From positions 1 to 58,278 of IMG/VR virus record IMGVR_UViG_3300032069_000867: a stretch of DNA of 58,278 bases; one strand, 5' to 3'. Source of the DNA: a virus. Below, one piece after another: positions 1-58,278 of this stretch. The notes below the pieces were generated by a model. That model ran no database searches. It saw only the letters and a program-made list of their open reading frames with translations, and was not told where the DNA came from. Position numbers and translations under genes: made by a program. The number at the start of each line of letters is the position of its first letter. The stretch's first letter is position 1.

Positions 1-192
1 GTGCGCAACCCGCTCGAACCTGAGTCAATGACCCCGGCCCAGCGCCTGGAGGAGGTGGCGGGCCTGCTCGCCACCGGCTTTCTGCGCCTCCGACTGCGGG
101 GCGCGGACGGGAGAAAGAAACCTCTTGATGTTCTTCGGGAACCGAGGGATGAATGTGTCGAACCCGAGTCGGAGGCAGAGACAGATGAGTGA
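1..192 (+). CDS. small conserved protein of the recombinase cassette
   Basis: Short protein of up to 63 residues with an acidic tail, read from a GTG at the window edge. An in-frame ATG at 28 would give 54 residues beginning MTPAQRLEEVAGLLATG and may be the true start; the gene could also begin outside the window. Similar small proteins with the pattern 'MTPxQRLxEVAxLLAxGxLRLR' are commonly found in front of DUF2924/serine-recombinase cassettes. Its stop overlaps the next start by 8 bases (ATGAGTGA), so it is translationally linked to the DUF2924 gene. Function unknown. Confidence 0.6.
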   Translation: MRNPLEPESMTPAQRLEEVAGLLATGFLRLRLRGADGRKKPLDVLREPRDECVEPESEAETDE

Positions 193-658
193 CAGCATCC
201 TGAAGCAGATCGCGGATCTGGGGCGGCTACCAGCCCGAGACCTGCAAGACCGTTGGCGAGAACTGCATGGCAGCGAGCCGCCGGGGTACAACCGCACCTT
301 CCTGACCAAGCGGCTCGCTTACCGCCTCCAGGAGCTCGCACACGGCGGTCTGTCCGACACTACCCGCAGCCAGATGGCCGACGTCCTGCGAGTGGCGAAG
401 CTGAACGAGGACGGTGCCATCGGCGGAAACGGGCGGCAGGGGAAGCGCGACCGCGACCTTCCGACAGCCGGCACGCGCCTGGTGCGAGAGTGGAACGGCA
501 GGCGCTATGAGGTGACGGTGCTCGTGAAGGGCTTTGAGTTCGAGGGGCGGCGCTACCGGTCGCTTACGGCAATCACCAAGGCTATCACGGGCACCCACTG
601 GAATGGCCGCGCCTTCTTTGGCCTGCGGCCACCTAACGGAGGTGAGAGAGCGCGATGA
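185..658 (+). CDS. DUF2924 domain protein, recombinase accessory
   Basis: Protein of 157 residues matching the DUF2924 pattern: an N-terminal helical part (LGRLPARDLQDRWRELHG, then FLTKRLAYRLQELAHG) and a C-terminal beta-rich unit with NGRRYEV, FEGRRYRSLTAITKAITG and NGRAFFGL. The C-terminal unit resembles RAMA-type domains that accompany DNA-modifying enzymes. The start at 185 is chosen because it overlaps the previous stop; the reading frame is open further upstream. It overlaps the recombinase start by ATGA. Proteins of this type are nearly always next to large serine recombinases, so a role in recombination or its control is inferred. The same C-terminal unit recurs in the minor capsid protein at 34502-36568. 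Confidence 0.8.
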   Translation: MSDSILKQIADLGRLPARDLQDRWRELHGSEPPGYNRTFLTKRLAYRLQELAHGGLSDTTRSQMADVLRVAKLNEDGAIGGNGRQGKRDRDLPTAGTRLVREWNGRRYEVTVLVKGFEFEGRRYRSLTAITKAITGTHWNGRAFFGLRPPNGGERAR

Positions 659-2244
659 GACGAGAAGAGCGAGCGCCCACCAACCCGCGGCCTGTCCGCT
701 GTGCAATCTACACGCGCAAGAGTACCGAGGAGAATCTGGACAACGAGTTCAACAGCCTGGATGCCCAACGTGAGGCGGGGGAGGCTTACATTGCGAGCCA
801 GCGCCACGAGGGGTGGGTAGCTCTGCCTGCCCGTTATGATGACGGCGGATTCTCCGGCGGCACCTTGGAGCGGCCCGCCTTGCAGCGCTTGCTGCAAGAC
901 GTGGAGGCGGGGCTTGTCGACTGCGTCATGGTCTACAAGGTGGACCGCCTCTCCCGGTCGCTGCTGGACTTCGCCAGAATCGTTGAGGCTTTCGACCGGC
1001 GGGAGGTCTCATTCGTCTCGGTCACCCAGCAGTTCAACACTACCACCTCGATGGGCCGACTCACCCTGAATATCTTGCTGTCTTTCGCCCAGTTCGAGCG
1101 CGAAATCATCGGCGAGCGCATTCGGGACAAGGTGGCGGCTACCAAGCGCAAGGGCAAGTACTGCGGTGGCATGCCGGTGCTCGGCTATGACGTGGACCGC
1201 GACCGAAAGCGCCTCGTCGTCAACGAAGAGGAGGCCAGGCTTGTCCGCCACGTCTTCGCTCGTTTCGTCCAGGCGGGCTCGACGACGCTGCTGGCGCAGG
1301 AGATGAATGCCCAGGGGCACACCACCAAGTCTTGGGTCACGAAGGCCGCAAGGCTTCACGCCGGCCGCCCCTGGAGCAAAGCGGACATCTACCGGGTGCT
1401 CAACAATCCCCTCTACATCGGCGAGGTTACCCACAAGGGAGAACGCTTTCCCGGCGAGCAGGACCCCATCGTGCCCCTCCACCTGTGGGAAGAGGCGCAT
1501 GCGATCCTGGCGCGCAACTACCGGGCGCGGGCGGCGCAGACGCGAGCCGAGACGCCTGCGCTGCTGCGGGGTATTCTCCACTGCGGCCACTGCCACTGCG
1601 CCATGGGGCCGACGTTCACGAAGCGCCGCGGCAAGCTCTACCGCTACTACCTCTGCGTCCACGCCTCGAAGAACGGCTATGGCTCCTGCCCCACGAAGAC
1701 GCTGGCCGCGGCTGAGGTCGAGCAGGCGGTAGTGGACCAGCTTCGCGGTATCTTCCGCTCGCCGGAGGTGGTCGCCAGGACCTTCCGCGCCGCTCGGCAG
1801 CAAATGACTGAACACCTCGACCATCTCTCCCGACGGCGCGCCGATGCAGAGCTGGCGCTCCACGCGGTGAAGGAAGAGGCCGCGCGCTTAGTCGCTGCCA
1901 AGGGCGACGAGGGAGCATCCTTGCCTATTGCCCGCCGCCTGGGTGAACTGCGCGGCCTCATCGAGGAACAGGAGCAGACCCTGGACAGAGTTGCCTCCCA
2001 GATGCACCAGGCCGAGCAGGCCGCCTTCAGCGAACAAGAGGTGGTCGAAGCGTTGTCCTCGCTTGACCCCGTCTGGGAGGAACTCTTCCCCGATGAACAG
2101 TCGCGCATTCTCCATCTCCTGGTAGAACGAGTGGACATCCAGCCCGACGGGGCCGAGGTGCGCATCCGGGCTGACGGGCTGCGCTGCCTGGTTGCGGAAC
2201 TGCGTGATGGCGCCCGAATCAGGTCACAGGCGGTGGCACGATGA
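655..2244 (+). CDS. large serine recombinase (phage integrase)
   Basis: Site-specific recombinase of 529 residues, predicted to integrate and excise the element. The N-terminal resolvase domain has the catalytic serine in YTRKSTEE (Ser23), then YKVDRLSRSLLDF and FAQFEREIIGERIRDK. A recombinase domain follows, then a zinc ribbon with cysteines near residues 309-314 and a second pair near 333-345 (CVHASKNGYGSC). The C-terminal third is rich in Glu/Gln/Arg and is probably the coiled coil that controls recombination direction. Length and domain order fit the large serine integrase family. It is translationally coupled on both sides (ATGA overlaps). No attachment site could be recognised. Confidence 0.95.
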   Translation: MRREERAPTNPRPVRCAIYTRKSTEENLDNEFNSLDAQREAGEAYIASQRHEGWVALPARYDDGGFSGGTLERPALQRLLQDVEAGLVDCVMVYKVDRLSRSLLDFARIVEAFDRREVSFVSVTQQFNTTTSMGRLTLNILLSFAQFEREIIGERIRDKVAATKRKGKYCGGMPVLGYDVDRDRKRLVVNEEEARLVRHVFARFVQAGSTTLLAQEMNAQGHTTKSWVTKAARLHAGRPWSKADIYRVLNNPLYIGEVTHKGERFPGEQDPIVPLHLWEEAHAILARNYRARAAQTRAETPALLRGILHCGHCHCAMGPTFTKRRGKLYRYYLCVHASKNGYGSCPTKTLAAAEVEQAVVDQLRGIFRSPEVVARTFRAARQQMTEHLDHLSRRRADAELALHAVKEEAARLVAAKGDEGASLPIARRLGELRGLIEEQEQTLDRVASQMHQAEQAAFSEQEVVEALSSLDPVWEELFPDEQSRILHLLVERVDIQPDGAEVRIRADGLRCLVAELRDGARIRSQAVAR

Positions 2245-2660
2245 CCGAAATCCAGAGTCCAGAGCTTGTCGAGGAGGGCGACCACCTGGTCGTTCGGATT
2301 CCCCTGACCTTCAAGCGCCGGGGCGGGCGCAAAGAGATCATCACAACCGGCTGCCAGACCTCAGAGCCGCCCCGACCCTGTCGAACCAACAAGCCCCTGG
2401 TGGTGGCCATCGCGCGAGCGCATCGGTGGAAGGAACTCGTTGAGAGCGGGCGTTACGCGACCGTCGCGGAGATGGCGGCCGCCATGGGCATGGATGTTTC
2501 CTACGTGGCGCGGATTCTTCGTCTGTCCCTGCTGGCCCCGGATATCGCCGAGTCGATCATGCGGGGCGATGAGCCGAGCGGACTCTCCCTGGCTCGTCTG
2601 CTCGACATTCCGCCCTACTGGCCCGAGCAGCGGACGAAATGGGGGTTCCGGTCCCGATAG
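2241..2660 (+). CDS. HTH protein of the recombinase cassette
   Basis: Protein of 139 residues. The N-terminal part (HLVVRIPLTFKRRGGRKEI) is basic; the C-terminal part has a ParB/KorB-like helix-turn-helix, with ATVAEMAAAMGMDVSYVARIL as the likely recognition unit and a tail LLDIPPYWPEQR. This protein type is typically the last gene of DUF2924-serine recombinase cassettes. The start overlaps the recombinase stop (ATGA). A DNA-binding accessory or regulator of the recombinase is inferred. Confidence 0.75.
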   Translation: MTEIQSPELVEEGDHLVVRIPLTFKRRGGRKEIITTGCQTSEPPRPCRTNKPLVVAIARAHRWKELVESGRYATVAEMAAAMGMDVSYVARILRLSLLAPDIAESIMRGDEPSGLSLARLLDIPPYWPEQRTKWGFRSR

Positions 2661-2818
2661 CGCCCGCAGCGCCTGTGCCCGACTGAGCGCCCACAAGTGG
2701 CCCCGTTGCGGGCGAATAGCCGGTCAGTGGGGCAAGGACGCCTACCTCTCCCTTCTTGCGGCACACAGGGGCTTCAGGGGCGGACAAAGGGGCAACCTGA
2801 GGCGGTCGCCGATGGGTC

Positions 2819-2847
2819 TTGACCCCTAACAAAGATTCGGTTATACT
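2819..2847 (+). promoter_or_regulatory. sigma-70 promoter of the lexA-like gene
   Basis: TTGACC at 2819-2824 and TATACT at 2842-2847 are separated by exactly 17 bases. The start of transcription would lie near 2854, giving a leader of about 48 bases. That leader holds a small hairpin, TCGCC-ttctc-GGCGA at 2858-2872, and the ribosome site GAGGAGG. Three AGGGGC repeats (2767, 2776, 2788) lie just upstream of the -35 box. Confidence 0.75.
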
Positions 2848-2901
2848 CTAGCCCTCTTCGCCTTCTCGGCGAGGAGGTTTTCTCTTCCTTGGAGACCTGC
2901 C

Positions 2902-3531
2902 ATGAGACTGCCACGGAGACAGCAGGAGACGCTGGAATGGATCAGGGCCTACATGAGGATGCATGGCAAGCCGCCCACCATGCGGGAGATAGGGGATCAC
3001 TTCGGAAGGGCGTCCTCATCGGTCTTCGAGGTGATCACGGCCCTTGAACACAAGGGCTTTCTCACCCGCGCCGACCGCCTCTCGCGTGGTATCACGCTGA
3101 CACCCAAGGCCGGTGGCGGAAGAAAGAATACTGTTCACGTCCCCATCGTCGGTCACATCGCAGCGGGGCAGCCGATTCTGGCTACTGAGAACCTGGAGGG
3201 CACGGTGCCAGTGGATCGCCGACTGGCGGCTGGGCGGCTGCTATTCGCTCTGCGGGTGCAGGGCGACAGCATGATCGAGGCGGGCATACTGGAAGGCGAC
3301 CTGGTGATCGCCGCACAGCAGGAAGATGCCCAGGAAGGCGACATCGTGGTGGCCCTGGTTGACGACGAGGCGACGGTCAAGCGGTTCCACCGCAGACCGG
3401 ACGGGGCCGTGGAACTGCGACCCGAAAACCCGGAACACAAGCCCATCGTCATCAAGGAACCGCCGTTCATGATTCAAGGTAAGGTCGTGGCAGTACACCG
3501 CGAGGTGGAAACACCCGCGGAGGAGACATAA
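2902..3531 (+). CDS. lexA: LexA-like repressor
   Basis: Protein of 209 residues with the LexA/S24 architecture. Residues 1-70 form the winged-helix DNA-binding domain (PTMREIGDHFGRASSSVFEVITALEHKGFL). The C-terminal domain has the self-cleavage site Ala88-Gly89 (VGHIAAGQP), catalytic Ser123 (GDSMIEAG) and Lys160 (EATVKRF). It should therefore be cleaved when RecA is activated by DNA damage. In this position, next to the integrase and with its own promoter, it is a good candidate for the lysogeny repressor or a phage SOS switch. No copy of the Bacillus-type (GAAC-N4-GTTC) or E. coli-type box was recognised in the leader, so its operator is unknown. Confidence 0.93.
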   Translation: MRLPRRQQETLEWIRAYMRMHGKPPTMREIGDHFGRASSSVFEVITALEHKGFLTRADRLSRGITLTPKAGGGRKNTVHVPIVGHIAAGQPILATENLEGTVPVDRRLAAGRLLFALRVQGDSMIEAGILEGDLVIAAQQEDAQEGDIVVALVDDEATVKRFHRRPDGAVELRPENPEHKPIVIKEPPFMIQGKVVAVHREVETPAEET

Positions 3532-3547
3532 CAGGAAGGAGAGAGGG

Positions 3548-4747
3548 GTGGTCCGACACGTCAAGCGCTTCGCCAACAAGAAGTTCATCCACACGGTAGA
3601 CCTGACTCTGCTGAAGAGATTCCTGGAACGGTATCGTGAGGAGATCACTCTCGATCTGGATGCTTTGGGCGAGGACAACAAACAGACTCGCACTCGGCTG
3701 TACGAATACTTCCTGGCCGCCGACGAGAGCTACTCGCCCCAGATGCTCGACGACCTGCACCGCATCGCGGAGCTCAGCACCGAGGTGGGTGTTGCTCATC
3801 TGCGCCACCGTGCCGAAGTGGTGGGAGCGGAACTGATACCTGCCGCGGAGCTGGAGGAAAAGGACGGCCTGCGTTTCAACTGCCGCTATCTGGCAGTGCG
3901 CGCGTTCCTGGATCACCCCGATATCTTCGAGGCTGCGCTTGACTGGATGACGTTCGAGGATCACCAGAGTCCGGCCGAGTTCGTCGGGGTAGACGAGGAT
4001 GTCAAGCCCCACGTCGGAAAGCCGGCCCGCGATGCCTTCGAGCAGCAGGCGAGCGCGTTCTTCAACACCCGCTACCAGGGTCGTTACTGCAGGGCTCGCC
4101 TGTACCATGACGAGGACGGCGTCAACATCCTGGTCATCCACGGCAAGCAGCCGGTCAGCACCCTGGTGATCGTCGGAGATCAAGAGCGGCCCTTGACTTT
4201 CCGCGAGACCAAGCAGGACACCCTGACCTACGATCAGGCTACAGGTCGGCTGAAGGTTACGGCCAGGACTGAGGAGGAAAAGCAGCGGCTGTGCGCGATC
4301 TTTGCCACCACCATTCTCGGAAAGCCGAAGTTCTTCGACCACGGCGAGTGCCGGCGGCTCTACACGCTCGATCCCATCGCCAAGGCGGGCGCGGACTTCC
4401 GCCTCGACGGCGAATGGGACCCCGATCTTGTGGAAGCCGCGGTGGTCGAGATCCAGTTCTACAACCAGCCGCGCGGGGGCTGGGTAATGACTATCCGCGA
4501 TGCCAAGGATGCCATCGCCCGGCTGTACGAGAAATGCCCGGACACCGACCTGGCAGAAACGGAGATCAACTACGTGAGGCTGCGCTTCACCTTCCTGCTG
4601 AACGGCAAGAAGCGCAAGCGAACCGTGAAGATCAAGCCGCCCAGCCTGGCCAGTTTCGACCGGGCTTCCCTGGAAGACAAGGTGATGGAGCACCTGAAAC
4701 GCAATGGCTTCTGTCTCTCCCGACGCGCTGCTGCGGCTGCTGCTTGA
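3548..4747 (+). CDS. unrecognised 399-residue protein after lexA
   Basis: GTG start preceded by a good ribosome site (AAGGAGAG). The protein starts basic, has a helical segment (about residues 18-110), a mixed alpha/beta middle (VNILVIHGKQPVSTLVIV; RETKQDTLTYDQATGRLKV) and a basic stretch near the C-terminus (LLNGKKRKRTVKIK) ending in a run of alanines. No catalytic motif was recognised. It lies 16 bases after lexA and overlaps the next gene by 44 bases, so the three genes are probably co-transcribed. The pairing with a winged-helix protein suggests a regulatory or defence-related two-gene unit, but that is inference only. Confidence 0.75.
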   Translation: MVRHVKRFANKKFIHTVDLTLLKRFLERYREEITLDLDALGEDNKQTRTRLYEYFLAADESYSPQMLDDLHRIAELSTEVGVAHLRHRAEVVGAELIPAAELEEKDGLRFNCRYLAVRAFLDHPDIFEAALDWMTFEDHQSPAEFVGVDEDVKPHVGKPARDAFEQQASAFFNTRYQGRYCRARLYHDEDGVNILVIHGKQPVSTLVIVGDQERPLTFRETKQDTLTYDQATGRLKVTARTEEEKQRLCAIFATTILGKPKFFDHGECRRLYTLDPIAKAGADFRLDGEWDPDLVEAAVVEIQFYNQPRGGWVMTIRDAKDAIARLYEKCPDTDLAETEINYVRLRFTFLLNGKKRKRTVKIKPPSLASFDRASLEDKVMEHLKRNGFCLSRRAAAAAA

Positions 4748-5735
4748 CCGACTGGACGCGGAACAGGCCCCGGTTCTATCCGGGATAGAGGTGGCGCGCT
4801 ATCCCGCGGCAGAGCGGGACCACTTGGTCGAACTCCGCCTGGTGACCGAGACCGCGCAGCTTGATGAGCTCGGGCCCTGCGAGTGCGGCACCGATGGTTG
4901 CTACCAGACTGTCCATCGTGACACGGGTGGATTGTGGGCAGTCTGCCCGAGCGCCAGTCTCAAGCCGCGGGCAATAGCTGAGGACGAGATTCGCCAGTTC
5001 CGCATAGAGGTCGGGAACTTTCACGAACGCCTGCGAGAGGCCAACCGACTGGACGGCGATGCGATCACTGAGTTCACGCGCACGATCTGCTTCCTGGGGC
5101 GCGCCAGTGTCGCGGGGCGGAAAGTTCCGGTGGTGCTAGCCCGCTGCCTGAGCGCCCGTTCCGCCGAGAGCGCCCGCTTCGAGATCCGCGGCCGCTTGTC
5201 CGACAAGCCGTTGTTCATTCTCACCCCGACGCCGCGTGCCCTGGACCTGCATACCCAACACCACCTCAAGGCCGACGGCCTGGTGCTGGTGTCGCTTGCC
5301 GACTCCCTTCTTGAGGCAGATAGAATCGCGCTTGACCGGCAGGCGCTGGAATCGCTGCTTCGGCCTGAGGAGGCCACCGGGGTATCCACTGCTGCGCTGC
5401 GGATAGACATTGGGCGCAGCCTCTGCTGTTTTCGCAGTGCCAACGTGACTTTGGCGAAGAGACCGTTCGACGTGCTTGTGCTCCTGGCAAAGGAAGCCCA
5501 GTGCGGGCCGGGCTGGGCGTCGCGTGACCGAATCTTTGAGACATGCTGGCGCGAGGATTGGGAGAGAGGCGTGGCGCCAAATGAAGAGCAGATCACGAAA
5601 ATGGTCAGCGAGGTCCGCAAGGGTTTCCGGATCGCGACTCGCCTGTCCGACAGAGAGGCACGTTCATTAGTCGTGAGCAAGAGCAAGACTGGCTATCGGC
5701 TCAACCTTCGCCCGGATGAGATCGAAGTGATCTGA
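4704..5735 (+). CDS. protein with C-terminal winged helix
   Basis: Protein of 343 residues. The N-terminal half has a cysteine cluster (CECGTDGC and a later Cys), perhaps a metal site. The last ~105 residues look like an OmpR/trans_reg_C-type winged helix: KRPFDVLVLLAKEA, ASRDRIFETCW, EEQITKMVSEVRKGFR and a terminal wing SKTGYRLNL. No receiver or kinase domain is visible. It overlaps the previous gene by 44 bases and is followed by an intrinsic terminator, ending the lexA transcript. A transcription regulator that senses something through its N-terminal half is the simplest reading; the family was not recognised. Confidence 0.7.
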   Translation: MASVSPDALLRLLLDRLDAEQAPVLSGIEVARYPAAERDHLVELRLVTETAQLDELGPCECGTDGCYQTVHRDTGGLWAVCPSASLKPRAIAEDEIRQFRIEVGNFHERLREANRLDGDAITEFTRTICFLGRASVAGRKVPVVLARCLSARSAESARFEIRGRLSDKPLFILTPTPRALDLHTQHHLKADGLVLVSLADSLLEADRIALDRQALESLLRPEEATGVSTAALRIDIGRSLCCFRSANVTLAKRPFDVLVLLAKEAQCGPGWASRDRIFETCWREDWERGVAPNEEQITKMVSEVRKGFRIATRLSDREARSLVVSKSKTGYRLNLRPDEIEVI

Positions 5736-5766
5736 TTCCGCAACCCTGCTCAGACCATCTCCTCGG

Positions 5767-5790
5767 ACCGCCTCCAGGCGGTTCTTTCGT
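5767..5790 (+). terminator. intrinsic terminator after the lexA operon
   Basis: ACCGCC (5767-5772), loop TCCA, GGCGGT (5777-5782), followed by TTCTTTCGTTT. It lies 31 bases after the stop of the winged-helix gene. Confidence 0.75.
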
Positions 5791-5814
5791 TTGGATCTGC
5801 CGCCTTTCCTTAGT

Positions 5815-5848
5815 CAGCTTTTCGCCGGAAACTTACCAGCTTTTCGCC
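5815..5848 (+). repeat. 12-base direct repeat, candidate operator
   Basis: CAGCTTTTCGCC occurs at 5815-5826 and again at 5837-5848. The copies start 22 bases apart, close to two helical turns, in the region between the lexA-operon terminator and the next gene. Both would face the same side of the DNA, as expected for cooperative regulator binding. A separate hairpin, CTGAGAG/CTCTCAG at 5883-5912, lies closer to the gene. Confidence 0.5.
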
Positions 5849-5927
5849 AGGCTATTTCCCGCCGCCTCTGCGACCATGAGAGCTGAGAGCCAAACGGCTC
5901 CACAACTCTCAGTCATGGAGGTGGCGT

Positions 5928-6242
5928 ATGCGAAAAAGCGATCTCTCCCCCGCCCGGCAGCGCCTGCTTGAGATCTGCCAGGAACTCGGCTTCGGCCGCA
6001 TCGAGAACCTGCGGATCGTCGGCGGCGAGCCGGCCCTCGACCCCCCGCCCCACGTCGTGCGTGATATCGCGTTCGGCAAGGAGAACGGCCCTCGCCCCGA
6101 GCGCGAGGCTGGGGACTTCATCCTCAAGATCCACGCCGTGGAGTTCTTCGCCTCCCTCGATGAGATAGGCGACGCCGTGATCGAAGTCCTGACTGTCAAG
6201 CACGGACTTCCGTTCCAGATGAGTGTTCCGGTTCCGGTCTGA
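5928..6242 (+). CDS. conserved small phage protein, unknown function
   Basis: Protein of 104 residues (MRKSDLSPARQRLLEI, FGRIENLRIVGGEPALDPPP, VKHGLPFQM). It looks like a conserved family found in phages of uncultivated GC-rich bacteria, but no function is known to me. It has a good ribosome site (GGAGGTGG). It is the first gene of a separate small transcript between the lexA operon and the sigma-factor gene. No DNA-binding or catalytic motif was recognised. Confidence 0.7.
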   Translation: MRKSDLSPARQRLLEICQELGFGRIENLRIVGGEPALDPPPHVVRDIAFGKENGPRPEREAGDFILKIHAVEFFASLDEIGDAVIEVLTVKHGLPFQMSVPVPV

Positions 6243-6287
6243 GACCGGAGCCATATTCCGTCACCAGACAACGTACTGGCCGCAGAG

Positions 6288-6338
6288 CGGAGGTCGTTGT
6301 GGGTGTCGCCTAAGCCGGCGAACTCGCAACGACCTCTG
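6288..6338 (+). promoter_or_regulatory. long RNA hairpin in the sigma-factor leader
   Basis: The segment 6290-6304 pairs with 6322-6336, including a perfect 10-bp part GAGGTCGTTG/CAACGACCTC. After a one-base bulge the stem continues as TCGCC (6306-6310) with GGCGA (6317-6321) around the loop TAAGCC. In total about 20 base pairs including two G-U pairs; the flanks add C-G and G-U pairs. It is not followed by a U-tract, so a regulatory or stability role is more likely than termination. Confidence 0.7.
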
Positions 6339-6385
6339 ATCGTTTCTCGATGCTTCTCCGGAGCTGGGCGGCACCCGCCACGGGC

Positions 6386-6407
6386 TCCTCCTCGGCCGCG
6401 AGGAGGA
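6386..6407 (+). promoter_or_regulatory. hairpin that hides the sigma-gene ribosome site
   Basis: TCCTCCTCG (6386-6394) is the perfect complement of CGAGGAGGA (6399-6407), with a GCCG loop. The 3' strand is the Shine-Dalgarno of the sigma-factor gene, whose ATG is at 6412. Translation should be low unless the hairpin is opened, for example by a protein, an antisense RNA or temperature. Confidence 0.75.
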
Positions 6408-6411
6408 AAGG

Positions 6412-7029
6412 ATGGGTTCCGATTCCAGCCGCAAGGAACTCGACGCGGAGGCATTTCAGATCATCCGGCGCAAGGCGCTGCAATTGATAGGCCGGGCCGG
6501 CGTCAGCACGGACGACAGGGAGGACATCGAAGGGGACCTGACCCTTCACGTCTTGGAGCAACTCGCCAAGTTCGACCCCACACGGGGGAGACTCGGAGCG
6601 TTCGTCACCCGCGTCGTCGAACACAAAGCCGAAGACATCCTCGATGCCCGCTGCACCGCTCGCCGCGACTACCGGCTCGACGTCTGCTCGCTCTCGGATA
6701 CCGTCCAGACCGCCAACGGCGAGGAGGTGTCCATCGAGGACATTGCCCATGAGGACGCCGTTCGCAGCCAACACAGCGTCGGCGAGTTGTCCCTCGAAGA
6801 GCAAGTCGCGCGCAAGGTTGACCTGGAGCGTCTCCTTGCCCACCTCCCCGCGGAGCAGCAAGACCTCTGCCGGCGGCTGATGAGCGCGACCGTCTCGGAA
6901 GTCGCGGCTGCCCTGGGGGTTCCGCGCACCACCCTCTATGGGCCGCTCGCCAGACTCCGGGCGATCTTCGAAGAGGCAGGTCTCCGGGAGTACCTCCAGC
7001 CGCCGTCACTTTCGCGCGAGTTCCCGTAG
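6412..7029 (+). CDS. sigma-70 family RNA polymerase sigma factor
   Basis: Protein of 205 residues. Residues about 20-95 resemble sigma region 2 (DREDIEGDLTLHVLEQLAKFDPTRGRLGAFVTRVV), and the C-terminal part looks like region 4 with a helix-turn-helix (SATVSEVAAALGVPRTTLYGPLARLRAIF). A linker (DTVQTANGEEVSIEDIAHED) joins them. Phage sigma factors of this size often switch on late genes. It sits alone between the early regulators and the replication genes, and its mRNA leader carries two strong hairpins. The target promoters are unknown; the late promoters recognised here look like ordinary sigma-70 sites. Confidence 0.85.
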   Translation: MGSDSSRKELDAEAFQIIRRKALQLIGRAGVSTDDREDIEGDLTLHVLEQLAKFDPTRGRLGAFVTRVVEHKAEDILDARCTARRDYRLDVCSLSDTVQTANGEEVSIEDIAHEDAVRSQHSVGELSLEEQVARKVDLERLLAHLPAEQQDLCRRLMSATVSEVAAALGVPRTTLYGPLARLRAIFEEAGLREYLQPPSLSREFP

Positions 7030-7073
7030 GTATGAAGTGGGCAAGGTTGAGCCACCCCAGGATGGAGAGACCG

Positions 7074-7382
7074 ATGACACCGGAGATCTACCGCTTTCGC
7101 TTCGAGCCCGGCGCGTGCATGAAGGAGGTGCACGAGTCGCTCTTGCTCTCCATCTTCGCGGCCGAGGGCCTTCACGGCCGCTCCTGTATCCGCCTGGATG
7201 TTTCCTTCTGCGCCGACGACGACAAGCGCGCCCTCGTGGTGGACGCCCGCACGGAAGCGGGTCACACGGTGGCCCGTATCTTCACCAACTTCCTCATCCG
7301 ACAGTTCGGCGAGGAAGCTTTCCGCATCGAGCGCGTCGGACGCCAGCGCGAGGACGCCCTGGTGGCGGAGGCTCGAAGATGA
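7074..7382 (+). CDS. conserved small phage protein before the nuclease
   Basis: Protein of 102 residues starting MTPEIYRFRFEPGACMKEV. The ATG at 7074 is preferred because GGAGAG lies six bases upstream; an in-frame ATG at 7032 has no clear ribosome site. The pattern (VHESLLLSIFAAEGLHG, FTNFLIRQFGEEAFRIERV) recalls small proteins next to phage replication genes, with no known function. It overlaps the nuclease start by ATGA, so the two are translationally coupled and probably work together. Confidence 0.7.
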   Translation: MTPEIYRFRFEPGACMKEVHESLLLSIFAAEGLHGRSCIRLDVSFCADDDKRALVVDARTEAGHTVARIFTNFLIRQFGEEAFRIERVGRQREDALVAEARR

Positions 7383-8314
7383 CGCCTCGCATGACCACCA
7401 CCTATTCCATGTGGAGCCTGTTTCGGAACTGCCGGAAGGCCTGCTACTGGCGCTATATCCGGGAACTTGCCCCGATCAGGCGTGACCCGCGCCTGGGCTT
7501 CGGCACGCTGATCCACGAGTGCCTGGAGCTATGGCACCGCGACCGCGACCTCGCAGCGGTGCTGGAGCACGTCGCCCAGAGGCTGCCGGCCCGAGTCCAG
7601 GATGATGAGCGGCAACGAGACTGGCAACTGGCCAGGGCCATGATGGCCGGCTACGCGAATCGCTACCCGGCCGAGGAGTTCGAGGTTCTCGCCCTTGAGC
7701 ACACCTTCGAAGGCGAGATCATCAACCCGGCCACCAGGGCGCGCTCTCGCAGCTTCGTGCTGGCTGGCAAGGTGGATGGCCTGGTGCGCATCGGGGACGA
7801 GCACTACGTGCTGGAGCACAAGACCGCCTCCAGCCTCGACGCCGATTACCTTGAGCGCCTGTGGACTGACTTCCAGATCACCCTCTACGCCTATTACCTG
7901 GAGCAGGCGCTCAGTGTCCGCATCAACGGCGTGCTCTACAACGTGTTGGTGAAGGCGCGGCTGAAGCAGCGCCGCACGGAGAGCGAGGCCGAGTTCGCGG
8001 AGCGCCTGGCGGCCAAGTATGCTCAGCCGGCCATGTTTCACCGGGAGATGCTCTACCTCTCCCGAGACCAGTTCACCGTGCTGCGCGCCGAGTTGTGGGA
8101 GCTGACCCAGGCCTTCCTCGACGCCAGGCGACGCAACACCTGGTACCAGAACACCGCCTTCTGCTTTCACCACTACCGGCCGTGTGCCTACTTCGCGCTC
8201 TGCCGCTCCGGCGGCAGCCCCAACGTGATTGACAACTTCTACCAGCGCGTTCCCCCGCACGAAGAGCTGCGGGAACAGCAGGGGCCTTCCATGAGCGAGG
8301 CTCCTGCATTTTGA
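7379..8314 (+). CDS. PD-(D/E)XK nuclease, Cas4/RecB-like
   Basis: Protein of 311 residues with the RecB-nuclease pattern: His in GTLIHECLELWH (about 45), Asp in AGKVDGLV (about 132) and E-x-K in VLEHKTA (about 146-148). Cysteines in RNCRKACYW near the N-terminus and three in CFHHYRPCAYFALC near the C-terminus fit the one-plus-three iron-sulfur arrangement of Cas4/AddB nucleases. It should degrade or resect DNA ends during phage recombination. It leads a cluster with an AAA ATPase and a DUF669 protein. Confidence 0.88.
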   Translation: MTPRMTTTYSMWSLFRNCRKACYWRYIRELAPIRRDPRLGFGTLIHECLELWHRDRDLAAVLEHVAQRLPARVQDDERQRDWQLARAMMAGYANRYPAEEFEVLALEHTFEGEIINPATRARSRSFVLAGKVDGLVRIGDEHYVLEHKTASSLDADYLERLWTDFQITLYAYYLEQALSVRINGVLYNVLVKARLKQRRTESEAEFAERLAAKYAQPAMFHREMLYLSRDQFTVLRAELWELTQAFLDARRRNTWYQNTAFCFHHYRPCAYFALCRSGGSPNVIDNFYQRVPPHEELREQQGPSMSEAPAF

Positions 8315-8330
8315 CGAGAGGAGAACCGAC

Positions 8331-9176
8331 ATGCTTCCAACTGAAAAAACGCCGCCCAAACAAGACCTTGCCGACCTGACCCTGTTGATTTACGGGTCGA
8401 GCAAGATCGGGAAGTCGACCTGGTGCTCGCAGGCCGAGGGAGCGGTCTTCCTGGCGACCGAAGCGGGCCTGAACAACCTGGAGGTTTTCCAGGTGCCGAT
8501 CACCAGGTGGGAAGAGTTTCTGCTGGCCTGCCGCGAGATCGCCGAGGGCAAGCACCCGTTCAGGACGGTGGTCATCGACACCGTGGACAACGCCTACCGG
8601 ATGTGCGCCGATTACATCTGCGCCAAGTTCAAGATCGACCACGAGAGCGACCTGGGATTTGGCAAGGGCTACGCCCTGATCAACAACGAGTTTCACCGCG
8701 TCATCACGAAGGTCTCGCTGCTGCCCTACGGTCTCTTCCTGGTCTCCCACTCCCAGGAGCGGGAGATCGAGACTCGCACCGGCAAGCACACCCGGATCGT
8801 CCCCACCCTTCCCGACAAGGTGCGCAAGGTCGTGCTGGGGATGGTGGACCTGATTCTCTACTGCGACCTTGAGATGACCGCAGGCCCCGATGGCAGCGTG
8901 GCGGGTCGGCGGGTGATGCGCACCAAGCCGCACGTCAACTACGAGGCCGGCGACCGCACGGGACGCTTGCCCGAAGTGATCGATCTGGACTTCGGCAAGT
9001 TCCTCGAGGCGTTCAACCGGGGCGCACCCGCTCAGGCTCAGGCACAACAGCCAGTCGGTCGAGCGCCGAGCGCAGAGCGGCCCGACAAAGCCCCTACTCC
9101 GTCCCAACCAGCCGCGGACAGCTCGCGGCCGAAAGCCCGCCCCGGCGGGCAAACAACCCACTCACAAGGAGAGTGA
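8331..9176 (+). CDS. AAA_24-type ATPase, Sak4-like recombination protein
   Basis: Protein of 281 residues with an early P-loop (LLIYGSSKIGKSTW) and a Walker B-like strand (FRTVVIDTVDNAY). A second core strand reads LFLVSHSQ. This is the pattern of phage AAA_24 proteins, which include RecA-like annealing proteins of the Sak4 group. The last ~50 residues (AQAQAQQPVGRAPSAERP) are low complexity and probably disordered. It is followed three bases later by a DUF669 protein, a common partner. Single-strand DNA pairing in phage recombination is the likely role. Confidence 0.82.
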   Translation: MLPTEKTPPKQDLADLTLLIYGSSKIGKSTWCSQAEGAVFLATEAGLNNLEVFQVPITRWEEFLLACREIAEGKHPFRTVVIDTVDNAYRMCADYICAKFKIDHESDLGFGKGYALINNEFHRVITKVSLLPYGLFLVSHSQEREIETRTGKHTRIVPTLPDKVRKVVLGMVDLILYCDLEMTAGPDGSVAGRRVMRTKPHVNYEAGDRTGRLPEVIDLDFGKFLEAFNRGAPAQAQAQQPVGRAPSAERPDKAPTPSQPAADSSRPKARPGGQTTHSQGE

Positions 9177-9179
9177 AAG

Positions 9180-9665
9180 ATGAGCACCCATGAACCCGGC
9201 ACCGCAACCCATGACCCCGACATCGACCTGGCGCAGTTCGACGACGACTTCGCCGAGGCGCCGATCGAGGAGCGCGACTTCGAGCCGGTGCCCGATGGCA
9301 AGTACCAGGTCGTCGTCGAGAAGGTCGAACTCACCCGCGCCCAGAGCTCGGGCAACCCCATGCTCAAATGGACGCTACGGGTGCTCGGTCCCCAGCACAA
9401 GGGCCGGCTGCTCTGGCGCAACAGCGTGATGGCCAGCCGCGAGAACCTCAAGTGGTTGAAGACCGACCTGCACACCTGCGGGCTGGACCTCCCGCGCCTC
9501 TCCGAACTGCCGGCCAACCTGGAGAGGCTGTTGGACGTCCGCCTCGAGATCACCAAGCGCACGAAGGATGAGAGCGAGAACGTCTACTTCAACCGGCGCA
9601 TCGTGACCGAGGACGAGGGCCAGGGATACGACGCAACCGCTCAGGACGCTCTGAACCCATTCTGA
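9180..9665 (+). CDS. DUF669 family protein
   Basis: Protein of 161 residues matching DUF669: an acidic N-terminus (DIDLAQFDDDFAEAPIEERDFEP), then VPDGKYQVVVEKVELT, GNPMLKWTLRVLG and LEITKRTKDESENVYFNRRIV. DUF669 proteins sit beside phage AAA ATPases and recombination proteins and are thought to bind single-stranded DNA. Good ribosome site (AAGGAGAG). The context between the AAA_24 ATPase and the ERCC4 nuclease fits a single-strand binding or loading role. Confidence 0.85.
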   Translation: MSTHEPGTATHDPDIDLAQFDDDFAEAPIEERDFEPVPDGKYQVVVEKVELTRAQSSGNPMLKWTLRVLGPQHKGRLLWRNSVMASRENLKWLKTDLHTCGLDLPRLSELPANLERLLDVRLEITKRTKDESENVYFNRRIVTEDEGQGYDATAQDALNPF

Positions 9666-9666
9666 C

Positions 9667-10113
9667 ATGCCAGCCGTGATAGTGGTGGACACCCGTGAGA
9701 TCGAGCCTTACTCCTTCGACCCCGAGCGCGTGGCGGTGGTGCGCCGCGCGCTCCCCGCCGGAGACTACTCCCTCGAAGGGCTTGAGGATCGAGTCGCGGT
9801 GGAGCGCAAGACGCTGGATGATCTCGTTACCACCGTGATCCGAAGCAGAGACCGATTCCGCCGCGAGTTGCTCCGGCTGAGGAAGTGCGAGGCGGCCTGC
9901 ATCGTGGTCGAAGCCGACTTTGCCGACCTCCTCGCGGGTCGCTACCGCGCCGGCGTTCATCCGAACGCAGTGCTCGGGGCGGTGGTCTCCATCGTGATCG
10001 ATCACGGCGTTCCGGTGTTTTTCTGTTCAGAGCGGCAAGTCGCCCGTCTGTTCACCGAGTGCTACCTGCTGCGATTCTACCGAAAGGTTCAGGCTGCATG
10101 CGAAGTGCCTTGA
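9667..10113 (+). CDS. ERCC4-domain nuclease
   Basis: Protein of 148 residues that is essentially a single ERCC4 nuclease domain: VVDTREIEPY near the N-terminus and the signature ERKTLDDLVTTV near residue 48 (ERK-x3-D class). These enzymes cut branched or flap structures. A helix-hairpin-helix partner domain is missing, so it may act with another protein; the RecD2-like helicase, which starts within its 3' end, carries such a motif. The start is one base after the DUF669 stop. Confidence 0.88.
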   Translation: MPAVIVVDTREIEPYSFDPERVAVVRRALPAGDYSLEGLEDRVAVERKTLDDLVTTVIRSRDRFRRELLRLRKCEAACIVVEADFADLLAGRYRAGVHPNAVLGAVVSIVIDHGVPVFFCSERQVARLFTECYLLRFYRKVQAACEVP

Positions 10114-12299
10114 GAGAACCAGTGGCCACGGTGCGGGGCCGCGTTGAGGAAGTCTTCTATTCGAGCCCGCGCTTCTCTGCCGGACGACTTCGCACCGCGG
10201 AGGGGAGGACCATCTCCTTTGCCGGGCCAGTCATGATCCGCGAGCACGAGCCGGTCATCCTGCACGGTGCTTGGGAAGAGCATCCAAAATACGGGCGCCA
10301 ACTCAAGGTCGAGTCGTTGGAATACGACACTCGCCTTGATGCTGAGGGGCTGGCCAACTACCTCGCCAACCATCCTGACATCAAGGGCATCGGCCCGGTC
10401 AAGGCCCGCCAGATCGCGGAGCGCTTCGGCAAGGACTTCGACCGGGTGCTCTCCGAGGAGCCGGAAGCCATCGCCGAGGCGGTTCATCTGCCGCTGGAGT
10501 CGGTGCACGCCTTGCGCGGGGAATGGCTCCGCACCAAGGCTGTCAACGGTGCGCTCACGTGGCTGGCGGCGTTCGGCCTCACTCACCACCAGGTGAAGAC
10601 GCTGGTCGAGCGGTTCGGCAACAACGTCGTCGCCCTGCTCCAGACCGACCCCTATCTGATCGCCCGCGAGGTCCCGGGCTTCGCCTTCAAGCGGGTGGAC
10701 AAGATCGCCCGCAAGATGGGTTCAGCGAAGGATCATCCCTCCCGGATTCGCGCCGGCGTCCTGCACTGCGTGCAAGAGCGCGTCGAGCAAGGGGACTGCT
10801 GGGTCGAGTACGAGGAGCTGATTGACCAGTCGAACGCGCTGCTGGTGATGGACACCCTCGACAGCCGCGCCCGGATCGAGAAGGCGCTGGATGCCCTGAT
10901 CGAAGAGAAGCAGCTCTCGTGCGCTTCCTATGGCGGGCGGTTCCTGGTGGCCAGGCCTGACCTGCGAGCGATGGAGGAGCAACTCGGGGAACTGTTTCGG
11001 CGCGGGGACGAGGCGAACTGCCACCTGACGGACGAAGACGACCTGGAAGGTCTGTTGGACGAGAATGCGCCCGACCTCAACGCTGGCCAGCGCCAGGCCG
11101 TGCTGACTGCACTGCGGCATCAGATCACCGTCATCTGCGGCGGCGCGGGCAGCGGTAAGACCTACACCATCGCGGCGATAACCCGCCTCTGCCGCAAGTG
11201 CGACCTTCGAGTCGTGCTTTGTGCGCCCACCGGCAAGGCGGCGAAACGGCTCGAGCAGGTGGTGGGCCAGGAGGCGTTCACCATCCACCGCTTGCTCGGC
11301 TATGACGGCCGCGAATTCAGGCGAACGGCGGAAGACCCTATCGCGGCCGACGTGGTGATCATTGACGAGGTCTCGATGGTTGACGTGCCCCTCGGCTGGC
11401 ACCTCTTTCAGGCGGTAGACCTTGAGCGAACCGCCGTCGTGCTGGTGGGCGACCACAATCAACTCCCGCCCGTTGGGCCGGGCAACATCCTGCGCGACCT
11501 AATCGACACGCGAGCGGTGCCGACGGTCATCCTGGATGAGATCGTGCGCCAGGCGGGCGCGCTCAAAGAGAACTCCATCGCCATCCTGCATGGCGAGGTG
11601 CGCAAGACTGCCCCCGACGACGAAGGTAAGCGCCGCCCCTGGTACCTGGTGGATCAGTTCACCGATGTCTGGGACGTGCAACGCTTCCTGCTCGACCTCT
11701 TTGAATCAGTGCTCGTTGGGCGACTGGGTCTCGACCTGGTGGAGGATGTGCAGGTGCTTACGCCGACGCGCAAGGGGCCTCTGGGCGTCGAGGAGCTCAA
11801 CGTCGAGTTGCAGCGCCTGGTTCAGAAGAAGCTGTGGGCAGTGGATGTCTCTGCTCCCAGACCCGGACGCCGCCCGCGTTTCCTGCTGCACGACAAGGTG
11901 ATCCAGACTCGGAACAACTACGACCTCGGCGTCATGAACGGGGCGGTCGGTCGGGTGACAGTAGTCGAAAGCGACGGGGCGATGGAAGTCTCCTTCAATG
12001 GTCAGGCTGTGACCGTCACCCCTGAGTCCGGCCACCTCTCTGACCTGTCGCTCGCCTACGCTTTGACCATCCACAAGGCCCAGGGCTCCGAGTTTCCCTG
12101 CGCCATCGTGCTCGTGCACAAGTCTCACTCGTTCATGCACCATCGGAACTTGTTCTACACCGGTGTGACCCGCGCCCAGGAGGTCGCCATCGTCATCGGC
12201 GACCGCTGGGGGTTACGCAACTGCGCCCAGCGGCGACACCTCGAACAGCGCAAGACTTTCCTCTCACTTCTCGGCCAGCGTGACAGGAGTAGGCGATGA
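10098..12299 (+). CDS. RecD2-like superfamily 1 DNA helicase
   Basis: Protein of 733 residues. An N-terminal OB-like part is followed by a helix-hairpin-helix motif (IKGIGPVKARQIAERFG), typical of RecD2. The helicase core has Walker A (GGAGSGKTYT, near 350), a downstream APTGKAAKRL motif, Walker B (VVIIDEVSMVD, near 420), GDHNQLPPVGPG and the late motif LAYALTIHKAQGSEFP. It should unwind DNA 5' to 3' during replication or recombination. The ATG at 10098 overlaps the ERCC4 gene by 16 bases; the longer upstream reading frame is the shadow of that gene. Its stop overlaps the next start (ATGA). Confidence 0.92.
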   Translation: MRSALREPVATVRGRVEEVFYSSPRFSAGRLRTAEGRTISFAGPVMIREHEPVILHGAWEEHPKYGRQLKVESLEYDTRLDAEGLANYLANHPDIKGIGPVKARQIAERFGKDFDRVLSEEPEAIAEAVHLPLESVHALRGEWLRTKAVNGALTWLAAFGLTHHQVKTLVERFGNNVVALLQTDPYLIAREVPGFAFKRVDKIARKMGSAKDHPSRIRAGVLHCVQERVEQGDCWVEYEELIDQSNALLVMDTLDSRARIEKALDALIEEKQLSCASYGGRFLVARPDLRAMEEQLGELFRRGDEANCHLTDEDDLEGLLDENAPDLNAGQRQAVLTALRHQITVICGGAGSGKTYTIAAITRLCRKCDLRVVLCAPTGKAAKRLEQVVGQEAFTIHRLLGYDGREFRRTAEDPIAADVVIIDEVSMVDVPLGWHLFQAVDLERTAVVLVGDHNQLPPVGPGNILRDLIDTRAVPTVILDEIVRQAGALKENSIAILHGEVRKTAPDDEGKRRPWYLVDQFTDVWDVQRFLLDLFESVLVGRLGLDLVEDVQVLTPTRKGPLGVEELNVELQRLVQKKLWAVDVSAPRPGRRPRFLLHDKVIQTRNNYDLGVMNGAVGRVTVVESDGAMEVSFNGQAVTVTPESGHLSDLSLAYALTIHKAQGSEFPCAIVLVHKSHSFMHHRNLFYTGVTRAQEVAIVIGDRWGLRNCAQRRHLEQRKTFLSLLGQRDRSRR

Positions 12300-15200
12300 G
12301 CGAGAGCAGGGCTGTGCCCCCTTCGGAAAAGGCCGTTGGACTGCTGCGCCGCTACTTCTTGTGTCGCACTGACACAGTCGCCTTTCTTGCTCCTTGGGAA
12401 CGGCCTTCTCCAGCCAGGGCAGATGGTCAGCTCGACGAGCTGCTGCTTGCCCACCTCAAAGGCAGTAAGGCACCGAAGGTCACCGTCCACTATCGCAACT
12501 CCCGTGGGGAAGGTGTGGTCAAGGGCAACTTCCGCATCGGGGCCTACGCTCCCGCGCCCGATGGCACGACCCGATGGCTGTGCCTCGACTTCGATGGCGG
12601 CGACCACGCGGAGGCGCTCGCTGACCCCACTGCCACCGCACTGGCCGTCTATCGGATCTTCGAGTCAGTAGGCACGCGCCCTTACCTGGAACGGTCTGGC
12701 GGCGGACATGGCTGGCACCTGTGGTGCTTTTTCGAGCCGCCCGTCTCTGCGCGCAAGGCGCGGGCGATGGCGAAGGTGCTGCTGCCCGAAGAGGTAACCC
12801 TCGCCAACGGAGAGCGGGCGCTGCCGCAGACCGGTCGAGGAATCGAGGTCTTCCCGAAGCAGCCGAAGATCGAGCGCAATGGCTTCGGGAACTTGGTCTG
12901 GCTTCCCTGGTGGTCGGAAGCAGACGGAGCCGCGAACCAGTTTCACCGGCCCGACGAGAAGGGCGAGCTGGTTCCGTTCGTACCGGAAGAGTTCGAAACC
13001 GCCGACGAGTCGCGGGTTGACGCGGTCATCGCTCAGGCGAACACATCGGGCAAGTATCAACCACGGGCAAGCCCACAGTCCGCGAAGGCACAGGAAGCGA
13101 CTGACGAGGCATGGCGCGAGTGGCGAGAGAAAGCGCTCGCCGCCTTGTCGCTCGAAGCAATCTACGGGCAATGGCTGACCGGCAAGACATGCGCTGACGG
13201 CTGGCTGCAATGCCGAGATCCATGGTCGCCGACGGGAGATCGTGATCCTTCTGCTGGTGTGGCAGATGGATCAGGGCAAGCCGAGCGCGGCGAGTTTCAT
13301 TCCTTCATCTCCGGCAAATCATTGTCGGTGTTTGACTTCTTGGTGGAGCGGGGTGAGGTAGCCGACTTCCGCGCCGCCTGCGCGCGTGTCGCCCAAATGT
13401 CGGACGTGCCCTTACCAGCCACGGCGCGAGACTCCCCCAGGCACGTGAGTCCGCACGGCCGCCCGACGATCCAGGTCAACAACCGTCAACTGCGCGATGT
13501 TGTTGCTGACGTCTGGCGCGCAGTACATGCTGCCAATCGCCCACCCACGCTCTTCGTGCGTTCCGGCGCGCTCGTCCGACTTCAGCACGCAGACGACGGC
13601 TGCCGCATCGAGGCGACCGATGAGGCCGCCATCTACGGGTTCCTGGCCCGCTCTGCCGATTGGGTGAAGGTAACTGACACCGGAGTGACCAGCGTCAGCC
13701 CGGTGCGCGACGTCGCGCGGGACATGCTTGCCTACCCCGATGAGCAGGTTCCCCAGTTGGAAGCCGTGGTGTGTGCGCCGGTCTTTGACCGCCAGGGCAA
13801 ACTGATCAGTGAGCCTGGATACCATCCGGCGGCACGGCTCTGGTATCACCGCCTTTCCGGTTTCTCGATAGAGGCAGTGCACGAGCGGCCTACGCCGGAG
13901 CAGGCTGGCGCAGCCAGGGATCTGCTGCTCGATGATCTGCTCGTGGACTTCCCTTTTGCCTCCGAGGCAGATCGCGCCCATGCCGTGGCCGCGCTTTTTC
14001 TTCCCTTCGTCCGACGCATTGTGGACGGGTGCACTCCCATCCACCTGATCGAGGCGCACACCCCTGGCTCCGGGAAGGGGCTGCTCGCAGACGTGGTGGC
14101 CCTGATCGCCCTGGGACGGTGCTGCGAGCCAACCACGGTCACGCCTGACGAGGAGGAGGCGCGCAAGAAGATCACCTCCCTGCTTGCCCGGGCGCAGCCA
14201 GTCATCCTGCTTGACAACATTCGCACCGGCATCGAGTCGGCACAGCTCGCCGCAGCACTCACGGCCGAGGTCTGGTCGGACCGCATTCTCGGGCAGACCC
14301 GGATGATCGACCTGCCCAACCGCGCCACCTGGTTGGTCACCGCGAACAACCCGCGACTCTCGTTGGAGATCGCCCGGCGCTGCGCCCGCATTCGCCTCGA
14401 CCCCAGAACCGACCGGCCCTGGCAGCGGACTGCCTTCAAGCATGCGCCGTTGAGGGAATGGATCAGGGCAAACCGGGCGCGGCTGGTGCACGCTCTCCTG
14501 GTGCTGGTGCAGGCGTGGAACGCCGCCGGAAAGCCCCAGGGACAGAGGGTGCTCGGTTCTTTCGAGGGCTGGTCTCGCGTGGTCGGCGGCATCCTGGGCA
14601 ACGCCGGCATTGACCACTTCCTGGGAAACACCGAGGAACTCTACGAGACCGCCGACGCCGAGGGGAACGAGTGGCGCGAGTTCGTGGCTGCCTGGTGGGA
14701 TGCGTATCACGACAACTGGGTGTCGGCGAAAGATCTGCTCAAACTCGCCCTCGAGCGTGACCTTCTCGGCGGGACGATCGGTGACAAATCGGCGCGCTCA
14801 CAGCAGACTCGCCTGGGCAGAGCGCTCGCGACTGTGCGTGACCGACAGTTCGGAGAGTGGCGCATCGTTATCCGTCGAGACGCGCACTCCAAGAGCGCCG
14901 GGTACCGGCTGCTCCTGGCCGAAACCCGCGGGACGTCTTGCGGGACCTGCGGGACTTCCTGCGGGACGTCAGACCCCCACGTCCCGCAGCAAGAAGCCAG
15001 TCCTGGTGCGGAGTCTTTGCCCTTCGCGGAACATTGCGGGACATCTGGCCTACCCTCCCCTCACGCGCGCGAGGACTTATATGATGGTGATAACGCCTCC
15101 CCTCGCGCGGGGCGAACCCCCGAAGAAGTCCCGCAACGTCCCGCAAATGCGTCAGAGGGGCTTCCAGGGCCGTCAGAAACGAAATTCGACGCGGGACATG

Positions 15201-15307
15201 ACCAGGACACGTCCCGCAAGACGTCCCGCACACGTCCCGCGGCTAGCCTTGACGAACCCATCGATCTGGCCCAGATACCAGATTGCGAGGAGGACGATCT
15301 GCAATGA
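12296..15307 (+). CDS. primase-helicase fusion, TOTE/AEP-type
   Basis: Replication protein of 1003 residues. The N-terminal third resembles archaeo-eukaryotic primases of TOTE type, with LCLDFDGG near 96-103 as the likely metal site and SGGGHGWHLW and GRGIEVFPKQ after it. A middle segment (DGWLQCRDPW, FHSFISGKSLSVFDFLVERG) recalls a CHC2-like primase zinc module. The C-terminal part is a P-loop ATPase (TPGSGKG near 588; PVILLDNI near 635; WLVTANNPRLSLEIARRC). Residues about 795-880 form a small domain (FVAAWWDAYHDNWVS...LGRALATVRD) duplicated in the next gene. The last ~120 codons run through a cluster of inverted and direct DNA repeats and encode low-complexity sequence. Confidence 0.88.
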   Translation: MSESRAVPPSEKAVGLLRRYFLCRTDTVAFLAPWERPSPARADGQLDELLLAHLKGSKAPKVTVHYRNSRGEGVVKGNFRIGAYAPAPDGTTRWLCLDFDGGDHAEALADPTATALAVYRIFESVGTRPYLERSGGGHGWHLWCFFEPPVSARKARAMAKVLLPEEVTLANGERALPQTGRGIEVFPKQPKIERNGFGNLVWLPWWSEADGAANQFHRPDEKGELVPFVPEEFETADESRVDAVIAQANTSGKYQPRASPQSAKAQEATDEAWREWREKALAALSLEAIYGQWLTGKTCADGWLQCRDPWSPTGDRDPSAGVADGSGQAERGEFHSFISGKSLSVFDFLVERGEVADFRAACARVAQMSDVPLPATARDSPRHVSPHGRPTIQVNNRQLRDVVADVWRAVHAANRPPTLFVRSGALVRLQHADDGCRIEATDEAAIYGFLARSADWVKVTDTGVTSVSPVRDVARDMLAYPDEQVPQLEAVVCAPVFDRQGKLISEPGYHPAARLWYHRLSGFSIEAVHERPTPEQAGAARDLLLDDLLVDFPFASEADRAHAVAALFLPFVRRIVDGCTPIHLIEAHTPGSGKGLLADVVALIALGRCCEPTTVTPDEEEARKKITSLLARAQPVILLDNIRTGIESAQLAAALTAEVWSDRILGQTRMIDLPNRATWLVTANNPRLSLEIARRCARIRLDPRTDRPWQRTAFKHAPLREWIRANRARLVHALLVLVQAWNAAGKPQGQRVLGSFEGWSRVVGGILGNAGIDHFLGNTEELYETADAEGNEWREFVAAWWDAYHDNWVSAKDLLKLALERDLLGGTIGDKSARSQQTRLGRALATVRDRQFGEWRIVIRRDAHSKSAGYRLLLAETRGTSCGTCGTSCGTSDPHVPQQEASPGAESLPFAEHCGTSGLPSPHAREDLYDGDNASPRAGRTPEEVPQRPANASEGLPGPSETKFDAGHDQDTSRKTSRTRPAASLDEPIDLAQIPDCEEDDLQ
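14928..15240 (+). repeat. GCGGGAC iteron cluster, candidate replication origin
   Basis: The 7-mer GCGGGAC occurs 12 times in 313 bases. Six copies are on + (starts 14928, 14940, 14949, 14961, 15036, 15191) and six are inverted (GTCCCGC at 14981, 15128, 15138, 15211, 15223, 15234). The extended consensus is about (C/T)TGCGGGAC(G/A)T. Some copies lie 9-12 bases apart, close to one helical turn. A more AT-rich stretch (GACTTATATGATGGTGATAA, 15074-15093) lies in the middle. The cluster is inside the 3' end of the primase gene, as the lambda origin lies inside gene O. Use of both strands argues against selection on the protein. Confidence 0.75.
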
Positions 15308-15624
15308 CGGATTTCTGCAGCCCCTGCACACTCAGTCCCACGCCAGAGTTCGAGTTGTCCGATTTCCTGTCTTCATGGTGGGAACGCTTTCAGGACAGGT
15401 GGGTGACGGCTGATGAACTCGCGGCCCTGGCGATGATAGAGGGCAGCGTGCTGGGGCAAGTCGGCCATCCTGGTTTTCGGGCTCGCCGAAGAACGCTGGG
15501 CCGCATCCTCTATGGGGCGCGCGATGCCCGCGTCCAGGGCTGGCACCTCCGTTGGCATGGTGGCAGCCAAGGCAGACCGCAGAGGTTTCGCCTTGAGCCA
15601 ATCGAGGAGGAATGCTCGACGTGA
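15304..15624 (+). CDS. stand-alone copy of the primase C-terminal domain
   Basis: Protein of 106 residues starting MTDFCSPCTL, with the start overlapping the primase stop (ATGA). Residues 22-100 align with residues ~795-880 of the primase-helicase: WWERFQDRWVTADELAALA against WWDAYHDNWVSAKDLLKLA, then LGRILYGARD against LGRALATVRD, and a final YRL/FRL strand. The layout suggests a winged helix. The gene probably arose by duplication of that domain and lies just after the iteron cluster, so origin binding is an attractive guess. Confidence 0.75.
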   Translation: MTDFCSPCTLSPTPEFELSDFLSSWWERFQDRWVTADELAALAMIEGSVLGQVGHPGFRARRRTLGRILYGARDARVQGWHLRWHGGSQGRPQRFRLEPIEEECST

Positions 15625-16355
15625 CCGCCGAGGCCAGGATTCGAGATGAGGCGCAGCTCTATGTCGCCACCAACCTGGAGACCTGGGAGGCGAGGCCGCC
15701 CGTCCGGCCCGACCAGGACGCGATCTGCGAACCGTGCGGGTTCCGGCGGCTCGACCCTGAGTACTATGCCTGGCTGCGGTCCAGGATGGCGCTGGCGCAG
15801 AAGCGCTACGAGAGGGGCCGGCTTCCCTCCAGGCAGTACGAAGACTTGCGCGACCGGTTCAATGCGGTTCACTTCTGGGCGGTCGAGCGGTTCGGCGAGC
15901 AGGTTCTTCTGGAGGCGATGAGGTCGCTCGACCCGACGCGCTACGCGCCTCCGATGGTGCAGGAGCCGGGGGAGCCATCACCTCCACCGTCTCACAGCTA
16001 CCCGGCGGATGGTGACTGGCGCTTCACAGAACCTATCTCAGCCGAGGCAGTCGCCAAGGTTGACGCCGTCCGCGAGCAGGCCTTGGCGGCCGGCTGGTCG
16101 GAGGCGCAACTCTACCAGAACCGCGGGCGCTGCAGTTTCCCCTGCGGCCAAGACTACGGACTGGTCTGCTTCCTGCACGGCGATGATCGGGTAGGCGAGA
16201 TCACCAGCCAGTTCATCGAGATCATTAGCCCACGTGGCAGCCACCTGCGGTTCCACAACCACAAAGTCGAACAGCCGTGGCTCCGTCGGGTGAGCCAGAG
16301 CGAAGGCCTGCAGGGCGATCCCGACGCTTTCGCGCGCTTTCCCGTAGGTAGTTAG
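15612..16355 (+). CDS. unrecognised 247-residue protein
   Basis: The ATG at 15612 overlaps the previous stop by 13 bases and is preceded by GAGGAGG. The protein has a short zinc-like pair (CEPCGFRRLDPEYYAWLRSRM), a helical central part, a proline-rich linker (EPGEPSPPPSHSYP) and a C-terminal alpha/beta part with CSFPCGQDYGLVCFLHGDDRVGEI. No family was recognised. It closes the primase transcript before a 309-base gap. Confidence 0.65.
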   Translation: MLDVTAEARIRDEAQLYVATNLETWEARPPVRPDQDAICEPCGFRRLDPEYYAWLRSRMALAQKRYERGRLPSRQYEDLRDRFNAVHFWAVERFGEQVLLEAMRSLDPTRYAPPMVQEPGEPSPPPSHSYPADGDWRFTEPISAEAVAKVDAVREQALAAGWSEAQLYQNRGRCSFPCGQDYGLVCFLHGDDRVGEITSQFIEIISPRGSHLRFHNHKVEQPWLRRVSQSEGLQGDPDAFARFPVGS

Positions 16356-16664
16356 TGGAGAGCCATGACAGCGGCGAGCACACACAACCTGGCGAGCCCG
16401 AGAGGCATGGAGGCCGTGTTTGCGGGCATTTCACGGCCCAAGAGTCGCCATATCCGCCTGCTTGCGAGAATACCTGCGAACATGCCTCGACATTCGCCAA
16501 CTCAGGCCTTGATTACTTCGCCCTTCCGAGGAAACATTCACCCAACGGCTGTGAGCGCCGCTCCAGCCGAAATCAGGGCCGGAAGGGCCTCGGGCAACTC
16601 ACAACAGGCGCTCGTCGCAGGAACGCTCGCGGCCTGCCCTCCGGCAGAACGAGGAGGTAGTGCT
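16356..16664 (+). other. 309-base gap without a convincing gene
   Basis: The reading frame of the next gene is open through this region, but its translation is low complexity and unlike a protein domain, and the only good ribosome site (GAGGAGG at 16651-16657) serves the GTG at 16665. Three related short stretches occur (TTGCGGGCAT near 16420, TTGCGAGAAT near 16463, CTGCGAACAT near 16475). Similarity of the first to the GCGGGAC iteron is weak. The gap probably holds a promoter or leader; no firm -10/-35 pair was found. Confidence 0.4.
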
Positions 16665-17954
16665 GTGAGTACCACGCTGACGCCTGCTCCCAGCCAAGTG
16701 GCGAGCAGGCAAGAACCCCTGGGGGAGAACGGCCACGCCGAAGGACGGGCAAGCCTGGACCTGTCGAGCTATGACTCGCAGGCCTACAACATCCTCTCCC
16801 CCGTCCTCCGACTGGACACGGCCGCTCCCTACCTGCGCTTCCGCGCGGTGGAGGTGCGGCTCGACCCCGATGCGAACCGGGGCGACTGCTATGCTGCGCC
16901 GAGCACGAAGTGGACGAGGGATCGCCGAACGGGCGAACTCCTGCCCACCCACGTCGCCCCCGCCAAGCCCGGCCTGCTGAAGATTGCCTCAGCAACCGGG
17001 TTGGTCATTGACCCCCACAACTCCCGCCGCATCAAGCCCGACTCCTGCGAGCGCTGCATCGACATGGCTCGCGCCACTGGCCAGGCGGTGCGCTGCGGGG
17101 ATTGCCCATCCCGCTATGACGTCGCCTACCAGCACATCGGTGCGGTGCGCGCCGACACCGGCTGGCGCATCGTCAAGGCGTCCTACGAGTGGAACTTGGA
17201 TGCGCAGCGACGCAAGATTGTCCGCGAGGCTAAGAAGCGTGTTGCCAAGGCCCAGGAAGAGGGCAAGTCCTTCGACTTGGAGGGCTACGTCGAGGACCGC
17301 CTCGACCAAGTCATCACCGAGCGCTACGGCCTGGCCGAGACGAAGTCGCTGTTGCGGCTGGTGAGGGCGATCTGTCACCTGCGGCAGGCCTACCTGCGGG
17401 AGGAGATGGCTCGCCCGTTCGTGGTGGTGCGCACCGAACTGGCCCCCGACTTCGCTGACCCCGCGGTCCGCCATGCGCTGGCCGAGAAGGCCCTCGCCAG
17501 CGGCGCGGAGATATTCGCGCCGGCGCACGAGGAGGCACCCGCGGTGACGCTGCGCGCTGCTGCCGTGGACGCCCAGGTCGTGGAGCAACTGGCCAGCGAG
17601 CCGGACTTCACGGATGCCGAGGCCAAAGCGGAGGAAGCGACGGCTCCTGTAGATGACGAGTCCGCTCCCGACAACGGACAGACGCACGTCACAGACGACG
17701 GGCCAACCGCTTCTGCTGATTCGCCGGTGGCAGATCCGCCAGCCGAGGAATCCTCTGCTGACCACGAGTCACGCGAGACCCCCGAGGAGGAATCGGACGC
17801 CGTCCGCTGCGACGAGTGCAACGCCGTGCTGCCAGCCAACGTAGTCGCCTACTGCCAGAGCGCCAAAGGCCGGCAGGCTTTCGGCGGTGCCAACTACTGC
17901 TTCAAGTGCCAGAACAAGCGCCGAGGCAAGGGCGAGAGAGGTGAAGCGCAATGA
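16665..17954 (+). CDS. unrecognised recombination-region protein with zinc ribbon
   Basis: Protein of 429 residues; the GTG at 16665 follows GAGGAGG by seven bases. The core (about 35-270) has LDLSSYDSQAYNILSPVLRL, LDPDANRGDCYAAPS, SATGLVIDPHNSRRIKP, HIGAVRADTGWRIVKASYEWNLD and a helical segment with LLRLVRAICHLRQAYLREEMARPFVVVR. An acidic, Ala/Pro-rich linker follows, then a four-cysteine ribbon (CDECNAVLP ... YCFKCQNK). It overlaps sbcD by ATGA. The layout (conserved core, acidic linker, small C-terminal module) resembles phage single-strand annealing proteins, but I could not match it to RecT or Erf. Confidence 0.65.
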   Translation: MSTTLTPAPSQVASRQEPLGENGHAEGRASLDLSSYDSQAYNILSPVLRLDTAAPYLRFRAVEVRLDPDANRGDCYAAPSTKWTRDRRTGELLPTHVAPAKPGLLKIASATGLVIDPHNSRRIKPDSCERCIDMARATGQAVRCGDCPSRYDVAYQHIGAVRADTGWRIVKASYEWNLDAQRRKIVREAKKRVAKAQEEGKSFDLEGYVEDRLDQVITERYGLAETKSLLRLVRAICHLRQAYLREEMARPFVVVRTELAPDFADPAVRHALAEKALASGAEIFAPAHEEAPAVTLRAAAVDAQVVEQLASEPDFTDAEAKAEEATAPVDDESAPDNGQTHVTDDGPTASADSPVADPPAEESSADHESRETPEEESDAVRCDECNAVLPANVVAYCQSAKGRQAFGGANYCFKCQNKRRGKGERGEAQ

Positions 17955-19174
17955 AGTTCGTTCACACCGCGGACTGGCACCTTTCCTCGCAACGGAGCAG
18001 GCTCGACTCCGAAACCGGCCTCAACGCGAGGCTCATGGACTTCTATCGCTGCGCGCGGTTCACCGTCGAGGATGGTCTCGCTCGCGGCGCGCAGGCGATC
18101 CTGCATGCGGGCGATGCGTTTCACGGCTGTCGGCCCACGCCCACGGAAGTGCGGCTCTTCCGCGAGGCGGTCGGGCCGGCCCTGGAGGCCGGGGTGCCCG
18201 TGGTGCTGCTTCTCGGCAACCACGACGCGCCCCGGTCTCCTGTGGAACGGCATGCCCTCGATCTGCTGAGGGAGACCGAGGGGCTGGCAGTGATAGACCA
18301 GCCCACGCTGCTGTTCTTCCAGCACCTGGAGACCGAACAGCGCGACTTCCTGCGCTCGTGCGCGGCAAAGCAGGCTGACCTTCAGGTAGCGTGCCTGCCC
18401 TGGCCCAACAAGCAACTCCTCCTTGCGAGCGAAGAGAACCGCAAACTCGACCCGGGCCAGCTCAACGAACTGGTACGGGAGAAGATGATGGACTGCCTGC
18501 GTGGACTGGCCGCGCAGCTCACTCCTGACATTCCCGCGATGCTGCTGGGCCACTTCTCGGTTGATCTGGCGCGGGCGGGCGGGCAGAACCGGCTCATGAT
18601 GCTCGGAGGCGAGTGGACGCTGAACGCTCACGATCTGTCCGCGCTCCCCTTCTGCTACTTCGCACTCGGCCACATACACAAGCCGCAGATGGTCGACGGG
18701 CTGCCGCACGTCTGGTACTGCGGCTCGCCCGAAGCGGTCACCTTCGGGGAAGAGGGAGAGGACAAAGGCTATCTCCTTGTGTCCCTCGAGCGCGAGGGCA
18801 TCGGGGATGTCAAACGCATCAGCACGCCCTACCGCCGATTCGTCACCGTGGAACTCGGTGACGGCGCGGCCCTGCCTCCAGCAGAGGAGCTCGCCGGCGC
18901 AATCGTGCGGGTGCGGATTCCACAGGCTAACGACGTGGACTTCAACGCGCTGCGCCGCGACCTCGAAGCCGCCGGAGTCCACGAGTACCAGGTTGAGACA
19001 CAGCGCGCCGAGACCGTCCGCCGCAGGGCCGTCGACGTCTCCTCCGAGATGGCGCTGGAGGAGGCGATCAAAGCGTGGCTGGAGCAGCGGCCTGACCTGC
19101 AACCGATGACGGAGGCTCTCCTTACCGAAGCGCGCACCGTAGAGCAGGCGCTGCAGGAAGGGGGTGCCGCATGA
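17951..19174 (+). CDS. sbcD: SbcD-like exonuclease subunit
   Basis: Protein of 407 residues, calcineurin-like phosphoesterase of the SbcD/Mre11 family. Metal-binding motifs appear in order: ADWHL (9-13), HAGDAFH, LLLGNHDAP, GHFSVD and LGHIHKP. With SbcC it should trim DNA ends and cut hairpins. It overlaps both the preceding gene and sbcC by ATGA, consistent with a fixed complex. Length matches the family. In phages this pair resembles T4 gp47/gp46, which process ends for recombination-driven replication. Confidence 0.93.
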   Translation: MKFVHTADWHLSSQRSRLDSETGLNARLMDFYRCARFTVEDGLARGAQAILHAGDAFHGCRPTPTEVRLFREAVGPALEAGVPVVLLLGNHDAPRSPVERHALDLLRETEGLAVIDQPTLLFFQHLETEQRDFLRSCAAKQADLQVACLPWPNKQLLLASEENRKLDPGQLNELVREKMMDCLRGLAAQLTPDIPAMLLGHFSVDLARAGGQNRLMMLGGEWTLNAHDLSALPFCYFALGHIHKPQMVDGLPHVWYCGSPEAVTFGEEGEDKGYLLVSLEREGIGDVKRISTPYRRFVTVELGDGAALPPAEELAGAIVRVRIPQANDVDFNALRRDLEAAGVHEYQVETQRAETVRRRAVDVSSEMALEEAIKAWLEQRPDLQPMTEALLTEARTVEQALQEGGAA

Positions 19175-21492
19175 GACCGCTCCGGCTGACCCTTGACAAC
19201 TTCTTGTCCTATCGCGGCGAGCACTCCATCGAGTTCGACGGCGTGTCGCTCGCAGTGCTCTCCGGCCAGAACGGGGCAGGCAAATCGAGCGTTGTGGACG
19301 CGATGCGCTTTGCCCTCTTCGGCCACACCCGCGGCGGCCTCGATGGAGTCATCACCGAAGGCGAGCAGGCCTGCCGCGTTGAGTTTGCCTTCGCCCTGGG
19401 CGAGGGCACCTACCTGGTCTCTCGCCAGCGCAGCCGCAAGGGAAGTGGCAGCACGCTGCTCTCTTTCCAGATGCTTGCCCGCCATAGCCTTGGCGACGGC
19501 GGGTCGAGCGGCGATGGCTCCGCGGTACTGGATGGCAAGAGCGTGGCCGAGACCCAGCGGCGCATCGAGCAACTCCTGCGCCTGACCGACGACCTGTTCA
19601 CCGTCACCGCCTGCGCCAATCAGGGCAATGTTGCCGCCTTCAGTCAAGCCAAGCCCGCGGAGCGCAAGCAGGTGCTCTCCGATATTCTCGACCTCGCCGC
19701 CTGGGAGCGGCGGGCCGAGATGACGCGGCAGATAGGGCGCGACCTGGCGGCGCGGATCGAGGGCGAGAAGACGCGCCACGAGGCGCTACGTGCGGCGGCG
19801 GCTGGGGTGGACGGCTTACGGGAGCAGATAGCCCAGAACGACGCGACACAGGGCGACGTGGCGCGCCAATCGGCGCAAGCCGAGGGCGACCTCGCCCAGG
19901 CGCAGGAGGCCAAAGAGGCGCTTCTGCGCGACCGCGAGGCTGACCGTGCTCGCCGCAAGGAACTCGACGACCTTGCATCTCGCGCCCAACAGACGCAGGC
20001 GACCGTCAACGAGGTGGCTTCTCGCCTCGAGGTATTGCGTCGCACGGCGAAGGACAAGCCTGCGCTCATGCAGGGTCTGCGGCGCGCCGAAGAGGCGCAC
20101 ACCTACGCGCAAGAACTCGAGGCCAAACGCCAGGAAGATGAGCGGCTGCGACATGAGGGTGAACTCGTTCGCCAGCGCCAGCAGTCGGCTGTGGCAGAGC
20201 ACGCCCGCAAGGTAGAGGCGCTCAAAGAGCGCGTGGCCCACTTGCGCAGCGCCCACGAGCGCGAGGCCAATAGCCTGAAACAGCAGGTCGCGCTGCTTGG
20301 CAAGCAGAGCGAAGTCCTTGACCAGGTGCCCTGCGCCAATCCGGTTGACGAGGCCACGCGACCATCCTTCTTCGCCATTCGAGACAAGTGCCCGCTGATC
20401 GCCCAGGCGCGAGACGCCCGGACGGCGCTGCCCGCGCTCGAAGAGCGAATGCGGAAGTTGCAGTCAGAGCAGCCGTGGTCTGAAGACGAGCGTCGGCTCA
20501 AAGGACTGCAGGCGCAGACGGCTGGTGATGAAGAGGCTGCCCGCCTGCGGGAGATCGCTGAGCAGCGCAAGGAGATCGCCTACGCCCCGAAGGAGCACGC
20601 GGAAGCCAAGCGCCAGGCGGGGCGACTCCAGGAAATCCAACAGGCACTTCGTGGAGTCGAACGCGCCGAAGCCCAGATGGTCGAGGTGCAAGCCAACCTC
20701 GACGCGATCCAGGCCGAGGCGAAGCAGATCGCAGAGCGCAAGGCCACCTTGGAGAAGGAACTCGGCCCGCAACGCAACTGGGACACGATGCTCGTCCAGG
20801 TGGAGCGCAGCATCAAGGATGCGCGATCGGCGATTGGAGACCTCCAGGCTCGTACCCAATCCCTGCGGCAGGAGCGCGGCAGCCTCGAGGAGCGCCTTCG
20901 CACTGCTGAGCAGGCAGCAAAGGAAGCCGAAGAGATAGCGGCCGCGTTGCGCGAGAGCGAGCGTCGTCTGCAGGTGCTCAAGGTGCTCGCGCAGGCCTTC
21001 GGCAAGCAAGGAATACCTGCCTTGCTGATCGAGAAGGCCGTGCCTGACCTGGAGGCCGTCGCCAACGACGTGCTTTCGGTGCTCAGCGACGGCCGCATGT
21101 CCCTGGAGCTTCGCAGCCAGAGGGAGACGAAGGCGAAGACGCTCCAGGAGACGCTGGACATCATCATCGCCGACGAGCGCGGCTCGCGGTCCTACGAGAA
21201 CTTCTCCGGCGGCGAGGCGATGAGAGTCGACCTCGCCCTGCGCATCGCGCTCTCGGTGCTCCTCGCGAGCCGGGCCGGCGCGCGGTGCGAACTGCTTGTG
21301 CTGGACGAAACCTGCGCTCCGCTCGATGCCCAGGGGCGGGCGCTGTTCGTCGAGTCTCTCCAGAAGATCGCAGACCACTTCGCCACCATCCTGGTGATAA
21401 CCCATGTCGAAGAGCTCAAGGACTTGTTTCCCTTCCGCTTCGACGTCACGAAGAACGCGGAAGGCAGCCGCGTGAACCTGGTCGCCGCGTGA
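19171..21492 (+). CDS. sbcC: SbcC-like SMC-type ATPase
   Basis: Protein of 773 residues. Walker A lies near the N-terminus (SGQNGAGKSSVVDAM), long coiled-coil arms occupy the middle, and the C-terminal ATPase half has the signature NFSGGEAMRVDLALRIA and Walker B LLVLDETCAPLDAQ. The hook region has cysteines near 387 and 407 (QVPCANP ... RDKCPLI) instead of a tight CxxC. Residues about 103-111 (ARHSLGDGG) are encoded by a dispersed hairpin repeat in reverse orientation, apparently an insertion into a loop. It is shorter than E. coli SbcC, as usual for phage versions. Confidence 0.93.
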   Translation: MRPLRLTLDNFLSYRGEHSIEFDGVSLAVLSGQNGAGKSSVVDAMRFALFGHTRGGLDGVITEGEQACRVEFAFALGEGTYLVSRQRSRKGSGSTLLSFQMLARHSLGDGGSSGDGSAVLDGKSVAETQRRIEQLLRLTDDLFTVTACANQGNVAAFSQAKPAERKQVLSDILDLAAWERRAEMTRQIGRDLAARIEGEKTRHEALRAAAAGVDGLREQIAQNDATQGDVARQSAQAEGDLAQAQEAKEALLRDREADRARRKELDDLASRAQQTQATVNEVASRLEVLRRTAKDKPALMQGLRRAEEAHTYAQELEAKRQEDERLRHEGELVRQRQQSAVAEHARKVEALKERVAHLRSAHEREANSLKQQVALLGKQSEVLDQVPCANPVDEATRPSFFAIRDKCPLIAQARDARTALPALEERMRKLQSEQPWSEDERRLKGLQAQTAGDEEAARLREIAEQRKEIAYAPKEHAEAKRQAGRLQEIQQALRGVERAEAQMVEVQANLDAIQAEAKQIAERKATLEKELGPQRNWDTMLVQVERSIKDARSAIGDLQARTQSLRQERGSLEERLRTAEQAAKEAEEIAAALRESERRLQVLKVLAQAFGKQGIPALLIEKAVPDLEAVANDVLSVLSDGRMSLELRSQRETKAKTLQETLDIIIADERGSRSYENFSGGEAMRVDLALRIALSVLLASRAGARCELLVLDETCAPLDAQGRALFVESLQKIADHFATILVITHVEELKDLFPFRFDVTKNAEGSRVNLVAA
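19477..19505 (-). repeat. dispersed hairpin repeat, copy 5 (inside sbcC)
   Basis: CCCGCC (19478-19483) and GGCGGG (19498-19503) flank the core ATAGCCTTGGCGAC, the exact reverse complement of the core of the copies at 38366 and 42958. It is the only copy inside a conserved coding region and is read in frame as ARHSLGDGG. Confidence 0.8.
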
Positions 21493-21505
21493 TGGGCGGC
21501 GACCC

Positions 21506-21537
21506 GCCCCAGCTTTCGGGCCGGGGCTGTTCTTCTT
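21506..21537 (+). terminator. possible weak terminator after sbcC
   Basis: GCCCC (21506-21510) and GGGGC (21523-21527) can pair around a 12-base loop, followed by TGTTCTTCTT. The stem is short, so it may act only partly or as a processing site before the methyltransferase operon. Confidence 0.35.
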
Positions 21538-21551
21538 CACGAGGGAGCATC

Positions 21552-21905
21552 ATGCACACGTCATCGCAAAGGACGATCCGCCGGCTGCGTTGGGGACGCA
21601 TCGCCCAGACTGCTTTCCTCGCTCTCATGCTCTTCTACGTGTTCGGCTACGTCTACTGGCAGTTCTGGGCGTTCATCTTCTCGCCTGCGGCGGCCTGGGT
21701 GATCACCACGCTCGTGTGTGGCGGGCTGCCAGCGGCGTTTGTGTGCGGCAGGCTCCGGCGCGCCTCCTGCCGCGGGTGCCGTGAGCGGGACGCCACCGTC
21801 GCTCTGCTTGAGGATCGAGTGGTCGAGTTGCTCAGAGAGCGAGATCGCCTGCGCTTTCGGATACACAACAAGCTCGCCGAGACCGTATGCGGGAAGTCCG
21901 AATAG
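21552..21905 (+). CDS. small membrane protein with coiled-coil tail
   Basis: Protein of 117 residues; the ATG at 21552 follows GAGGGA. Residues ~18-65 hold two hydrophobic segments (TAFLALMLFYVFGYVYW; AAWVITTLVCGGLPAAFV), then a cysteine pair (CRGCRERD) and an amphipathic helix (VALLEDRVVELLRERDRLRF). It overlaps the methyltransferase gene by 19 bases. Function unknown; a membrane anchor or host-interaction protein is possible. Confidence 0.6.
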   Translation: MHTSSQRTIRRLRWGRIAQTAFLALMLFYVFGYVYWQFWAFIFSPAAAWVITTLVCGGLPAAFVCGRLRRASCRGCRERDATVALLEDRVVELLRERDRLRFRIHNKLAETVCGKSE

Positions 21906-23647
21906 GCCATTGCGTAGAGGTGCTGCGGGAAATGGAGCCGGAGTCGGTCCAGTGTGTGGTCACGTCTCCTCCCTACTATGGCAAACGCTGCTATGACGGG
22001 GAGCAGACGGCGGCCTGGGGAGGCGATCCCGACTGTGAACACGACTGGGTCTCTCGCCGCTACTACACCGAACGGTCCGCCGGAAAGAGTGACAAGGAAG
22101 CCTTCGCGGAAGCCGGCGAGGCGAATCGCGAACGGCTGAAAGCCGCCCGCTGGCGGCAGGACGCGGTCTGCACCAGGTGCGGGGCCTGGCTCGGGGCCTA
22201 CGGGTTGGAACCAACCATCGACCTGTACGTGCAGCACACCGCGGAGATCCTGCAGGCGATCCGGCGCGTGCTCCGGCCCGACGGAATCGTTTGGTGGAAT
22301 CTCGGAGATTCCCGGGCGGGAAGCGGCGGGGCCCATGCCGCGCATCACCGGAACCCAGGGGTCTCCAATTCCTGGAAGCGCCGGGGCGTCCCCCATTGGG
22401 GAGCGCTTGGCCAGCCAGGGAACTACCTCGCGCCAAAGGGCCTCAAGCCCAAAGACTTGTGCCTGATTCCCTTCCGGGTCGCGCTGGCCGCGCAGGGTCT
22501 TGCTGTGGTCTCCGGCGCGGAGATCCTCAAGGCGGCCGATCTCCTGGGAGAGGCGGGCCGGCTCGAAGACTGGAGCCTCGTCCAGATAGTGGAAGACCTG
22601 CTCCGGCATTGGGCACGAGTCTGTCTCATAGCGCCGGAGACGCAGTGGGTCAGGTCGGTAGTAATCTGGAGCAAGCCAAACCCCTTACCGGAATCGACGG
22701 ATGATAGGCCGACTGATGCTCATGAATACATCCTGCTACTGGCGAAGAGCGAGCGCTACTTCTACGACGCGGATGCGGTGCGGCAACCCTACTCGGAACA
22801 GACAACCTGGGAACCCTATGTCGCTCGACACCAGAAGGATACGGCGGGAACTCTCGCTCAGTCTCCCGGCAATACGAAGAGTCGCATCCGGGAGAAGGGT
22901 CCGAATCCGCTTGGGGCAAACCTGCGCTCTGTCTGGCGCTTCGGGACTGTCGGCTATCCTGGCAACCATTTCGCCGTCTTCCCACCCGAACTCCCGCGGA
23001 GATGCATCCTGGCCGGCTCGCCGCCAAAGGTCTGCGCAACCTGTGGTTTTCCTTGGAAGCGGCAGACCCAACGGGAACCCGATAACACCGGCTATCCCAA
23101 GGGCCCGGGCGGAAACTACACGGCCAAGGGTCGCCCGCCCGGCGGCCAGGAGAACGCCGACTCTAGCACGCTCGGCAAAGTCGCCCGTTACCGGGTGACA
23201 ACGCTCGGCTGGCAGCCGACGTGCCGCTGCCACGGCGAGCCGAAGATGGTGACCGTGCGGTGTGAAGACTGCGACGGCGCCGGTCAGGAACTCGCTTATC
23301 CGGATGAAGGCGCGAACACGGCCGGCCGCAACAAGGATCCCTACCAGAGGAATAATCCCCATCTCCTGCGACTGGAGAAGGAGCCAATCGGAGAACCGTG
23401 CCCGATCTGTACTGGCACTGGACAGGTGGAGACGGAAGTGTGGTCTCCCGAAGTTCTGGAACGATGGCCGACCCGGCCGGCCATCGTGCTCGATCCCTTC
23501 GCCGGCAGCGGCACGACGCTTATGGTCGCCGAGGAACTGGGGCGCTGGTGGATCGGCATAGACATTTGCGAAGACTACCTGCCGCAGATCCAGAAGCGGA
23601 CTGCACAGCGATCACTCGCCGAAGCTTTCGAGAATGCGACACACTGA
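21887..23647 (+). CDS. DNA methyltransferase (N4-C/N6-A, beta class)
   Basis: Protein of 586 residues. The catalytic motif TSPPYYG lies near the N-terminus and the AdoMet-binding motif DPFAGSGTTLMVAEELGR near the C-terminus, the order of beta-class amino-methyltransferases. Between them are VLRPDGIVWWNLGD, VIWSKPNPLPES and a DAHEYILLLAKSERYFYD block. Two CxxC-type zinc modules (CRCHGEP ... CEDCDGAG and CPICTGTG) are inserted before the AdoMet motif and may help choose the target. No restriction enzyme is adjacent, so self-protection of phage DNA is the likely role. Confidence 0.92.
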   Translation: MREVRIGHCVEVLREMEPESVQCVVTSPPYYGKRCYDGEQTAAWGGDPDCEHDWVSRRYYTERSAGKSDKEAFAEAGEANRERLKAARWRQDAVCTRCGAWLGAYGLEPTIDLYVQHTAEILQAIRRVLRPDGIVWWNLGDSRAGSGGAHAAHHRNPGVSNSWKRRGVPHWGALGQPGNYLAPKGLKPKDLCLIPFRVALAAQGLAVVSGAEILKAADLLGEAGRLEDWSLVQIVEDLLRHWARVCLIAPETQWVRSVVIWSKPNPLPESTDDRPTDAHEYILLLAKSERYFYDADAVRQPYSEQTTWEPYVARHQKDTAGTLAQSPGNTKSRIREKGPNPLGANLRSVWRFGTVGYPGNHFAVFPPELPRRCILAGSPPKVCATCGFPWKRQTQREPDNTGYPKGPGGNYTAKGRPPGGQENADSSTLGKVARYRVTTLGWQPTCRCHGEPKMVTVRCEDCDGAGQELAYPDEGANTAGRNKDPYQRNNPHLLRLEKEPIGEPCPICTGTGQVETEVWSPEVLERWPTRPAIVLDPFAGSGTTLMVAEELGRWWIGIDICEDYLPQIQKRTAQRSLAEAFENATH

Positions 23648-23660
23648 GGTTGGCCCGGCA

Positions 23661-23969
23661 ATGACTCGGAGGGAGTTCAAACGCGCCCTGGCTGAGCAGA
23701 TCGAGGCTGTCGCCATGCTGGTGAGTCAGCGGAACGCCGCCTACGCCGGGGCCGATGCTCTCAAGTGCTGGCGGAAGCGGGGCCTCGCCGGCCTGCTGGT
23801 TCGGCTGGAGGACAAGCTCGCGCGCTTCGACACGTTCATCGAACGGGGCGGAGCGACCGAGTCGGAATGGCGAGAGTTGCTGAGCGACATTGCCGGTTAC
23901 GCCCTGTGCGGGCTGGTGTGGCTCGCGCATGGTAGCGATCTGAGCGTCAAGAGCGGCGATGATGAATAG
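23661..23969 (+). CDS. DUF1599-like nucleotide modification protein
   Basis: Protein of 102 residues starting MTRREFKRALAEQ; an in-frame ATG at 23634 exists, but 23661 is nearer the family start. The pattern SQRNAAYAGADALKCWRKRGLAGLLVRLEDKLARFDTF and LLSDIAGYALCG fits the DUF1599 family (nucleotide modification associated domain 1), seen in phages near DNA base-modification genes. Placed between methyltransferases, it supports a DNA or nucleotide modification theme. Confidence 0.75.
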   Translation: MTRREFKRALAEQIEAVAMLVSQRNAAYAGADALKCWRKRGLAGLLVRLEDKLARFDTFIERGGATESEWRELLSDIAGYALCGLVWLAHGSDLSVKSGDDE

Positions 23970-24168
23970 ACGCCGCAATCGGAAAACCGAATGCGCCCAA
24001 TGCCGATACCAGGGGCCGAGGGTGCATGTGAACGGAGCAGTCTACGCGACCTGTCTGCGGCACCGCATGGATGGAGAGGCGCACGCGTTGCCGCAGGAGT
24101 GGTTGGATGCCCTGGCTTCGGAGGAAGCGCGCTGCGAACTCTTTCAGCCGCGGCGGGAGGTCGCCTGA
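23959..24168 (+). CDS. small zinc-finger-like protein
   Basis: Protein of 69 residues with a basic start (MMNRRRNRKTECAQCRYQG), CxxC and a later C-x2-H-x-H-like pair (TCLRHRMDGEAH), suggesting one zinc site. It overlaps the gene before it by 11 bases and abuts the Dam-like gene (TGATG), which supports it being real. Function unknown. Confidence 0.6.
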   Translation: MMNRRRNRKTECAQCRYQGPRVHVNGAVYATCLRHRMDGEAHALPQEWLDALASEEARCELFQPRREVA

Positions 24169-25205
24169 TGCCCTGGCGTGGTTTCGAGGCCCTGCCGCCC
24201 TATTTCGGCGGGAAGAGGCGGCTCTGCCCGCGCATCTTCCGCGAGATCGCGCGGGTGCATCCACGCGAGACCTGGTCGTCGCTGCGACTGGTCGACCCGT
24301 TCCTGGGCGGGGGCAGCGTGAGCCTCTATGCCAAGGCGCAGGGCTTCGGCGTGCTGTGCGGCGACCTGGCCGAGCGGAGCGTGATCATCGGGGAAGCGCT
24401 GATCGAGAACGATAGCGTGAAGCTGAACCAGGAAGACCTGCTGCGGCTGTTCGTGCCTGCTGAGGACAATCGGCACGTGATCGAGGAGAACTATGTGCCG
24501 GACTGCTTTGCGCTTGCCTCGGCGCGCTTCCTCGACAACGCCTTCGCGGTGGTGGTGGAGGTCGAGGACGGAATGAAACGATCGCTGCTTCGCCTGCTGC
24601 TGGTGAAGTACATCTACTGGCTGCGGCCGCACTCGAAGTTTTCGTCACCGGGCGCCTTCAACCGCCCCTTTGCCGAGCAGCGGTGGGATGACATTAAGGC
24701 GACCTACAAGCACGCCATCGCCGCCAATGCGAGCCACCCGCTGCCCGCGCTGCGCTCCCTGGCCAGGTATATCAACCGGGCGGTGGCGCGTGGCGCGCAG
24801 CCCTGCCAAGCAATGAAGGGCGAAGCGCTGGACACCATCCGCGCCGGCGAGGGGGCAGAGGTGCTGTACCTCGACCCGCCTTACAGCGGCACGCTTTCCT
24901 ACGAGGAAGAGTATCGCGTGCTCGACGAGATACTGGGAGAGCGCCACGAGCCGAGCGCGTTCTCCGAGCGCGATGGGCTGAACCACTTCGCTTCGGTGCT
25001 GGAGCAGTGTGGTGCCTACCCGCTCTGGGTCATCTCCTACGGGAACGCGGTGGCGGACCTTGATGCGGTGCGCGCCCGCGTCGAGCGCTTCCGCCCGACG
25101 CGAGCAGTGGAGATCGCTTACTCGCACATGAACGCGGTGGCCACCCAGGCGAAGCGAGAGGCAAACCGGGAGTTCATCATACTTGCTGGAGGAATGCTTG
25201 CATGA
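24168..25205 (+). CDS. dam: Dam-like N6-adenine methyltransferase (D12 class)
   Basis: Protein of 345 residues with the alpha-class order: an N-terminal AdoMet motif after PPYFGGKRRL (VDPFLGGGSVSLYAKA), a long insert for target recognition, then the catalytic DPPYSGT motif (LYLDPPYSGTLSYEEEYRV). ISYGNAV and REFIILAGG follow. It should methylate adenine at N6, probably to block host restriction. It abuts the genes on both sides by one- to four-base overlaps. Confidence 0.9.
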   Translation: MPWRGFEALPPYFGGKRRLCPRIFREIARVHPRETWSSLRLVDPFLGGGSVSLYAKAQGFGVLCGDLAERSVIIGEALIENDSVKLNQEDLLRLFVPAEDNRHVIEENYVPDCFALASARFLDNAFAVVVEVEDGMKRSLLRLLLVKYIYWLRPHSKFSSPGAFNRPFAEQRWDDIKATYKHAIAANASHPLPALRSLARYINRAVARGAQPCQAMKGEALDTIRAGEGAEVLYLDPPYSGTLSYEEEYRVLDEILGERHEPSAFSERDGLNHFASVLEQCGAYPLWVISYGNAVADLDAVRARVERFRPTRAVEIAYSHMNAVATQAKREANREFIILAGGMLA

Positions 25206-25576
25206 AGGTCTACGTAGCAGGCCCATACACCCCGGATGACGGGCGGGAGGAGACACGCCTGGCGAACATTCGCTGCGCCAGCGAGGCGGCTCAGCAACTG
25301 CTCAAGGCAGGGCACACGCCGTTCTGTCCGCACACGATGACCGCTGGGTGGGAGCAGACGTGTGACTACGACGATTTCCTCCGGCTGGGCATGGAGTGGC
25401 TGGCGGCCTGCGACGCCATCCTGCTGCTGCCGGGCTGGGAGCAGAGCCAGGGAGCGCGGCGAGAGCATGAGGAGGCTGTGACGTTGGGTCTGTTGATCGT
25501 GCATGACCTGGAGAGTCTGGTTTCCGCCTCCGCCCAGGCTATGGCGGACAAGTCGGGAGGTGTGGACCGTGCCTGA
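25202..25576 (+). CDS. DUF4406 protein, deoxyribosyltransferase-like fold
   Basis: Protein of 124 residues with MKVYVAGPYTPDD at the N-terminus, the start of nucleoside 2-deoxyribosyltransferase-like and DUF4406 proteins, followed by AAQQLLKAGHTPFCPH and ACDAILLLPGWEQSQGARREHEEA (a conserved LPGW-SxG-x3-E signature). It may act on nucleosides or nucleotides, in line with the DUF1599 neighbour. The last ~20 residues are encoded by a dispersed hairpin repeat, so the native C-terminus was probably replaced. It overlaps neighbours on both sides. Confidence 0.8.
   Translation: MKVYVAGPYTPDDGREETRLANIRCASEAAQQLLKAGHTPFCPHTMTAGWEQTCDYDDFLRLGMEWLAACDAILLLPGWEQSQGARREHEEAVTLGLLIVHDLESLVSASAQAMADKSGGVDRA
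25515..25557 (+). repeat. dispersed hairpin repeat, copy 1
   Basis: The arms TCCGCC and GGCGGA enclose TCCGCCCAGGCTAT, and the copy continues with CAAGTCGGG. The 43-base unit differs from copy 2 (34415-34457) at only three positions. It forms the 3' end of the DUF4406 gene and ends 11 bases before the next start. Confidence 0.8.
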
Positions 25577-26234
25577 GATGATCTCGCGAGAGCGCATTCG
25601 ACCGAATGAGTGGAACGCCAACGCCTTCGACCCGGCCAACTACCCCAAGCTGGTGGAGAGCATCCGGGAGAAGGGCATCATGGAGCCGCTCAAGGTCATG
25701 CCCGATCCGGAGCATGAGGGTGACTTCCTGCTGGTCGACGGCTATCATCGCTGGAAGGCGGTCGGCGATCTTGGCCTGGAGGAACTGCCCTGTGAGGTCT
25801 GGCACATCTCGCCTGAAGAAGCGAAAGTCAGAGGACTGCAACTGAACTACCTGCGCGGCCAGCCGGTCCCGGTCCGGCTCGCCAACCTGGTGCATGATCT
25901 GAATCGCACCTACTCGGTGGATGACCTGGCGAACATGCTGCCCTGGTCGGAGAGCCAACTGCGGGATTCGTTGGAGTTGCTGAAGCTTCCGGCCGACCTG
26001 CAGGGCAAGCTGGAGGAACAGGCCAGGCAGGAGGCGGCGGAAGCGCCCATACCCGTCACAGTCGTGCTGCTGGGCAAGGAGCATGACTCCTTCGAAGCGG
26101 CGATGCAGCAGGCAAAACAGCGACTGGGCAAGGGCGCACGGCGGGGAGAGTGCCTGGCGGCGATCTGCAGCCACTACGTCATGGGCCCCGCCTCTTCAGA
26201 AGACAACGCAGAGACGGAGACGGCGGATGACTGA
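25569..26234 (+). CDS. ParB/Srx-like nuclease-fold protein
   Basis: Protein of 221 residues; the GTG at 25569 overlaps the previous stop, and an ATG at 25578 is an alternative. It has the ParB N-terminal pattern RIRPNEWNANAFD, LVESIREKGIMEPLKVMPD and LLVDGYHRWKA, then a HTH-like segment (YSVDDLANMLPWSESQLRDSLELLKLP). Phage ParB-like proteins next to methyltransferases are common and may guide them or act as nucleases. The start of the following gene holds a second ParB-like domain. Confidence 0.8.
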   Translation: MPEMISRERIRPNEWNANAFDPANYPKLVESIREKGIMEPLKVMPDPEHEGDFLLVDGYHRWKAVGDLGLEELPCEVWHISPEEAKVRGLQLNYLRGQPVPVRLANLVHDLNRTYSVDDLANMLPWSESQLRDSLELLKLPADLQGKLEEQARQEAAEAPIPVTVVLLGKEHDSFEAAMQQAKQRLGKGARRGECLAAICSHYVMGPASSEDNAETETADD

Positions 26235-27570
26235 GCGATTGGCGCCAGCGAGCGCTGAAGAGTATGAGGTGGAACTCTGGCCCATCGCGCGCCTGCAGGC
26301 CAACCCTCGCAACTACCGCTCGCATCCGCCGGAGCAGATACAGGTGCTGCGAGCGAGTCTGCTGCGCCACGGGCAGCAAAAGCCCATCGTTGTCGCCCCG
26401 GACGGTGTGATCCTGGCCGGGCACGGGGTGCTGGAGGGGGCAGAAGCGGCCGGCTGGCAGGAGGTGGCGGTCAAGGTCTACACCGGCAGCAATCCGGGAG
26501 CCTACCTGCTCGATGATAACGAGACAGTCCGTCTCGCAGTTGACGACGAGCAGATCCTGGCTCGTCTGCTGCAAGAGCGCCAGGAAGCCGGGACACTGGA
26601 TTCCACCGGCTGGGATGAAGATTCGCTGCGTGAGTTTCTCTCCCGCTTGGAGACAGGACAGGAATCCGGACTGGTCGACCCGGGCCCGGGCGAGCCGCCA
26701 GCCGAGCCTTTCACGCGGGCCGGTGATGTCTGGCAGTTGGGAGAGCATCGGTTAGTCTGCGGGGATGCACGCGACCCGGCGATACTGGACTTGCTTCTGG
26801 AAGGCAGCAAAGCACAACTGGCTATCACCTCGCCTCCCTACGGCGTCGGCAAGGAGTACGAAGAGAAAGGGATCACGCCCTGGTTCGAGACAGTCAAGCC
26901 GGTGATCGAGAACCTGGGCCGGTGTGCCGAGATCGTCTGCTGGCAGATGGTGGACCTGTATGCCACCGGCACCCAGTTCATCGAGCCCACGCTCGCCTAT
27001 TCCATCCAACTCTTCATGCAGGCGGGGATGCGGCCCATCTGGATTCGTATCTGGGAAAAGCAGGGCTTGAACTTCGGGGTGGGGCCTTATCACCTCGTCT
27101 CCAACAAGCCGGCCCAGCAGTATGAATATGTGGCGACCTTCGCGGACGAGCACGCCGCGTTGGACATGCCGGAAGAGAGGCCTTATGCCTTCGTGACCGC
27201 CTTCGCCCGGGCGCAGCATCGCTTTGTGCAACGGCTGACCCAGGCGGAGCGCAAGGCCTGGGGATATGCAGGCGTCTGGAAGATCAACACCGTGCCCGCG
27301 AACGACGTGCATCCGGCGATGTTCCCGGTTGAGCTGCCAGAGCGCTGCTTGAAGATGCACTCGGATGTGGGTGGACTGATCCTGGAGCCATTCTGCGGGG
27401 CGGGAACGACCTTGATTGCGTCCGAACGGCTGGGACGGCGTTGCCGTGCGGTGGAACTGCAGCCGGCCTACTGCGATGTCACCATCGAGCGCTGGCAACG
27501 GATGACAGGCAAGATGGCGGTACGCGTCTCTGATGGCGCGCGGTTTCCCAGGCGTGCGGAGGCGGGATAA
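26227..27570 (+). CDS. ParB-domain DNA methyltransferase fusion
   Basis: Protein of 447 residues. Residues ~14-110 are a ParB/Srx-like domain (LQANPRNYRSHPPEQIQVL, RHGQQKPIVVAPDG, ILAGHGVLEGAEAAG). The rest is a beta-class DNA methyltransferase: GDVWQLGEHRLVCGDARD, the catalytic TSPPYGVGKEY, and the AdoMet motif EPFCGAGTTLIASERLGRRC near the C-terminus. This ParB-MTase fusion is frequent in phages next to terminase genes, as here. It is the third methyltransferase in 6 kb. Confidence 0.92.
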   Translation: MTERLAPASAEEYEVELWPIARLQANPRNYRSHPPEQIQVLRASLLRHGQQKPIVVAPDGVILAGHGVLEGAEAAGWQEVAVKVYTGSNPGAYLLDDNETVRLAVDDEQILARLLQERQEAGTLDSTGWDEDSLREFLSRLETGQESGLVDPGPGEPPAEPFTRAGDVWQLGEHRLVCGDARDPAILDLLLEGSKAQLAITSPPYGVGKEYEEKGITPWFETVKPVIENLGRCAEIVCWQMVDLYATGTQFIEPTLAYSIQLFMQAGMRPIWIRIWEKQGLNFGVGPYHLVSNKPAQQYEYVATFADEHAALDMPEERPYAFVTAFARAQHRFVQRLTQAERKAWGYAGVWKINTVPANDVHPAMFPVELPERCLKMHSDVGGLILEPFCGAGTTLIASERLGRRCRAVELQPAYCDVTIERWQRMTGKMAVRVSDGARFPRRAEAG

Positions 27571-27607
27571 TGGCGCAAAATGACGCGCCCAGGGGGATGA
27601 TGAGCTG

Positions 27608-28177
27608 ATGCCGCGAGGGACGCCGGAAGAACGAGAGGCGATTGCGCGCCGGCAGGAGCGGGTCTGGCACTTGCGCGTGGTGCGCAAACTGACCGAACAC
27701 GAGGTCAGCCAGCTCATGAGCATCTCGCGGCGCACCATCACCCGCGACCTGGCGGCGATGCGAGCGCGAGGGCAGTCCGCGGTAGCCCTCTCGGCGGCTT
27801 CAGAGAAAGCGGTGGTGGACGCGGGTCTGCAGGCGGTCTCGGAGTTGGATGCCATCGTGCGGCAGGCCTGGACGGACTGCATGGCCGCTCCCGACGGATC
27901 GCTGGCGCGGGTGGGCTATCTCAACCTCGTTCTCAAATCCATCGGGGAACGGCTGCGCATCCTGCAGTCCCTTGGACTGATGAAGAAGGTTCCGGAGGAG
28001 GTGTTGCTTGGTGACCTCGATTTGCGACAACTCAGCGACAGCGAGGCCGAATCTGCCCTTACCTTCCTCCGCGCGTGTGCGAGAGGCGCTGGAGGCCCGG
28101 CTGGCGGCCCTGCTCGAGGAGCGGCGGAATCCCAGGCCGTGGATCGAAGCGAACCTGTGGATTCGCACGAAGGATAG
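27608..28177 (+). CDS. terminase small subunit-like HTH protein
   Basis: Protein of 189 residues with an N-terminal helix-turn-helix (VVRKLTEHEVSQLMSISRRTITRDLAAM) and helical C-terminal parts. It directly precedes and overlaps the terminase large subunit by 170 bases. This position and fold fit the DNA-recognition subunit that starts packaging. Its C-terminus (GAGGPAGGPARGAAES) is low complexity because it shares DNA with the large subunit gene in another frame. Confidence 0.75.
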   Translation: MPRGTPEEREAIARRQERVWHLRVVRKLTEHEVSQLMSISRRTITRDLAAMRARGQSAVALSAASEKAVVDAGLQAVSELDAIVRQAWTDCMAAPDGSLARVGYLNLVLKSIGERLRILQSLGLMKKVPEEVLLGDLDLRQLSDSEAESALTFLRACARGAGGPAGGPARGAAESQAVDRSEPVDSHEG

Positions 28178-29633
28178 GCGAGTGATTCCGTTCCTGCTCA
28201 ACGCGGCCCAGGTAGATTACTGGGATCACCGTACGCTTCGGGACATGATTCTGAAGCCGCGGCAACTCGGCTTCACGACGCTGATCTGCGGCCTGTTCTT
28301 CGCGGACACTTTGCTGCGACTGAATACGACTTCGGTGATCGTGGCGCACGATACCGATTCCAGCGAGAAGATCTTCCGCATCGTGCAGTTGTTCTGGGAG
28401 CGGCTGCCAGAGGAGGAGCGACGGCGGGTGGGGCCGCCGCGTTTCTCCAACCGCCGAGAGTTCCTGTGGCCGAAGATCAACAGCCAGTTCTACGTGGGCA
28501 CCGCCGGCAGCCTGACCTTCGGACGGGGACAGACCATCAACAACCTGCACTGCTCGGAGTTCGCCTTCTGGCCGAAGCCTGAAGAAGCCCTGACTGCGCT
28601 GACGGAAGCGGTGCCCACCGGTGGCCGAATCGTCATCGAGTCCACCGCGAATGGGATGGGCAACTTCTTTCACAGCCTTTGGACCGAGGCCAAAAGCGGC
28701 GGCAATGACTTTGCGACAGCGTTCTATGTCTGGTGGGAAGACCCGGCCTATCGGATCGCGGGCGAGCCACTGACCGACCTCAGCCAGGAGGAGACGCGGC
28801 TCAAGCGCGCGTGGAGCCTTGACGACGATCAGATTCGTTGGCGGCGCGATAAGCAGCGGCAGCTTCGAGACCGCTTCAAGGCCGAATACCCTGAGGATGA
28901 TGTGACTTGCTTCCTCGCCAGCGGGCGCTGCTGCTTTGATATCAGCGCGCTTGTCGCTGCGCAGGCGCGCATCGCCGCCGAGCCCGCGCCGGTTGTGCTT
29001 GCTTCGCTCAAGGGCACCAGGAGCAGCGACCTCAGCGTCGCTCCTGCGCGTTTGTCGATCTGGAAAAGGCCGGAGGCGGGTCGGCAGTATGTCGTCGGCG
29101 CGGACGTGGGCGAAGGGCTGGCGGGTGGCGATGCATCATCTGCCTGTGTGCTTGACCGGGAGAGTGGGGAGCAGGTCGCCGAACTCCACGGGCGCATCCC
29201 GCCGGATCGTTTTGGCCACCTGCTGGATGCCCTGGGCCGCTTCTACAACCTGGCGACGGTGGCGGTGGAGCGCAATAACCACGGTCACTCCACGCTCAAC
29301 ACGCTGCGGAATGTCTGCCGCTACCCGCGGCTCTACTACCACGTGCGCTACGACCAGACGGGCAAAGGGAAGCCCATGCTCGGCTGGCCGACCGACCAGG
29401 CCACCAAGCCGATCCTGGTGGATGACCTGGCGGCGGCGATCGCGGGCGGGCACCTGCTGATCCATTCGCCCGACCTGGTGGACGAGTGCTTGACCTTTGT
29501 AACCACGGATACCGGCTCTCAGGAGGCGCAGGAGGGCAAGTTCGATGACCGGGTGATGGCGGCCGGCATCGCCTGGCAGGCGCGCAAGCGGGGCGTGTCG
29601 CGCGGCACGACACAACGGCCGGCGGGGTGGTAG
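28008..29633 (+). CDS. terL: terminase large subunit
   Basis: Packaging motor of 541 residues. The ATPase part has the deviant Walker A PRQLGFTTLICG and the Walker B-like NNLHCSEFAFW, followed by VIESTANGMGN (the coupling motif region). The nuclease part shows the RNase H-like acidic residues: VVGADVGEGLAGGD, VAVERNNHG and DDRVMAAGIAW. The GTG at 28008 follows GGAGGAGG and lies within the small-subunit gene. A start further downstream cannot be excluded. Confidence 0.95.
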   Translation: MVTSICDNSATARPNLPLPSSARVREALEARLAALLEERRNPRPWIEANLWIRTKDRRVIPFLLNAAQVDYWDHRTLRDMILKPRQLGFTTLICGLFFADTLLRLNTTSVIVAHDTDSSEKIFRIVQLFWERLPEEERRRVGPPRFSNRREFLWPKINSQFYVGTAGSLTFGRGQTINNLHCSEFAFWPKPEEALTALTEAVPTGGRIVIESTANGMGNFFHSLWTEAKSGGNDFATAFYVWWEDPAYRIAGEPLTDLSQEETRLKRAWSLDDDQIRWRRDKQRQLRDRFKAEYPEDDVTCFLASGRCCFDISALVAAQARIAAEPAPVVLASLKGTRSSDLSVAPARLSIWKRPEAGRQYVVGADVGEGLAGGDASSACVLDRESGEQVAELHGRIPPDRFGHLLDALGRFYNLATVAVERNNHGHSTLNTLRNVCRYPRLYYHVRYDQTGKGKPMLGWPTDQATKPILVDDLAAAIAGGHLLIHSPDLVDECLTFVTTDTGSQEAQEGKFDDRVMAAGIAWQARKRGVSRGTTQRPAGW

Positions 29634-29643
29634 GGAAGAGGCA

Positions 29644-29904
29644 ATGCAAACGTTGAAAGCACCAGCCACGAGTCTCAAGTCTCTGGGAGAGGCCCTCCTC
29701 CAGATCAGCGACGAGTTGCCGGTGAAACTGCCCGCGGGTTGTGAGTTGCGCGTCGTCTCCGCCGCCCAGGCGGCGCTGCTCGACTTCTTCGCCGAGAATC
29801 CCTACTGCACCATCGAGGAACTCGACGTGCACGCGGGCGACCCAGACCTGGTGCGGCTGCGGTTGTCGGAGGCGGCGGTAAAGAAGATCAAGCTCGTCAG
29901 GTGA
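29644..29904 (+). CDS. small protein after terminase, unknown function
   Basis: Protein of 86 residues (MQTLKAPATSLKSLGEALLQI ... DPDLVRLRLSEAAVKKIKLVR) with mixed helices and strands and no recognised motif. It begins ten bases after the terminase stop, preceded by GGAAGAGG. In related layouts the portal gene follows here; the accessory island starts immediately after this gene instead. Confidence 0.55.
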   Translation: MQTLKAPATSLKSLGEALLQISDELPVKLPAGCELRVVSAAQAALLDFFAENPYCTIEELDVHAGDPDLVRLRLSEAAVKKIKLVR

Positions 29905-29966
29905 CGGCAATCACGCGGGCCTGCATACCTGGCTCCCAATTCCCTGCCCGCCCTGATACGGCCATC

Positions 29967-29995
29967 TTGACCATTGTTTCGGTATATGGTATAGT
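29967..29995 (+). promoter_or_regulatory. promoter of the AbiE operon
   Basis: TTGACC (29967-29972) and TATAGT (29990-29995) with exactly 17 bases between. The -10 box overlaps the left arm of a perfect palindrome, so a bound repressor would block polymerase. Confidence 0.8.
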
Positions 29996-30015
29996 TTCAC
30001 CGCAACGGTGAAACT
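29993..30015. promoter_or_regulatory. 23-bp palindromic operator of abiE
   Basis: AGTTTCACCG, spacer CAA, CGGTGAAACT: perfect 10-bp arms. The arms overlap the -10 box. AbiEi antitoxins are known to repress their own operons by binding inverted repeats upstream of the gene. Confidence 0.75.
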
Positions 30016-30020
30016 GGCGA

Positions 30021-30050
30021 CTTGGCGAAACACCTCGGTGGTTCGCCAGG
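30021..30050. promoter_or_regulatory. second inverted repeat in the abiE leader
   Basis: TGGCGAA (30023-30029) and TTCGCCA (30042-30048) flank an inner CACC-tc-GGTG, giving an almost complete 26-base palindrome with one mismatched pair. It lies six bases after the first operator and could be a second antitoxin site or an RNA hairpin in the leader. Confidence 0.65.
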
Positions 30051-30083
30051 GCGGCTATGTTTACCGTCAGGTTGGAGCAAACC

Positions 30084-31184
30084 ATGCCAGCGATCAAAGA
30101 GAGAGATCTGACAGCACAGACCGCCCAGCGCCTTCGGCAGGTGCTGGAGGAAGTGCCATTCGTGGATGTGCTGCGGATCGAGCAGCAGGTACCCATCGCG
30201 CCCGGCCGCGTGTCCGACCTGGTGGTGGAGATTCAGACGCCCGTCGGAGCGCGCCGGCTCCTGGTGGAGGTGAAGACAGAGGGTCTTCCGAGGACCCTGC
30301 GTGACGCCGGAGAGCAGCTCAAGGCTTATGTCACGAGTCTGCCAGATGCCTACGGGGTGGTGGCTGCTCCCTACATAAGCGACCGGGGCCGGGCTCTCTG
30401 CCAGCAGCTCGGGGTCGGCTGTCTCGATCTCGCTGGGAATGTTCTGCTCGCCTTTGACCAAGTGTTCATTGAGAAGACCGGATACCCCAATCCCTCGCCC
30501 GTGCGGAAACTTCGGAGGGCGCTGTTCTCACCGCGGTCCACGCGGGTCTTGCGTGTCCTGCTCGCCGACCCTGCGCGGCGGTGGTACGTCCGCGACCTGG
30601 CGGCCGAAGCGCGGATCAGTCTTGCGCAGACCTCCAACTTGAAGCGGGTGCTGCTCGAACAAGACCTGCTGGGCGAAGAGCGCCGCCGCTTCTGGCTGGC
30701 GAAACCTGACGACCTCCTTCGCGATTGGGCGCAGGCCTACACCTACGAAGTGAACGACGTGCGGTCTCTGTACTCGATGCTCCGCATTCCAGAGGTGGAG
30801 GAGCGCCTTGCCGCGGAGTGTGAACGGAGAGGCATGCGCTACGGCTTGGCCCTGTTCTCGGGTGCAAGCCGGGTTGCCCCTTTCGCTCGCTATGACCGCG
30901 CCTTTGCATTCGTTGATGAGAGACCTGACGAGATTGCAGCGGCATTGGAGTTGAAGGCGGTCCCCACGGGGGCCAACGTGATCCTGCTCCGCCCCTACGA
31001 TGAGGGCGTCTTCTACGCGCTCCAGGACGTCGGGGGAGCGAAGGTCGTGTCGGACATCCAACTTTACCTCGACTTGAGGAGCTACAAGGGCCGTGGCGAA
31101 GAGGCCGCAGACTTCCTCTACGAAAGGCGCATCAAGCCGCGATGGAACCCAGAACCCGATCAGACTACACAGCCAGAGCAGTAG
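30084..31184 (+). CDS. abiEi: AbiEi family type IV antitoxin
   Basis: Protein of 366 residues. The ATG at 30084 is chosen because GGAG lies six bases before it; an in-frame ATG at 30057 lies almost against the operator. The N-terminal ~130 residues look like a PD-(D/E)XK fold (RVSDLVVEIQ, LLVEVKTEG, EQLKAYV). A winged helix follows (ARRWYVRDLAAEARISLAQTSNLKRVLLEQDLL), then a C-terminal domain (YGLALFSGASRVAPFARYDRAFAFV) typical of AbiEi proteins. It should neutralise the next gene's toxin and repress the operon. It overlaps the toxin gene by 43 bases. Confidence 0.85.
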   Translation: MPAIKERDLTAQTAQRLRQVLEEVPFVDVLRIEQQVPIAPGRVSDLVVEIQTPVGARRLLVEVKTEGLPRTLRDAGEQLKAYVTSLPDAYGVVAAPYISDRGRALCQQLGVGCLDLAGNVLLAFDQVFIEKTGYPNPSPVRKLRRALFSPRSTRVLRVLLADPARRWYVRDLAAEARISLAQTSNLKRVLLEQDLLGEERRRFWLAKPDDLLRDWAQAYTYEVNDVRSLYSMLRIPEVEERLAAECERRGMRYGLALFSGASRVAPFARYDRAFAFVDERPDEIAAALELKAVPTGANVILLRPYDEGVFYALQDVGGAKVVSDIQLYLDLRSYKGRGEEAADFLYERRIKPRWNPEPDQTTQPEQ

Positions 31185-31999
31185 ACGCCGCCTTTTCGGT
31201 GCTCATCGAGTTGTTCGGCATGCTCGGCGAGTTCCGCGAACACATCGCGGTCATCGGCGGCTGGGTGCCGCACCTGATCCTCCGCGATGCAGACACAGAG
31301 CCAGCGGGCACCTTGGACGTGGATCTGGCCATAGACTTTGCGCACATCTCGGACGATACCTACAGCACGTTCCTCAAGGCGCTTGAGACGCGCGGCTACC
31401 GACAAGACCACGAGCAGCCCTTCCGATTCTTCAAGGCGGTCACCATCGGAGATGGCCCGCCGGTCGAGGTCGAAGTTGATCTCCTGGCCGGAGAGTACGG
31501 GGGGACCGGGAAGGGCCGCCGCACGCAGGTCGTCCAGGATGTCCGAGCCCGCAAAGCACGTGGGGCTGACTTGGTCTTCGACCACTGCGTCCAGGTTCGC
31601 GTCGAGGGACGGCTGCCGAACGGTGCGCTTGACACGGTGACCGTGAAGGTCGCAGACGTGGTGGCCTTCCTCGTGATGAAGGGAATGGCTCTTCATGACC
31701 GGCGCAAGGAGAAGGATTGCTACGACATCTTCTACTGCGTCGCCAACTACCCAGGAGGTGTTGCTGCCTTGGTAGAGGCCTTCCGGCCTCATATCGACAA
31801 GCGGCTGGTGGCTGAAGGCTTGTCGAAGATACGGAGCAAGTTCCTCTCACCTGAGCATTTCGGGCCGGTCGCGGTCGCTGAGTTTCTTGAGATCGCCGAT
31901 CCGGAGGAGCGTGCCATCGTGACTCGCGATGCCTATGAGCGCCTGAATGCGCTCCTGGAGCAACTGCAAGTCAGGCTCTGGGAGGATTCCCCGGCGTAA
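31142..31999 (+). CDS. abiEii: AbiEii-like nucleotidyltransferase toxin
   Basis: Protein of 285 residues with the nucleotidyltransferase signature IAVIGGWVPHLIL ... LDVDLAIDF (GG-x-x and D-x-D) and a downstream MKGMALHDRRKEKDCYDIFY block that matches the conserved K-D-x-x-D motif of AbiEii. AbiE toxins of this family stop growth by modifying tRNA or other RNA in infected cells. Inside a prophage it would protect the lysogen against other phages. It immediately follows its antitoxin. Confidence 0.85.
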   Translation: MEPRTRSDYTARAVDAAFSVLIELFGMLGEFREHIAVIGGWVPHLILRDADTEPAGTLDVDLAIDFAHISDDTYSTFLKALETRGYRQDHEQPFRFFKAVTIGDGPPVEVEVDLLAGEYGGTGKGRRTQVVQDVRARKARGADLVFDHCVQVRVEGRLPNGALDTVTVKVADVVAFLVMKGMALHDRRKEKDCYDIFYCVANYPGGVAALVEAFRPHIDKRLVAEGLSKIRSKFLSPEHFGPVAVAEFLEIADPEERAIVTRDAYERLNALLEQLQVRLWEDSPA

Positions 32000-32000
32000 C

Positions 32001-32732
32001 ATGATCAGATTTGGGATCAGGCAATCATTTAACACCCTCGACCAGTTTGCCGCACGCTATCGCGAGCGTCGGATTCCTCTCGAGCTGGCGCTGCCTTACA
32101 GGATGACGGACTACGAACTGATCCGCCCTCACCTCACTGAACTCGCCGACTTGCTCGTGCAGTGGCAGACGCCGATCCTCAGCCTTCATGCTCCACAGGG
32201 CAGGCTCGCCGAGCCAGGTTTCCGGATCTGGGCGGAGGAGGTGGGGCGGTTCGCTGCTGCACTGCGAGTCCGTGAGATCACCCTCCACCCCAGCCGGTTT
32301 CAGAAGGATCGGCCCGTGCATGAACTCCAGCACACGGTATTGCGCATCTGCCAAGAGATTGAAGCAGCATATTCGGTGATCTTTTGCCTGGAAACCTTCA
32401 CGGGAGGCAAGCGACTCTTCAGTATCGACGACATCATGCGATTCGAACGTCCGATGACGCTGGATGTTGCCCACCTTCATGACACGGAAGTGGTGTGGCG
32501 GATCGTGCATCAGTACCATCCGCATATCTCCACCGTCCATCTCTCCGGCAAGGGCGGCGACAGAACGCATCACCTGCCCATCGATGACGAGTGCTTGCAG
32601 GTTGTGGAAGCCTTGGTCAGGTATGGCTGGCAGGGAAATGTCATCCTCGAATATCTTCCCGACTATCATGATCGCCTGGAGGAGGACTTTCAGTTGCTGC
32701 AACAGAGATTCTGTGGCACAACCACTGCTTGA
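32001..32732 (+). CDS. TIM-barrel protein, sugar isomerase/AP endonuclease-like
   Basis: Protein of 243 residues; the ATG at 32001 is one base after the toxin stop. The pattern fits the xylose isomerase-like/AP endonuclease 2 barrel: LELALPYRM, ILSLHAPQGRL, ITLHPSRF, FCLETFTGGKRL, LDVAHLHD, STVHLSGKG and VILEYLP, with His, Glu and Asp at strand ends suitable for metal. It has no known phage role. It sits with the AbiE pair between packaging and portal genes, so it is probably part of the same cargo. Its stop overlaps the -35 box of the late promoter. Confidence 0.75.
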   Translation: MIRFGIRQSFNTLDQFAARYRERRIPLELALPYRMTDYELIRPHLTELADLLVQWQTPILSLHAPQGRLAEPGFRIWAEEVGRFAAALRVREITLHPSRFQKDRPVHELQHTVLRICQEIEAAYSVIFCLETFTGGKRLFSIDDIMRFERPMTLDVAHLHDTEVVWRIVHQYHPHISTVHLSGKGGDRTHHLPIDDECLQVVEALVRYGWQGNVILEYLPDYHDRLEEDFQLLQQRFCGTTTA

Positions 32733-32757
32733 CGCTGGGAGGCTCCGGGCATAGAAT
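32729..32757 (+). promoter_or_regulatory. late promoter before the portal gene (copy A)
   Basis: TTGACG (32729-32734), 17 bases, TAGAAT (32752-32757). From the -10 box onward the sequence aligns without gaps to the promoter at 36891-36918 through the GATAAC hairpin. Confidence 0.75.
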
Positions 32758-32842
32758 GCTGACAATCGAATAGACGCTCGGCGACCGGATAACCGGAGGC
32801 GAGCCGCAGGTTCCCTGACAGGACCTCGGCTCGCTTTTGCTT
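32752..32842 (+). ncRNA. leader RNA element A: GATAAC hairpin plus terminator
   Basis: After TAGAAT come GAATAG (32768-32773), an outer stem GCTCG/CGAGC (32776-32780/32800-32804) and an inner hairpin CCG-GATAAC-CGG (32785-32796). The 3' strand also starts an intrinsic terminator: GCGAGCCG (32799-32806) pairs with CGGCTCGC (32827-32834), with an inner AGGT/ACCT extension, followed by TTTTGCTTT. The two folds cannot coexist. This suggests an attenuator or an antitermination site before the portal gene. Confidence 0.65.
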
Positions 32843-32865
32843 TCCCAGCGGAAAGGAGATATGTA

Positions 32866-34368
32866 GTGGCACTTGACCTGAGCACTTACCCGCCCAAGGG
32901 GCACCAGGAGCGCATCGCCACTTACCAGCGGTATGAGCGGCTGTTCCTGGGGCAGCACAAGCTGGTCTTTGCGGTGGTGCCGCAGCCCTACCAGATGAAG
33001 CGCTATATCGTGGCCAACTTCGCCGGGCTGATCTCGCGGCTTTCCGCTGACCTGCTTTTCGGGGAGCAGCCAGACTTCCTTTCGGCTTCGCTCAAGGCAG
33101 GCCTGGCAACACAGGAGGATGAGAAGGCGCAGGAAGCGCTGGCCCAGGTCGTCAGTCGCAATAACCTGCACGCCGTCAACTACGAATCGGCTCTGTCCAA
33201 CTCGTTTCGCGGGGACGCAGTCTACAAGGTTCGCTGGGGCAAGCGGACTCCGACGGCGGAGGCACCAGAGTCTATCATCGAGGAGGTGCCTGCCAGCATC
33301 TACTTCCCAGAACTGGATGACGATGATGTGCGGCGCGTGCTGCGGGTGACGCTGGCCTGGGTGAAGCGTGATCCGAAGGATACCAAGCGTGCCTACCTGC
33401 GGGCCGAGGTGCACGAGCCAGGTGTCATCCGGCATCAACTGTTTGACCTGGGCAGCGTCTCCACTCTGTCCGTCGCTGGAGGCCAGGCCGCGACGATCAC
33501 GATTGGCGGTAAGGCGCTCCAGCAGATTCCTCTGAAGACCCTCGAGGCCTACCAGGACTTGCCAGAGGAGGAACAGACCGGTCTGGATCACGTCCCGATC
33601 TTCCACGTGCCCAACTTCCGCTATGGCTCCCGTTTCTGGGGGATCAGCGACTACGAGGGGCTGGAGTCGCTCTTCGAGTCCCTGAACAACCGCGTCTCCC
33701 AGATCGACGAGGTGCTGGACAAGCACGTGGCTCCGAAGATCGTGGTGCCGCCCGGCTTCGTGGACGAAGATGGGAAGATTCGCTTCGACCACATGGAGAC
33801 CATCGAGCTGGGGCCGGGCGATCAGCCGCCCTCCTACATCACCTGGGACGCCCACCTGACCGCGGCCTTCACGCAGTTCGAGAAACTCCTTGATCTGCTG
33901 TTCATGCTCTCCGAGACCGCGCCGTCGGCTTTCGGGCTGGACAAGTTCGGAGTCGCCGAAAGCGGCCGGGCGCTGCGGCTTCGCCTGCTGCGCACGCTGG
34001 CGAAGATCAACCGGAAGCGGCTCTACTACGATACCGCGCTGAAGGCGGCGCTGCTCACCGCCCAGGTTCTCGACGTGACCCACGGCTCTGGCGAATACGA
34101 ACCTGCCGAGCCAACCATCCAGTGGGCGGACGGGCTGCCGGAGGACATGGTCGAGATGGTGGAGATCGAGAGCCAGCGGCTGGCGGCAGGCAACACGTCG
34201 GTTGAATCCTCGGTGCGTCGGCTGGACGGCCCAGACGCCGTGGAGGCCGAGATGGCGCGGATCGGGGAGGAGACGGGACAGGCAACTACTCTCACCGGGG
34301 CGGCTGGCGGTAAGGGGCAGGAAGCCCGCACTGAGGACCAGCCGGAGGCCGGGGCAGAGGGCGCCTGA
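32866..34368 (+). CDS. portal protein
   Basis: Protein of 500 residues with the pattern of SPP1-type phage portals: an early YQRYERLFLGQH and IVANFAGLISRLSADLLFGEQPDF, a middle of mixed strands, VPIFHVPNFRYGSRFWGISDYEGLE, then LFESLNNRVSQIDEVLDKHVAPKIVVPPG. The C-terminus is acidic (EARTEDQPEAGAEGA). The GTG at 32866 follows AAGGAGA. It follows the leader element and precedes the minor capsid gene, the usual order. Confidence 0.9.
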   Translation: MALDLSTYPPKGHQERIATYQRYERLFLGQHKLVFAVVPQPYQMKRYIVANFAGLISRLSADLLFGEQPDFLSASLKAGLATQEDEKAQEALAQVVSRNNLHAVNYESALSNSFRGDAVYKVRWGKRTPTAEAPESIIEEVPASIYFPELDDDDVRRVLRVTLAWVKRDPKDTKRAYLRAEVHEPGVIRHQLFDLGSVSTLSVAGGQAATITIGGKALQQIPLKTLEAYQDLPEEEQTGLDHVPIFHVPNFRYGSRFWGISDYEGLESLFESLNNRVSQIDEVLDKHVAPKIVVPPGFVDEDGKIRFDHMETIELGPGDQPPSYITWDAHLTAAFTQFEKLLDLLFMLSETAPSAFGLDKFGVAESGRALRLRLLRTLAKINRKRLYYDTALKAALLTAQVLDVTHGSGEYEPAEPTIQWADGLPEDMVEMVEIESQRLAAGNTSVESSVRRLDGPDAVEAEMARIGEETGQATTLTGAAGGKGQEARTEDQPEAGAEGA

Positions 34369-34414
34369 GGTGCCCATGCGGTGGATCTGTGTCATCCGAC
34401 ATGTTGCGCCTGCA

Positions 34415-34457
34415 GTCTGGTTTCCGCCTTCGCCGAGGCTACGGCGGACAAGTCGGG
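34415..34457 (+). repeat. dispersed hairpin repeat, copy 2
   Basis: TCCGCC and GGCGGA arms enclose TTCGCCGAGGCTAC, followed by CAAGTCGGG. Together with copy 1 it defines the long 43-base version. It fills most of the 133-base gap between portal and minor capsid genes. Confidence 0.8.
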
Positions 34458-34501
34458 GCTGTGGACATGGTCTCAGCACCTGTCGTGAGGAGCGTTGAGG
34501 C

Positions 34502-36568
34502 GTGCCTCCACCCATCGGGCGTCGACGCATTGAGGAATTCCGGCGGGCATTCACCGGCGAGATTGACTCGCTGGCTGCCCTCTACCGCGACGCGGCCGCA
34601 GACATGATGGACGTTCTCGCGGACGCGGCGACGCTCGCTGGACAGCGGGGCCGGGCGGTCGCCCTGCTGCGGCAGTACCAGACCATCCTCGCCGACCTGG
34701 GCGATGAGGCTGCGGCGTGGATAGAGTTTAACATCCCGCGCGCTTACGATATCGGGCTGGAGTTCGGCGACGAGGGGATTCGCAACATCCGCCGTGCCGG
34801 AATCAACCTGCGACGTCGAGGCACGACGATAACGGGTCGCAGGGAGCGGGAGGTGTTCTCCCAGGTGCACCGGGAAGCGGCGCGGGCAATCACGGAGTCC
34901 ATGCTGCAGACCACCAATGCGGCGCTTGCTCAGATTGGCCGCCGCGTGGATGATGTCTTCCGCCGCGAAGGAATGCTGGCTGTCGCCAGGGGGATCGCAG
35001 CAGGCCGCGCCCGAGTCGAGGTGAGTCGGGAACTGGAGCAGCGGCTGATTGCTGCGGGCAGGCCGACGTTCGTGGATGCGCTGGGGCGGCAATGGCCCCT
35101 CGACCGCTATGCCGAGATGGTAGCCCGCACCACCACCCGCGAGGCCATGACCCAGGGCACCATCAACCGGCTGCGCGAGCACAGCGTCACCCTCGCTCAA
35201 GTATCGGCGCACAATGCGGAAGACTTCTGCCGCTACTACGAAAACGCCATTGTCTCCCTGGACGGCTCGCACCCTGTCTACCCGCCGATCTCGGCGATCA
35301 ACGGCCCCCCGCCCTGGCATCCGAACTGTATCCACGTGCTCACGCCCTTCGTGGAGCGCCTAGCGACTGACGAGGAGAAGAAACGGGGCATCATCTCGCC
35401 CGACCTGCTCAACAAGCCTCCGGCCGAACTCCAGCGGCGCTTCCGCAAGGAGTTTCCTGGCGTGGCCCGGGCCGCGGGAAAGCGAGGGCTTGCACGGGCG
35501 GGGCGGGCAAGGGTTGCCGCGGCGCGAGGGCGGCCCAAGCCCACACGGGCGCATGCCCCCGAGCCTGAGCTGCGCGCCCTGGAGGAGGGGACTGTCCTGC
35601 GCCGCACCTACAAGGGCCGCGAGTACCTCGTCCAGGTGGTGGAGGGAGGCAAGGTCTACTTCGAGGGCGGCGTCTATCACTCGCTGACCGATGTCGCCCG
35701 GATCATCACTGGGCAGAGGGCAATCAGCGGGCCGGCTTTCTTCGGCGTGGCGGAGCGCGGCAAGCGCACCGGGCAGGCCGTGGCCGCCGCGCGGCCCGTC
35801 GCTGCTCCGCCCAAGCTGCCGAAGCCGAAGACAGACCTGGAACTGACGGGGCGCACTTGCGATGACTTGGCTGAGATGATGGGCGCGAAGCATGGATGGA
35901 ATGGAGACTTGCGCACCGGTCGAGGCGCCTTCGGCGGGCACAAGGACTGGGACTGCGCCATCAGCATCGGCTCGGAGGCAAGGGATCGCGTGGATGCGAT
36001 GCTGAAGCACGATGCAGCTTCCTGGGCAAAGCTTTCCCGGAACCAGAAGATGGAAATGACCTCTTCCTTCAACACCCTGGTGCATGAGGCGACTCATGCT
36101 ATGGGGGTGGAGGGGGCAATCAAGACCCACGAGTACGCGACGGCGGCGCAGCGGTGGATAGAGGAAGGCCTTACCGCCGCGGGGGCCGACGAGACGGCGC
36201 CGAAGCTCTTCGAGCGGATCATGGGGTTCCCCTCCGGCCTGGACAAGCGCGACTTTGCCGGGATGGCAAGCTACAGCGATTACCAGCAGGCCCTGGCGAA
36301 GGCGCTCGGCGGGCCTTATGCCGGGCGCTCGATGTCTGAGCCAATGCGGGGGATTGACCCGAAGCTCTACCTGGACTTGGCCTACCGCACGCCTCGCGAC
36401 CAGCGGCTCTGGGAGCTATCGAAGCGCATGGAGAGCTACTACGGACGAACAGAGCGCGGCGTGAGAACGGCGGTGGAGATAGAAGCCATCGTAGGGCACT
36501 CGGCAGACCACAAAGTGGTGGTGAATTTCGCCGAAGAGGCCCTGGCACTACAGCAAGCGAGGCCGTAA
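34502..36568 (+). CDS. MuF-like minor capsid protein with DUF2924 and metallopeptidase domains
   Basis: Protein of 688 residues. Residues ~1-330 match phage minor capsid protein 2/MuF-type head proteins (HREAARAITESMLQTTNAALAQIGRRVDDVF; ARTTTREAMTQGTINRLREH; PPPWHPNCIHVLTPF). Residues ~355-420 are a DUF2924-type unit (RRTYKGREYLVQVV, YHSLTDVARIITGQ, GPAFFGV). The C-terminal ~250 residues carry a zincin motif, HEATH (528-532), with WIEEG (Glu554/555) as a likely third ligand. MuF proteins with C-terminal enzymatic domains are known as phage polymorphic toxins delivered with DNA. GTG start after GAGG. Confidence 0.82.
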   Translation: MPPPIGRRRIEEFRRAFTGEIDSLAALYRDAAADMMDVLADAATLAGQRGRAVALLRQYQTILADLGDEAAAWIEFNIPRAYDIGLEFGDEGIRNIRRAGINLRRRGTTITGRREREVFSQVHREAARAITESMLQTTNAALAQIGRRVDDVFRREGMLAVARGIAAGRARVEVSRELEQRLIAAGRPTFVDALGRQWPLDRYAEMVARTTTREAMTQGTINRLREHSVTLAQVSAHNAEDFCRYYENAIVSLDGSHPVYPPISAINGPPPWHPNCIHVLTPFVERLATDEEKKRGIISPDLLNKPPAELQRRFRKEFPGVARAAGKRGLARAGRARVAAARGRPKPTRAHAPEPELRALEEGTVLRRTYKGREYLVQVVEGGKVYFEGGVYHSLTDVARIITGQRAISGPAFFGVAERGKRTGQAVAAARPVAAPPKLPKPKTDLELTGRTCDDLAEMMGAKHGWNGDLRTGRGAFGGHKDWDCAISIGSEARDRVDAMLKHDAASWAKLSRNQKMEMTSSFNTLVHEATHAMGVEGAIKTHEYATAAQRWIEEGLTAAGADETAPKLFERIMGFPSGLDKRDFAGMASYSDYQQALAKALGGPYAGRSMSEPMRGIDPKLYLDLAYRTPRDQRLWELSKRMESYYGRTERGVRTAVEIEAIVGHSADHKVVVNFAEEALALQQARP

Positions 36569-36570
36569 GC

Positions 36571-36798
36571 ATGTCCGATTTCATCGACGAACTACTGCGT
36601 GGAAGGAGGAAAGGGCACCGCATCCGGCCCGGCTTCATGGAAGAGGCGAGCGCCGCGATTATGCGGGCCGCTGGCACGCCGGAGGCCCGGCGGACCCTCC
36701 AGCGCTATCTCCGACGAGCCCGAGGCGGCCTGGAGCGCGCCCAGCTCATGCGCATGGAGGAGATGCTTGTCATGGCGGAGGGCGCCGGCGAGGATTGA
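36571..36798 (+). CDS. small helical protein, unknown function
   Basis: Protein of 75 residues (MSDFIDELLRGRRKGHRIRPGFMEEA...), basic and helical with a repeated R-rich middle (RRTLQRYLRRARGGLERAQLMRMEE). It starts two bases after the minor capsid stop and ends just before the promoter of copy B. It may bind nucleic acid or act as a head assembly factor; nothing more can be said. Confidence 0.5.
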   Translation: MSDFIDELLRGRRKGHRIRPGFMEEASAAIMRAAGTPEARRTLQRYLRRARGGLERAQLMRMEEMLVMAEGAGED

Positions 36799-36890
36799 CA
36801 AGCCCCCTCGGATCAGGTCAGGGGCGGACAGCAAGGCGCTGGCACGCAGCAGACCACCCCGCCCGGGACACAGGCCGCGGGAAGAGGGTA

Positions 36891-36918
36891 TTGACACCTG
36901 GCCCGGGTGCGATAGAAT
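36891..36918 (+). promoter_or_regulatory. late promoter before the scaffold region (copy B)
   Basis: TTGACA (36891-36896), 16 bases, TAGAAT (36913-36918); a near-consensus sigma-70 promoter. Confidence 0.8.
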
Positions 36919-37027
36919 AGGGTGAACTGAATAGCATACCGCCGACTCGATAACGAGAGGCGGGCTTTCTGAGAGCTGTGCCTGGTAGCCCCAGGCGGCT
37001 CAGAGAAAGCCCGCCTCTTTGCTTTTT
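36913..37027 (+). ncRNA. leader RNA element B: GATAAC hairpin plus large terminator
   Basis: TAGAAT, GAATAG (36929-36934), outer stem CCGCC/GGCGG (36939-36943/36959-36963), inner hairpin CTC-GATAAC-GAG (36946-36957). The 3' strand of the outer stem belongs to a 13-bp perfect terminator stem (36958-36970 with 37004-37016), with an inner hairpin GCCTGG-TAGCC-CCAGGC and a U-rich tail CTCTTTGCTTTTTC. Stem arms differ from copy A but remain complementary; GATAAC is 36 bases after TAGAAT in both. Confidence 0.7.
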
Positions 37028-37042
37028 CAGGAGATGCTGGAG

Positions 37043-37396
37043 ATGGCGATCCGGATTGACAACTCGACGGTTTCGGACAAGGCGTGGGGCGACGTGGACA
37101 AGGCCGCCCTGGCGCGGCGGCTTGCTGAGAACGGCGACGCCGCCGTGATACGGGAAGCCTTTGCCTACGTGCCTGACCTGGAGAACCGCAGCGAGTGGGG
37201 CGGGCCGCACCACGAACTCCAGGGAGACACCCTGGTCGTGAACCGCAACGGCGTGCATGCGTTGGCCGCTGCCCTGTCCGGCGCGCGCGGCGGAGTGAAG
37301 TGGCCTCCTTCGGCGCGGGTGGCCGCGCTGGCCCACGTGCGCAAGCACTACGGCGCAATGGATGAGGAGCCGCCGGAGGGCATGAGTGCCGAGTAA
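37043..37396 (+). CDS. conserved phage protein before the scaffold gene
   Basis: Protein of 117 residues starting MAIRIDNSTVSDKAWGDVDK; CAGGAG nine bases upstream supports this ATG over the one at 37034. The layout (an acidic start, YVPDLENRSEWGGPHHEL, GVHALAAALSGARGGVKWPP, LAHVRKHYGAMDEEPPE) recalls a domain found near prohead protease and scaffold genes. No catalytic residues are obvious. It is followed by a TTCCCGCC/GGCGGGAA hairpin. Confidence 0.65.
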   Translation: MAIRIDNSTVSDKAWGDVDKAALARRLAENGDAAVIREAFAYVPDLENRSEWGGPHHELQGDTLVVNRNGVHALAAALSGARGGVKWPPSARVAALAHVRKHYGAMDEEPPEGMSAE

Positions 37397-37400
37397 CGGC

Positions 37401-37458
37401 TTCCCGCCATAGGCGGGAAAGCCTCTGAGATAACCGCCCGCCGGAGCGATATCCGGCG
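37401..37458 (+). promoter_or_regulatory. two hairpins before the scaffold gene
   Basis: TTCCCGCC-ATA-GGCGGGAA (37401-37419) and CGCCGGA-gcgata-TCCGGCG (37439-37458). Neither has a U-tract. They may affect mRNA stability or translation between this gene and the scaffold gene. They lack GAATAG and a promoter, so they are not a third copy of the GATAAC leader. Confidence 0.45.
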
Positions 37459-37492
37459 CACCCGCCGCGGGGCGTTAAACCGGAGGGAGACC

Positions 37493-38356
37493 ATGAGCGA
37501 AGGAACCGAGAATCAGCAGGGACAGCAAGGAACTGGCAGCCAGGGTCAGGCCGACGCCCAGTCGGTCGGCTCAGAGCAGGCCGTCCAGGGCGCTAACGCC
37601 GCTCAGTCGGCAAGCGCCGGGCAGGCGGGCCAGCCCGCCGCGCAGACAGGCCAGTCCAGCACAGGCGGACAGCAACCTGCCCAGGGACAGCAAGCCGAGG
37701 GTGCCCAGACCCGCCAGACTGAGGGCGGGCAAGCTCAATCGCAAACGCCGGCGACACAGGCGAAGGGCATTCAGGTGAAGCTGAGCCAGGAGCAGATCGA
37801 CCGCCTGGTCAAGGACGGCACCCTGGAGTTGAGCGACGACACGTTCACCGGCGCGGTGCGGGATCGCATTGCGCAGTTGACTGCCCGCGCGAAGGGCGCC
37901 GAGCGGCGGCTGGCCGAGATCGCCGCCGCCCAGGAAGAGGCCGAACGCAAGGCCCTCGTGGAGCAGGAGCGGTTCAAGGAGCTCTACGAGAAGGAGCGCC
38001 AGGCGCGGGAGAAAGAGGCATCGGGCCGCAAGGACGACGCCATCCGCGCTCGCTTCCTGCTCGCCGCCCAGTCCAAGGGCGTCGTCGATCCCGATGTCGC
38101 CTTCATCATCGCTAGGTCGCTGCCCCCCTTCGGCGCGGTGCAGGTGGATGATGAGGGCAAGGTGACCGGCATCGACGAGGTCGTCGAGACGCTGGTCAAG
38201 GAGAAGCCCTACCTGGTCTCCCAGCCACAACAGCAACCGAAACCGCAAAGCGTGGGGGCGGCAAGCAACCCGGCTGAACAGAGCCCGCCGCCTCCCAAGA
38301 ATCTCGCCGAGGCTGGAGATCGCCTGGAGCAAGCACTGCGCACCGGCGTGACCTGA
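37493..38356 (+). CDS. capsid scaffold protein
   Basis: Protein of 287 residues. The first ~90 residues are Gln/Gly/Ala/Ser-rich low complexity; residues ~95-200 form a charged coiled coil (RIAQLTARAKGAERRLAEIAA, EERFKEL-like segments); the C-terminus (AAQSKGVVDPDVAFIIARSLPP, VVETLVKEKPYLV) is typical of phage scaffold proteins. It sits directly before the major capsid gene. Expected to guide prohead assembly and then leave. Confidence 0.8.
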   Translation: MSEGTENQQGQQGTGSQGQADAQSVGSEQAVQGANAAQSASAGQAGQPAAQTGQSSTGGQQPAQGQQAEGAQTRQTEGGQAQSQTPATQAKGIQVKLSQEQIDRLVKDGTLELSDDTFTGAVRDRIAQLTARAKGAERRLAEIAAAQEEAERKALVEQERFKELYEKERQAREKEASGRKDDAIRARFLLAAQSKGVVDPDVAFIIARSLPPFGAVQVDDEGKVTGIDEVVETLVKEKPYLVSQPQQQPKPQSVGAASNPAEQSPPPPKNLAEAGDRLEQALRTGVT

Positions 38357-38365
38357 CCCGGCACA

Positions 38366-38392
38366 CCCGCCGTCGCCAAGGCTATGGCGGGC
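38366..38392 (+). repeat. dispersed hairpin repeat, copy 3
   Basis: CCCGCC (38366-38371) and GGCGGG (38386-38391) enclose GTCGCCAAGGCTAT. It lies between the scaffold and major capsid genes, nine bases after the scaffold stop. Confidence 0.8.
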
Positions 38393-38409
38393 TAAAGAAG
38401 GAGTGAGAA

Positions 38410-39321
38410 ATGGCTGCGACCACAACCACGCTGGCCGAACTGATCGTCCAGCTATACAAGGGGCCGTGGGTGGAGGCCCTGTTCACCAACACTTTCCTGC
38501 TCACCCGCATCCAGCAGAAGCAGGGCGCGGGCGAGGGAGTCCGCTGGCCGGTGCGCTATGGCGGGAACACCTCCGCCGGCTCCTACGCGGAGACTGACAC
38601 CGGCGCGGGGGCAGGAAACCAGGGCTTCAAGAAAGCCTTCCTCGGCTGGAAGCTCAACAAGGTCGAGGTGGAGGTCTCCGGCCTGGCGCAGGCAGTCGGT
38701 GATGCGGGCGGGATGATCGTCCCCGCGCTGCGCACCGAACTCGACCTGGGTCTGTCGGATATGCGGGGCAACATCAACACCCAGTTGATGTCAGACGGCA
38801 CCGGCAACTCCGGCAAGGACGTCACCGGGCTGTTCGCAGCGATCGCCGACACCGGCACCTACGCCGGCCTTGACCGTGGGACTTATACCTGGTGGAAGTC
38901 CTACGTCAGCGCCAACGGCGGAACCCCGCGCAACCTCACCGAGGAACTAATACGCACCGTCAAGTCCGCGGTCGAGGCGCGAGGCGGTCGGGTGACGGAG
39001 ATCTACTGTGGCTCCACTCAGTGGTATCGCTACGGCGATCTGCTGAGGGCGGAGCGGCGCCAGCAGAATCCCACCAGTCTGACTGGAGGTTACCAGGCGC
39101 TCGACTTCGAGGGTGTCCCGGTGATCAAGGTGCCCGGCTACCCGCAGACACGCATGGACTTCGTGGACAAGGAGCTCCTGGAGTACGTCGTGCTCAAGGA
39201 CTTCGAGGCCAAGCCCATGGCGAAGACCAAGGACTCCGACGTGATCTGGGTCACTCATTACAGCCAGCTGGTCTGCCGCAACCCCTACCGCATGGGGAGC
39301 CTGCAAGACCTGGCGCAGTAG
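38410..39321 (+). CDS. major capsid protein, HK97-like fold
   Basis: Protein of 303 residues after GAAGGAG. The pattern (FTNTFLLTRIQQKQGAGEGVRWPVRYGG, MIVPALRTELDLGLSDMRGNINTQLMSDGTG, VTEIYCGSTQWYRYGDLLRAE, YQALDFEGVPVIKVPGYP) fits HK97-fold major capsid proteins with an N-arm, E-loop and P/A domains. Its place after the scaffold gene supports this. No separate protease gene was identified. Confidence 0.85.
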   Translation: MAATTTTLAELIVQLYKGPWVEALFTNTFLLTRIQQKQGAGEGVRWPVRYGGNTSAGSYAETDTGAGAGNQGFKKAFLGWKLNKVEVEVSGLAQAVGDAGGMIVPALRTELDLGLSDMRGNINTQLMSDGTGNSGKDVTGLFAAIADTGTYAGLDRGTYTWWKSYVSANGGTPRNLTEELIRTVKSAVEARGGRVTEIYCGSTQWYRYGDLLRAERRQQNPTSLTGGYQALDFEGVPVIKVPGYPQTRMDFVDKELLEYVVLKDFEAKPMAKTKDSDVIWVTHYSQLVCRNPYRMGSLQDLAQ

Positions 39322-39331
39322 GAGGTGACCG

Positions 39332-39634
39332 ATGAGTAGCGTCGCGCGGATCATCTCTGACTGTCGGGACGGGCGCAAGATCGCCCGCGGGGTGACATCG
39401 GTCACCGGGTCGGCCACCAACATCGCCACCGGGCTTTCCCAGGTGGAGGATGTGCTGGTCTCGATCAAGCGGTCGACCGCTCCGGCCCTGGAGGTCGTAT
39501 TGGCGACTTGGGGCCTGGGTGCAGCCGCAGGTCAGATCAACCTCTACTGCTGGAAGCACACGGCGGCGAACGACTGCACGCTGATCGCCGCCACAGTTGC
39601 CGTGGACGTGGAGTGGCTGGCGATCGGTAAGTGA
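39332..39634 (+). CDS. capsid decoration-like small protein
   Basis: Protein of 100 residues (MSSVARIISDCRDGRKIARGVTS ... VEWLAIGK), beta-rich with few charges, following the major capsid gene by 10 bases. Position and character fit a head decoration or head-fibre protein, but no family was recognised. A perfect 10-bp GC hairpin follows. Confidence 0.5.
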   Translation: MSSVARIISDCRDGRKIARGVTSVTGSATNIATGLSQVEDVLVSIKRSTAPALEVVLATWGLGAAAGQINLYCWKHTAANDCTLIAATVAVDVEWLAIGK

Positions 39635-39638
39635 ACGA

Positions 39639-39664
39639 CCGGGGCCGGCTCAGCCCGGCCCCGG
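39639..39664 (+). promoter_or_regulatory. GC-rich hairpin after the capsid genes
   Basis: CCGGGGCCGG (39639-39648), loop CTCAGC, CCGGCCCCGG (39655-39664): perfect 10-bp stem. No U-tract follows, so it may protect or process the capsid mRNA or slow read-through. Confidence 0.6.
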
Positions 39665-39684
39665 AGTAACTGTGGGAGGTCAAG

Positions 39685-40059
39685 ATGCGAAAGGAAACGA
39701 GTGGCTTGTCGGTTGAGGGAGATGCCCCGACCGAGTCCAGCTCGCCACCAGGCGGTGGAGGGGCAGTGGATCTGGCTGATGCCGGCCTGACTGGCCCTGC
39801 GCCTGCTCCGGCATCCGCGAACCCAGGGAAGCTTACGGCGCTCCTGGCGCTGTCGGAGCCCGCGCGCACCGAGGCGCTGGAGAAGATCACGAACTCTGGC
39901 ATAACAGTGAACCTACGCAGCAAGACGGGTGAGGAGGTGCGGTGGCGCTACGGCGAGCACATCCTGGTCGTGCCGCCGACGCCCAAGCCGTTCGCCGCTC
40001 CGCACGCGATCCACCTGCTCTTCTGCGCAGCCGGCCTGGTGGAGGAAGTCGAGGAGTAG
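39685..40059 (+). CDS. head protein of unknown function
   Basis: Protein of 124 residues. The first ~55 residues are Ser/Pro/Gly/Ala-rich and probably disordered; the rest (LTALLALSEPARTEALEKI, GEHILVVPPTPKPFAAP, HLLFCAAGLVEEVEE) has mixed strands and helices. It sits between capsid and connector genes. No family recognised. Confidence 0.55.
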   Translation: MRKETSGLSVEGDAPTESSSPPGGGGAVDLADAGLTGPAPAPASANPGKLTALLALSEPARTEALEKITNSGITVNLRSKTGEEVRWRYGEHILVVPPTPKPFAAPHAIHLLFCAAGLVEEVEE

Positions 40060-40062
40060 CGG

Positions 40063-40653
40063 GTGGCCATCGAGGCGACAGTAGGAGGCGAGAACAGCAA
40101 CTCCTACGTGACTCTGACGGAAGCGAACGTCTACTTCGCCAACCGGCTGCGTGCCGAGGCATGGACGAGCGCGAGCGACGCGGACAAGGAGAAAGCCGTA
40201 CTCACGGCCTGCCGCCACATCGAGGCTTGCCGCATTCGGGTTCATCGGCGGCCCTACGGCTATCCCGGCGAGCCGCCGGACGCGATGGGCCGGCCCTATG
40301 ACCCGCTCGCTCCTTCCAACTCCGATCAGGTGCTCTCTTTCCCGCGCCAGCGGGACAAGGACACCGATGGCAACTACGCCATCCCGAAGCGCGTGAAGGA
40401 CGCTCAGTGCGAGGAGGCGCTCGCCCTGCTGGCGAGAGGCGCAGAGCAGGAGCGCCGCCGCGCTCTGCAAGCGGCGGGCGTGACCTCCTTCTCGGTGGAT
40501 GGGCTGAGTGAATCGTATGGCGCATCAACCGCGGGCCATCCGCTGGAGAGCGCTGAGGCGAGGGCGTTGCTCGCTCCCTTCATTGACAAGGGCGGAGTGC
40601 TCGCCACTTCAGATCACCCTGACGGCGAGTGGTCGCCAGGGAGCGCGACGTGA
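40063..40653 (+). CDS. head-tail connector protein (gp6/DnaT-like)
   Basis: Protein of 196 residues from a GTG. The pattern SNSYVTLTEANVYFANRL, AVLTACRHIEACR, VLSFPRQRDKDTDG and IPKRVKDAQCEEALALL is typical of phage head-tail connector or DnaT-like proteins that close the portal. It overlaps the next start by GTGA. It would join the portal ring to the tail completion proteins. Confidence 0.78.
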   Translation: MAIEATVGGENSNSYVTLTEANVYFANRLRAEAWTSASDADKEKAVLTACRHIEACRIRVHRRPYGYPGEPPDAMGRPYDPLAPSNSDQVLSFPRQRDKDTDGNYAIPKRVKDAQCEEALALLARGAEQERRRALQAAGVTSFSVDGLSESYGASTAGHPLESAEARALLAPFIDKGGVLATSDHPDGEWSPGSAT

Positions 40654-40955
40654 TCAACGACTACCTGGCCCAGGATGTATGGCGCAAGCCGAGGACTGGC
40701 GTTGACGGCTACGGACAACCGACCTTCGGAGCAGCCGCGCAGACGAAAGGCCGCTGGCTTGAGAAGCGCCGCCTGGTGCGCAATGCCGAGGGAGAGCAGG
40801 TGATCTCGGAGGTGACGGTCACACTGGGGCCGGATGAGCTATTGGCGGTGGGTGATCAACTCTCCGCCGACGGGACGACTTACCTGGATGTAATCGCCGT
40901 CTCGGTCTCCCGAGGACTGGGAGGCGAGGCGGCTCTGAAGCGGGCCTATCTCTAG
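40650..40955 (+). CDS. head closure/adaptor protein
   Basis: Protein of 101 residues; the GTG at 40650 overlaps the previous stop and follows AGGGAG, so it is preferred to the GTG at 40629. The pattern (DVWRKPRTGVDGYGQPTFG, KGRWLEKRRLVRNAEGEQVISEVTVTLGP, GDQLSADGTTYLDVIAVSVS) fits small phage head-tail stoppers of the gp16/Gp15 type. Confidence in the exact role is moderate. Confidence 0.65.
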   Translation: MINDYLAQDVWRKPRTGVDGYGQPTFGAAAQTKGRWLEKRRLVRNAEGEQVISEVTVTLGPDELLAVGDQLSADGTTYLDVIAVSVSRGLGGEAALKRAYL

Positions 40956-40974
40956 GCTCATGAAGGAGGAAGAC

Positions 40975-41169
40975 GTGAACTGGAAACTGACCCTGACCAA
41001 GGGGCTTGTTGTAGGAGCGCTGGCTGCACTGGGAGTCTGGGCTGCCGATATTCAGTCGGTGTCCGCCTGGTGGGCCGGCGCGGCGGTGCTGGCTATCGAG
41101 GCCGTGCGCGATCTGGTCAAGGCGCGCTTCGGGAGTTTCCCTGGCCGGGCAGGCGTTCCGAACGGGTAA
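40975..41169 (+). CDS. small membrane protein in the connector region
   Basis: Protein of 64 residues starting at a GTG placed five bases after AAGGAGG; an ATG at 40960 overlaps that ribosome site. It has one or two hydrophobic segments (LTKGLVVGALAALGVWA; AWWAGAAVLAIEAV). A holin-like or host-membrane role is possible, but the location among connector genes is unusual. Confidence 0.55.
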   Translation: MNWKLTLTKGLVVGALAALGVWAADIQSVSAWWAGAAVLAIEAVRDLVKARFGSFPGRAGVPNG

Positions 41170-41173
41170 TCCC

Positions 41174-41677
41174 ATGCCCACCATTCGCCGCCAGACCTAC
41201 GGCAAGTTCGGAGTCGCCCTCAAGGGGCTGGAGGAACTCTCGCGCCAGATCGCCCGCGACGGCGAGGTGTGGCAGCGCGTCCAGCAGGCCGCGGTTCGCG
41301 GCATGACCGAGAACACTGAGGACCTGCTGGGCCGGGCCATGCGGGACGCTCCGGTTGATGAGGGAACGCTGCGCGCCAGCGGTTCAGCCGCGGTCTACGC
41401 GAATGGCCGGGCGGTCGCCCGGCGCGGGTTCCGCGAGGTTAGCGGACAGCCCGAGGCTCCGGAGATGGTGGAGCGCAAGGTGGTCGAGGGCGGCCTGGGC
41501 GACGCGGTGGTAGGCGAGGTGGGTTTCAGCACACCCTACGCGCTCGTCCAGCACGAGCGCCTGGACTTCAACCATCCCAAGGGCGGGAAGGCCAAGTACC
41601 TCGAGGATAACCTCAAGGAGCAGGCCGACCGCTACCAGGGCAACCTCAACGACCATCTGCGAGGGGCCCTTGCATGA
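41174..41677 (+). CDS. HK97 gp10-like head-tail joining protein
   Basis: Protein of 167 residues with the gp10 pattern: an N-terminal helix (GLEELSRQIARDGEVWQRVQQAA), DAPVDEGTLRASGSA and VGEVGFSTPYALVQHERLDFNHPKGGKAKYLE. These proteins connect head and tail. It overlaps the next gene by ATGA. Confidence 0.82.
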   Translation: MPTIRRQTYGKFGVALKGLEELSRQIARDGEVWQRVQQAAVRGMTENTEDLLGRAMRDAPVDEGTLRASGSAAVYANGRAVARRGFREVSGQPEAPEMVERKVVEGGLGDAVVGEVGFSTPYALVQHERLDFNHPKGGKAKYLEDNLKEQADRYQGNLNDHLRGALA

Positions 41678-42075
41678 GCCTGCTGATTGATCAACTCGCG
41701 CTCTACCTGGAGAGCCAGGGCGAGGGAACGGTGGGGACGGATCTGTTCAGGCTCCACCGGCCCTCCTCGCCGCTTGCCTGCGTCAGCCTGCATGCGACCG
41801 GGGGCTATCCGCCTGACCGATACACGGAGCGCGAGCACCCCACAGTGATGCTCTTCGCGCGGGCGGCGACTCCTGATGCAGCCCTGCGAAAGGCCTACGG
41901 TCTCTACGGCAAGCTGCACCGCAAGCAGAACCTGGACCTGGGCGGGGGCCTGTGGGCGCTCACCATCGAGGCGGTGGCCAGCCCCGCATACACAGGCACC
42001 GAGCAGGCCGCCAACCAGACTGCGCACCTTGCATCTTTCAACATCGCCCTTGACCTGCGGAGGCCGTCTTCGTAG
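41674..42075 (+). CDS. tail terminator/minor tail protein
   Basis: Protein of 133 residues (LLIDQLALYLESQGEGTVG, HPTVMLFARAATPDAALRKAYGLY, HLASFNIALDLRRP) with the pattern of phage tail completion or minor capsid proteins located before the tail tube gene. It probably ends the tail tube at its head side. Confidence 0.7.
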   Translation: MSLLIDQLALYLESQGEGTVGTDLFRLHRPSSPLACVSLHATGGYPPDRYTEREHPTVMLFARAATPDAALRKAYGLYGKLHRKQNLDLGGGLWALTIEAVASPAYTGTEQAANQTAHLASFNIALDLRRPSS

Positions 42076-42096
42076 GCGGGGCAGGGAGGAAACAAC

Positions 42097-42915
42097 GTGG
42101 CAACCATCACGGATGTGTATCCGAGTTACGCGAAAGCGGGAGACTCGGCAATCAAAGTCATCGGCACCGGCTTCCTGGACGCCCCGAGCGAGACCAAGGT
42201 CTACCACCGCAAACACGGTCAGACCGCCTGGGAGAATGTTGACCCGTCGCGGGTGACCTACGTCTCGGCGACCGAACTCACCGTCGCCATCGACGCGGCC
42301 AACCTTGATGGCTGGGACAGCGGGCTGAACGACGTGGGCGTTTCTGATTCCGGAGAGAGCACGCCGGACGGTTCCGTCGCCCAGGCGCTGTTCTTCTTCA
42401 CGGCGGGGTCGTTCTCGCCAGACGATGTCATCAAAGGCGCGGTGGAGGAACTCTACATCGAGGGGCTGTTCATGGGGCACACCCACGGCTCCCTCGATGT
42501 GGAGCATGGCGTCGAGACCTCGGACATCGAGGTCGATCAGTCACTGCTCCCGGTGCGCACCATCAAGGCCGGCGAGACCTTCTCGCTCGCGGTGCCGCTG
42601 GCGGAAGTGACGCTCGAGCACATCAAGGAGGTGTGGGGTATCTCGGCCTCCATTGAGGACCTGGGCACCGGACGCCGGCGTTTGACCTTCGGCGGCGACA
42701 CCGCGATCACCGAGAAGTCGGTGATGCTGGTGCTGCCGGCCGGTTCGGGCAAGAAGTTCGCCCTCACCTTCTACCGCTGCGCGGTGCTGGCCTCGGGCAC
42801 GCTCTCCTGGAGCAAGGAGGAGCAGGTTGACCTGCCCATCCAGCTCACCGTGCTGGCCGATACCAGCCGGCCCGCGGGCGACCAGGTTGGACGGTGGGAG
42901 GAGTACACGGCGTAG
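42097..42915 (+). CDS. tail tube protein with N-terminal IPT/TIG-like domain
   Basis: Protein of 272 residues from a GTG after GGGAGGA. Residues 1-95 resemble an IPT/TIG immunoglobulin-like domain (TDVYPSYAKAGDSAIKVIGTGF, NDVGVSDSG). The remainder looks like a tail tube subunit (VEELYIEGLFMGHTHGSLDVEHG, ETFSLAVPLAEVTLEHIKEVWG, LPIQLTVLADTSRP). Ig-like domains decorating tail tubes are known in several siphophages; here it is at the N-terminus. Confidence 0.72.
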   Translation: MATITDVYPSYAKAGDSAIKVIGTGFLDAPSETKVYHRKHGQTAWENVDPSRVTYVSATELTVAIDAANLDGWDSGLNDVGVSDSGESTPDGSVAQALFFFTAGSFSPDDVIKGAVEELYIEGLFMGHTHGSLDVEHGVETSDIEVDQSLLPVRTIKAGETFSLAVPLAEVTLEHIKEVWGISASIEDLGTGRRRLTFGGDTAITEKSVMLVLPAGSGKKFALTFYRCAVLASGTLSWSKEEQVDLPIQLTVLADTSRPAGDQVGRWEEYTA

Positions 42916-42957
42916 CGTGAACGCATGACCAGATGAGCCGAGAGCAGCCGGGCTTCG

Positions 42958-42983
42958 CACTCCGTCGCCAAGGCTATGGAGTG
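42958..42983 (+). repeat. dispersed hairpin repeat, copy 4 (changed arms)
   Basis: CACTCC (42958-42963) and GGAGTG (42978-42983) enclose GTCGCCAAGGCTAT, the same core as copy 3. Arms differ from the other copies (CCCGCC/GGCGGG) but still pair, which shows the stem is kept by paired changes. Confidence 0.8.
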
Positions 42984-43053
42984 TCTACGACAGGCGGCTC
43001 GCAGCAACGCCTGGCTGTCCCCCGGCCAGAGACCTGTGGAGGCAGCAGAACAC

Positions 43054-43467
43054 ATGACAGACACAGACATCAAGGCACCGACTCCAGACGAAGTCGTGAT
43101 GCCCCAGGAGCGCCGCTTTCAGGTTGGCGAGCGTGAGATCGTAGTGCGGCCCCTGGTGATCGGGGATTACAAGCGCATCGCCGCCGATCTGGGCGCGATA
43201 GCGCAGCGAGTGGCACGGGAGCATCCAGAGATTGATCTCGCCAAACCGGACGAGCACCTGGAGGCGATCTTCCCGATCCTGGGCGAGGCCGTCGGGCGGC
43301 TGTTCCAGCGTCTCTTCGGGGTCGAGGAATCCTACCTGGACGAGCACCTGACCCTGGCGCAGGCGGCGCAGATCATCGCCGCCGCGCTGGAGGTCAACCA
43401 GCTCCCGGACATCCGAAAAAACGTGGGGCGCGCCCTCCAGCTCGCGAAGACGACGGCGATTCCGTAA
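43054..43467 (+). CDS. tail assembly chaperone, unshifted product
   Basis: Protein of 137 residues (MTDTDIKAPTPDEVVMPQERR...), ending LAKTTAIP. Helical C-terminal part (LTLAQAAQIIAAALEVNQLPDIRKNV). Its place between tail tube and tape measure genes, and the slippery site near its end, identify it as the G-type tail chaperone. Start at 43054; the reading frame is open upstream through repeat copy 4. Confidence 0.8.
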   Translation: MTDTDIKAPTPDEVVMPQERRFQVGEREIVVRPLVIGDYKRIAADLGAIAQRVAREHPEIDLAKPDEHLEAIFPILGEAVGRLFQRLFGVEESYLDEHLTLAQAAQIIAAALEVNQLPDIRKNVGRALQLAKTTAIP

Positions 43468-43790
43468 GTCTGGGCTGGGCGGGCGCGTTCGACTTATTGC
43501 AGAGCGAGTACGGGTGGACGCACAAGTACATCCTCTGGCACGTGACCCCGGCGCAGGCGCTGGTGTGGGCGGAATGCATCCGCAGAAGGCGTGCGCTTCG
43601 ACTGGCCGAGGAGGCGGAACTGGCCTACATCGCAGCCGCGGCGGCACAGGGAGGCAAGAAGGCTTACCAGGCGCTGCGCTCTGCAGTGCGCAGACTGCGC
43701 AGGGAGGCGGGCGTGGATAGGCGAGCGGAACCGGAGGAACTGGCGCGATCAATGGGGCTGACTGATCGGAGACGCGAGAAGCACGAATGA
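43054..43790 (+). CDS. tail assembly chaperone, -1 frameshift product
   Basis: A -1 slip at A AAA AAC (43416-43422) joins the first ~123 codons to 122 codons of the frame ending at 43788-43790. After the slip the sequence reads RGARPPAREDDGDS, then LGWAGAFDLLQSEYGWTHKY and a helical tail rich in Arg/Glu/Ala, a typical GT-type extension. The total is about 245 residues. Its stop overlaps the tape measure start (ATGA). Both products are expected to be needed in a fixed ratio for tail assembly. Confidence 0.82.
43416..43422 (+). promoter_or_regulatory. -1 ribosomal frameshift site A AAA AAC
   Basis: In the zero frame the codons are CGA AAA AAC GTG, giving the canonical slippery heptamer. Six bases later, CGCGCCC (43429-43435) can pair with GGGCGCG (43481-43487), a likely stimulatory structure. 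The -1 frame is open from there to 43790. Confidence 0.85.
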
Positions 43791-46700
43791 CCGTCGGAGC
43801 CATCACCGCACAACTGCGGCTGGACATGACCAACTTCCGGGAGGGGCTGGGAAAGGCCAATTCCCTCCTGGAGCAATACAGCGGCGCAACCATGAGGGCC
43901 AGCGCGATGCTGGCCGGCTTCGGCGCGGCGGTGGCCGGCGGGATGGGCATGGCGGTCAAGGCCTCGGCGGAGTTCGAGGCCGAGATGCGCAACGTCAACT
44001 CGATCCTCAAGGAGAGCGAGCCGGCATTCCGCGCGCTGTCGGAATCGGTGCTCGCGCTTTCCGGCAAGGTGGGACAAGCGCCCGAGGTCCTGGCGCGCGG
44101 CCTCTACGACATCGCCTCTTCGGGGTTCAATGGCGCTGCGGGTCTGAAGGTGCTGGAGGCCTCCGCGGTCGCCGCCACTGCGGGAATCACTGACACCGCC
44201 ACTGCGAGCCGGGCGATCACCGCCGTGCTCAACGCCTACGGCCTGAGCGCGGATGACGCAGGCCGGGTTTCGGACGTGCTCTTCAAGACGGTGGAGCGAG
44301 GCGTGCTCACCTTCGGGGAACTCGCCCAGAACATCGGCGATGTGATCTCCACTGCCGCGCAGGCGAAGGTTCCCATCGAGGATGTGGGCGCGGCGATTGC
44401 CACCATGACCCGCGCCGGCGTCGTGCCAGCAGAGGCGGTCACCTCCTTGAACCAGGTGTTGTTGTCGTTCATCTCGCCGTCGGAGCAGGCCAAGGCTGCC
44501 GCCACCAAGCTCGGCATCCAGCTGACCGCCACCAACCTCGCCGCCAAGGGGCTGGGCGGCGTAGTGCAGGAGATGGCGGCTGCGCTGAAGCTCGGCGGAG
44601 ACGACTTGGAGGCGATGCAGAAGGCCGGGGCCTCCGACGCGGAGGTCATGGCCCTGGTGGCGCAGCGCTCCGGCGTGGCGACCGAGCAGCTGGCGGAACT
44701 TTTCCCGAACGTGCGGGCCTTGCGGGGCGCGCTGGTTCTCGCCGCCCAGGGAGGGCGCGAGTTCTCCGAGGACGTGCAGGCGATGGCGCAGGCAACCGGG
44801 GCGTCAGCCGCTGCTTTCGCCGAGCAGAGCAAGTCTTTCCAGGTGCAGTGGGCCAAGACCTGGGCCGGCATGCGGGCCTTCATGGTGCAAGTAGGCTCGG
44901 CCTTCCTGCCAGTGCTCAAGGTGCTGGCGGAGGTACTGAAGACCGTCGTGCAAATGGCCGAGGCCATCCCTGCGCCGCTGCGTGCCATCCTGGCGGTAGT
45001 CGCGCTGCTGGCGGCCGGGTTCGCGTCGCTCACCGCCTCCTTCATCCTCTACAACGCCTATTTGAAGGAGGCCGTCGTTCTCTCCGGCGGATTGGTTGGC
45101 GCGATGCGCCAGATGATGACGAGTATGTCAGCGGCCAATGTCCAAATCAGCCTGACTGGACTGTCGCTCGGCAAACTGGCAGCAGGCGCGAAGACGGCTG
45201 GGGCAGCCCTGCTCGCCAGCCTGCGGGGCGGGGCGCTGGGATTCGCGGCGATCACTGTCGGCCTGGGACTGCTCTACCGCCAGTTCTCCGAGGCCGACCG
45301 CATGGGCAAGGAGTTCGTGCAGACACTCCTTGACCTCGACCGGCGTGCCTTCAAGGTGAAGGTGCGCTTGGAGGACATCAAGACGCCCTCTTTCTGGAGC
45401 CGGATGATGGAGTGGGCCGGCTACCGCACCCAGGACATGGACCGCTTCCTCGCCCAGATGAACCAGTACAAGCAGAAGGTCGAGGGAGCAGAGAAGGCCC
45501 AGCAAAGCCAGGAGGCGCGCACCGCCAAGCTTAAGCAGATCGAGCAGGAGCTGGCGCGTTTCCGCGGCGAGGCGCACGCCGCCCGCATGAAGCAGATCGC
45601 CGAGGAGGCGCAGACGCTGGAGAAAGACCTCGCCGAGGCCGGCATGAAGCCCGAAGAGGCAAGGGCGCAGGCCGCCAGGTGGGCGGCTGCGGCACGATCT
45701 GCGGCGGAGCGAGAAGCCAGCAAGGACATCCAGGAAGCCGAGATCAAGCTGCTCGAACTGCAGAGCCGCAACCATGAAGCCCGAATGCGCCAGATCGAAC
45801 TCGAGGCCCAGGCAGTCAAGGAGAAGTACCTGGCCGCCGGACGAGGCGAGGAGGCAGAGGAAGCGGCCAGGCAATACCGGCTCGCGGCTATCGCTGCCTA
45901 TGAGCGAGAGCGCAAGGACATCGTCCTCCAGGCTGAGCAGAAACTCGTCGAGGCGCTGATCGGCCACGAAGATCAGATCGCTGGCGCACGAGAGCGCATC
46001 CACCGCGTCCGCCTCCAGCAGATCCAGTCGGAAGCCGAGGCGATCAAGAATCAGTTGATCGCCGCGGGCGAGGATGCGACGAAGGCCGAACTCGCGCGGA
46101 AGCAATTCCTCGCGGCGAAGACAGCCGAACTCGCCAAGCAGGAAGCGACAGAGAGGGCTCGCATCTTCGAGCAAGGCGCGGAGGCCATCGTTTCGGCCTG
46201 GATTGCCGCGGTGGAGGGGATGCGCCAGGCCGACCGACTGCAGACGGGCGAATATCTCTCGCAGCTCTCTCGGGTTCTCGAGCTGATTCGCCAGGTCAAT
46301 GCTGCGCGGACAGACGCTGGCCAGGGCCGTCTCTTCCAGCAGGAGGAACTTCGCCTGGCCCAGACCATCTTCTCCGAGCGCCAGCGAATGCAGCGCGAAC
46401 TGACGGTGGATGAGAAGAAGCTCGCGGATGAGCGCAAGCAGTGGGCGCAGGAGGAACTGGAGCAGCGCACTCGCCTGCATGCCTACGAAATGTCCCTGAT
46501 CGACCTCACCTTCCAGCATCGCCGCGACCTGGCGCGCGTAACGGGCGAGGAAGACCAGCAGACAATGGCCCGCATCGCGGCCGACGAGCTTGCCGCGCTG
46601 CAGCAGCGACGCGCCGAGGAGCAGCTTAGCGCGCAGGAGCGACTGGATTCCCTGGAGCGCGAGCGCCAACTGATCCTGGAGATGGCGCAGGCCGGGGAGA

Positions 46701-47131
46701 TGCCAGAGCCTGCCGCGACCGCGGCGCTGGAGTCAACCTTCGCCGAGATGCAGCGGGCGAAGGAGGAACTGGCGGCGCAGGACAGAGCCGCCTTCGAGGA
46801 GCGCAAGAAGCAGCACGACGAGACGCTCAAGCAGATCGAGACCGAGCAGAAGACCCTGCGCGACCAACTCTCCCAGACCGGCGGCCAAATTGTGCAGGTC
46901 GCCCAGCAGGTCTTCGATGCTCTCCAGCAGCGGCTCCAGGCGCTTGCCTCGGTGAGATTGCAGCCCGCGCTTGCGGGCGCAGTGGCGGCGGTGGGGCCGG
47001 CGTCTGCGGCCGGGCGCACCTACAACTTCTACATCGGCGGTCGGCAGGTCACTGCGGGTACGGACATCAGCCGCATCGCTGACCAACTCGCCGAGATGCT
47101 GGAGCGCGAGCACACCTATGCGAGGGACTGA
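43787..47131 (+). CDS. tail tape measure protein
   Basis: Protein of 1114 residues. The N-terminal ~340 residues match the TP901 tape measure family (FGAAVAGGMGMAVKASAEFEAEMRNVNSIL, VLARGLYDIASSGFNGAAGLKVLEASAVAATAG, TMTRAGVVPAEAVTSLNQ). Hydrophobic segments lie near 400-430 and 480-500. A long charged coiled coil follows, containing three tandem units starting at His597, His663 and His739 (H-x2-R-(M/L)-x-Q-I). The length of this protein sets tail length. Next genes are tail tip genes. Confidence 0.93.
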   Translation: MTVGAITAQLRLDMTNFREGLGKANSLLEQYSGATMRASAMLAGFGAAVAGGMGMAVKASAEFEAEMRNVNSILKESEPAFRALSESVLALSGKVGQAPEVLARGLYDIASSGFNGAAGLKVLEASAVAATAGITDTATASRAITAVLNAYGLSADDAGRVSDVLFKTVERGVLTFGELAQNIGDVISTAAQAKVPIEDVGAAIATMTRAGVVPAEAVTSLNQVLLSFISPSEQAKAAATKLGIQLTATNLAAKGLGGVVQEMAAALKLGGDDLEAMQKAGASDAEVMALVAQRSGVATEQLAELFPNVRALRGALVLAAQGGREFSEDVQAMAQATGASAAAFAEQSKSFQVQWAKTWAGMRAFMVQVGSAFLPVLKVLAEVLKTVVQMAEAIPAPLRAILAVVALLAAGFASLTASFILYNAYLKEAVVLSGGLVGAMRQMMTSMSAANVQISLTGLSLGKLAAGAKTAGAALLASLRGGALGFAAITVGLGLLYRQFSEADRMGKEFVQTLLDLDRRAFKVKVRLEDIKTPSFWSRMMEWAGYRTQDMDRFLAQMNQYKQKVEGAEKAQQSQEARTAKLKQIEQELARFRGEAHAARMKQIAEEAQTLEKDLAEAGMKPEEARAQAARWAAAARSAAEREASKDIQEAEIKLLELQSRNHEARMRQIELEAQAVKEKYLAAGRGEEAEEAARQYRLAAIAAYERERKDIVLQAEQKLVEALIGHEDQIAGARERIHRVRLQQIQSEAEAIKNQLIAAGEDATKAELARKQFLAAKTAELAKQEATERARIFEQGAEAIVSAWIAAVEGMRQADRLQTGEYLSQLSRVLELIRQVNAARTDAGQGRLFQQEELRLAQTIFSERQRMQRELTVDEKKLADERKQWAQEELEQRTRLHAYEMSLIDLTFQHRRDLARVTGEEDQQTMARIAADELAALQQRRAEEQLSAQERLDSLERERQLILEMAQAGEMPEPAATAALESTFAEMQRAKEELAAQDRAAFEERKKQHDETLKQIETEQKTLRDQLSQTGGQIVQVAQQVFDALQQRLQALASVRLQPALAGAVAAVGPASAAGRTYNFYIGGRQVTAGTDISRIADQLAEMLEREHTYARD

Positions 47132-47134
47132 TAC

Positions 47135-47509
47135 GTGGCTGCCTGCTACATGAGCAAGCCTGACGATACCGAGAAGACCTACCTGGACGAGGACCCGGTC
47201 TCCTATGACGACGGGCCGGCAGAGAGACGGGCCTCCTCCCACGCCACCTTCGGCGGCAGCCGCGTCTGGCAGGACTTCGGGGCCAGGGATGTTGACCGGC
47301 AGATCAGGCTGCGGACGGACTGGATGAGCCAGGCGACGCTGGACGCGCTCAAGGCCAAGTTCGCAGTGACCGCCCAGGTCTGGAAGTGGGTGGATCACAA
47401 GGGACACGAGTATCGAGTCTTCTTTCGGGCGCTCAACCCGGAGCGCATCCGCGGCCACGCCGCCTACCGGGTGGAGATGCTGCTGGATGTGGTGCAGGTG
47501 GTGACGTGA
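47135..47509 (+). CDS. tail protein, unknown function
   Basis: Protein of 124 residues from a GTG (an ATG at 47150 is possible). MSKPDDTEKTYLDEDPVSYDD, SRVWQDFGARDVDRQIRLRTDWM and HKGHEYRVFFRALNPERIRG suggest a distal tail or Dit-like small protein. It immediately follows the tape measure gene, where tail-tip proteins normally start. Confidence 0.6.
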   Translation: MAACYMSKPDDTEKTYLDEDPVSYDDGPAERRASSHATFGGSRVWQDFGARDVDRQIRLRTDWMSQATLDALKAKFAVTAQVWKWVDHKGHEYRVFFRALNPERIRGHAAYRVEMLLDVVQVVT

Positions 47510-47526
47510 GATCAGGGAGGTAGCAG

Positions 47527-48042
47527 ATGAACAGAAGCAATGGGCTTTCAGCGATGATGTTGGTTGCATGCGCTACGGTCATCTTGGTGCTGGCGGGATG
47601 CAAGCCTGAGCGTGTGACGGTCTTCAAGCCTGGTGTGGCCTATGCCTCGGCTGTCGGCGGCGCTGATCCCACGGTCAGTCTCTCTGCTGATCGCACATCC
47701 GTCACGACCGGCGACGCGGTGAGCCTGACCAGCGTGATCGCAGTGCCTTCTGCCGAGACGCAGGCTGCCAAGCAGGTGACTTGGCGCTATCAGATTCCAT
47801 CCGGCTTCTCTCTTCTGGAAGCGATTGGGCCGCGGCCCATCGGCAACCAGGCCACCGTGACCTGGACGAATCCTGATGGCTCGCAAGGCTCGGCCACCAG
47901 CAACACTGTGACCGTGGTTGTGCTCGGGGCATCGCTCTCCCTGCAACCGGATGCGAACCGCTATGTCAGCGTGCAGTGCGGGGACATCAAGCCAGGCGAG
48001 GAGCGGGCAATCACCCTGACGTTGCGCTACGTGGGAGAGTAG
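47527..48042 (+). CDS. phage-encoded lipoprotein
   Basis: Protein of 171 residues with a signal peptide (MNRSNGLSAMMLVACATVILVLAGC) ending in a lipobox LAGC, then a beta-rich Ig-like domain (PTVSLSADRTSVTTGDAVSLTSVIAVP). It should be lipid-anchored outside the inner membrane of the lysogen. Prophage lipoproteins of this kind often block DNA entry of related phages. Its position between tail genes and beside a toxin-antitoxin pair marks an accessory insertion. Confidence 0.75.
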   Translation: MNRSNGLSAMMLVACATVILVLAGCKPERVTVFKPGVAYASAVGGADPTVSLSADRTSVTTGDAVSLTSVIAVPSAETQAAKQVTWRYQIPSGFSLLEAIGPRPIGNQATVTWTNPDGSQGSATSNTVTVVVLGASLSLQPDANRYVSVQCGDIKPGEERAITLTLRYVGE

Positions 48043-48090
48043 GCGGCGATGCTATGCAGCGGTGACATGATGAAACAGCATTGGGCAGGC

Positions 48091-48378
48091 TCAGCGATAA
48101 CTGGTGCTGCGGGGCCGCATCGAGTGCAGGACGACCTCGTCGCCTACCACGTCATAGCGGAGGCGGTAATCGCCAATGCGCAGGCGAAACTGGCCTTCTC
48201 CGGCGGGGACGTCCACCAGCTTGCGGATGTTCCCCCGCCCTTCCAGGTTGAACGGGTCGGTCTCCAGCAACTCGACGGCCTCAAGCAGACTCTCGTAGAT
48301 GCGCGGCAGACGCTTGCGGAGGCGTCGCACCTCTCGCTCGAAGGCAGGAGCCGCGACCACTCGGTAGCGGCGCGGCAT
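48091..48378 (-). CDS. RelE/ParE family toxin
   Basis: Protein of 95 residues on the minus strand with the RelE/ParE pattern: YRVVAAPAFEREVRRLRKRLP, LEGRGNIRKLVDVPAGEGQFRLRIGDYRLRYDV and VVLHSMRPRS. RelE-type toxins cut mRNA on ribosomes; ParE types hit gyrase. The basic residues (R in GDYRLRYDV, RPR near the end) fit the RelE branch. It begins four bases after the antitoxin stop. Confidence 0.85.
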   Translation of the reverse strand: MPRRYRVVAAPAFEREVRRLRKRLPRIYESLLEAVELLETDPFNLEGRGNIRKLVDVPAGEGQFRLRIGDYRLRYDVVGDEVVLHSMRPRSTSYR

Positions 48379-48382
48379 GGGG

Positions 48383-48658
48383 CTACCTGGACTCCTCTTT
48401 CAGCTCGCCAAGGAATTCCCGCACCGGACGGGTGCGCCCGGCGCGATGGGCCTTCATGCTTGCCCGAAGGCGCTTGCGCAGCGCCGGGTCCTGCGCCTCC
48501 AGATAGTCCTCCACGGCATCAATGTCAAGCAACCCGGCTACCGGGATACCGTCTTTCTCAAGCACCACCACGTCGCCGTCCACATGCACGCTTCGAACGA
48601 GCGACCCCAGGTTGGTGCGAGCCTTTGTCATCGGCATGCGCAGCACTCGGTTTGCCAC
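48383..48658 (-). CDS. Phd/YefM family antitoxin
   Basis: Protein of 91 residues on the minus strand. The GTG at 48658 is chosen because AGGAGGA lies seven bases upstream; an ATG at 48679 would give 98 residues but almost no leader. The N-terminal DNA-binding part (VLRMPMTKARTNLGSLVRSV) and VVLEKDGIPVAGLLDID match Phd/YefM. It should bind the toxin and repress this promoter. The operon opposes all neighbouring genes. Confidence 0.85.
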   Translation of the reverse strand: MANRVLRMPMTKARTNLGSLVRSVHVDGDVVVLEKDGIPVAGLLDIDAVEDYLEAQDPALRKRLRASMKAHRAGRTRPVREFLGELKEESR

Positions 48659-48671
48659 TGGCTTGTCCTCC

Positions 48672-48701
48672 TGATTCATGCTCCCTAATGCATGTTAATC
48701 A
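48672..48701. promoter_or_regulatory. imperfect palindromic operator of the Phd/RelE operon
   Basis: On the plus strand TGATTCATGC (48672-48681) faces GCATGTTAATCA (48690-48701): the arms match apart from a two-base insertion. It overlaps the -10 box and the antitoxin leader, the usual site of autorepression. Confidence 0.6.
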
Positions 48702-48720
48702 ATTCACGAGCGACTGTCAA
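48692..48720 (-). promoter_or_regulatory. promoter of the minus-strand toxin-antitoxin operon
   Basis: On the minus strand TTGACA (48720-48715), 17 bases, TAACAT (48697-48692). The start of transcription would fall near 48685. Confidence 0.75.
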
Positions 48721-48756
48721 TACCCACAGGTGACCATTTCGTAGCGAGGAGACGCG

Positions 48757-49467
48757 ATGGCGAAGCAGGTCACGAAATACGAGAGCGACGGGGTGACCCC
48801 CGCCCAGAGTTCCTATGACGAGGGGAGCGTGCTCGACGGTGCGCAGACCACGCCGCGGCGCATCTGGTGGAAGAACACCTCCACCGCCTCCGAGACGCTT
48901 CAGAACTGCCGATTCCGACGCGTGCAGAGCGGGGCGAACGACGGGCTGAACTTCCTGCAGATCGCCCAGGATAGCCCGCTCTCGCCGCCCGGCGCGCCGA
49001 CTCTGGCGCTGGCAGCCGGAACCGAACTCGGCATTGGCCTCTACCAGTACGCCATCACCTTCGTGACCGCAAACGGCGAGACCACGCCGGGGACGCAGGC
49101 GGAGATCACCACAACCTCGGGCAATCAGCGAGTGCAGCTCTCCAACATCCCCATCGGGCCGAGCGGCACCACTGCCAGGAGAATCTACCGCAGCGCCGTG
49201 GGCGGGGGCCAGAAGAAACTGGTGGCCACCATCAACGACAACAGCACGACCTCCTACCTCGACCAGATTCCCGACGCGAGCCTGGGAGCGAACGCGCCCA
49301 CGCTGAATACTTCCGGCTCGCCGGGCACGTGGCAGACCGCCAACATCACCATCGGCAACATGGCCGTCGGCGACTACGCGCCCTGCTGGATGCGCTACAA
49401 CGTGCCGAGCGGGACGACCCAGGTAGGCAATCCGCGCAGAGCCTACGTGCAGTTCGAGGAGGCATAG
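48757..49467 (+). CDS. tail/virion protein with Ig-like beta domain
   Basis: Protein of 236 residues after GCGAGGAG. The middle has LALAAGTELGIGLYQYAITFVTANGE and GPSGTTARRIYRSAVGGG, a beta-sandwich unit also present in the tail fibre at 51488-53653. The C-terminus holds ITIGNMAVGDYAPCWMRYNVP. Probably a surface-exposed tail or fibre-associated protein. Confidence 0.65.
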   Translation: MAKQVTKYESDGVTPAQSSYDEGSVLDGAQTTPRRIWWKNTSTASETLQNCRFRRVQSGANDGLNFLQIAQDSPLSPPGAPTLALAAGTELGIGLYQYAITFVTANGETTPGTQAEITTTSGNQRVQLSNIPIGPSGTTARRIYRSAVGGGQKKLVATINDNSTTSYLDQIPDASLGANAPTLNTSGSPGTWQTANITIGNMAVGDYAPCWMRYNVPSGTTQVGNPRRAYVQFEEA

Positions 49468-49650
49468 ATGAACGAAGTGCTCGCGGCCCCGAAGATCATC
49501 CTGCCTCCAGGCTATGTAGACAGAGATGGCAAGGTGCGATTTGCAGAGAGCACCCCAGTCACTATCACCTGGCCGGAGGAAATCAAGGAGGCCGCAAGAC
49601 GGCTTAAGGAGATCGCTGCGTGCCTGGACTCACTGATCAACTCGAACTGA
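49468..49650 (+). CDS. small protein, unknown function
   Basis: Protein of 60 residues (MNEVLAAPKIILPPGYVDRDG ... LKEIAACLDSLINSN) with an N-terminal strand-rich part and a C-terminal helix. It abuts the preceding stop and overlaps the next gene by 31 bases. Possibly a small tail accessory; no family recognised. Confidence 0.5.
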   Translation: MNEVLAAPKIILPPGYVDRDGKVRFAESTPVTITWPEEIKEAARRLKEIAACLDSLINSN

Positions 49651-49862
49651 TCGTCTCCGTCATCCCGAAGTTGACCGACCAGGTGCGCCTGGATGTGGAG
49701 GTGTTCCAGGACCGGGTGACAGATGCGGTGCTGCTGGAAGCAAACGTGACTCCGAAGGTGGCCGACGGGGTGCTCCTGCTGACCAACGTGGTGAACCAGA
49801 ACTTCGAGGCCGAGGCGCAGGCGCGGGTGCTTGCGCCGACCGCAGAGGTGACTTTCCTGTAA
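49620..49862 (+). CDS. small beta-rich tail protein, unknown function
   Basis: Protein of 80 residues from a GTG, dominated by repeating short strands (LTDQLELIVSVIPKLTDQVRLDVEV, KVADGVLLLTNVV). The repeating 'LTDxVxLxxxV' pattern suggests a beta-stack. It ends exactly where the next gene begins. Confidence 0.55.
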   Translation: MPGLTDQLELIVSVIPKLTDQVRLDVEVFQDRVTDAVLLEANVTPKVADGVLLLTNVVNQNFEAEAQARVLAPTAEVTFL

Positions 49863-51491
49863 ATGGCGATCACTGTCAAACCGACAACCTGTGAGATCGA
49901 CTCCCGCCTGGGGAACCTGGCGGATTCCCTCGACCTGTCGCTGGTCGAGGAGGACTCCGCCGCGCCGGCTTCCCCGGTTGCGCAGGCCTGGCGGACCCTC
50001 GACCAGGGTGACCTGATTCGCGTGCGCCTCGGTCTGAGCGGCTCCGGCTTGCTCGATTACGGCCTCTTCCGCGTGGACGAGTGCGCACTGGAGGCGACGG
50101 AGTCGTCCTGGCGGACGCGCATTCACGGACGGGACAAAGCGGCCCTGCTGGTCGAGGAGCGGGCGCAGGAGGGCTATGGCTTCGGGACCTGGCCGGATGA
50201 TGAGCCGAAGGAGTACACCTACCCGTCGGCGCGCAGTCTGGCGAAAAGCATCGCAGCGCGCGTGGGACTGGGGCTGATCTGGGATGCACCCAACTACACG
50301 CTCACCACGTTCGCCCTCCAACCGGAGGAGTCAGCAAGCCAGGCCATTGGACGGCTGCTGGAGCCGCTGCGAGCGAGCCGTCGCTACTACGCGGACGCCT
50401 GGGTGGACGGGGAGAACCTGGTGGTGCGCCGGCGCGGAAACGGATCGGGCGTTGGCACCATTGACTGCTCCCTCGGTCAGGTCAGGAGCATTCGCCGCGC
50501 CCGGTGCTCTTCGGTGGGCGAGGTCAAAGTCTATGGCGCTACCTACGTCTCCCTGACGACCTACGAGCATCAGACCAAGCAGTCCAAGACTGGCTCCGGC
50601 GACACTGGGGAGGGCGAGCCGCAGGCGAGTGTGCGCATCACGGAGGACTCGCCGACGCACCGCGTGGTCGAGACCGGTATTGTCCAAGCGAACGGCGAGT
50701 TCGTGACGATCACCAGGGAGACCGAAGATCTCACCTACCAAGATGTGACCGACGCGGATGGCAACTGGCTGGGCCGCCTGCTGCTCGAAAGCCGAGTGCT
50801 GGAGGAGCGCGACCTGCACAGCGACAAGCCGAAGCGCTCTCGTAAGAAGATCAGCTTCGGCTATGACAGCCAGTGGCGGCTCGTCCTGCGAGATGAGCGC
50901 ACCAGCGAGTACCAGGACGACGGCACCCTGAAGAAGGTCAACCACGTGGTGACTCGCTTCGAGCAGGTCACGCCGACCGATGTGCGCACAGTCACCACCG
51001 AGTTCAAGGTTGCCGCCGACGGCACCGAGACGGTGAAGAAGGGTTTCCCGAAGTGGGAGCAGTCGCCGGGCGTTCTCCAGTCGAGTGTGCGCCAGGCTCC
51101 CGACCCGGAGGGCAAGTGGGACGAGAAGCCAGACGGCAGCGCCCCCGACAACTCCAAGAAAACCGAGTATACGTCGCAGTACCAGGGCACCGCGAACGGC
51201 GGCGGCAGCATGCCCAGAGTCTATCGCAACGAGAACCTGGTCGGCAGCGCCATCTGCCAGCAGATCGCCGACGATCTGGCCGCGGAGAGCGGCAAGTGGC
51301 TCTACACAGTGAGCCTGTTCTGGCCCCGGCCGTTTTCCCATCGCAAGGGCCAGAAGGTCACCCTCAGCAGCCTGCCCGGCGACTGCCCTGACCTGGTGGA
51401 CGTAATCATCGTCGGCGTGCGCACCTACTACGACGAGGGCGAGGGCGTCTGGTCGCACGACGTGGAGTTCGAATGCTGGAGGGATTCGTGA
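49863..51491 (+). CDS. tail hub/baseplate-like protein
   Basis: Protein of 542 residues (MAITVKPTTCEIDSRLGNLADSL...). The first ~300 residues (QGDLIRVRLGLSGSGLLDYGLFRVDEC, RDKAALLVEERAQEGYGF, SARSLAKSIAARVGLGLIWDAP, LEPLRASRRYYADAWVDGENLVVRRRG) resemble phage tail hub proteins of the gp27/Tal type. The C-terminal part (PRVYRNENLVGSAICQQIADDLAAESGKW, FSHRKGQKVTL) fits too. It would form the tail-tip platform to which fibres attach. Confidence 0.72.
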   Translation: MAITVKPTTCEIDSRLGNLADSLDLSLVEEDSAAPASPVAQAWRTLDQGDLIRVRLGLSGSGLLDYGLFRVDECALEATESSWRTRIHGRDKAALLVEERAQEGYGFGTWPDDEPKEYTYPSARSLAKSIAARVGLGLIWDAPNYTLTTFALQPEESASQAIGRLLEPLRASRRYYADAWVDGENLVVRRRGNGSGVGTIDCSLGQVRSIRRARCSSVGEVKVYGATYVSLTTYEHQTKQSKTGSGDTGEGEPQASVRITEDSPTHRVVETGIVQANGEFVTITRETEDLTYQDVTDADGNWLGRLLLESRVLEERDLHSDKPKRSRKKISFGYDSQWRLVLRDERTSEYQDDGTLKKVNHVVTRFEQVTPTDVRTVTTEFKVAADGTETVKKGFPKWEQSPGVLQSSVRQAPDPEGKWDEKPDGSAPDNSKKTEYTSQYQGTANGGGSMPRVYRNENLVGSAICQQIADDLAAESGKWLYTVSLFWPRPFSHRKGQKVTLSSLPGDCPDLVDVIIVGVRTYYDEGEGVWSHDVEFECWRDS

Positions 51492-53653
51492 GTCGGCTGT
51501 CCTCCATAGCGCAGCGCATCCTTTCCGCTCACCGAACCTGCGGCTGGGGCAAGGTCTCGCAGGCAGTGCGGCCCGGCGAGGTGCGCCTGGAGAATCGCCA
51601 GGAGCGGGTGCTGGTGGCCGGCAACTGCTCCCCATCAGTCGGCGAGCGCGTCTCCTGGCTGCGGCTCGACCGGGGCACGCTCGTGACTGCTCGCAACATT
51701 CGACCTCGGCCGCCGCTGGTTCTCCCTTCGGGAAAGGCCCTTCCGACTTGGACGGGCGCATGGGGCCGGGTGATCACCTCTTCGTTCGACAACGGGCAAT
51801 ACGACAACGCCTCCCCCTGCTGCGCGGCGGACAGCAACGGGCATGCCTGGACTGCGGTGTGCGAGTCAGTGGGCGATGTGTTTCGCCTGCACTTCTATCG
51901 GGGCGACAAGGACAACCTGCTCGCGCCGGCAGGCTGGGCAAGCAAGGGGCACATCGACTTTTCCTACATCGGCGATCCGTACTATCGCACCAGCGGCCCA
52001 GGCTGGAGGACGCCCTGCCTGCTGGTGGACGACCAGGACAACCTCTTCGCCTGGTGGCACCGGCAGTTCCTCTGGGAGGCGGGACAGCAGACCGCGAACG
52101 CGCTGCAGGGAGTGAAGGGGACGATCAGTCCCGACACCGGCGCGCTCAGCCTGGACTCGCCGGTTGATCTCGGTCTGCCATACGTGGATGGCTTCGGCCC
52201 GGGCTACACCCCCGACTACAACGGCCTGGAGATCGCTCCCGACGGTTATCTCTGGCTCGTCACCTCGCCGAAGGTGACAGTGCAGACGCCGTGGGTGGAC
52301 TTGCTTTATGGCGATGATCTGGGCGTCGGCACCTATAAGTATGCGCTCTCCTACGTCAGCGCGCAGAGCGAACTCGGCTGCGGCTACTATCGCAGCGTTA
52401 CCACGAAGGCGCAGGCCGACTACAAGGGCACGTACTCCGCCAAGGCCAGATCGGGCGGCGGCACCTTCGGCCCTGGCACCCACCTGTTCCGCACGAACTT
52501 CTACAAGCAGGACGGCACCTCGGGCGACGGGGAGAGCATTTACCCCTCCGCCGAGAGCGGCGGGATGGTCACGATCTATGGTGGCAACGACTGGCGAGTC
52601 GAACTCCAAATCAACAAGGGCCTGGCCAACTGCACCGGGCGGCGCATCTACTGCTGGCCGAACTGGCCGGGCGGCCCGGGCGGCTACTTCCTGGTGGCCG
52701 ACATCCCGGACAACGAGACGACGGATGTCACCATCTACAACCCGCCAACCGGAAGCGAACCTCCGTACCCGACTCAGCATACTCTCCCCGCCAAGCGCAC
52801 GCGCGTCTGGAACATCGCCCAGGGGCCGCCGGGCACCACCGCGCGCCGCATCTACCGCACCCAGGCCGGCGGCAGCATCTACGGCCTCGTGCATACCGTC
52901 AATAACAACCAGAATGACGCGGAGTGGGCTGACGACACCGGCGACGGCATAGGCGCGACCCCGCCCAACAACCCGACGAACCAATCCTATCGCTGCCTGG
53001 CCGTGGGCCGCTCGAATGCGCCGCGCTCCTGGGCGAGCGGAGTCACCTGGGAGAAGGTCTTCGGCTGGTATCCCTGGTCGTGGCTGGGAGATCGCTGCGG
53101 CGTCGTCGCCCTGGGCAACGGACTGGCGGCAGTCGTTTACCAGAACACCTCCTGGGGCCTCTCTGCGCAGCGGCGCACGACCGGGGGTTTCTGGGGCAGC
53201 GAAGTCAACCTGGTCACAGAGAGCGGCCGCAGTTTCCGCCTGGGAACCATCCTGCTCCACGAAGGCGAGCCGCACCTGTGCTACCTCGAATCGGGCGGCT
53301 ACCCCAGCCTTGATGAGTGGCACTACGCGCCGCTCTCAGTCAGCGACGACGGCGTCAGCATGGGCAGCCCCGTGCTTGCAGGCGAGGGCTGGCCCTACAG
53401 CGAGGAGCCGCCGCGGCTGTCCTGGGACGAAGACCAGGAAGTCATGGTGATGCACGGCGGCGGCTTCAACGACTACTGCCACATCTTCAACGTGGATGAG
53501 GGCGACGTGGAGAGCGGCGGCGGTGATCTCTCCACTGCCGGCGCGGATATCTCCTGGTGGACGGCTCCGCACCGCGTTCCCGGCCCGAAACTCTGGGGAC
53601 TCTTCATCGACTGGGACGGCTACCACGGAGCCGTGGAGTGGACACCAGAGTGA
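51488..53653 (+). CDS. tail fibre/receptor-binding protein
   Basis: Protein of 721 residues; the GTG at 51488 follows GGAGGG and overlaps the previous stop (GTGA). The region around residues 80-250 has sialidase-like WxxxSFDN and ADSNGHAWTAV, LLVDDQDNLFAWW strands, and later GLEIAPDGYLWLVTS. The middle holds a beta unit with GTTARRIYRTQAGGS also found in the protein at 48757. The C-terminus (HYAPLSVSDDGVSMGSPVLAGEG, WDEDQEVMVMHGGGF) completes a propeller-like pattern. Probably binds host surface sugars. Confidence 0.7.
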   Translation: MSRLSSIAQRILSAHRTCGWGKVSQAVRPGEVRLENRQERVLVAGNCSPSVGERVSWLRLDRGTLVTARNIRPRPPLVLPSGKALPTWTGAWGRVITSSFDNGQYDNASPCCAADSNGHAWTAVCESVGDVFRLHFYRGDKDNLLAPAGWASKGHIDFSYIGDPYYRTSGPGWRTPCLLVDDQDNLFAWWHRQFLWEAGQQTANALQGVKGTISPDTGALSLDSPVDLGLPYVDGFGPGYTPDYNGLEIAPDGYLWLVTSPKVTVQTPWVDLLYGDDLGVGTYKYALSYVSAQSELGCGYYRSVTTKAQADYKGTYSAKARSGGGTFGPGTHLFRTNFYKQDGTSGDGESIYPSAESGGMVTIYGGNDWRVELQINKGLANCTGRRIYCWPNWPGGPGGYFLVADIPDNETTDVTIYNPPTGSEPPYPTQHTLPAKRTRVWNIAQGPPGTTARRIYRTQAGGSIYGLVHTVNNNQNDAEWADDTGDGIGATPPNNPTNQSYRCLAVGRSNAPRSWASGVTWEKVFGWYPWSWLGDRCGVVALGNGLAAVVYQNTSWGLSAQRRTTGGFWGSEVNLVTESGRSFRLGTILLHEGEPHLCYLESGGYPSLDEWHYAPLSVSDDGVSMGSPVLAGEGWPYSEEPPRLSWDEDQEVMVMHGGGFNDYCHIFNVDEGDVESGGGDLSTAGADISWWTAPHRVPGPKLWGLFIDWDGYHGAVEWTPE

Positions 53654-53892
53654 GCAGACTCTATTCGGCGATCAAGCGTCTGGCGCGGAAGGGGGACCAG
53701 GCAGCAATCGGGGTGGTCGCGGGGTACCTCGGCGGCGGCCGCTATCGCATCAAGATCGCAGGCAGCGAGTACGAAGTGCCGGCCGCGGGAGACGCGCAGG
53801 CGATTGACGGCCAGAGCGTCGCGCTGCTGGTGAGTGGGGAGAACGGGAAGCCCATCGCCATGCTGGGTGCGGTGCGCCAGACGGGAGTGTAG
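53650..53892 (+). CDS. small tail protein
   Basis: Protein of 80 residues; the GTG at 53650 overlaps the stop of the fibre gene. It has a basic N-terminal helix (RLYSAIKRLARKGDQ) and a small beta-barrel-like part (GVVAGYLGGGRYRIKIAGSEYEVP, VALLVSGENGKPIAMLGAV). It may be an adaptor or assembly factor for the fibre. Family unknown. Confidence 0.6.
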   Translation: MSRLYSAIKRLARKGDQAAIGVVAGYLGGGRYRIKIAGSEYEVPAAGDAQAIDGQSVALLVSGENGKPIAMLGAVRQTGV

Positions 53893-53893
53893 G

Positions 53894-55078
53894 GTGGCGA
53901 GCCAACAGATTCTGCTATCAACAAAGTGCTGCAAGATCGCAGGCGGCGCGAACGCCAACAGCAACTATGGCAACATCACGCCCGGAGGGGTGCACTACAA
54001 CTCGGCCAGCGCGAACTGGACTAAGCGTCATCTGGTCGAGTTCGACCTTACGCAGCTCATCCCACAGCAGGCGTCCCAGATCGTCCAGGCGCGCCTGCGC
54101 GTGAGCTTCGACGGATCTCTCAATAACCACAGCGACGCGGCCTTCAACATCGCCTGCCATCGCCTCACCGCCGCGTGGGTCGAGGCGCAGGTCACCTGGA
54201 ACAACCGGCAGACTGGTACACCCTGGGGGACAGCAGGCGGCGACTTCGCCTCGCCCGCGCTGATCACCGTCTCCAGCCCTGACAATCCGAGCGGCTGGGG
54301 AACCGACTACTTCGACATCACCCAGTTGCTCAAGGACTGGCTGAACGGCACGTACCCGAACTCCGGGATCATCCTGAAGTGTGAGACTGAGAGCGGTTCC
54401 ATCAACACGTGGAGTTACTACGAGACCGACGATCAGGCCAGTGACACTTACAAGCCTGCCCTGGTGGTTGACTACGTCGCTCCGCCGACGGCTCCCTCCG
54501 GTCTCTCGGCAGCGCCCAACGGCGCGAACCGGATCGACCTCGCCTGGACTGACAACTCCAATAACGAAAGCGGCTTCAAGATACAGCGCAAACTCGGGGC
54601 AGGCGGCACCTGGAGCCAGATAGACACGGTCGGCGCGAATGTCACCACCTACACGGACACGGCGGTTGTCGGCAACGCGACCTACTACTACCGGGTCTGC
54701 GCCTACAACGCGGACGGCGATTCGAGTTGGAGCAATGAGGCCAGCGCCACCGCGATCCAGGCTGCGCCTACCGGCCTCTCGGCCACGCCGTCGGCCTCGA
54801 CGGTCAACCTGGTGTGGACCGACAATGCCACGGACGAAACCGGCTACAAGGTGGAGCGGAAACCGGAAGGCGGGGCCTATTCCCAGATAGGCACGGCCGG
54901 GCAGAACGCCACTTCCTACGCGGACGAGGGCGTGTCGCCTGGCACTTACTACTACCGCGTCAGTGCCTACAACGACTACGGCAACAGCGCCTACAGCAAC
55001 GAGGCGAGCGCGACCGTTCAGGCCTTGGCTGACAACCTGGCGGACATCACGACGCTGATCCGAAGACGAAGGAGATAA
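53894..55078 (+). CDS. DNRLRE plus fibronectin type III tail protein
   Basis: Protein of 394 residues from a GTG. Residues ~1-200 match the DNRLRE domain (HLVEFDLTQLIPQQASQIVQARLRVSF, AWVEAQVTWNNRQTG, DYFDITQLLKDWLNGTYPNSGIILK, YKPALVVDYVAPP). Two FN3 repeats follow (APSGLSAAPNGANRIDLAWTD... YYYRVCAYNADGDSSWSNEA, and APTGLSATPSASTVNLVWTD... YYYRVSAYNDYGNSAYSNEA). These fit an adhesive fibre tip. C-terminal RRRR tail. Confidence 0.85.
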   Translation: MASQQILLSTKCCKIAGGANANSNYGNITPGGVHYNSASANWTKRHLVEFDLTQLIPQQASQIVQARLRVSFDGSLNNHSDAAFNIACHRLTAAWVEAQVTWNNRQTGTPWGTAGGDFASPALITVSSPDNPSGWGTDYFDITQLLKDWLNGTYPNSGIILKCETESGSINTWSYYETDDQASDTYKPALVVDYVAPPTAPSGLSAAPNGANRIDLAWTDNSNNESGFKIQRKLGAGGTWSQIDTVGANVTTYTDTAVVGNATYYYRVCAYNADGDSSWSNEASATAIQAAPTGLSATPSASTVNLVWTDNATDETGYKVERKPEGGAYSQIGTAGQNATSYADEGVSPGTYYYRVSAYNDYGNSAYSNEASATVQALADNLADITTLIRRRRR

Positions 55079-55083
55079 CGCAT

Positions 55084-55422
55084 ATGCCTACCTATCACGA
55101 GAGCGTCACAAAGAACGGAGTCTCCCAGGCGGCGCTGGAGGTCATCCTTCCGCCGCGCGACCTGGGCGAGTATCCCATGAAGACCGTGACCTTCAGCAAC
55201 GCGGCCGGCGGAGCAGCCCTGGCGGACGCGAAGATCGAAATCGGCCCGACGGCGAGCGGCCCCTGGTTCGCGGAAGACCTGACGGGAACGGGGATTCCTA
55301 CCCTCGCGGCCGGAGCGAGCGCGGCGTATCGCATGACAAAGGTTGATCGCTGGCTGCGCACGCAGGCGAAAGCGGCGGGAGCTAACTGCAATCTCACCGT
55401 CTACCTGGACGCTGTGGGGTAG
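55084..55422 (+). CDS. small beta-rich tail protein
   Basis: Protein of 112 residues (MPTYHESVTKNGVSQAALEVIL ... LRTQAKAAGANCNLTVYLDAVG), mostly short strands with ALADAKIEIGPTASGPWF in the middle. It lies between the fibre and lysis genes. Perhaps a capping or fibre assembly protein. No family recognised. Confidence 0.55.
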   Translation: MPTYHESVTKNGVSQAALEVILPPRDLGEYPMKTVTFSNAAGGAALADAKIEIGPTASGPWFAEDLTGTGIPTLAAGASAAYRMTKVDRWLRTQAKAAGANCNLTVYLDAVG

Positions 55423-55426
55423 AGCG

Positions 55427-55669
55427 ATGGTTGAGTACCTGAAATACGGCGCGACGGGCCTGGTGGCGGTCATCATCCTGGCGGTGATGGTGCCGATCAT
55501 CCGCGCCTTCATCGAGGAACTCAAGGAGAGCCGCCGCGAACGTCAGGAGATGAGAAAAGAACACAACGACTTCGTGGTCAACCATGCCCGCCATACCACC
55601 GAGGCGCTGTTGCAGGTGAAGGACGGCCTCGAGCAGGTGTGCCGGCGACTGAATGGAGAGAAGGAATGA
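55427..55669 (+). CDS. holin-like membrane protein
   Basis: Protein of 80 residues with one hydrophobic segment near the N-terminus (YGATGLVAVIILAVMVPIIRAF) followed by a long charged helix (EELKESRRERQEMRKEHNDF). It abuts the endolysin gene (ATGA overlap). Size, topology and position match class III-type or BhlA-like phage holins that permeabilise the membrane. Confidence 0.7.
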   Translation: MVEYLKYGATGLVAVIILAVMVPIIRAFIEELKESRRERQEMRKEHNDFVVNHARHTTEALLQVKDGLEQVCRRLNGEKE

Positions 55670-56142
55670 AGCCCTGGAAACCGACGAAAGCAGCCCACCT
55701 GCTGGTGCTTGCCTTGAAGGAAGTCGGCAAGCTATATGTCCTTGGGAGCGAAGGGTCGCCAGAGGAGTCGCTCAAGACCTGGGACTGCTCCGAACTGGTT
55801 CAGCATCTGCTTGCCCAGGTTGGCGTGGAGCAGGTGACGGATTCAGGGGGGCGAGTCACTCCCATCGCCGCCTTCGACGGCGCGGGATTTCAGTGGGAGA
55901 GGACGCGCTCGATTCCGTTTGAGGCTGGCGTGAAACTCCCTGGCGCTCTGCTCTTCATACAGTCGGTCTCTGCCTACCCGCGCAAGCCCCACCAGGTCGG
56001 ACACGTGGCGATCTCGTTGGGCAACGGCTACCTGTTGGAGGCACGCGGCCGCGCTTATGGAGTGACCATCGGGCCGGTGCGTCCGTCCTTCAACCTCGCA
56101 TGCAAGGTAAGAGAGCTGTACGCCCCGGCGTTGCTGGGGTGA
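55666..56142 (+). CDS. NlpC/P60 family endolysin
   Basis: Protein of 158 residues with the NlpC/P60 pattern: catalytic Cys in KTWDCSELVQHLL (about 40), His in QVGHVAISLGNGYLLEARG (about 112) and the third polar residue in the following strand. It should cut peptidoglycan peptides to release phage. It has no signal peptide, so it depends on the upstream holin-like protein for export. Confidence 0.87.
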   Translation: MKPWKPTKAAHLLVLALKEVGKLYVLGSEGSPEESLKTWDCSELVQHLLAQVGVEQVTDSGGRVTPIAAFDGAGFQWERTRSIPFEAGVKLPGALLFIQSVSAYPRKPHQVGHVAISLGNGYLLEARGRAYGVTIGPVRPSFNLACKVRELYAPALLG

Positions 56143-56172
56143 CAAGCGCCGACAAGAAAGGAGGTGATCAAG

Positions 56173-56415
56173 TTGTGGACATGGATGAAGTACCTGTATC
56201 TGGCGATCAGGTTGGGCACGCTGTTCGAGAACCTGAAGGTGGTTCGCGCAAGCGACCCCGCAGTCACCAGCGAGTCCTACCAGCCGGCCTCGGCCGCCAT
56301 CCTGGATGACCCCGGGGTGCAGCGGTGGCTGGGCCGGCTCTCGCCGGAGGAGCAGGCGCGCTTCACCGAGGGCCTGCCGACTTTCGTTTGGGGACTGGAC
56401 GCGCTCACCGAGTAG
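56173..56415 (+). CDS. small lysis-region protein
   Basis: Protein of about 80 residues. AAAGGAGG (56157-56164) fits the TTG at 56173; a GTG at 56164 overlaps that site and is less likely. The N-terminus is hydrophobic (WTWMKYLYLAIRLGTLF), followed by soluble residues (PAVTSESYQPASAAILDDPGVQRWL). It may be an accessory holin or regulator. An intrinsic terminator follows. Confidence 0.55.
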   Translation: MWTWMKYLYLAIRLGTLFENLKVVRASDPAVTSESYQPASAAILDDPGVQRWLGRLSPEEQARFTEGLPTFVWGLDALTE

Positions 56416-56444
56416 GGCAGCCGCGGCAGAATCAGGAGGACAGG

Positions 56445-56476
56445 CCCCGCTCAGCCGCGGCGGGGTCTTTCTTTCT
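56445..56476 (+). terminator. intrinsic terminator after the lysis genes
   Basis: CCCCGC (56445-56450) pairs with GCGGGG (56460-56465), followed by TCTTTCTTTCT. It would end the long late transcript before the amidoligase pair. Confidence 0.75.
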
Positions 56477-56500
56477 GCCTCACACCCCGCAGAAACCACT

Positions 56501-56540
56501 CATTCCGGCCTTGACTTCCCTGCGGAAGCAGGCATGAATG
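56501..56540. repeat. palindrome-like short repeat, not related to the main family
   Basis: CATTC (56501-56505) and GAATG (56536-56540) flank the inner hairpin CCTGC-ggaa-GCAGG (56519-56532). It sits between the lysis terminator and the amidoligase gene and looks like another short mobile palindrome. Only one copy was seen in this window. Confidence 0.4.
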
Positions 56541-56575
56541 TAATGGCAAACAGGTGTGTGATAGCGAGGCAGAAG

Positions 56576-57532
56576 ATGGCGCAGACGCAGATAGAGAGCA
56601 GCAAGGCAGAGACCTACCGGTGGGGTTGTGAGATCGAGTGCTTCCTGCCCGACCAGGCGATCAGGGAGCTGGGCATCAGCATCGGCTCCTACCACCACGG
56701 TCACCCACTGCCCTCGCCCTTCCCGCAGGGCTGGACGGCGGAGCGGGACGGCAGCCTCCGCAGCGACCGCAGGGGCTACGTCCCCGTCGAGGTAGTGAGC
56801 CCGATACTCCAGGGGCGGGCCGGAATCGAGCAGGTCAAGCAGGTGGCGCAGACGCTCAAGGGCCTGGGGGCAGTCGTGAATACCACAGCGGGGCTCCACG
56901 TGCACTGCTCGGCCGAGGCCGTCGCCGGCGACGGCTTCGCAAAGGTCGCCGAGTGGGTCGCCAAGCTCCTCTACCACGTGGCGATGCATGAGACCGCGCT
57001 CTACGCCTCGACCGGAACGCATCGCAGGGAGAACGGCGGCTACGCCCGCAGCATCAAGGCGCAGAAGAACGCAGCCGACAGGGTGCGCCGCGCTCCTGAT
57101 ACGCGCAAGCGCGAAGCCCTCCAGGATGCGGTCTACGGACTCGCTCGCTACCACACGCTGAACCTCACCAACTTGTTCACTCGCAAGGCCACGGTCGAGT
57201 TCCGCCACGGTGCCGGGACGGTCGAGTGGACGAAGATGGTGGCCCACATCCAAATGGCGCTCGCCCTCTGCGAGCGGGCCACCGAGACCGCAAAGATGGA
57301 CTGGGATGCCCTCGCCAGTGAGCGCACCTACCAGGTGAGGGGCAAGGGTCTGCGGGAACTCAACCGGTTCTTCTACCTCGCGGGCTGGACTCTGGGCCGC
57401 CGAGATGTGGGCAAGCCCCAGGTCGAGATGGCTGGATGGATTGCCGACCTGGCGGACCTGAAGGTGGTGAAACGAGAGCTCAAGCGTTTAGCGCGCAAGT
57501 ATGATTCCACGGCGCGAGAGGGAGCCGCCTGA
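56576..57532 (+). CDS. amidoligase family enzyme
   Basis: Protein of 318 residues with the amidoligase pattern: TYRWGCEIECFLPD near the N-terminus, RSDRRGYVPVEVVSPIL and the strand GAVVNTTAGLHVHCS, then NLFTRKATVEFRHGAG. Amidoligases use the glutamine synthetase-like fold to join amines to carboxylates. The ATG at 56576 is taken as start; in-frame ATGs at 56534 and 56543 are alternatives. It overlaps the next gene (TGATG), which encodes a glutamine amidotransferase, the known partner type. Confidence 0.85.
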   Translation: MAQTQIESSKAETYRWGCEIECFLPDQAIRELGISIGSYHHGHPLPSPFPQGWTAERDGSLRSDRRGYVPVEVVSPILQGRAGIEQVKQVAQTLKGLGAVVNTTAGLHVHCSAEAVAGDGFAKVAEWVAKLLYHVAMHETALYASTGTHRRENGGYARSIKAQKNAADRVRRAPDTRKREALQDAVYGLARYHTLNLTNLFTRKATVEFRHGAGTVEWTKMVAHIQMALALCERATETAKMDWDALASERTYQVRGKGLRELNRFFYLAGWTLGRRDVGKPQVEMAGWIADLADLKVVKRELKRLARKYDSTAREGAA

Positions 57533-58278
57533 TGTGCGGGGTCCTCGGCTGGATTGGCAACCCGAAGCACTGGCGCGATTCCCACCGGCTCATGGTGGAA
57601 CTCGCAATTGCCTCCGAGGAGCGAGGGACAGATGCGGCGGGCTATGCCGTGCTCACCGCGAGCGGCGAGTTGCTCTGGCAGCAGCAACCAGGGCCGGCGC
57701 GACTGCTCTTCCGGGACAAAGAGTTCGCGGCGCTTCGGCGGAGGAACGTGGTCATGGCGATCGGCCACACCCGCCTCGCCACCACGGGCGCGCCGGCAGT
57801 CAACGGGAATAACCACCCACACCTGGCAGGCAACCTTGTCGGCGGCAGGCCAGCGTGGGCACTCGTCCACAATGGATTCATACCCCTGCACGAACACAAG
57901 GCGGCCGCGCTCGGCGTGCGCCTCGAGTCCCAGTGCGACTCGGAAATCTTGGCGCAGGTTCTTGACCGATACGGCGAGACGGAAGGGCCGGAGACCTGCC
58001 TGGCGCTCGGCGGGAAGCAATCGGTTCTCGCCATCAACGTCGCCTCCAGAACGATGCTTGCCTGGACGAACGGCGAGATGCCGCTGGTCGCGTTCCGTAT
58101 CGACGGGCTGACCGGAACCTGGTGGGCCTCCACCGCGGCCATCGCGCGACGTGCACTGGAGCGGCTCGGCCTCACCGCCCGCTTCGCCAAGCCCGTACCC
58201 CGGGTGGTGTATCGCCTGGAGTTGGCGGACGGCGAGGTGACGATGACTCAACGGAAGTTGGAGACGCAAATCGGATGA
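57532..58278 (+). CDS. class II glutamine amidotransferase
   Basis: Protein of 248 residues starting MCGVLGWIG, with the N-terminal nucleophile Cys2. EERGTDAAGYA, IGHTRLATTGAP, NNHPHL and WALVHNGFI are standard class II (Ntn) motifs. It should supply ammonia from glutamine to the amidoligase or cleave gamma-glutamyl bonds. The stop codon ends exactly at the window edge, so further genes of this operon may lie beyond. Confidence 0.88.
   Translation: MCGVLGWIGNPKHWRDSHRLMVELAIASEERGTDAAGYAVLTASGELLWQQQPGPARLLFRDKEFAALRRRNVVMAIGHTRLATTGAPAVNGNNHPHLAGNLVGGRPAWALVHNGFIPLHEHKAAALGVRLESQCDSEILAQVLDRYGETEGPETCLALGGKQSVLAINVASRTMLAWTNGEMPLVAFRIDGLTGTWWASTAAIARRALERLGLTARFAKPVPRVVYRLELADGEVTMTQRKLETQIG

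Follow-up and report, generated by a model that had tools for sequence, protein, structure and literature searches.

A mirror-symmetric iteron array in the coding tail of a phage primase-helicase gene is a probable replication origin

The DNA analysed here, a virus record of 58,278 bases that we call the window and to whose full length the array counts refer, carries a dense, mirror-symmetric iteron array within the coding tail of a primase-helicase gene. We consider it highly probable that this array is the replication origin of the phage and that the initiator is the very protein whose coding tail contains it. An origin embedded in the replication gene had been suggested in an earlier note and remains the best explanation: the clustering of the repeat, the arrays of relatives and a residue-base covariation all agree with it, while origin activity itself is inferred from sequence comparison. 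The primase-helicase would load itself at the array as a D5-type initiator, as do SaPI/PICI Rep and P4 alpha. In the mechanism that we infer, winged-helix domains of several protomers would bind both mirror-image blocks, the D5-type AAA+ helicase would assemble as two oppositely facing hexamers, and the centre would open so that the fused AEP primase could start both forks.

Results

The array in the window

A recount of the 7-mer GCGGGAC confirmed the previously reported 12 exact copies in 313 bases (14928-15240), six on each strand. The word is not enriched in the window overall, where 21 copies compare with 20.8 expected from dinucleotide shuffling. Outside the array nine copies are spread over the other 58 kb, a density that predicts 0.05 per 313 nt; the word is thus not similarly frequent elsewhere, a check that the earlier note had proposed. 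When all 7-mers were scanned in segments of 313 nt across the entire window, GCGGGAC peaked at 12 and unrelated words reached at most 5. Among nine records that are complete or nearly so, eight have their strongest 7-mer cluster, taken over the full record, in the array.

A degenerate thirteenth iteron, GCGGAAC, completes the symmetry of the array (Table 1). Order and orientation are + + + + - (+) + on the left and - - + - - - on the right, with offsets from 14911 of 16+, 28+, 37+, 49+, 69-, (115+) and 124+, followed by 216-, 226-, 279+, 299-, 311- and 322-. From a mirror centre at about 15085, each side runs outward through a 10-bp inner pair, a 20-bp inverted pair and an outer tandem block. 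The array of 12-13 iterons, which in a 9-mer register read GCGGGACGT, is therefore mirror-symmetric and not, as first described, direct in its 5' half and inverted in its 3' half. Neither is its centre AT-richer, as had also been stated (64% GC against 65%). Since the iterons occupy both strands and all three codon phases, the repeat belongs to the DNA and not to the peptide.

Table 1. Features of the array region, with natural variants of the winged helix
Feature	Position	Strand	Description
Primase-helicase ORF	12296..15307	+	1003 aa; AEP-type primase, D5-type helicase, winged helix, low-complexity tail spanning the array
C-terminal winged-helix domain, residues 771-877	14606..14926	+	AlphaFold2 pLDDT 87, H-H-H-beta-beta; predicted iteron reader
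Left outer block	14928..14987		+ iterons 14928, 14940, 14949, 14961; - iteron 14981; inverted pair 20 bp apart
Left inner block	15026..15042	+	Degenerate GCGGAAC 15026-15032, iteron 15036-15042; spacing 10 bp
Centre of dyad	15043..15127		85 bp
Alternating purine-pyrimidine run	15062..15071		CACGCGCGCG; 10 nt; P=0.03 in the window
Right inner block	15128..15144	-	Iterons 15128, 15138; spacing 10 bp
Right outer block	15191..15240		+ iteron 15191; - iterons 15211, 15223, 15234; inverted pair 20 bp apart
ORF end beyond the array	15241..15304	+	Kept C-terminal peptide
Small gene	15304..15624	+	106 aa; stand-alone diverged winged-helix copy
Natural winged-helix variants and arrays, in order			L215 GGGGAACGT; L182 GGTGAACGT; L191 GGTGGACGT; window GCGGGACGT; L130 GCGGGATGT

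The primase-helicase gene

The fused primase domain (residues 75-207) matched Pfam AEP-TOTE with E=1e-20. Pfam gave no name to the helicase region, which PHROGs tie to phage primases and unknowns; the matches of the ORF were phrog_10537, 29234 and 19930. Searching the PDB by sequence yielded weak matches only. An AlphaFold2 model of residues 390-877 (pLDDT 92.7) was compared with the PDB using Foldseek and matched MPXV E5, vaccinia D5, NrS-1 and SaPI5 with probability 1.0 and E ~1e-7, the SaPI5 primase-helicase structures being 7ola, 7om0 and 7pds. Judged from this model, the AAA+ core satisfies the criterion of a D5-type (SF3-like) fold. The winged helix by itself, used as a fold query, matched only Cdt1/ORC1, and weakly. 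Its key residues in the window are T838 in the recognition helix and S865/K866/S867 in the wing, and the array starts immediately 3' of this domain.

The reading frame continues through the array into a short peptide that close relatives keep (PIDLAQIP, PVDLADLS or PVDLANLP; P[IV]DLA in the group of the window), and in the alpha group ORFs that read through the array end in PxWLxEV. Because such ORFs end in a kept peptide, the sequences suggest that translation through the array is real. We infer that the frame can run through the putative origin to this peptide because the tail is an unstructured linker. Positions 8331-12299 and 17951-21492 form a replication/recombination neighbourhood with a Sak4-like annealing protein, an ERCC4 nuclease and a RecD2-like helicase, as well as an SbcD/SbcC-like nuclease pair identified by sequence inspection only.

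Arrays in relatives

Homologs were taken from viral contigs and bacterial genomes; cultured carriers of relatives include Erythrobacter cryptus, Bauldia litoralis and Iodidimonas muriae. Compared with the window, L007 retains all 12 iterons: none of the 84 iteron bases differs, as against 30 of the 229 in the spacers (P=1e-4). L008, whose helicase part is 93% identical, keeps the layout; eight of its 12 places read GCGGAAC and two read GCGGATG. In a motif-free search we recorded the strongest-clustering 7-mer, whatever the word, after the conserved region. At least seven copies of one 7-mer were present there in 36 of 38 nonredundant homologs with 42-59% identity, while clusters elsewhere in each of the same 38 loci never exceeded six. 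These arrays sit where that of the window does, just past the helicase and winged-helix domains, and share its geometry (inner blocks at 9-10 bp, inverted pairs at 17-20 bp, a centre gap of mostly 63-96 bp). The words are lineage-specific, among them GGGGAAC, GTGAACG, GTGAATG, GTGGACG, GGGGGTC, GGGAGGT and GCGGGAT. Conservation in the GGGGAAC group was 0.946 in iteron columns, 0.723 in spacers and 0.803 in upstream coding sequence (P=2e-20). Among 47 loci, the array lies inside the ORF in 35, outside it in seven and across the stop codon in five, which indicates that its position follows the domain and not the reading frame. Taken together, the sequences of these loci show that most relatives keep the array at one place, behind the helicase/winged-helix part, and that the iterons differ by lineage, switching at most copies together.

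Loss of the cluster from close relatives that keep the primase had been named as an outcome that would refute the origin. L007 and L008 keep it, but five integrated relatives from bacterial MAG contigs with 66-70% identity lack both the tail and, at the expected place, the array. One of these, L206, has a degenerate, looser array that lies further downstream by about 0.5 kb; the other four (L207-L209, L242) have none even when the whole locus was searched with one mismatch allowed. The latter four are Planctomycetota integrated elements with primase-helicases of 66-67% identity, and an excisionase-like HTH gene seems to come next. Below 42% identity, an array was found in only 8 of 38 homologs.

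GCGGGAC arrays beside other proteins

In an independent check, viral contigs were also searched with DNA alone for tandem GCGGGAC, and the hits led to replication helicases and primases. Among 70 flanking ORFs there were 17 AAA_25, four Prim-Pol and four DnaB proteins, none of which occurred in the ORFs flanking hits of the reversed-motif control. Mixed-orientation clusters of at least five copies numbered 25 for the motif, six for the second scrambled control and one for the reversed motif. Arrays in L015, L041, L071, L050, L037, L022, L009 and L109 adjoin AAA_25 helicases, several with Toprim or Prim-Pol. In L026 (1243-1370), L029 and L099, direct GCGGGAC copies at 11-bp spacing lie inside ORFs of about 250-290 aa; that of L026 is DnaD-like/O-like, an arrangement of the lambda-O type. 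L052 (4204-4465), L044, L077, L089 and L121 have the same layout as the window with GCGGGAC, inner triplets 9 bp apart and a 66-bp gap with an alternating tract, directly 3' of a 660-aa ORF (phrog_21086/35358) that the A2 profile does not recognise. We rejected the idea that AAA_25, DnaB and DnaD/O-like initiators have converged on one 7-mer: the arrays next to them came from a search for that very word, and the shared letters are therefore no evidence of shared readers. The CT profile detected no winged-helix domain of this kind in the AAA_25, DnaB or DnaD/O-like initiators beside GCGGGAC arrays.

Covariation of iteron bases with winged-helix residues

Iterons were aligned in one 9-mer register, G[GC][GT]G[AG]nnnT, and each C-terminal alignment column was scanned against each iteron base; we fixed the register and the residue classes after having seen the data. 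Base 7 goes with recognition-helix residue 838 (C with Thr, T with Ile) in 32 of 33 loci, base 3 with wing residue 866 (G with K/Q/N, T with G/R) in 36 of 36, and base 5 with wing residue 867 (A with mostly Ala, G with Ser/Val/Arg) in 35 of 36. In the structural model, the leading pairs for these three bases lie on surfaces that winged helices usually use for DNA contact. Some other leading columns (base 2) merely separate the clade of the window from the rest.

On a tree built from the helicase only, iteron types are as random as shuffled labels (21 changes against 21.4). L215, L182 and L191 have near-identical helicases, yet their wings differ and they carry three different iterons. Independent pairs on disjoint supported branches agreed for base 3 in 6/6 cases, base 5 in 6/6 and base 7 in 4/5, although these tests rest on few pairs (P=0.03, 0.03 and 0.13). 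Loci outside the fit did not directly contradict the rule: held-out T-type arrays have R at the key place in five of six cases and a His wing in none of the six, and held-out G-type arrays have a His wing in six of nine. The covariation meets the expectation that repeats of an iteron origin be specific to the cognate initiator. It also supports the earlier proposal that the C-terminal domain of the primase reads the iterons; the winged helix, through residues 838, 866 and 867, is very likely the reader, with support that is indirect and comes without binding data.

The small downstream gene

The protein encoded at 15304 had been proposed as an alternative reader. It is a diverged paralog of the winged-helix domain (28% identity to residues 795-872, E=2e-8; CT profile E=4e-12), but the covariation points to the primase's own domain. 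Among the loci searched, downstream stand-alone copies were found only in the window, L007 and L008. The L008 copy (8997-9329) is 60% identical to the primase domain and has wing residues like those of GCGGGAC readers, K-S where its own primase has K-G. By the covariation rule its predicted target is hence GCGGGAC, the iteron of the window, and not its own GCGGAAC. The 15304 copy probably regulates initiation or competes for the iterons. That rival phages or satellites impose diversifying selection on origin specificity, with the stand-alone gene as a decoy on a rival's iterons, is a speculation we regard as unlikely; if it were true, the residue-base rule would amount to a readable code for origin-based immunity. 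ICP1 Odn is a precedent in two respects: the DNA-binding specificity of an initiator is turned against the origin of a rival, and iterons come under pressure to diversify (PMC8263062). Odn, however, is a nuclease directed against a RepA_N-type satellite origin, whereas the stand-alone domain of the window has no nuclease part.

The centre of the array

With same-length windows of the same locus as background, the alternating purine-pyrimidine run in the gap between the inner blocks was longer than expected in 36 of 43 arrays (P<0.05 each). It measures 42 nt at the same place in L008 and commonly 12-36 nt in the alpha group. Many arrays also carry a T-tract that follows closely on the left inner block, as well as an A-tract that closely precedes the right one, and the features of the centre are also present in arrays outside ORFs (L247, L239). 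Alternating purine-pyrimidine tracts favour Z-DNA under supercoiling. The AT-rich melting region that SaPI/PICI origins have between their iteron sets is absent in the window, and relatives are mixed in this respect. The 85-bp centre is likely the unwinding/assembly region, a role for the tract in opening not having been shown.

Discussion

Alternative explanations

The reading most easily dismissed takes the array for a side effect of a repetitive peptide tail or for a chance product of GC-rich DNA. The encoded tail is of low complexity (GTSCGTCGTS), but iterons on both strands and in three phases, arrays persisting outside the ORF and counts far above local expectation refute this explanation, to which we assign practically no probability. 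That the array serves as an operator or partition-type site for the small downstream winged-helix protein, unrelated to the start of replication, is suggested by the position of that gene 64 bp past the array and by its paralogy. Among the loci searched, however, dozens of relatives have the array without a downstream copy, and the covariation involves the primase's own domain, so that we find this account extremely hard to sustain.

Inverted copies could also form a stem-loop or cruciform recognised by its shape, as proposed for pRN1 and BIP-1 (PMC4234260). Array strands at ten loci form more stable folds than shuffles (z -4.5 to -10), and BIP-1 has an inverted repeat pair 3' of its rep gene. 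Yet pairing would need neither the tandem copies at 9-12 bp spacing nor one word repeated 12 times in place of unique matching arms; iteron bases covary with protein residues, and the BIP-1 stem itself consists of two tandem 9-bp repeats opposite two inverted copies. Recognition by shape is accordingly very unlikely, although stem-loop formation as an added feature of the array is not excluded. Somewhat less remote, but still unlikely, is that the primase-helicase binds the array for copy control or as an auxiliary replication element, in the manner of P4 crr, while replication truly starts elsewhere. In P4, crr is annotated directly 3' of alpha with 8-bp repeats of the same kind, and ori lies about 4.7 kb away. 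Against such a role, eight of the nine complete or nearly complete records contain no second array of exact copies that is stronger, and the two-sided symmetric layout with its conserved centre is the design of an assembly site.

GC skew, which had been proposed as a check on the origin, contributed little. Its sign agreed, with higher skew to the right of the array than to the left in 8/8 usable records, but the effect is small. A cumulative minimum near the array was seen in only two records, the window (17.1 kb) and G008, and lay mostly elsewhere otherwise. We therefore dropped skew as proof of an origin.

The best-matching PHROGs of this family have no known function; the family now gains a predicted origin, a predicted domain to read it and a protein-DNA code that is legible in part, and origins become findable by sequence alone in many uncultured phages. 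L215, L182 and L191 form a natural near-isogenic trio for joint switching of origin and initiator specificity, which also bears on why iteron type is unclustered on the helicase tree.

Comparison with known systems

In phage lambda, iterons lie inside the initiator gene O, and N15 and PY54 have their origins inside repA. Lambda O is not a helicase-primase and requires host DnaB and DnaG. The likeness to lambda drawn in the earlier note thus holds for an origin inside the initiator gene and fails for the protein, which is predicted to be a D5-type self-loading primase-helicase; for this reason SaPI5/PICI Rep and P4 alpha are, on the strength of the fold model, closer models than lambda O.

P4 alpha (X51522) is likewise a primase-helicase with 8-bp repeats in both orientations (TGTTCACC/GGTGAACA), its crr is directly 3' of the alpha gene, and GGTGAAC of P4 equals the iteron core of several relatives of the window. 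Unlike the window, P4 has two separate repeat regions in AT-rich surroundings, and the A2 profile gave E=0.16 with alpha, that is, no sequence homology. The alpha primase is DnaG-like (Toprim; PMC4234260). pRN1 ORF904 and BIP-1 resemble the window in combining an AEP primase, an SF3 helicase and a C-terminal winged helix with an origin 3' of the gene, which has been described as recognised through a stem-loop (PMC4234260). The published stem-loop region of BIP-1 (L521, reverse complement 3791-3895) contains 2+2 repeats at 9-bp spacing around the alternating CATACGTGTACATG and, as far as its letters tell, is a minimal form of the layout of the window. Profile searches detected no relation of BIP-1 rep to the primase-helicase family.

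The SaPI/PICI Rep-ori system (PMC7581432, PMC6092414) shares with the window a D5-type self-loading primase-helicase and, immediately 3' of the initiator domains, iterons in two sets that flank a centre. The C-terminal domain of Rep recognises iterons directly 3' of its domains, as we predict for the window. This organisation has been stated to be common to no other known bacterial element (PMC6092414). We searched the openly accessible literature on two subjects, iteron origins embedded in coding sequence together with D5 primase-helicases, and iterons combined with alternating tracts or Z-DNA, and did not find the layout of the window described. In contrast to SaPI/PICI, the array of this family lies mostly within the coding tail, its centre has an alternating purine-pyrimidine tract where that of SaPI/PICI is simply AT-rich, and it is found across phyla, in phage contigs as well as in integrated elements. 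The family thus differs from SaPI/PICI Rep and P4 alpha in its usually in-tail origin, its alternating centre tract and the fast turnover of its specificity, and it extends to phages the origin with two iteron sets that had been considered peculiar to PICIs.
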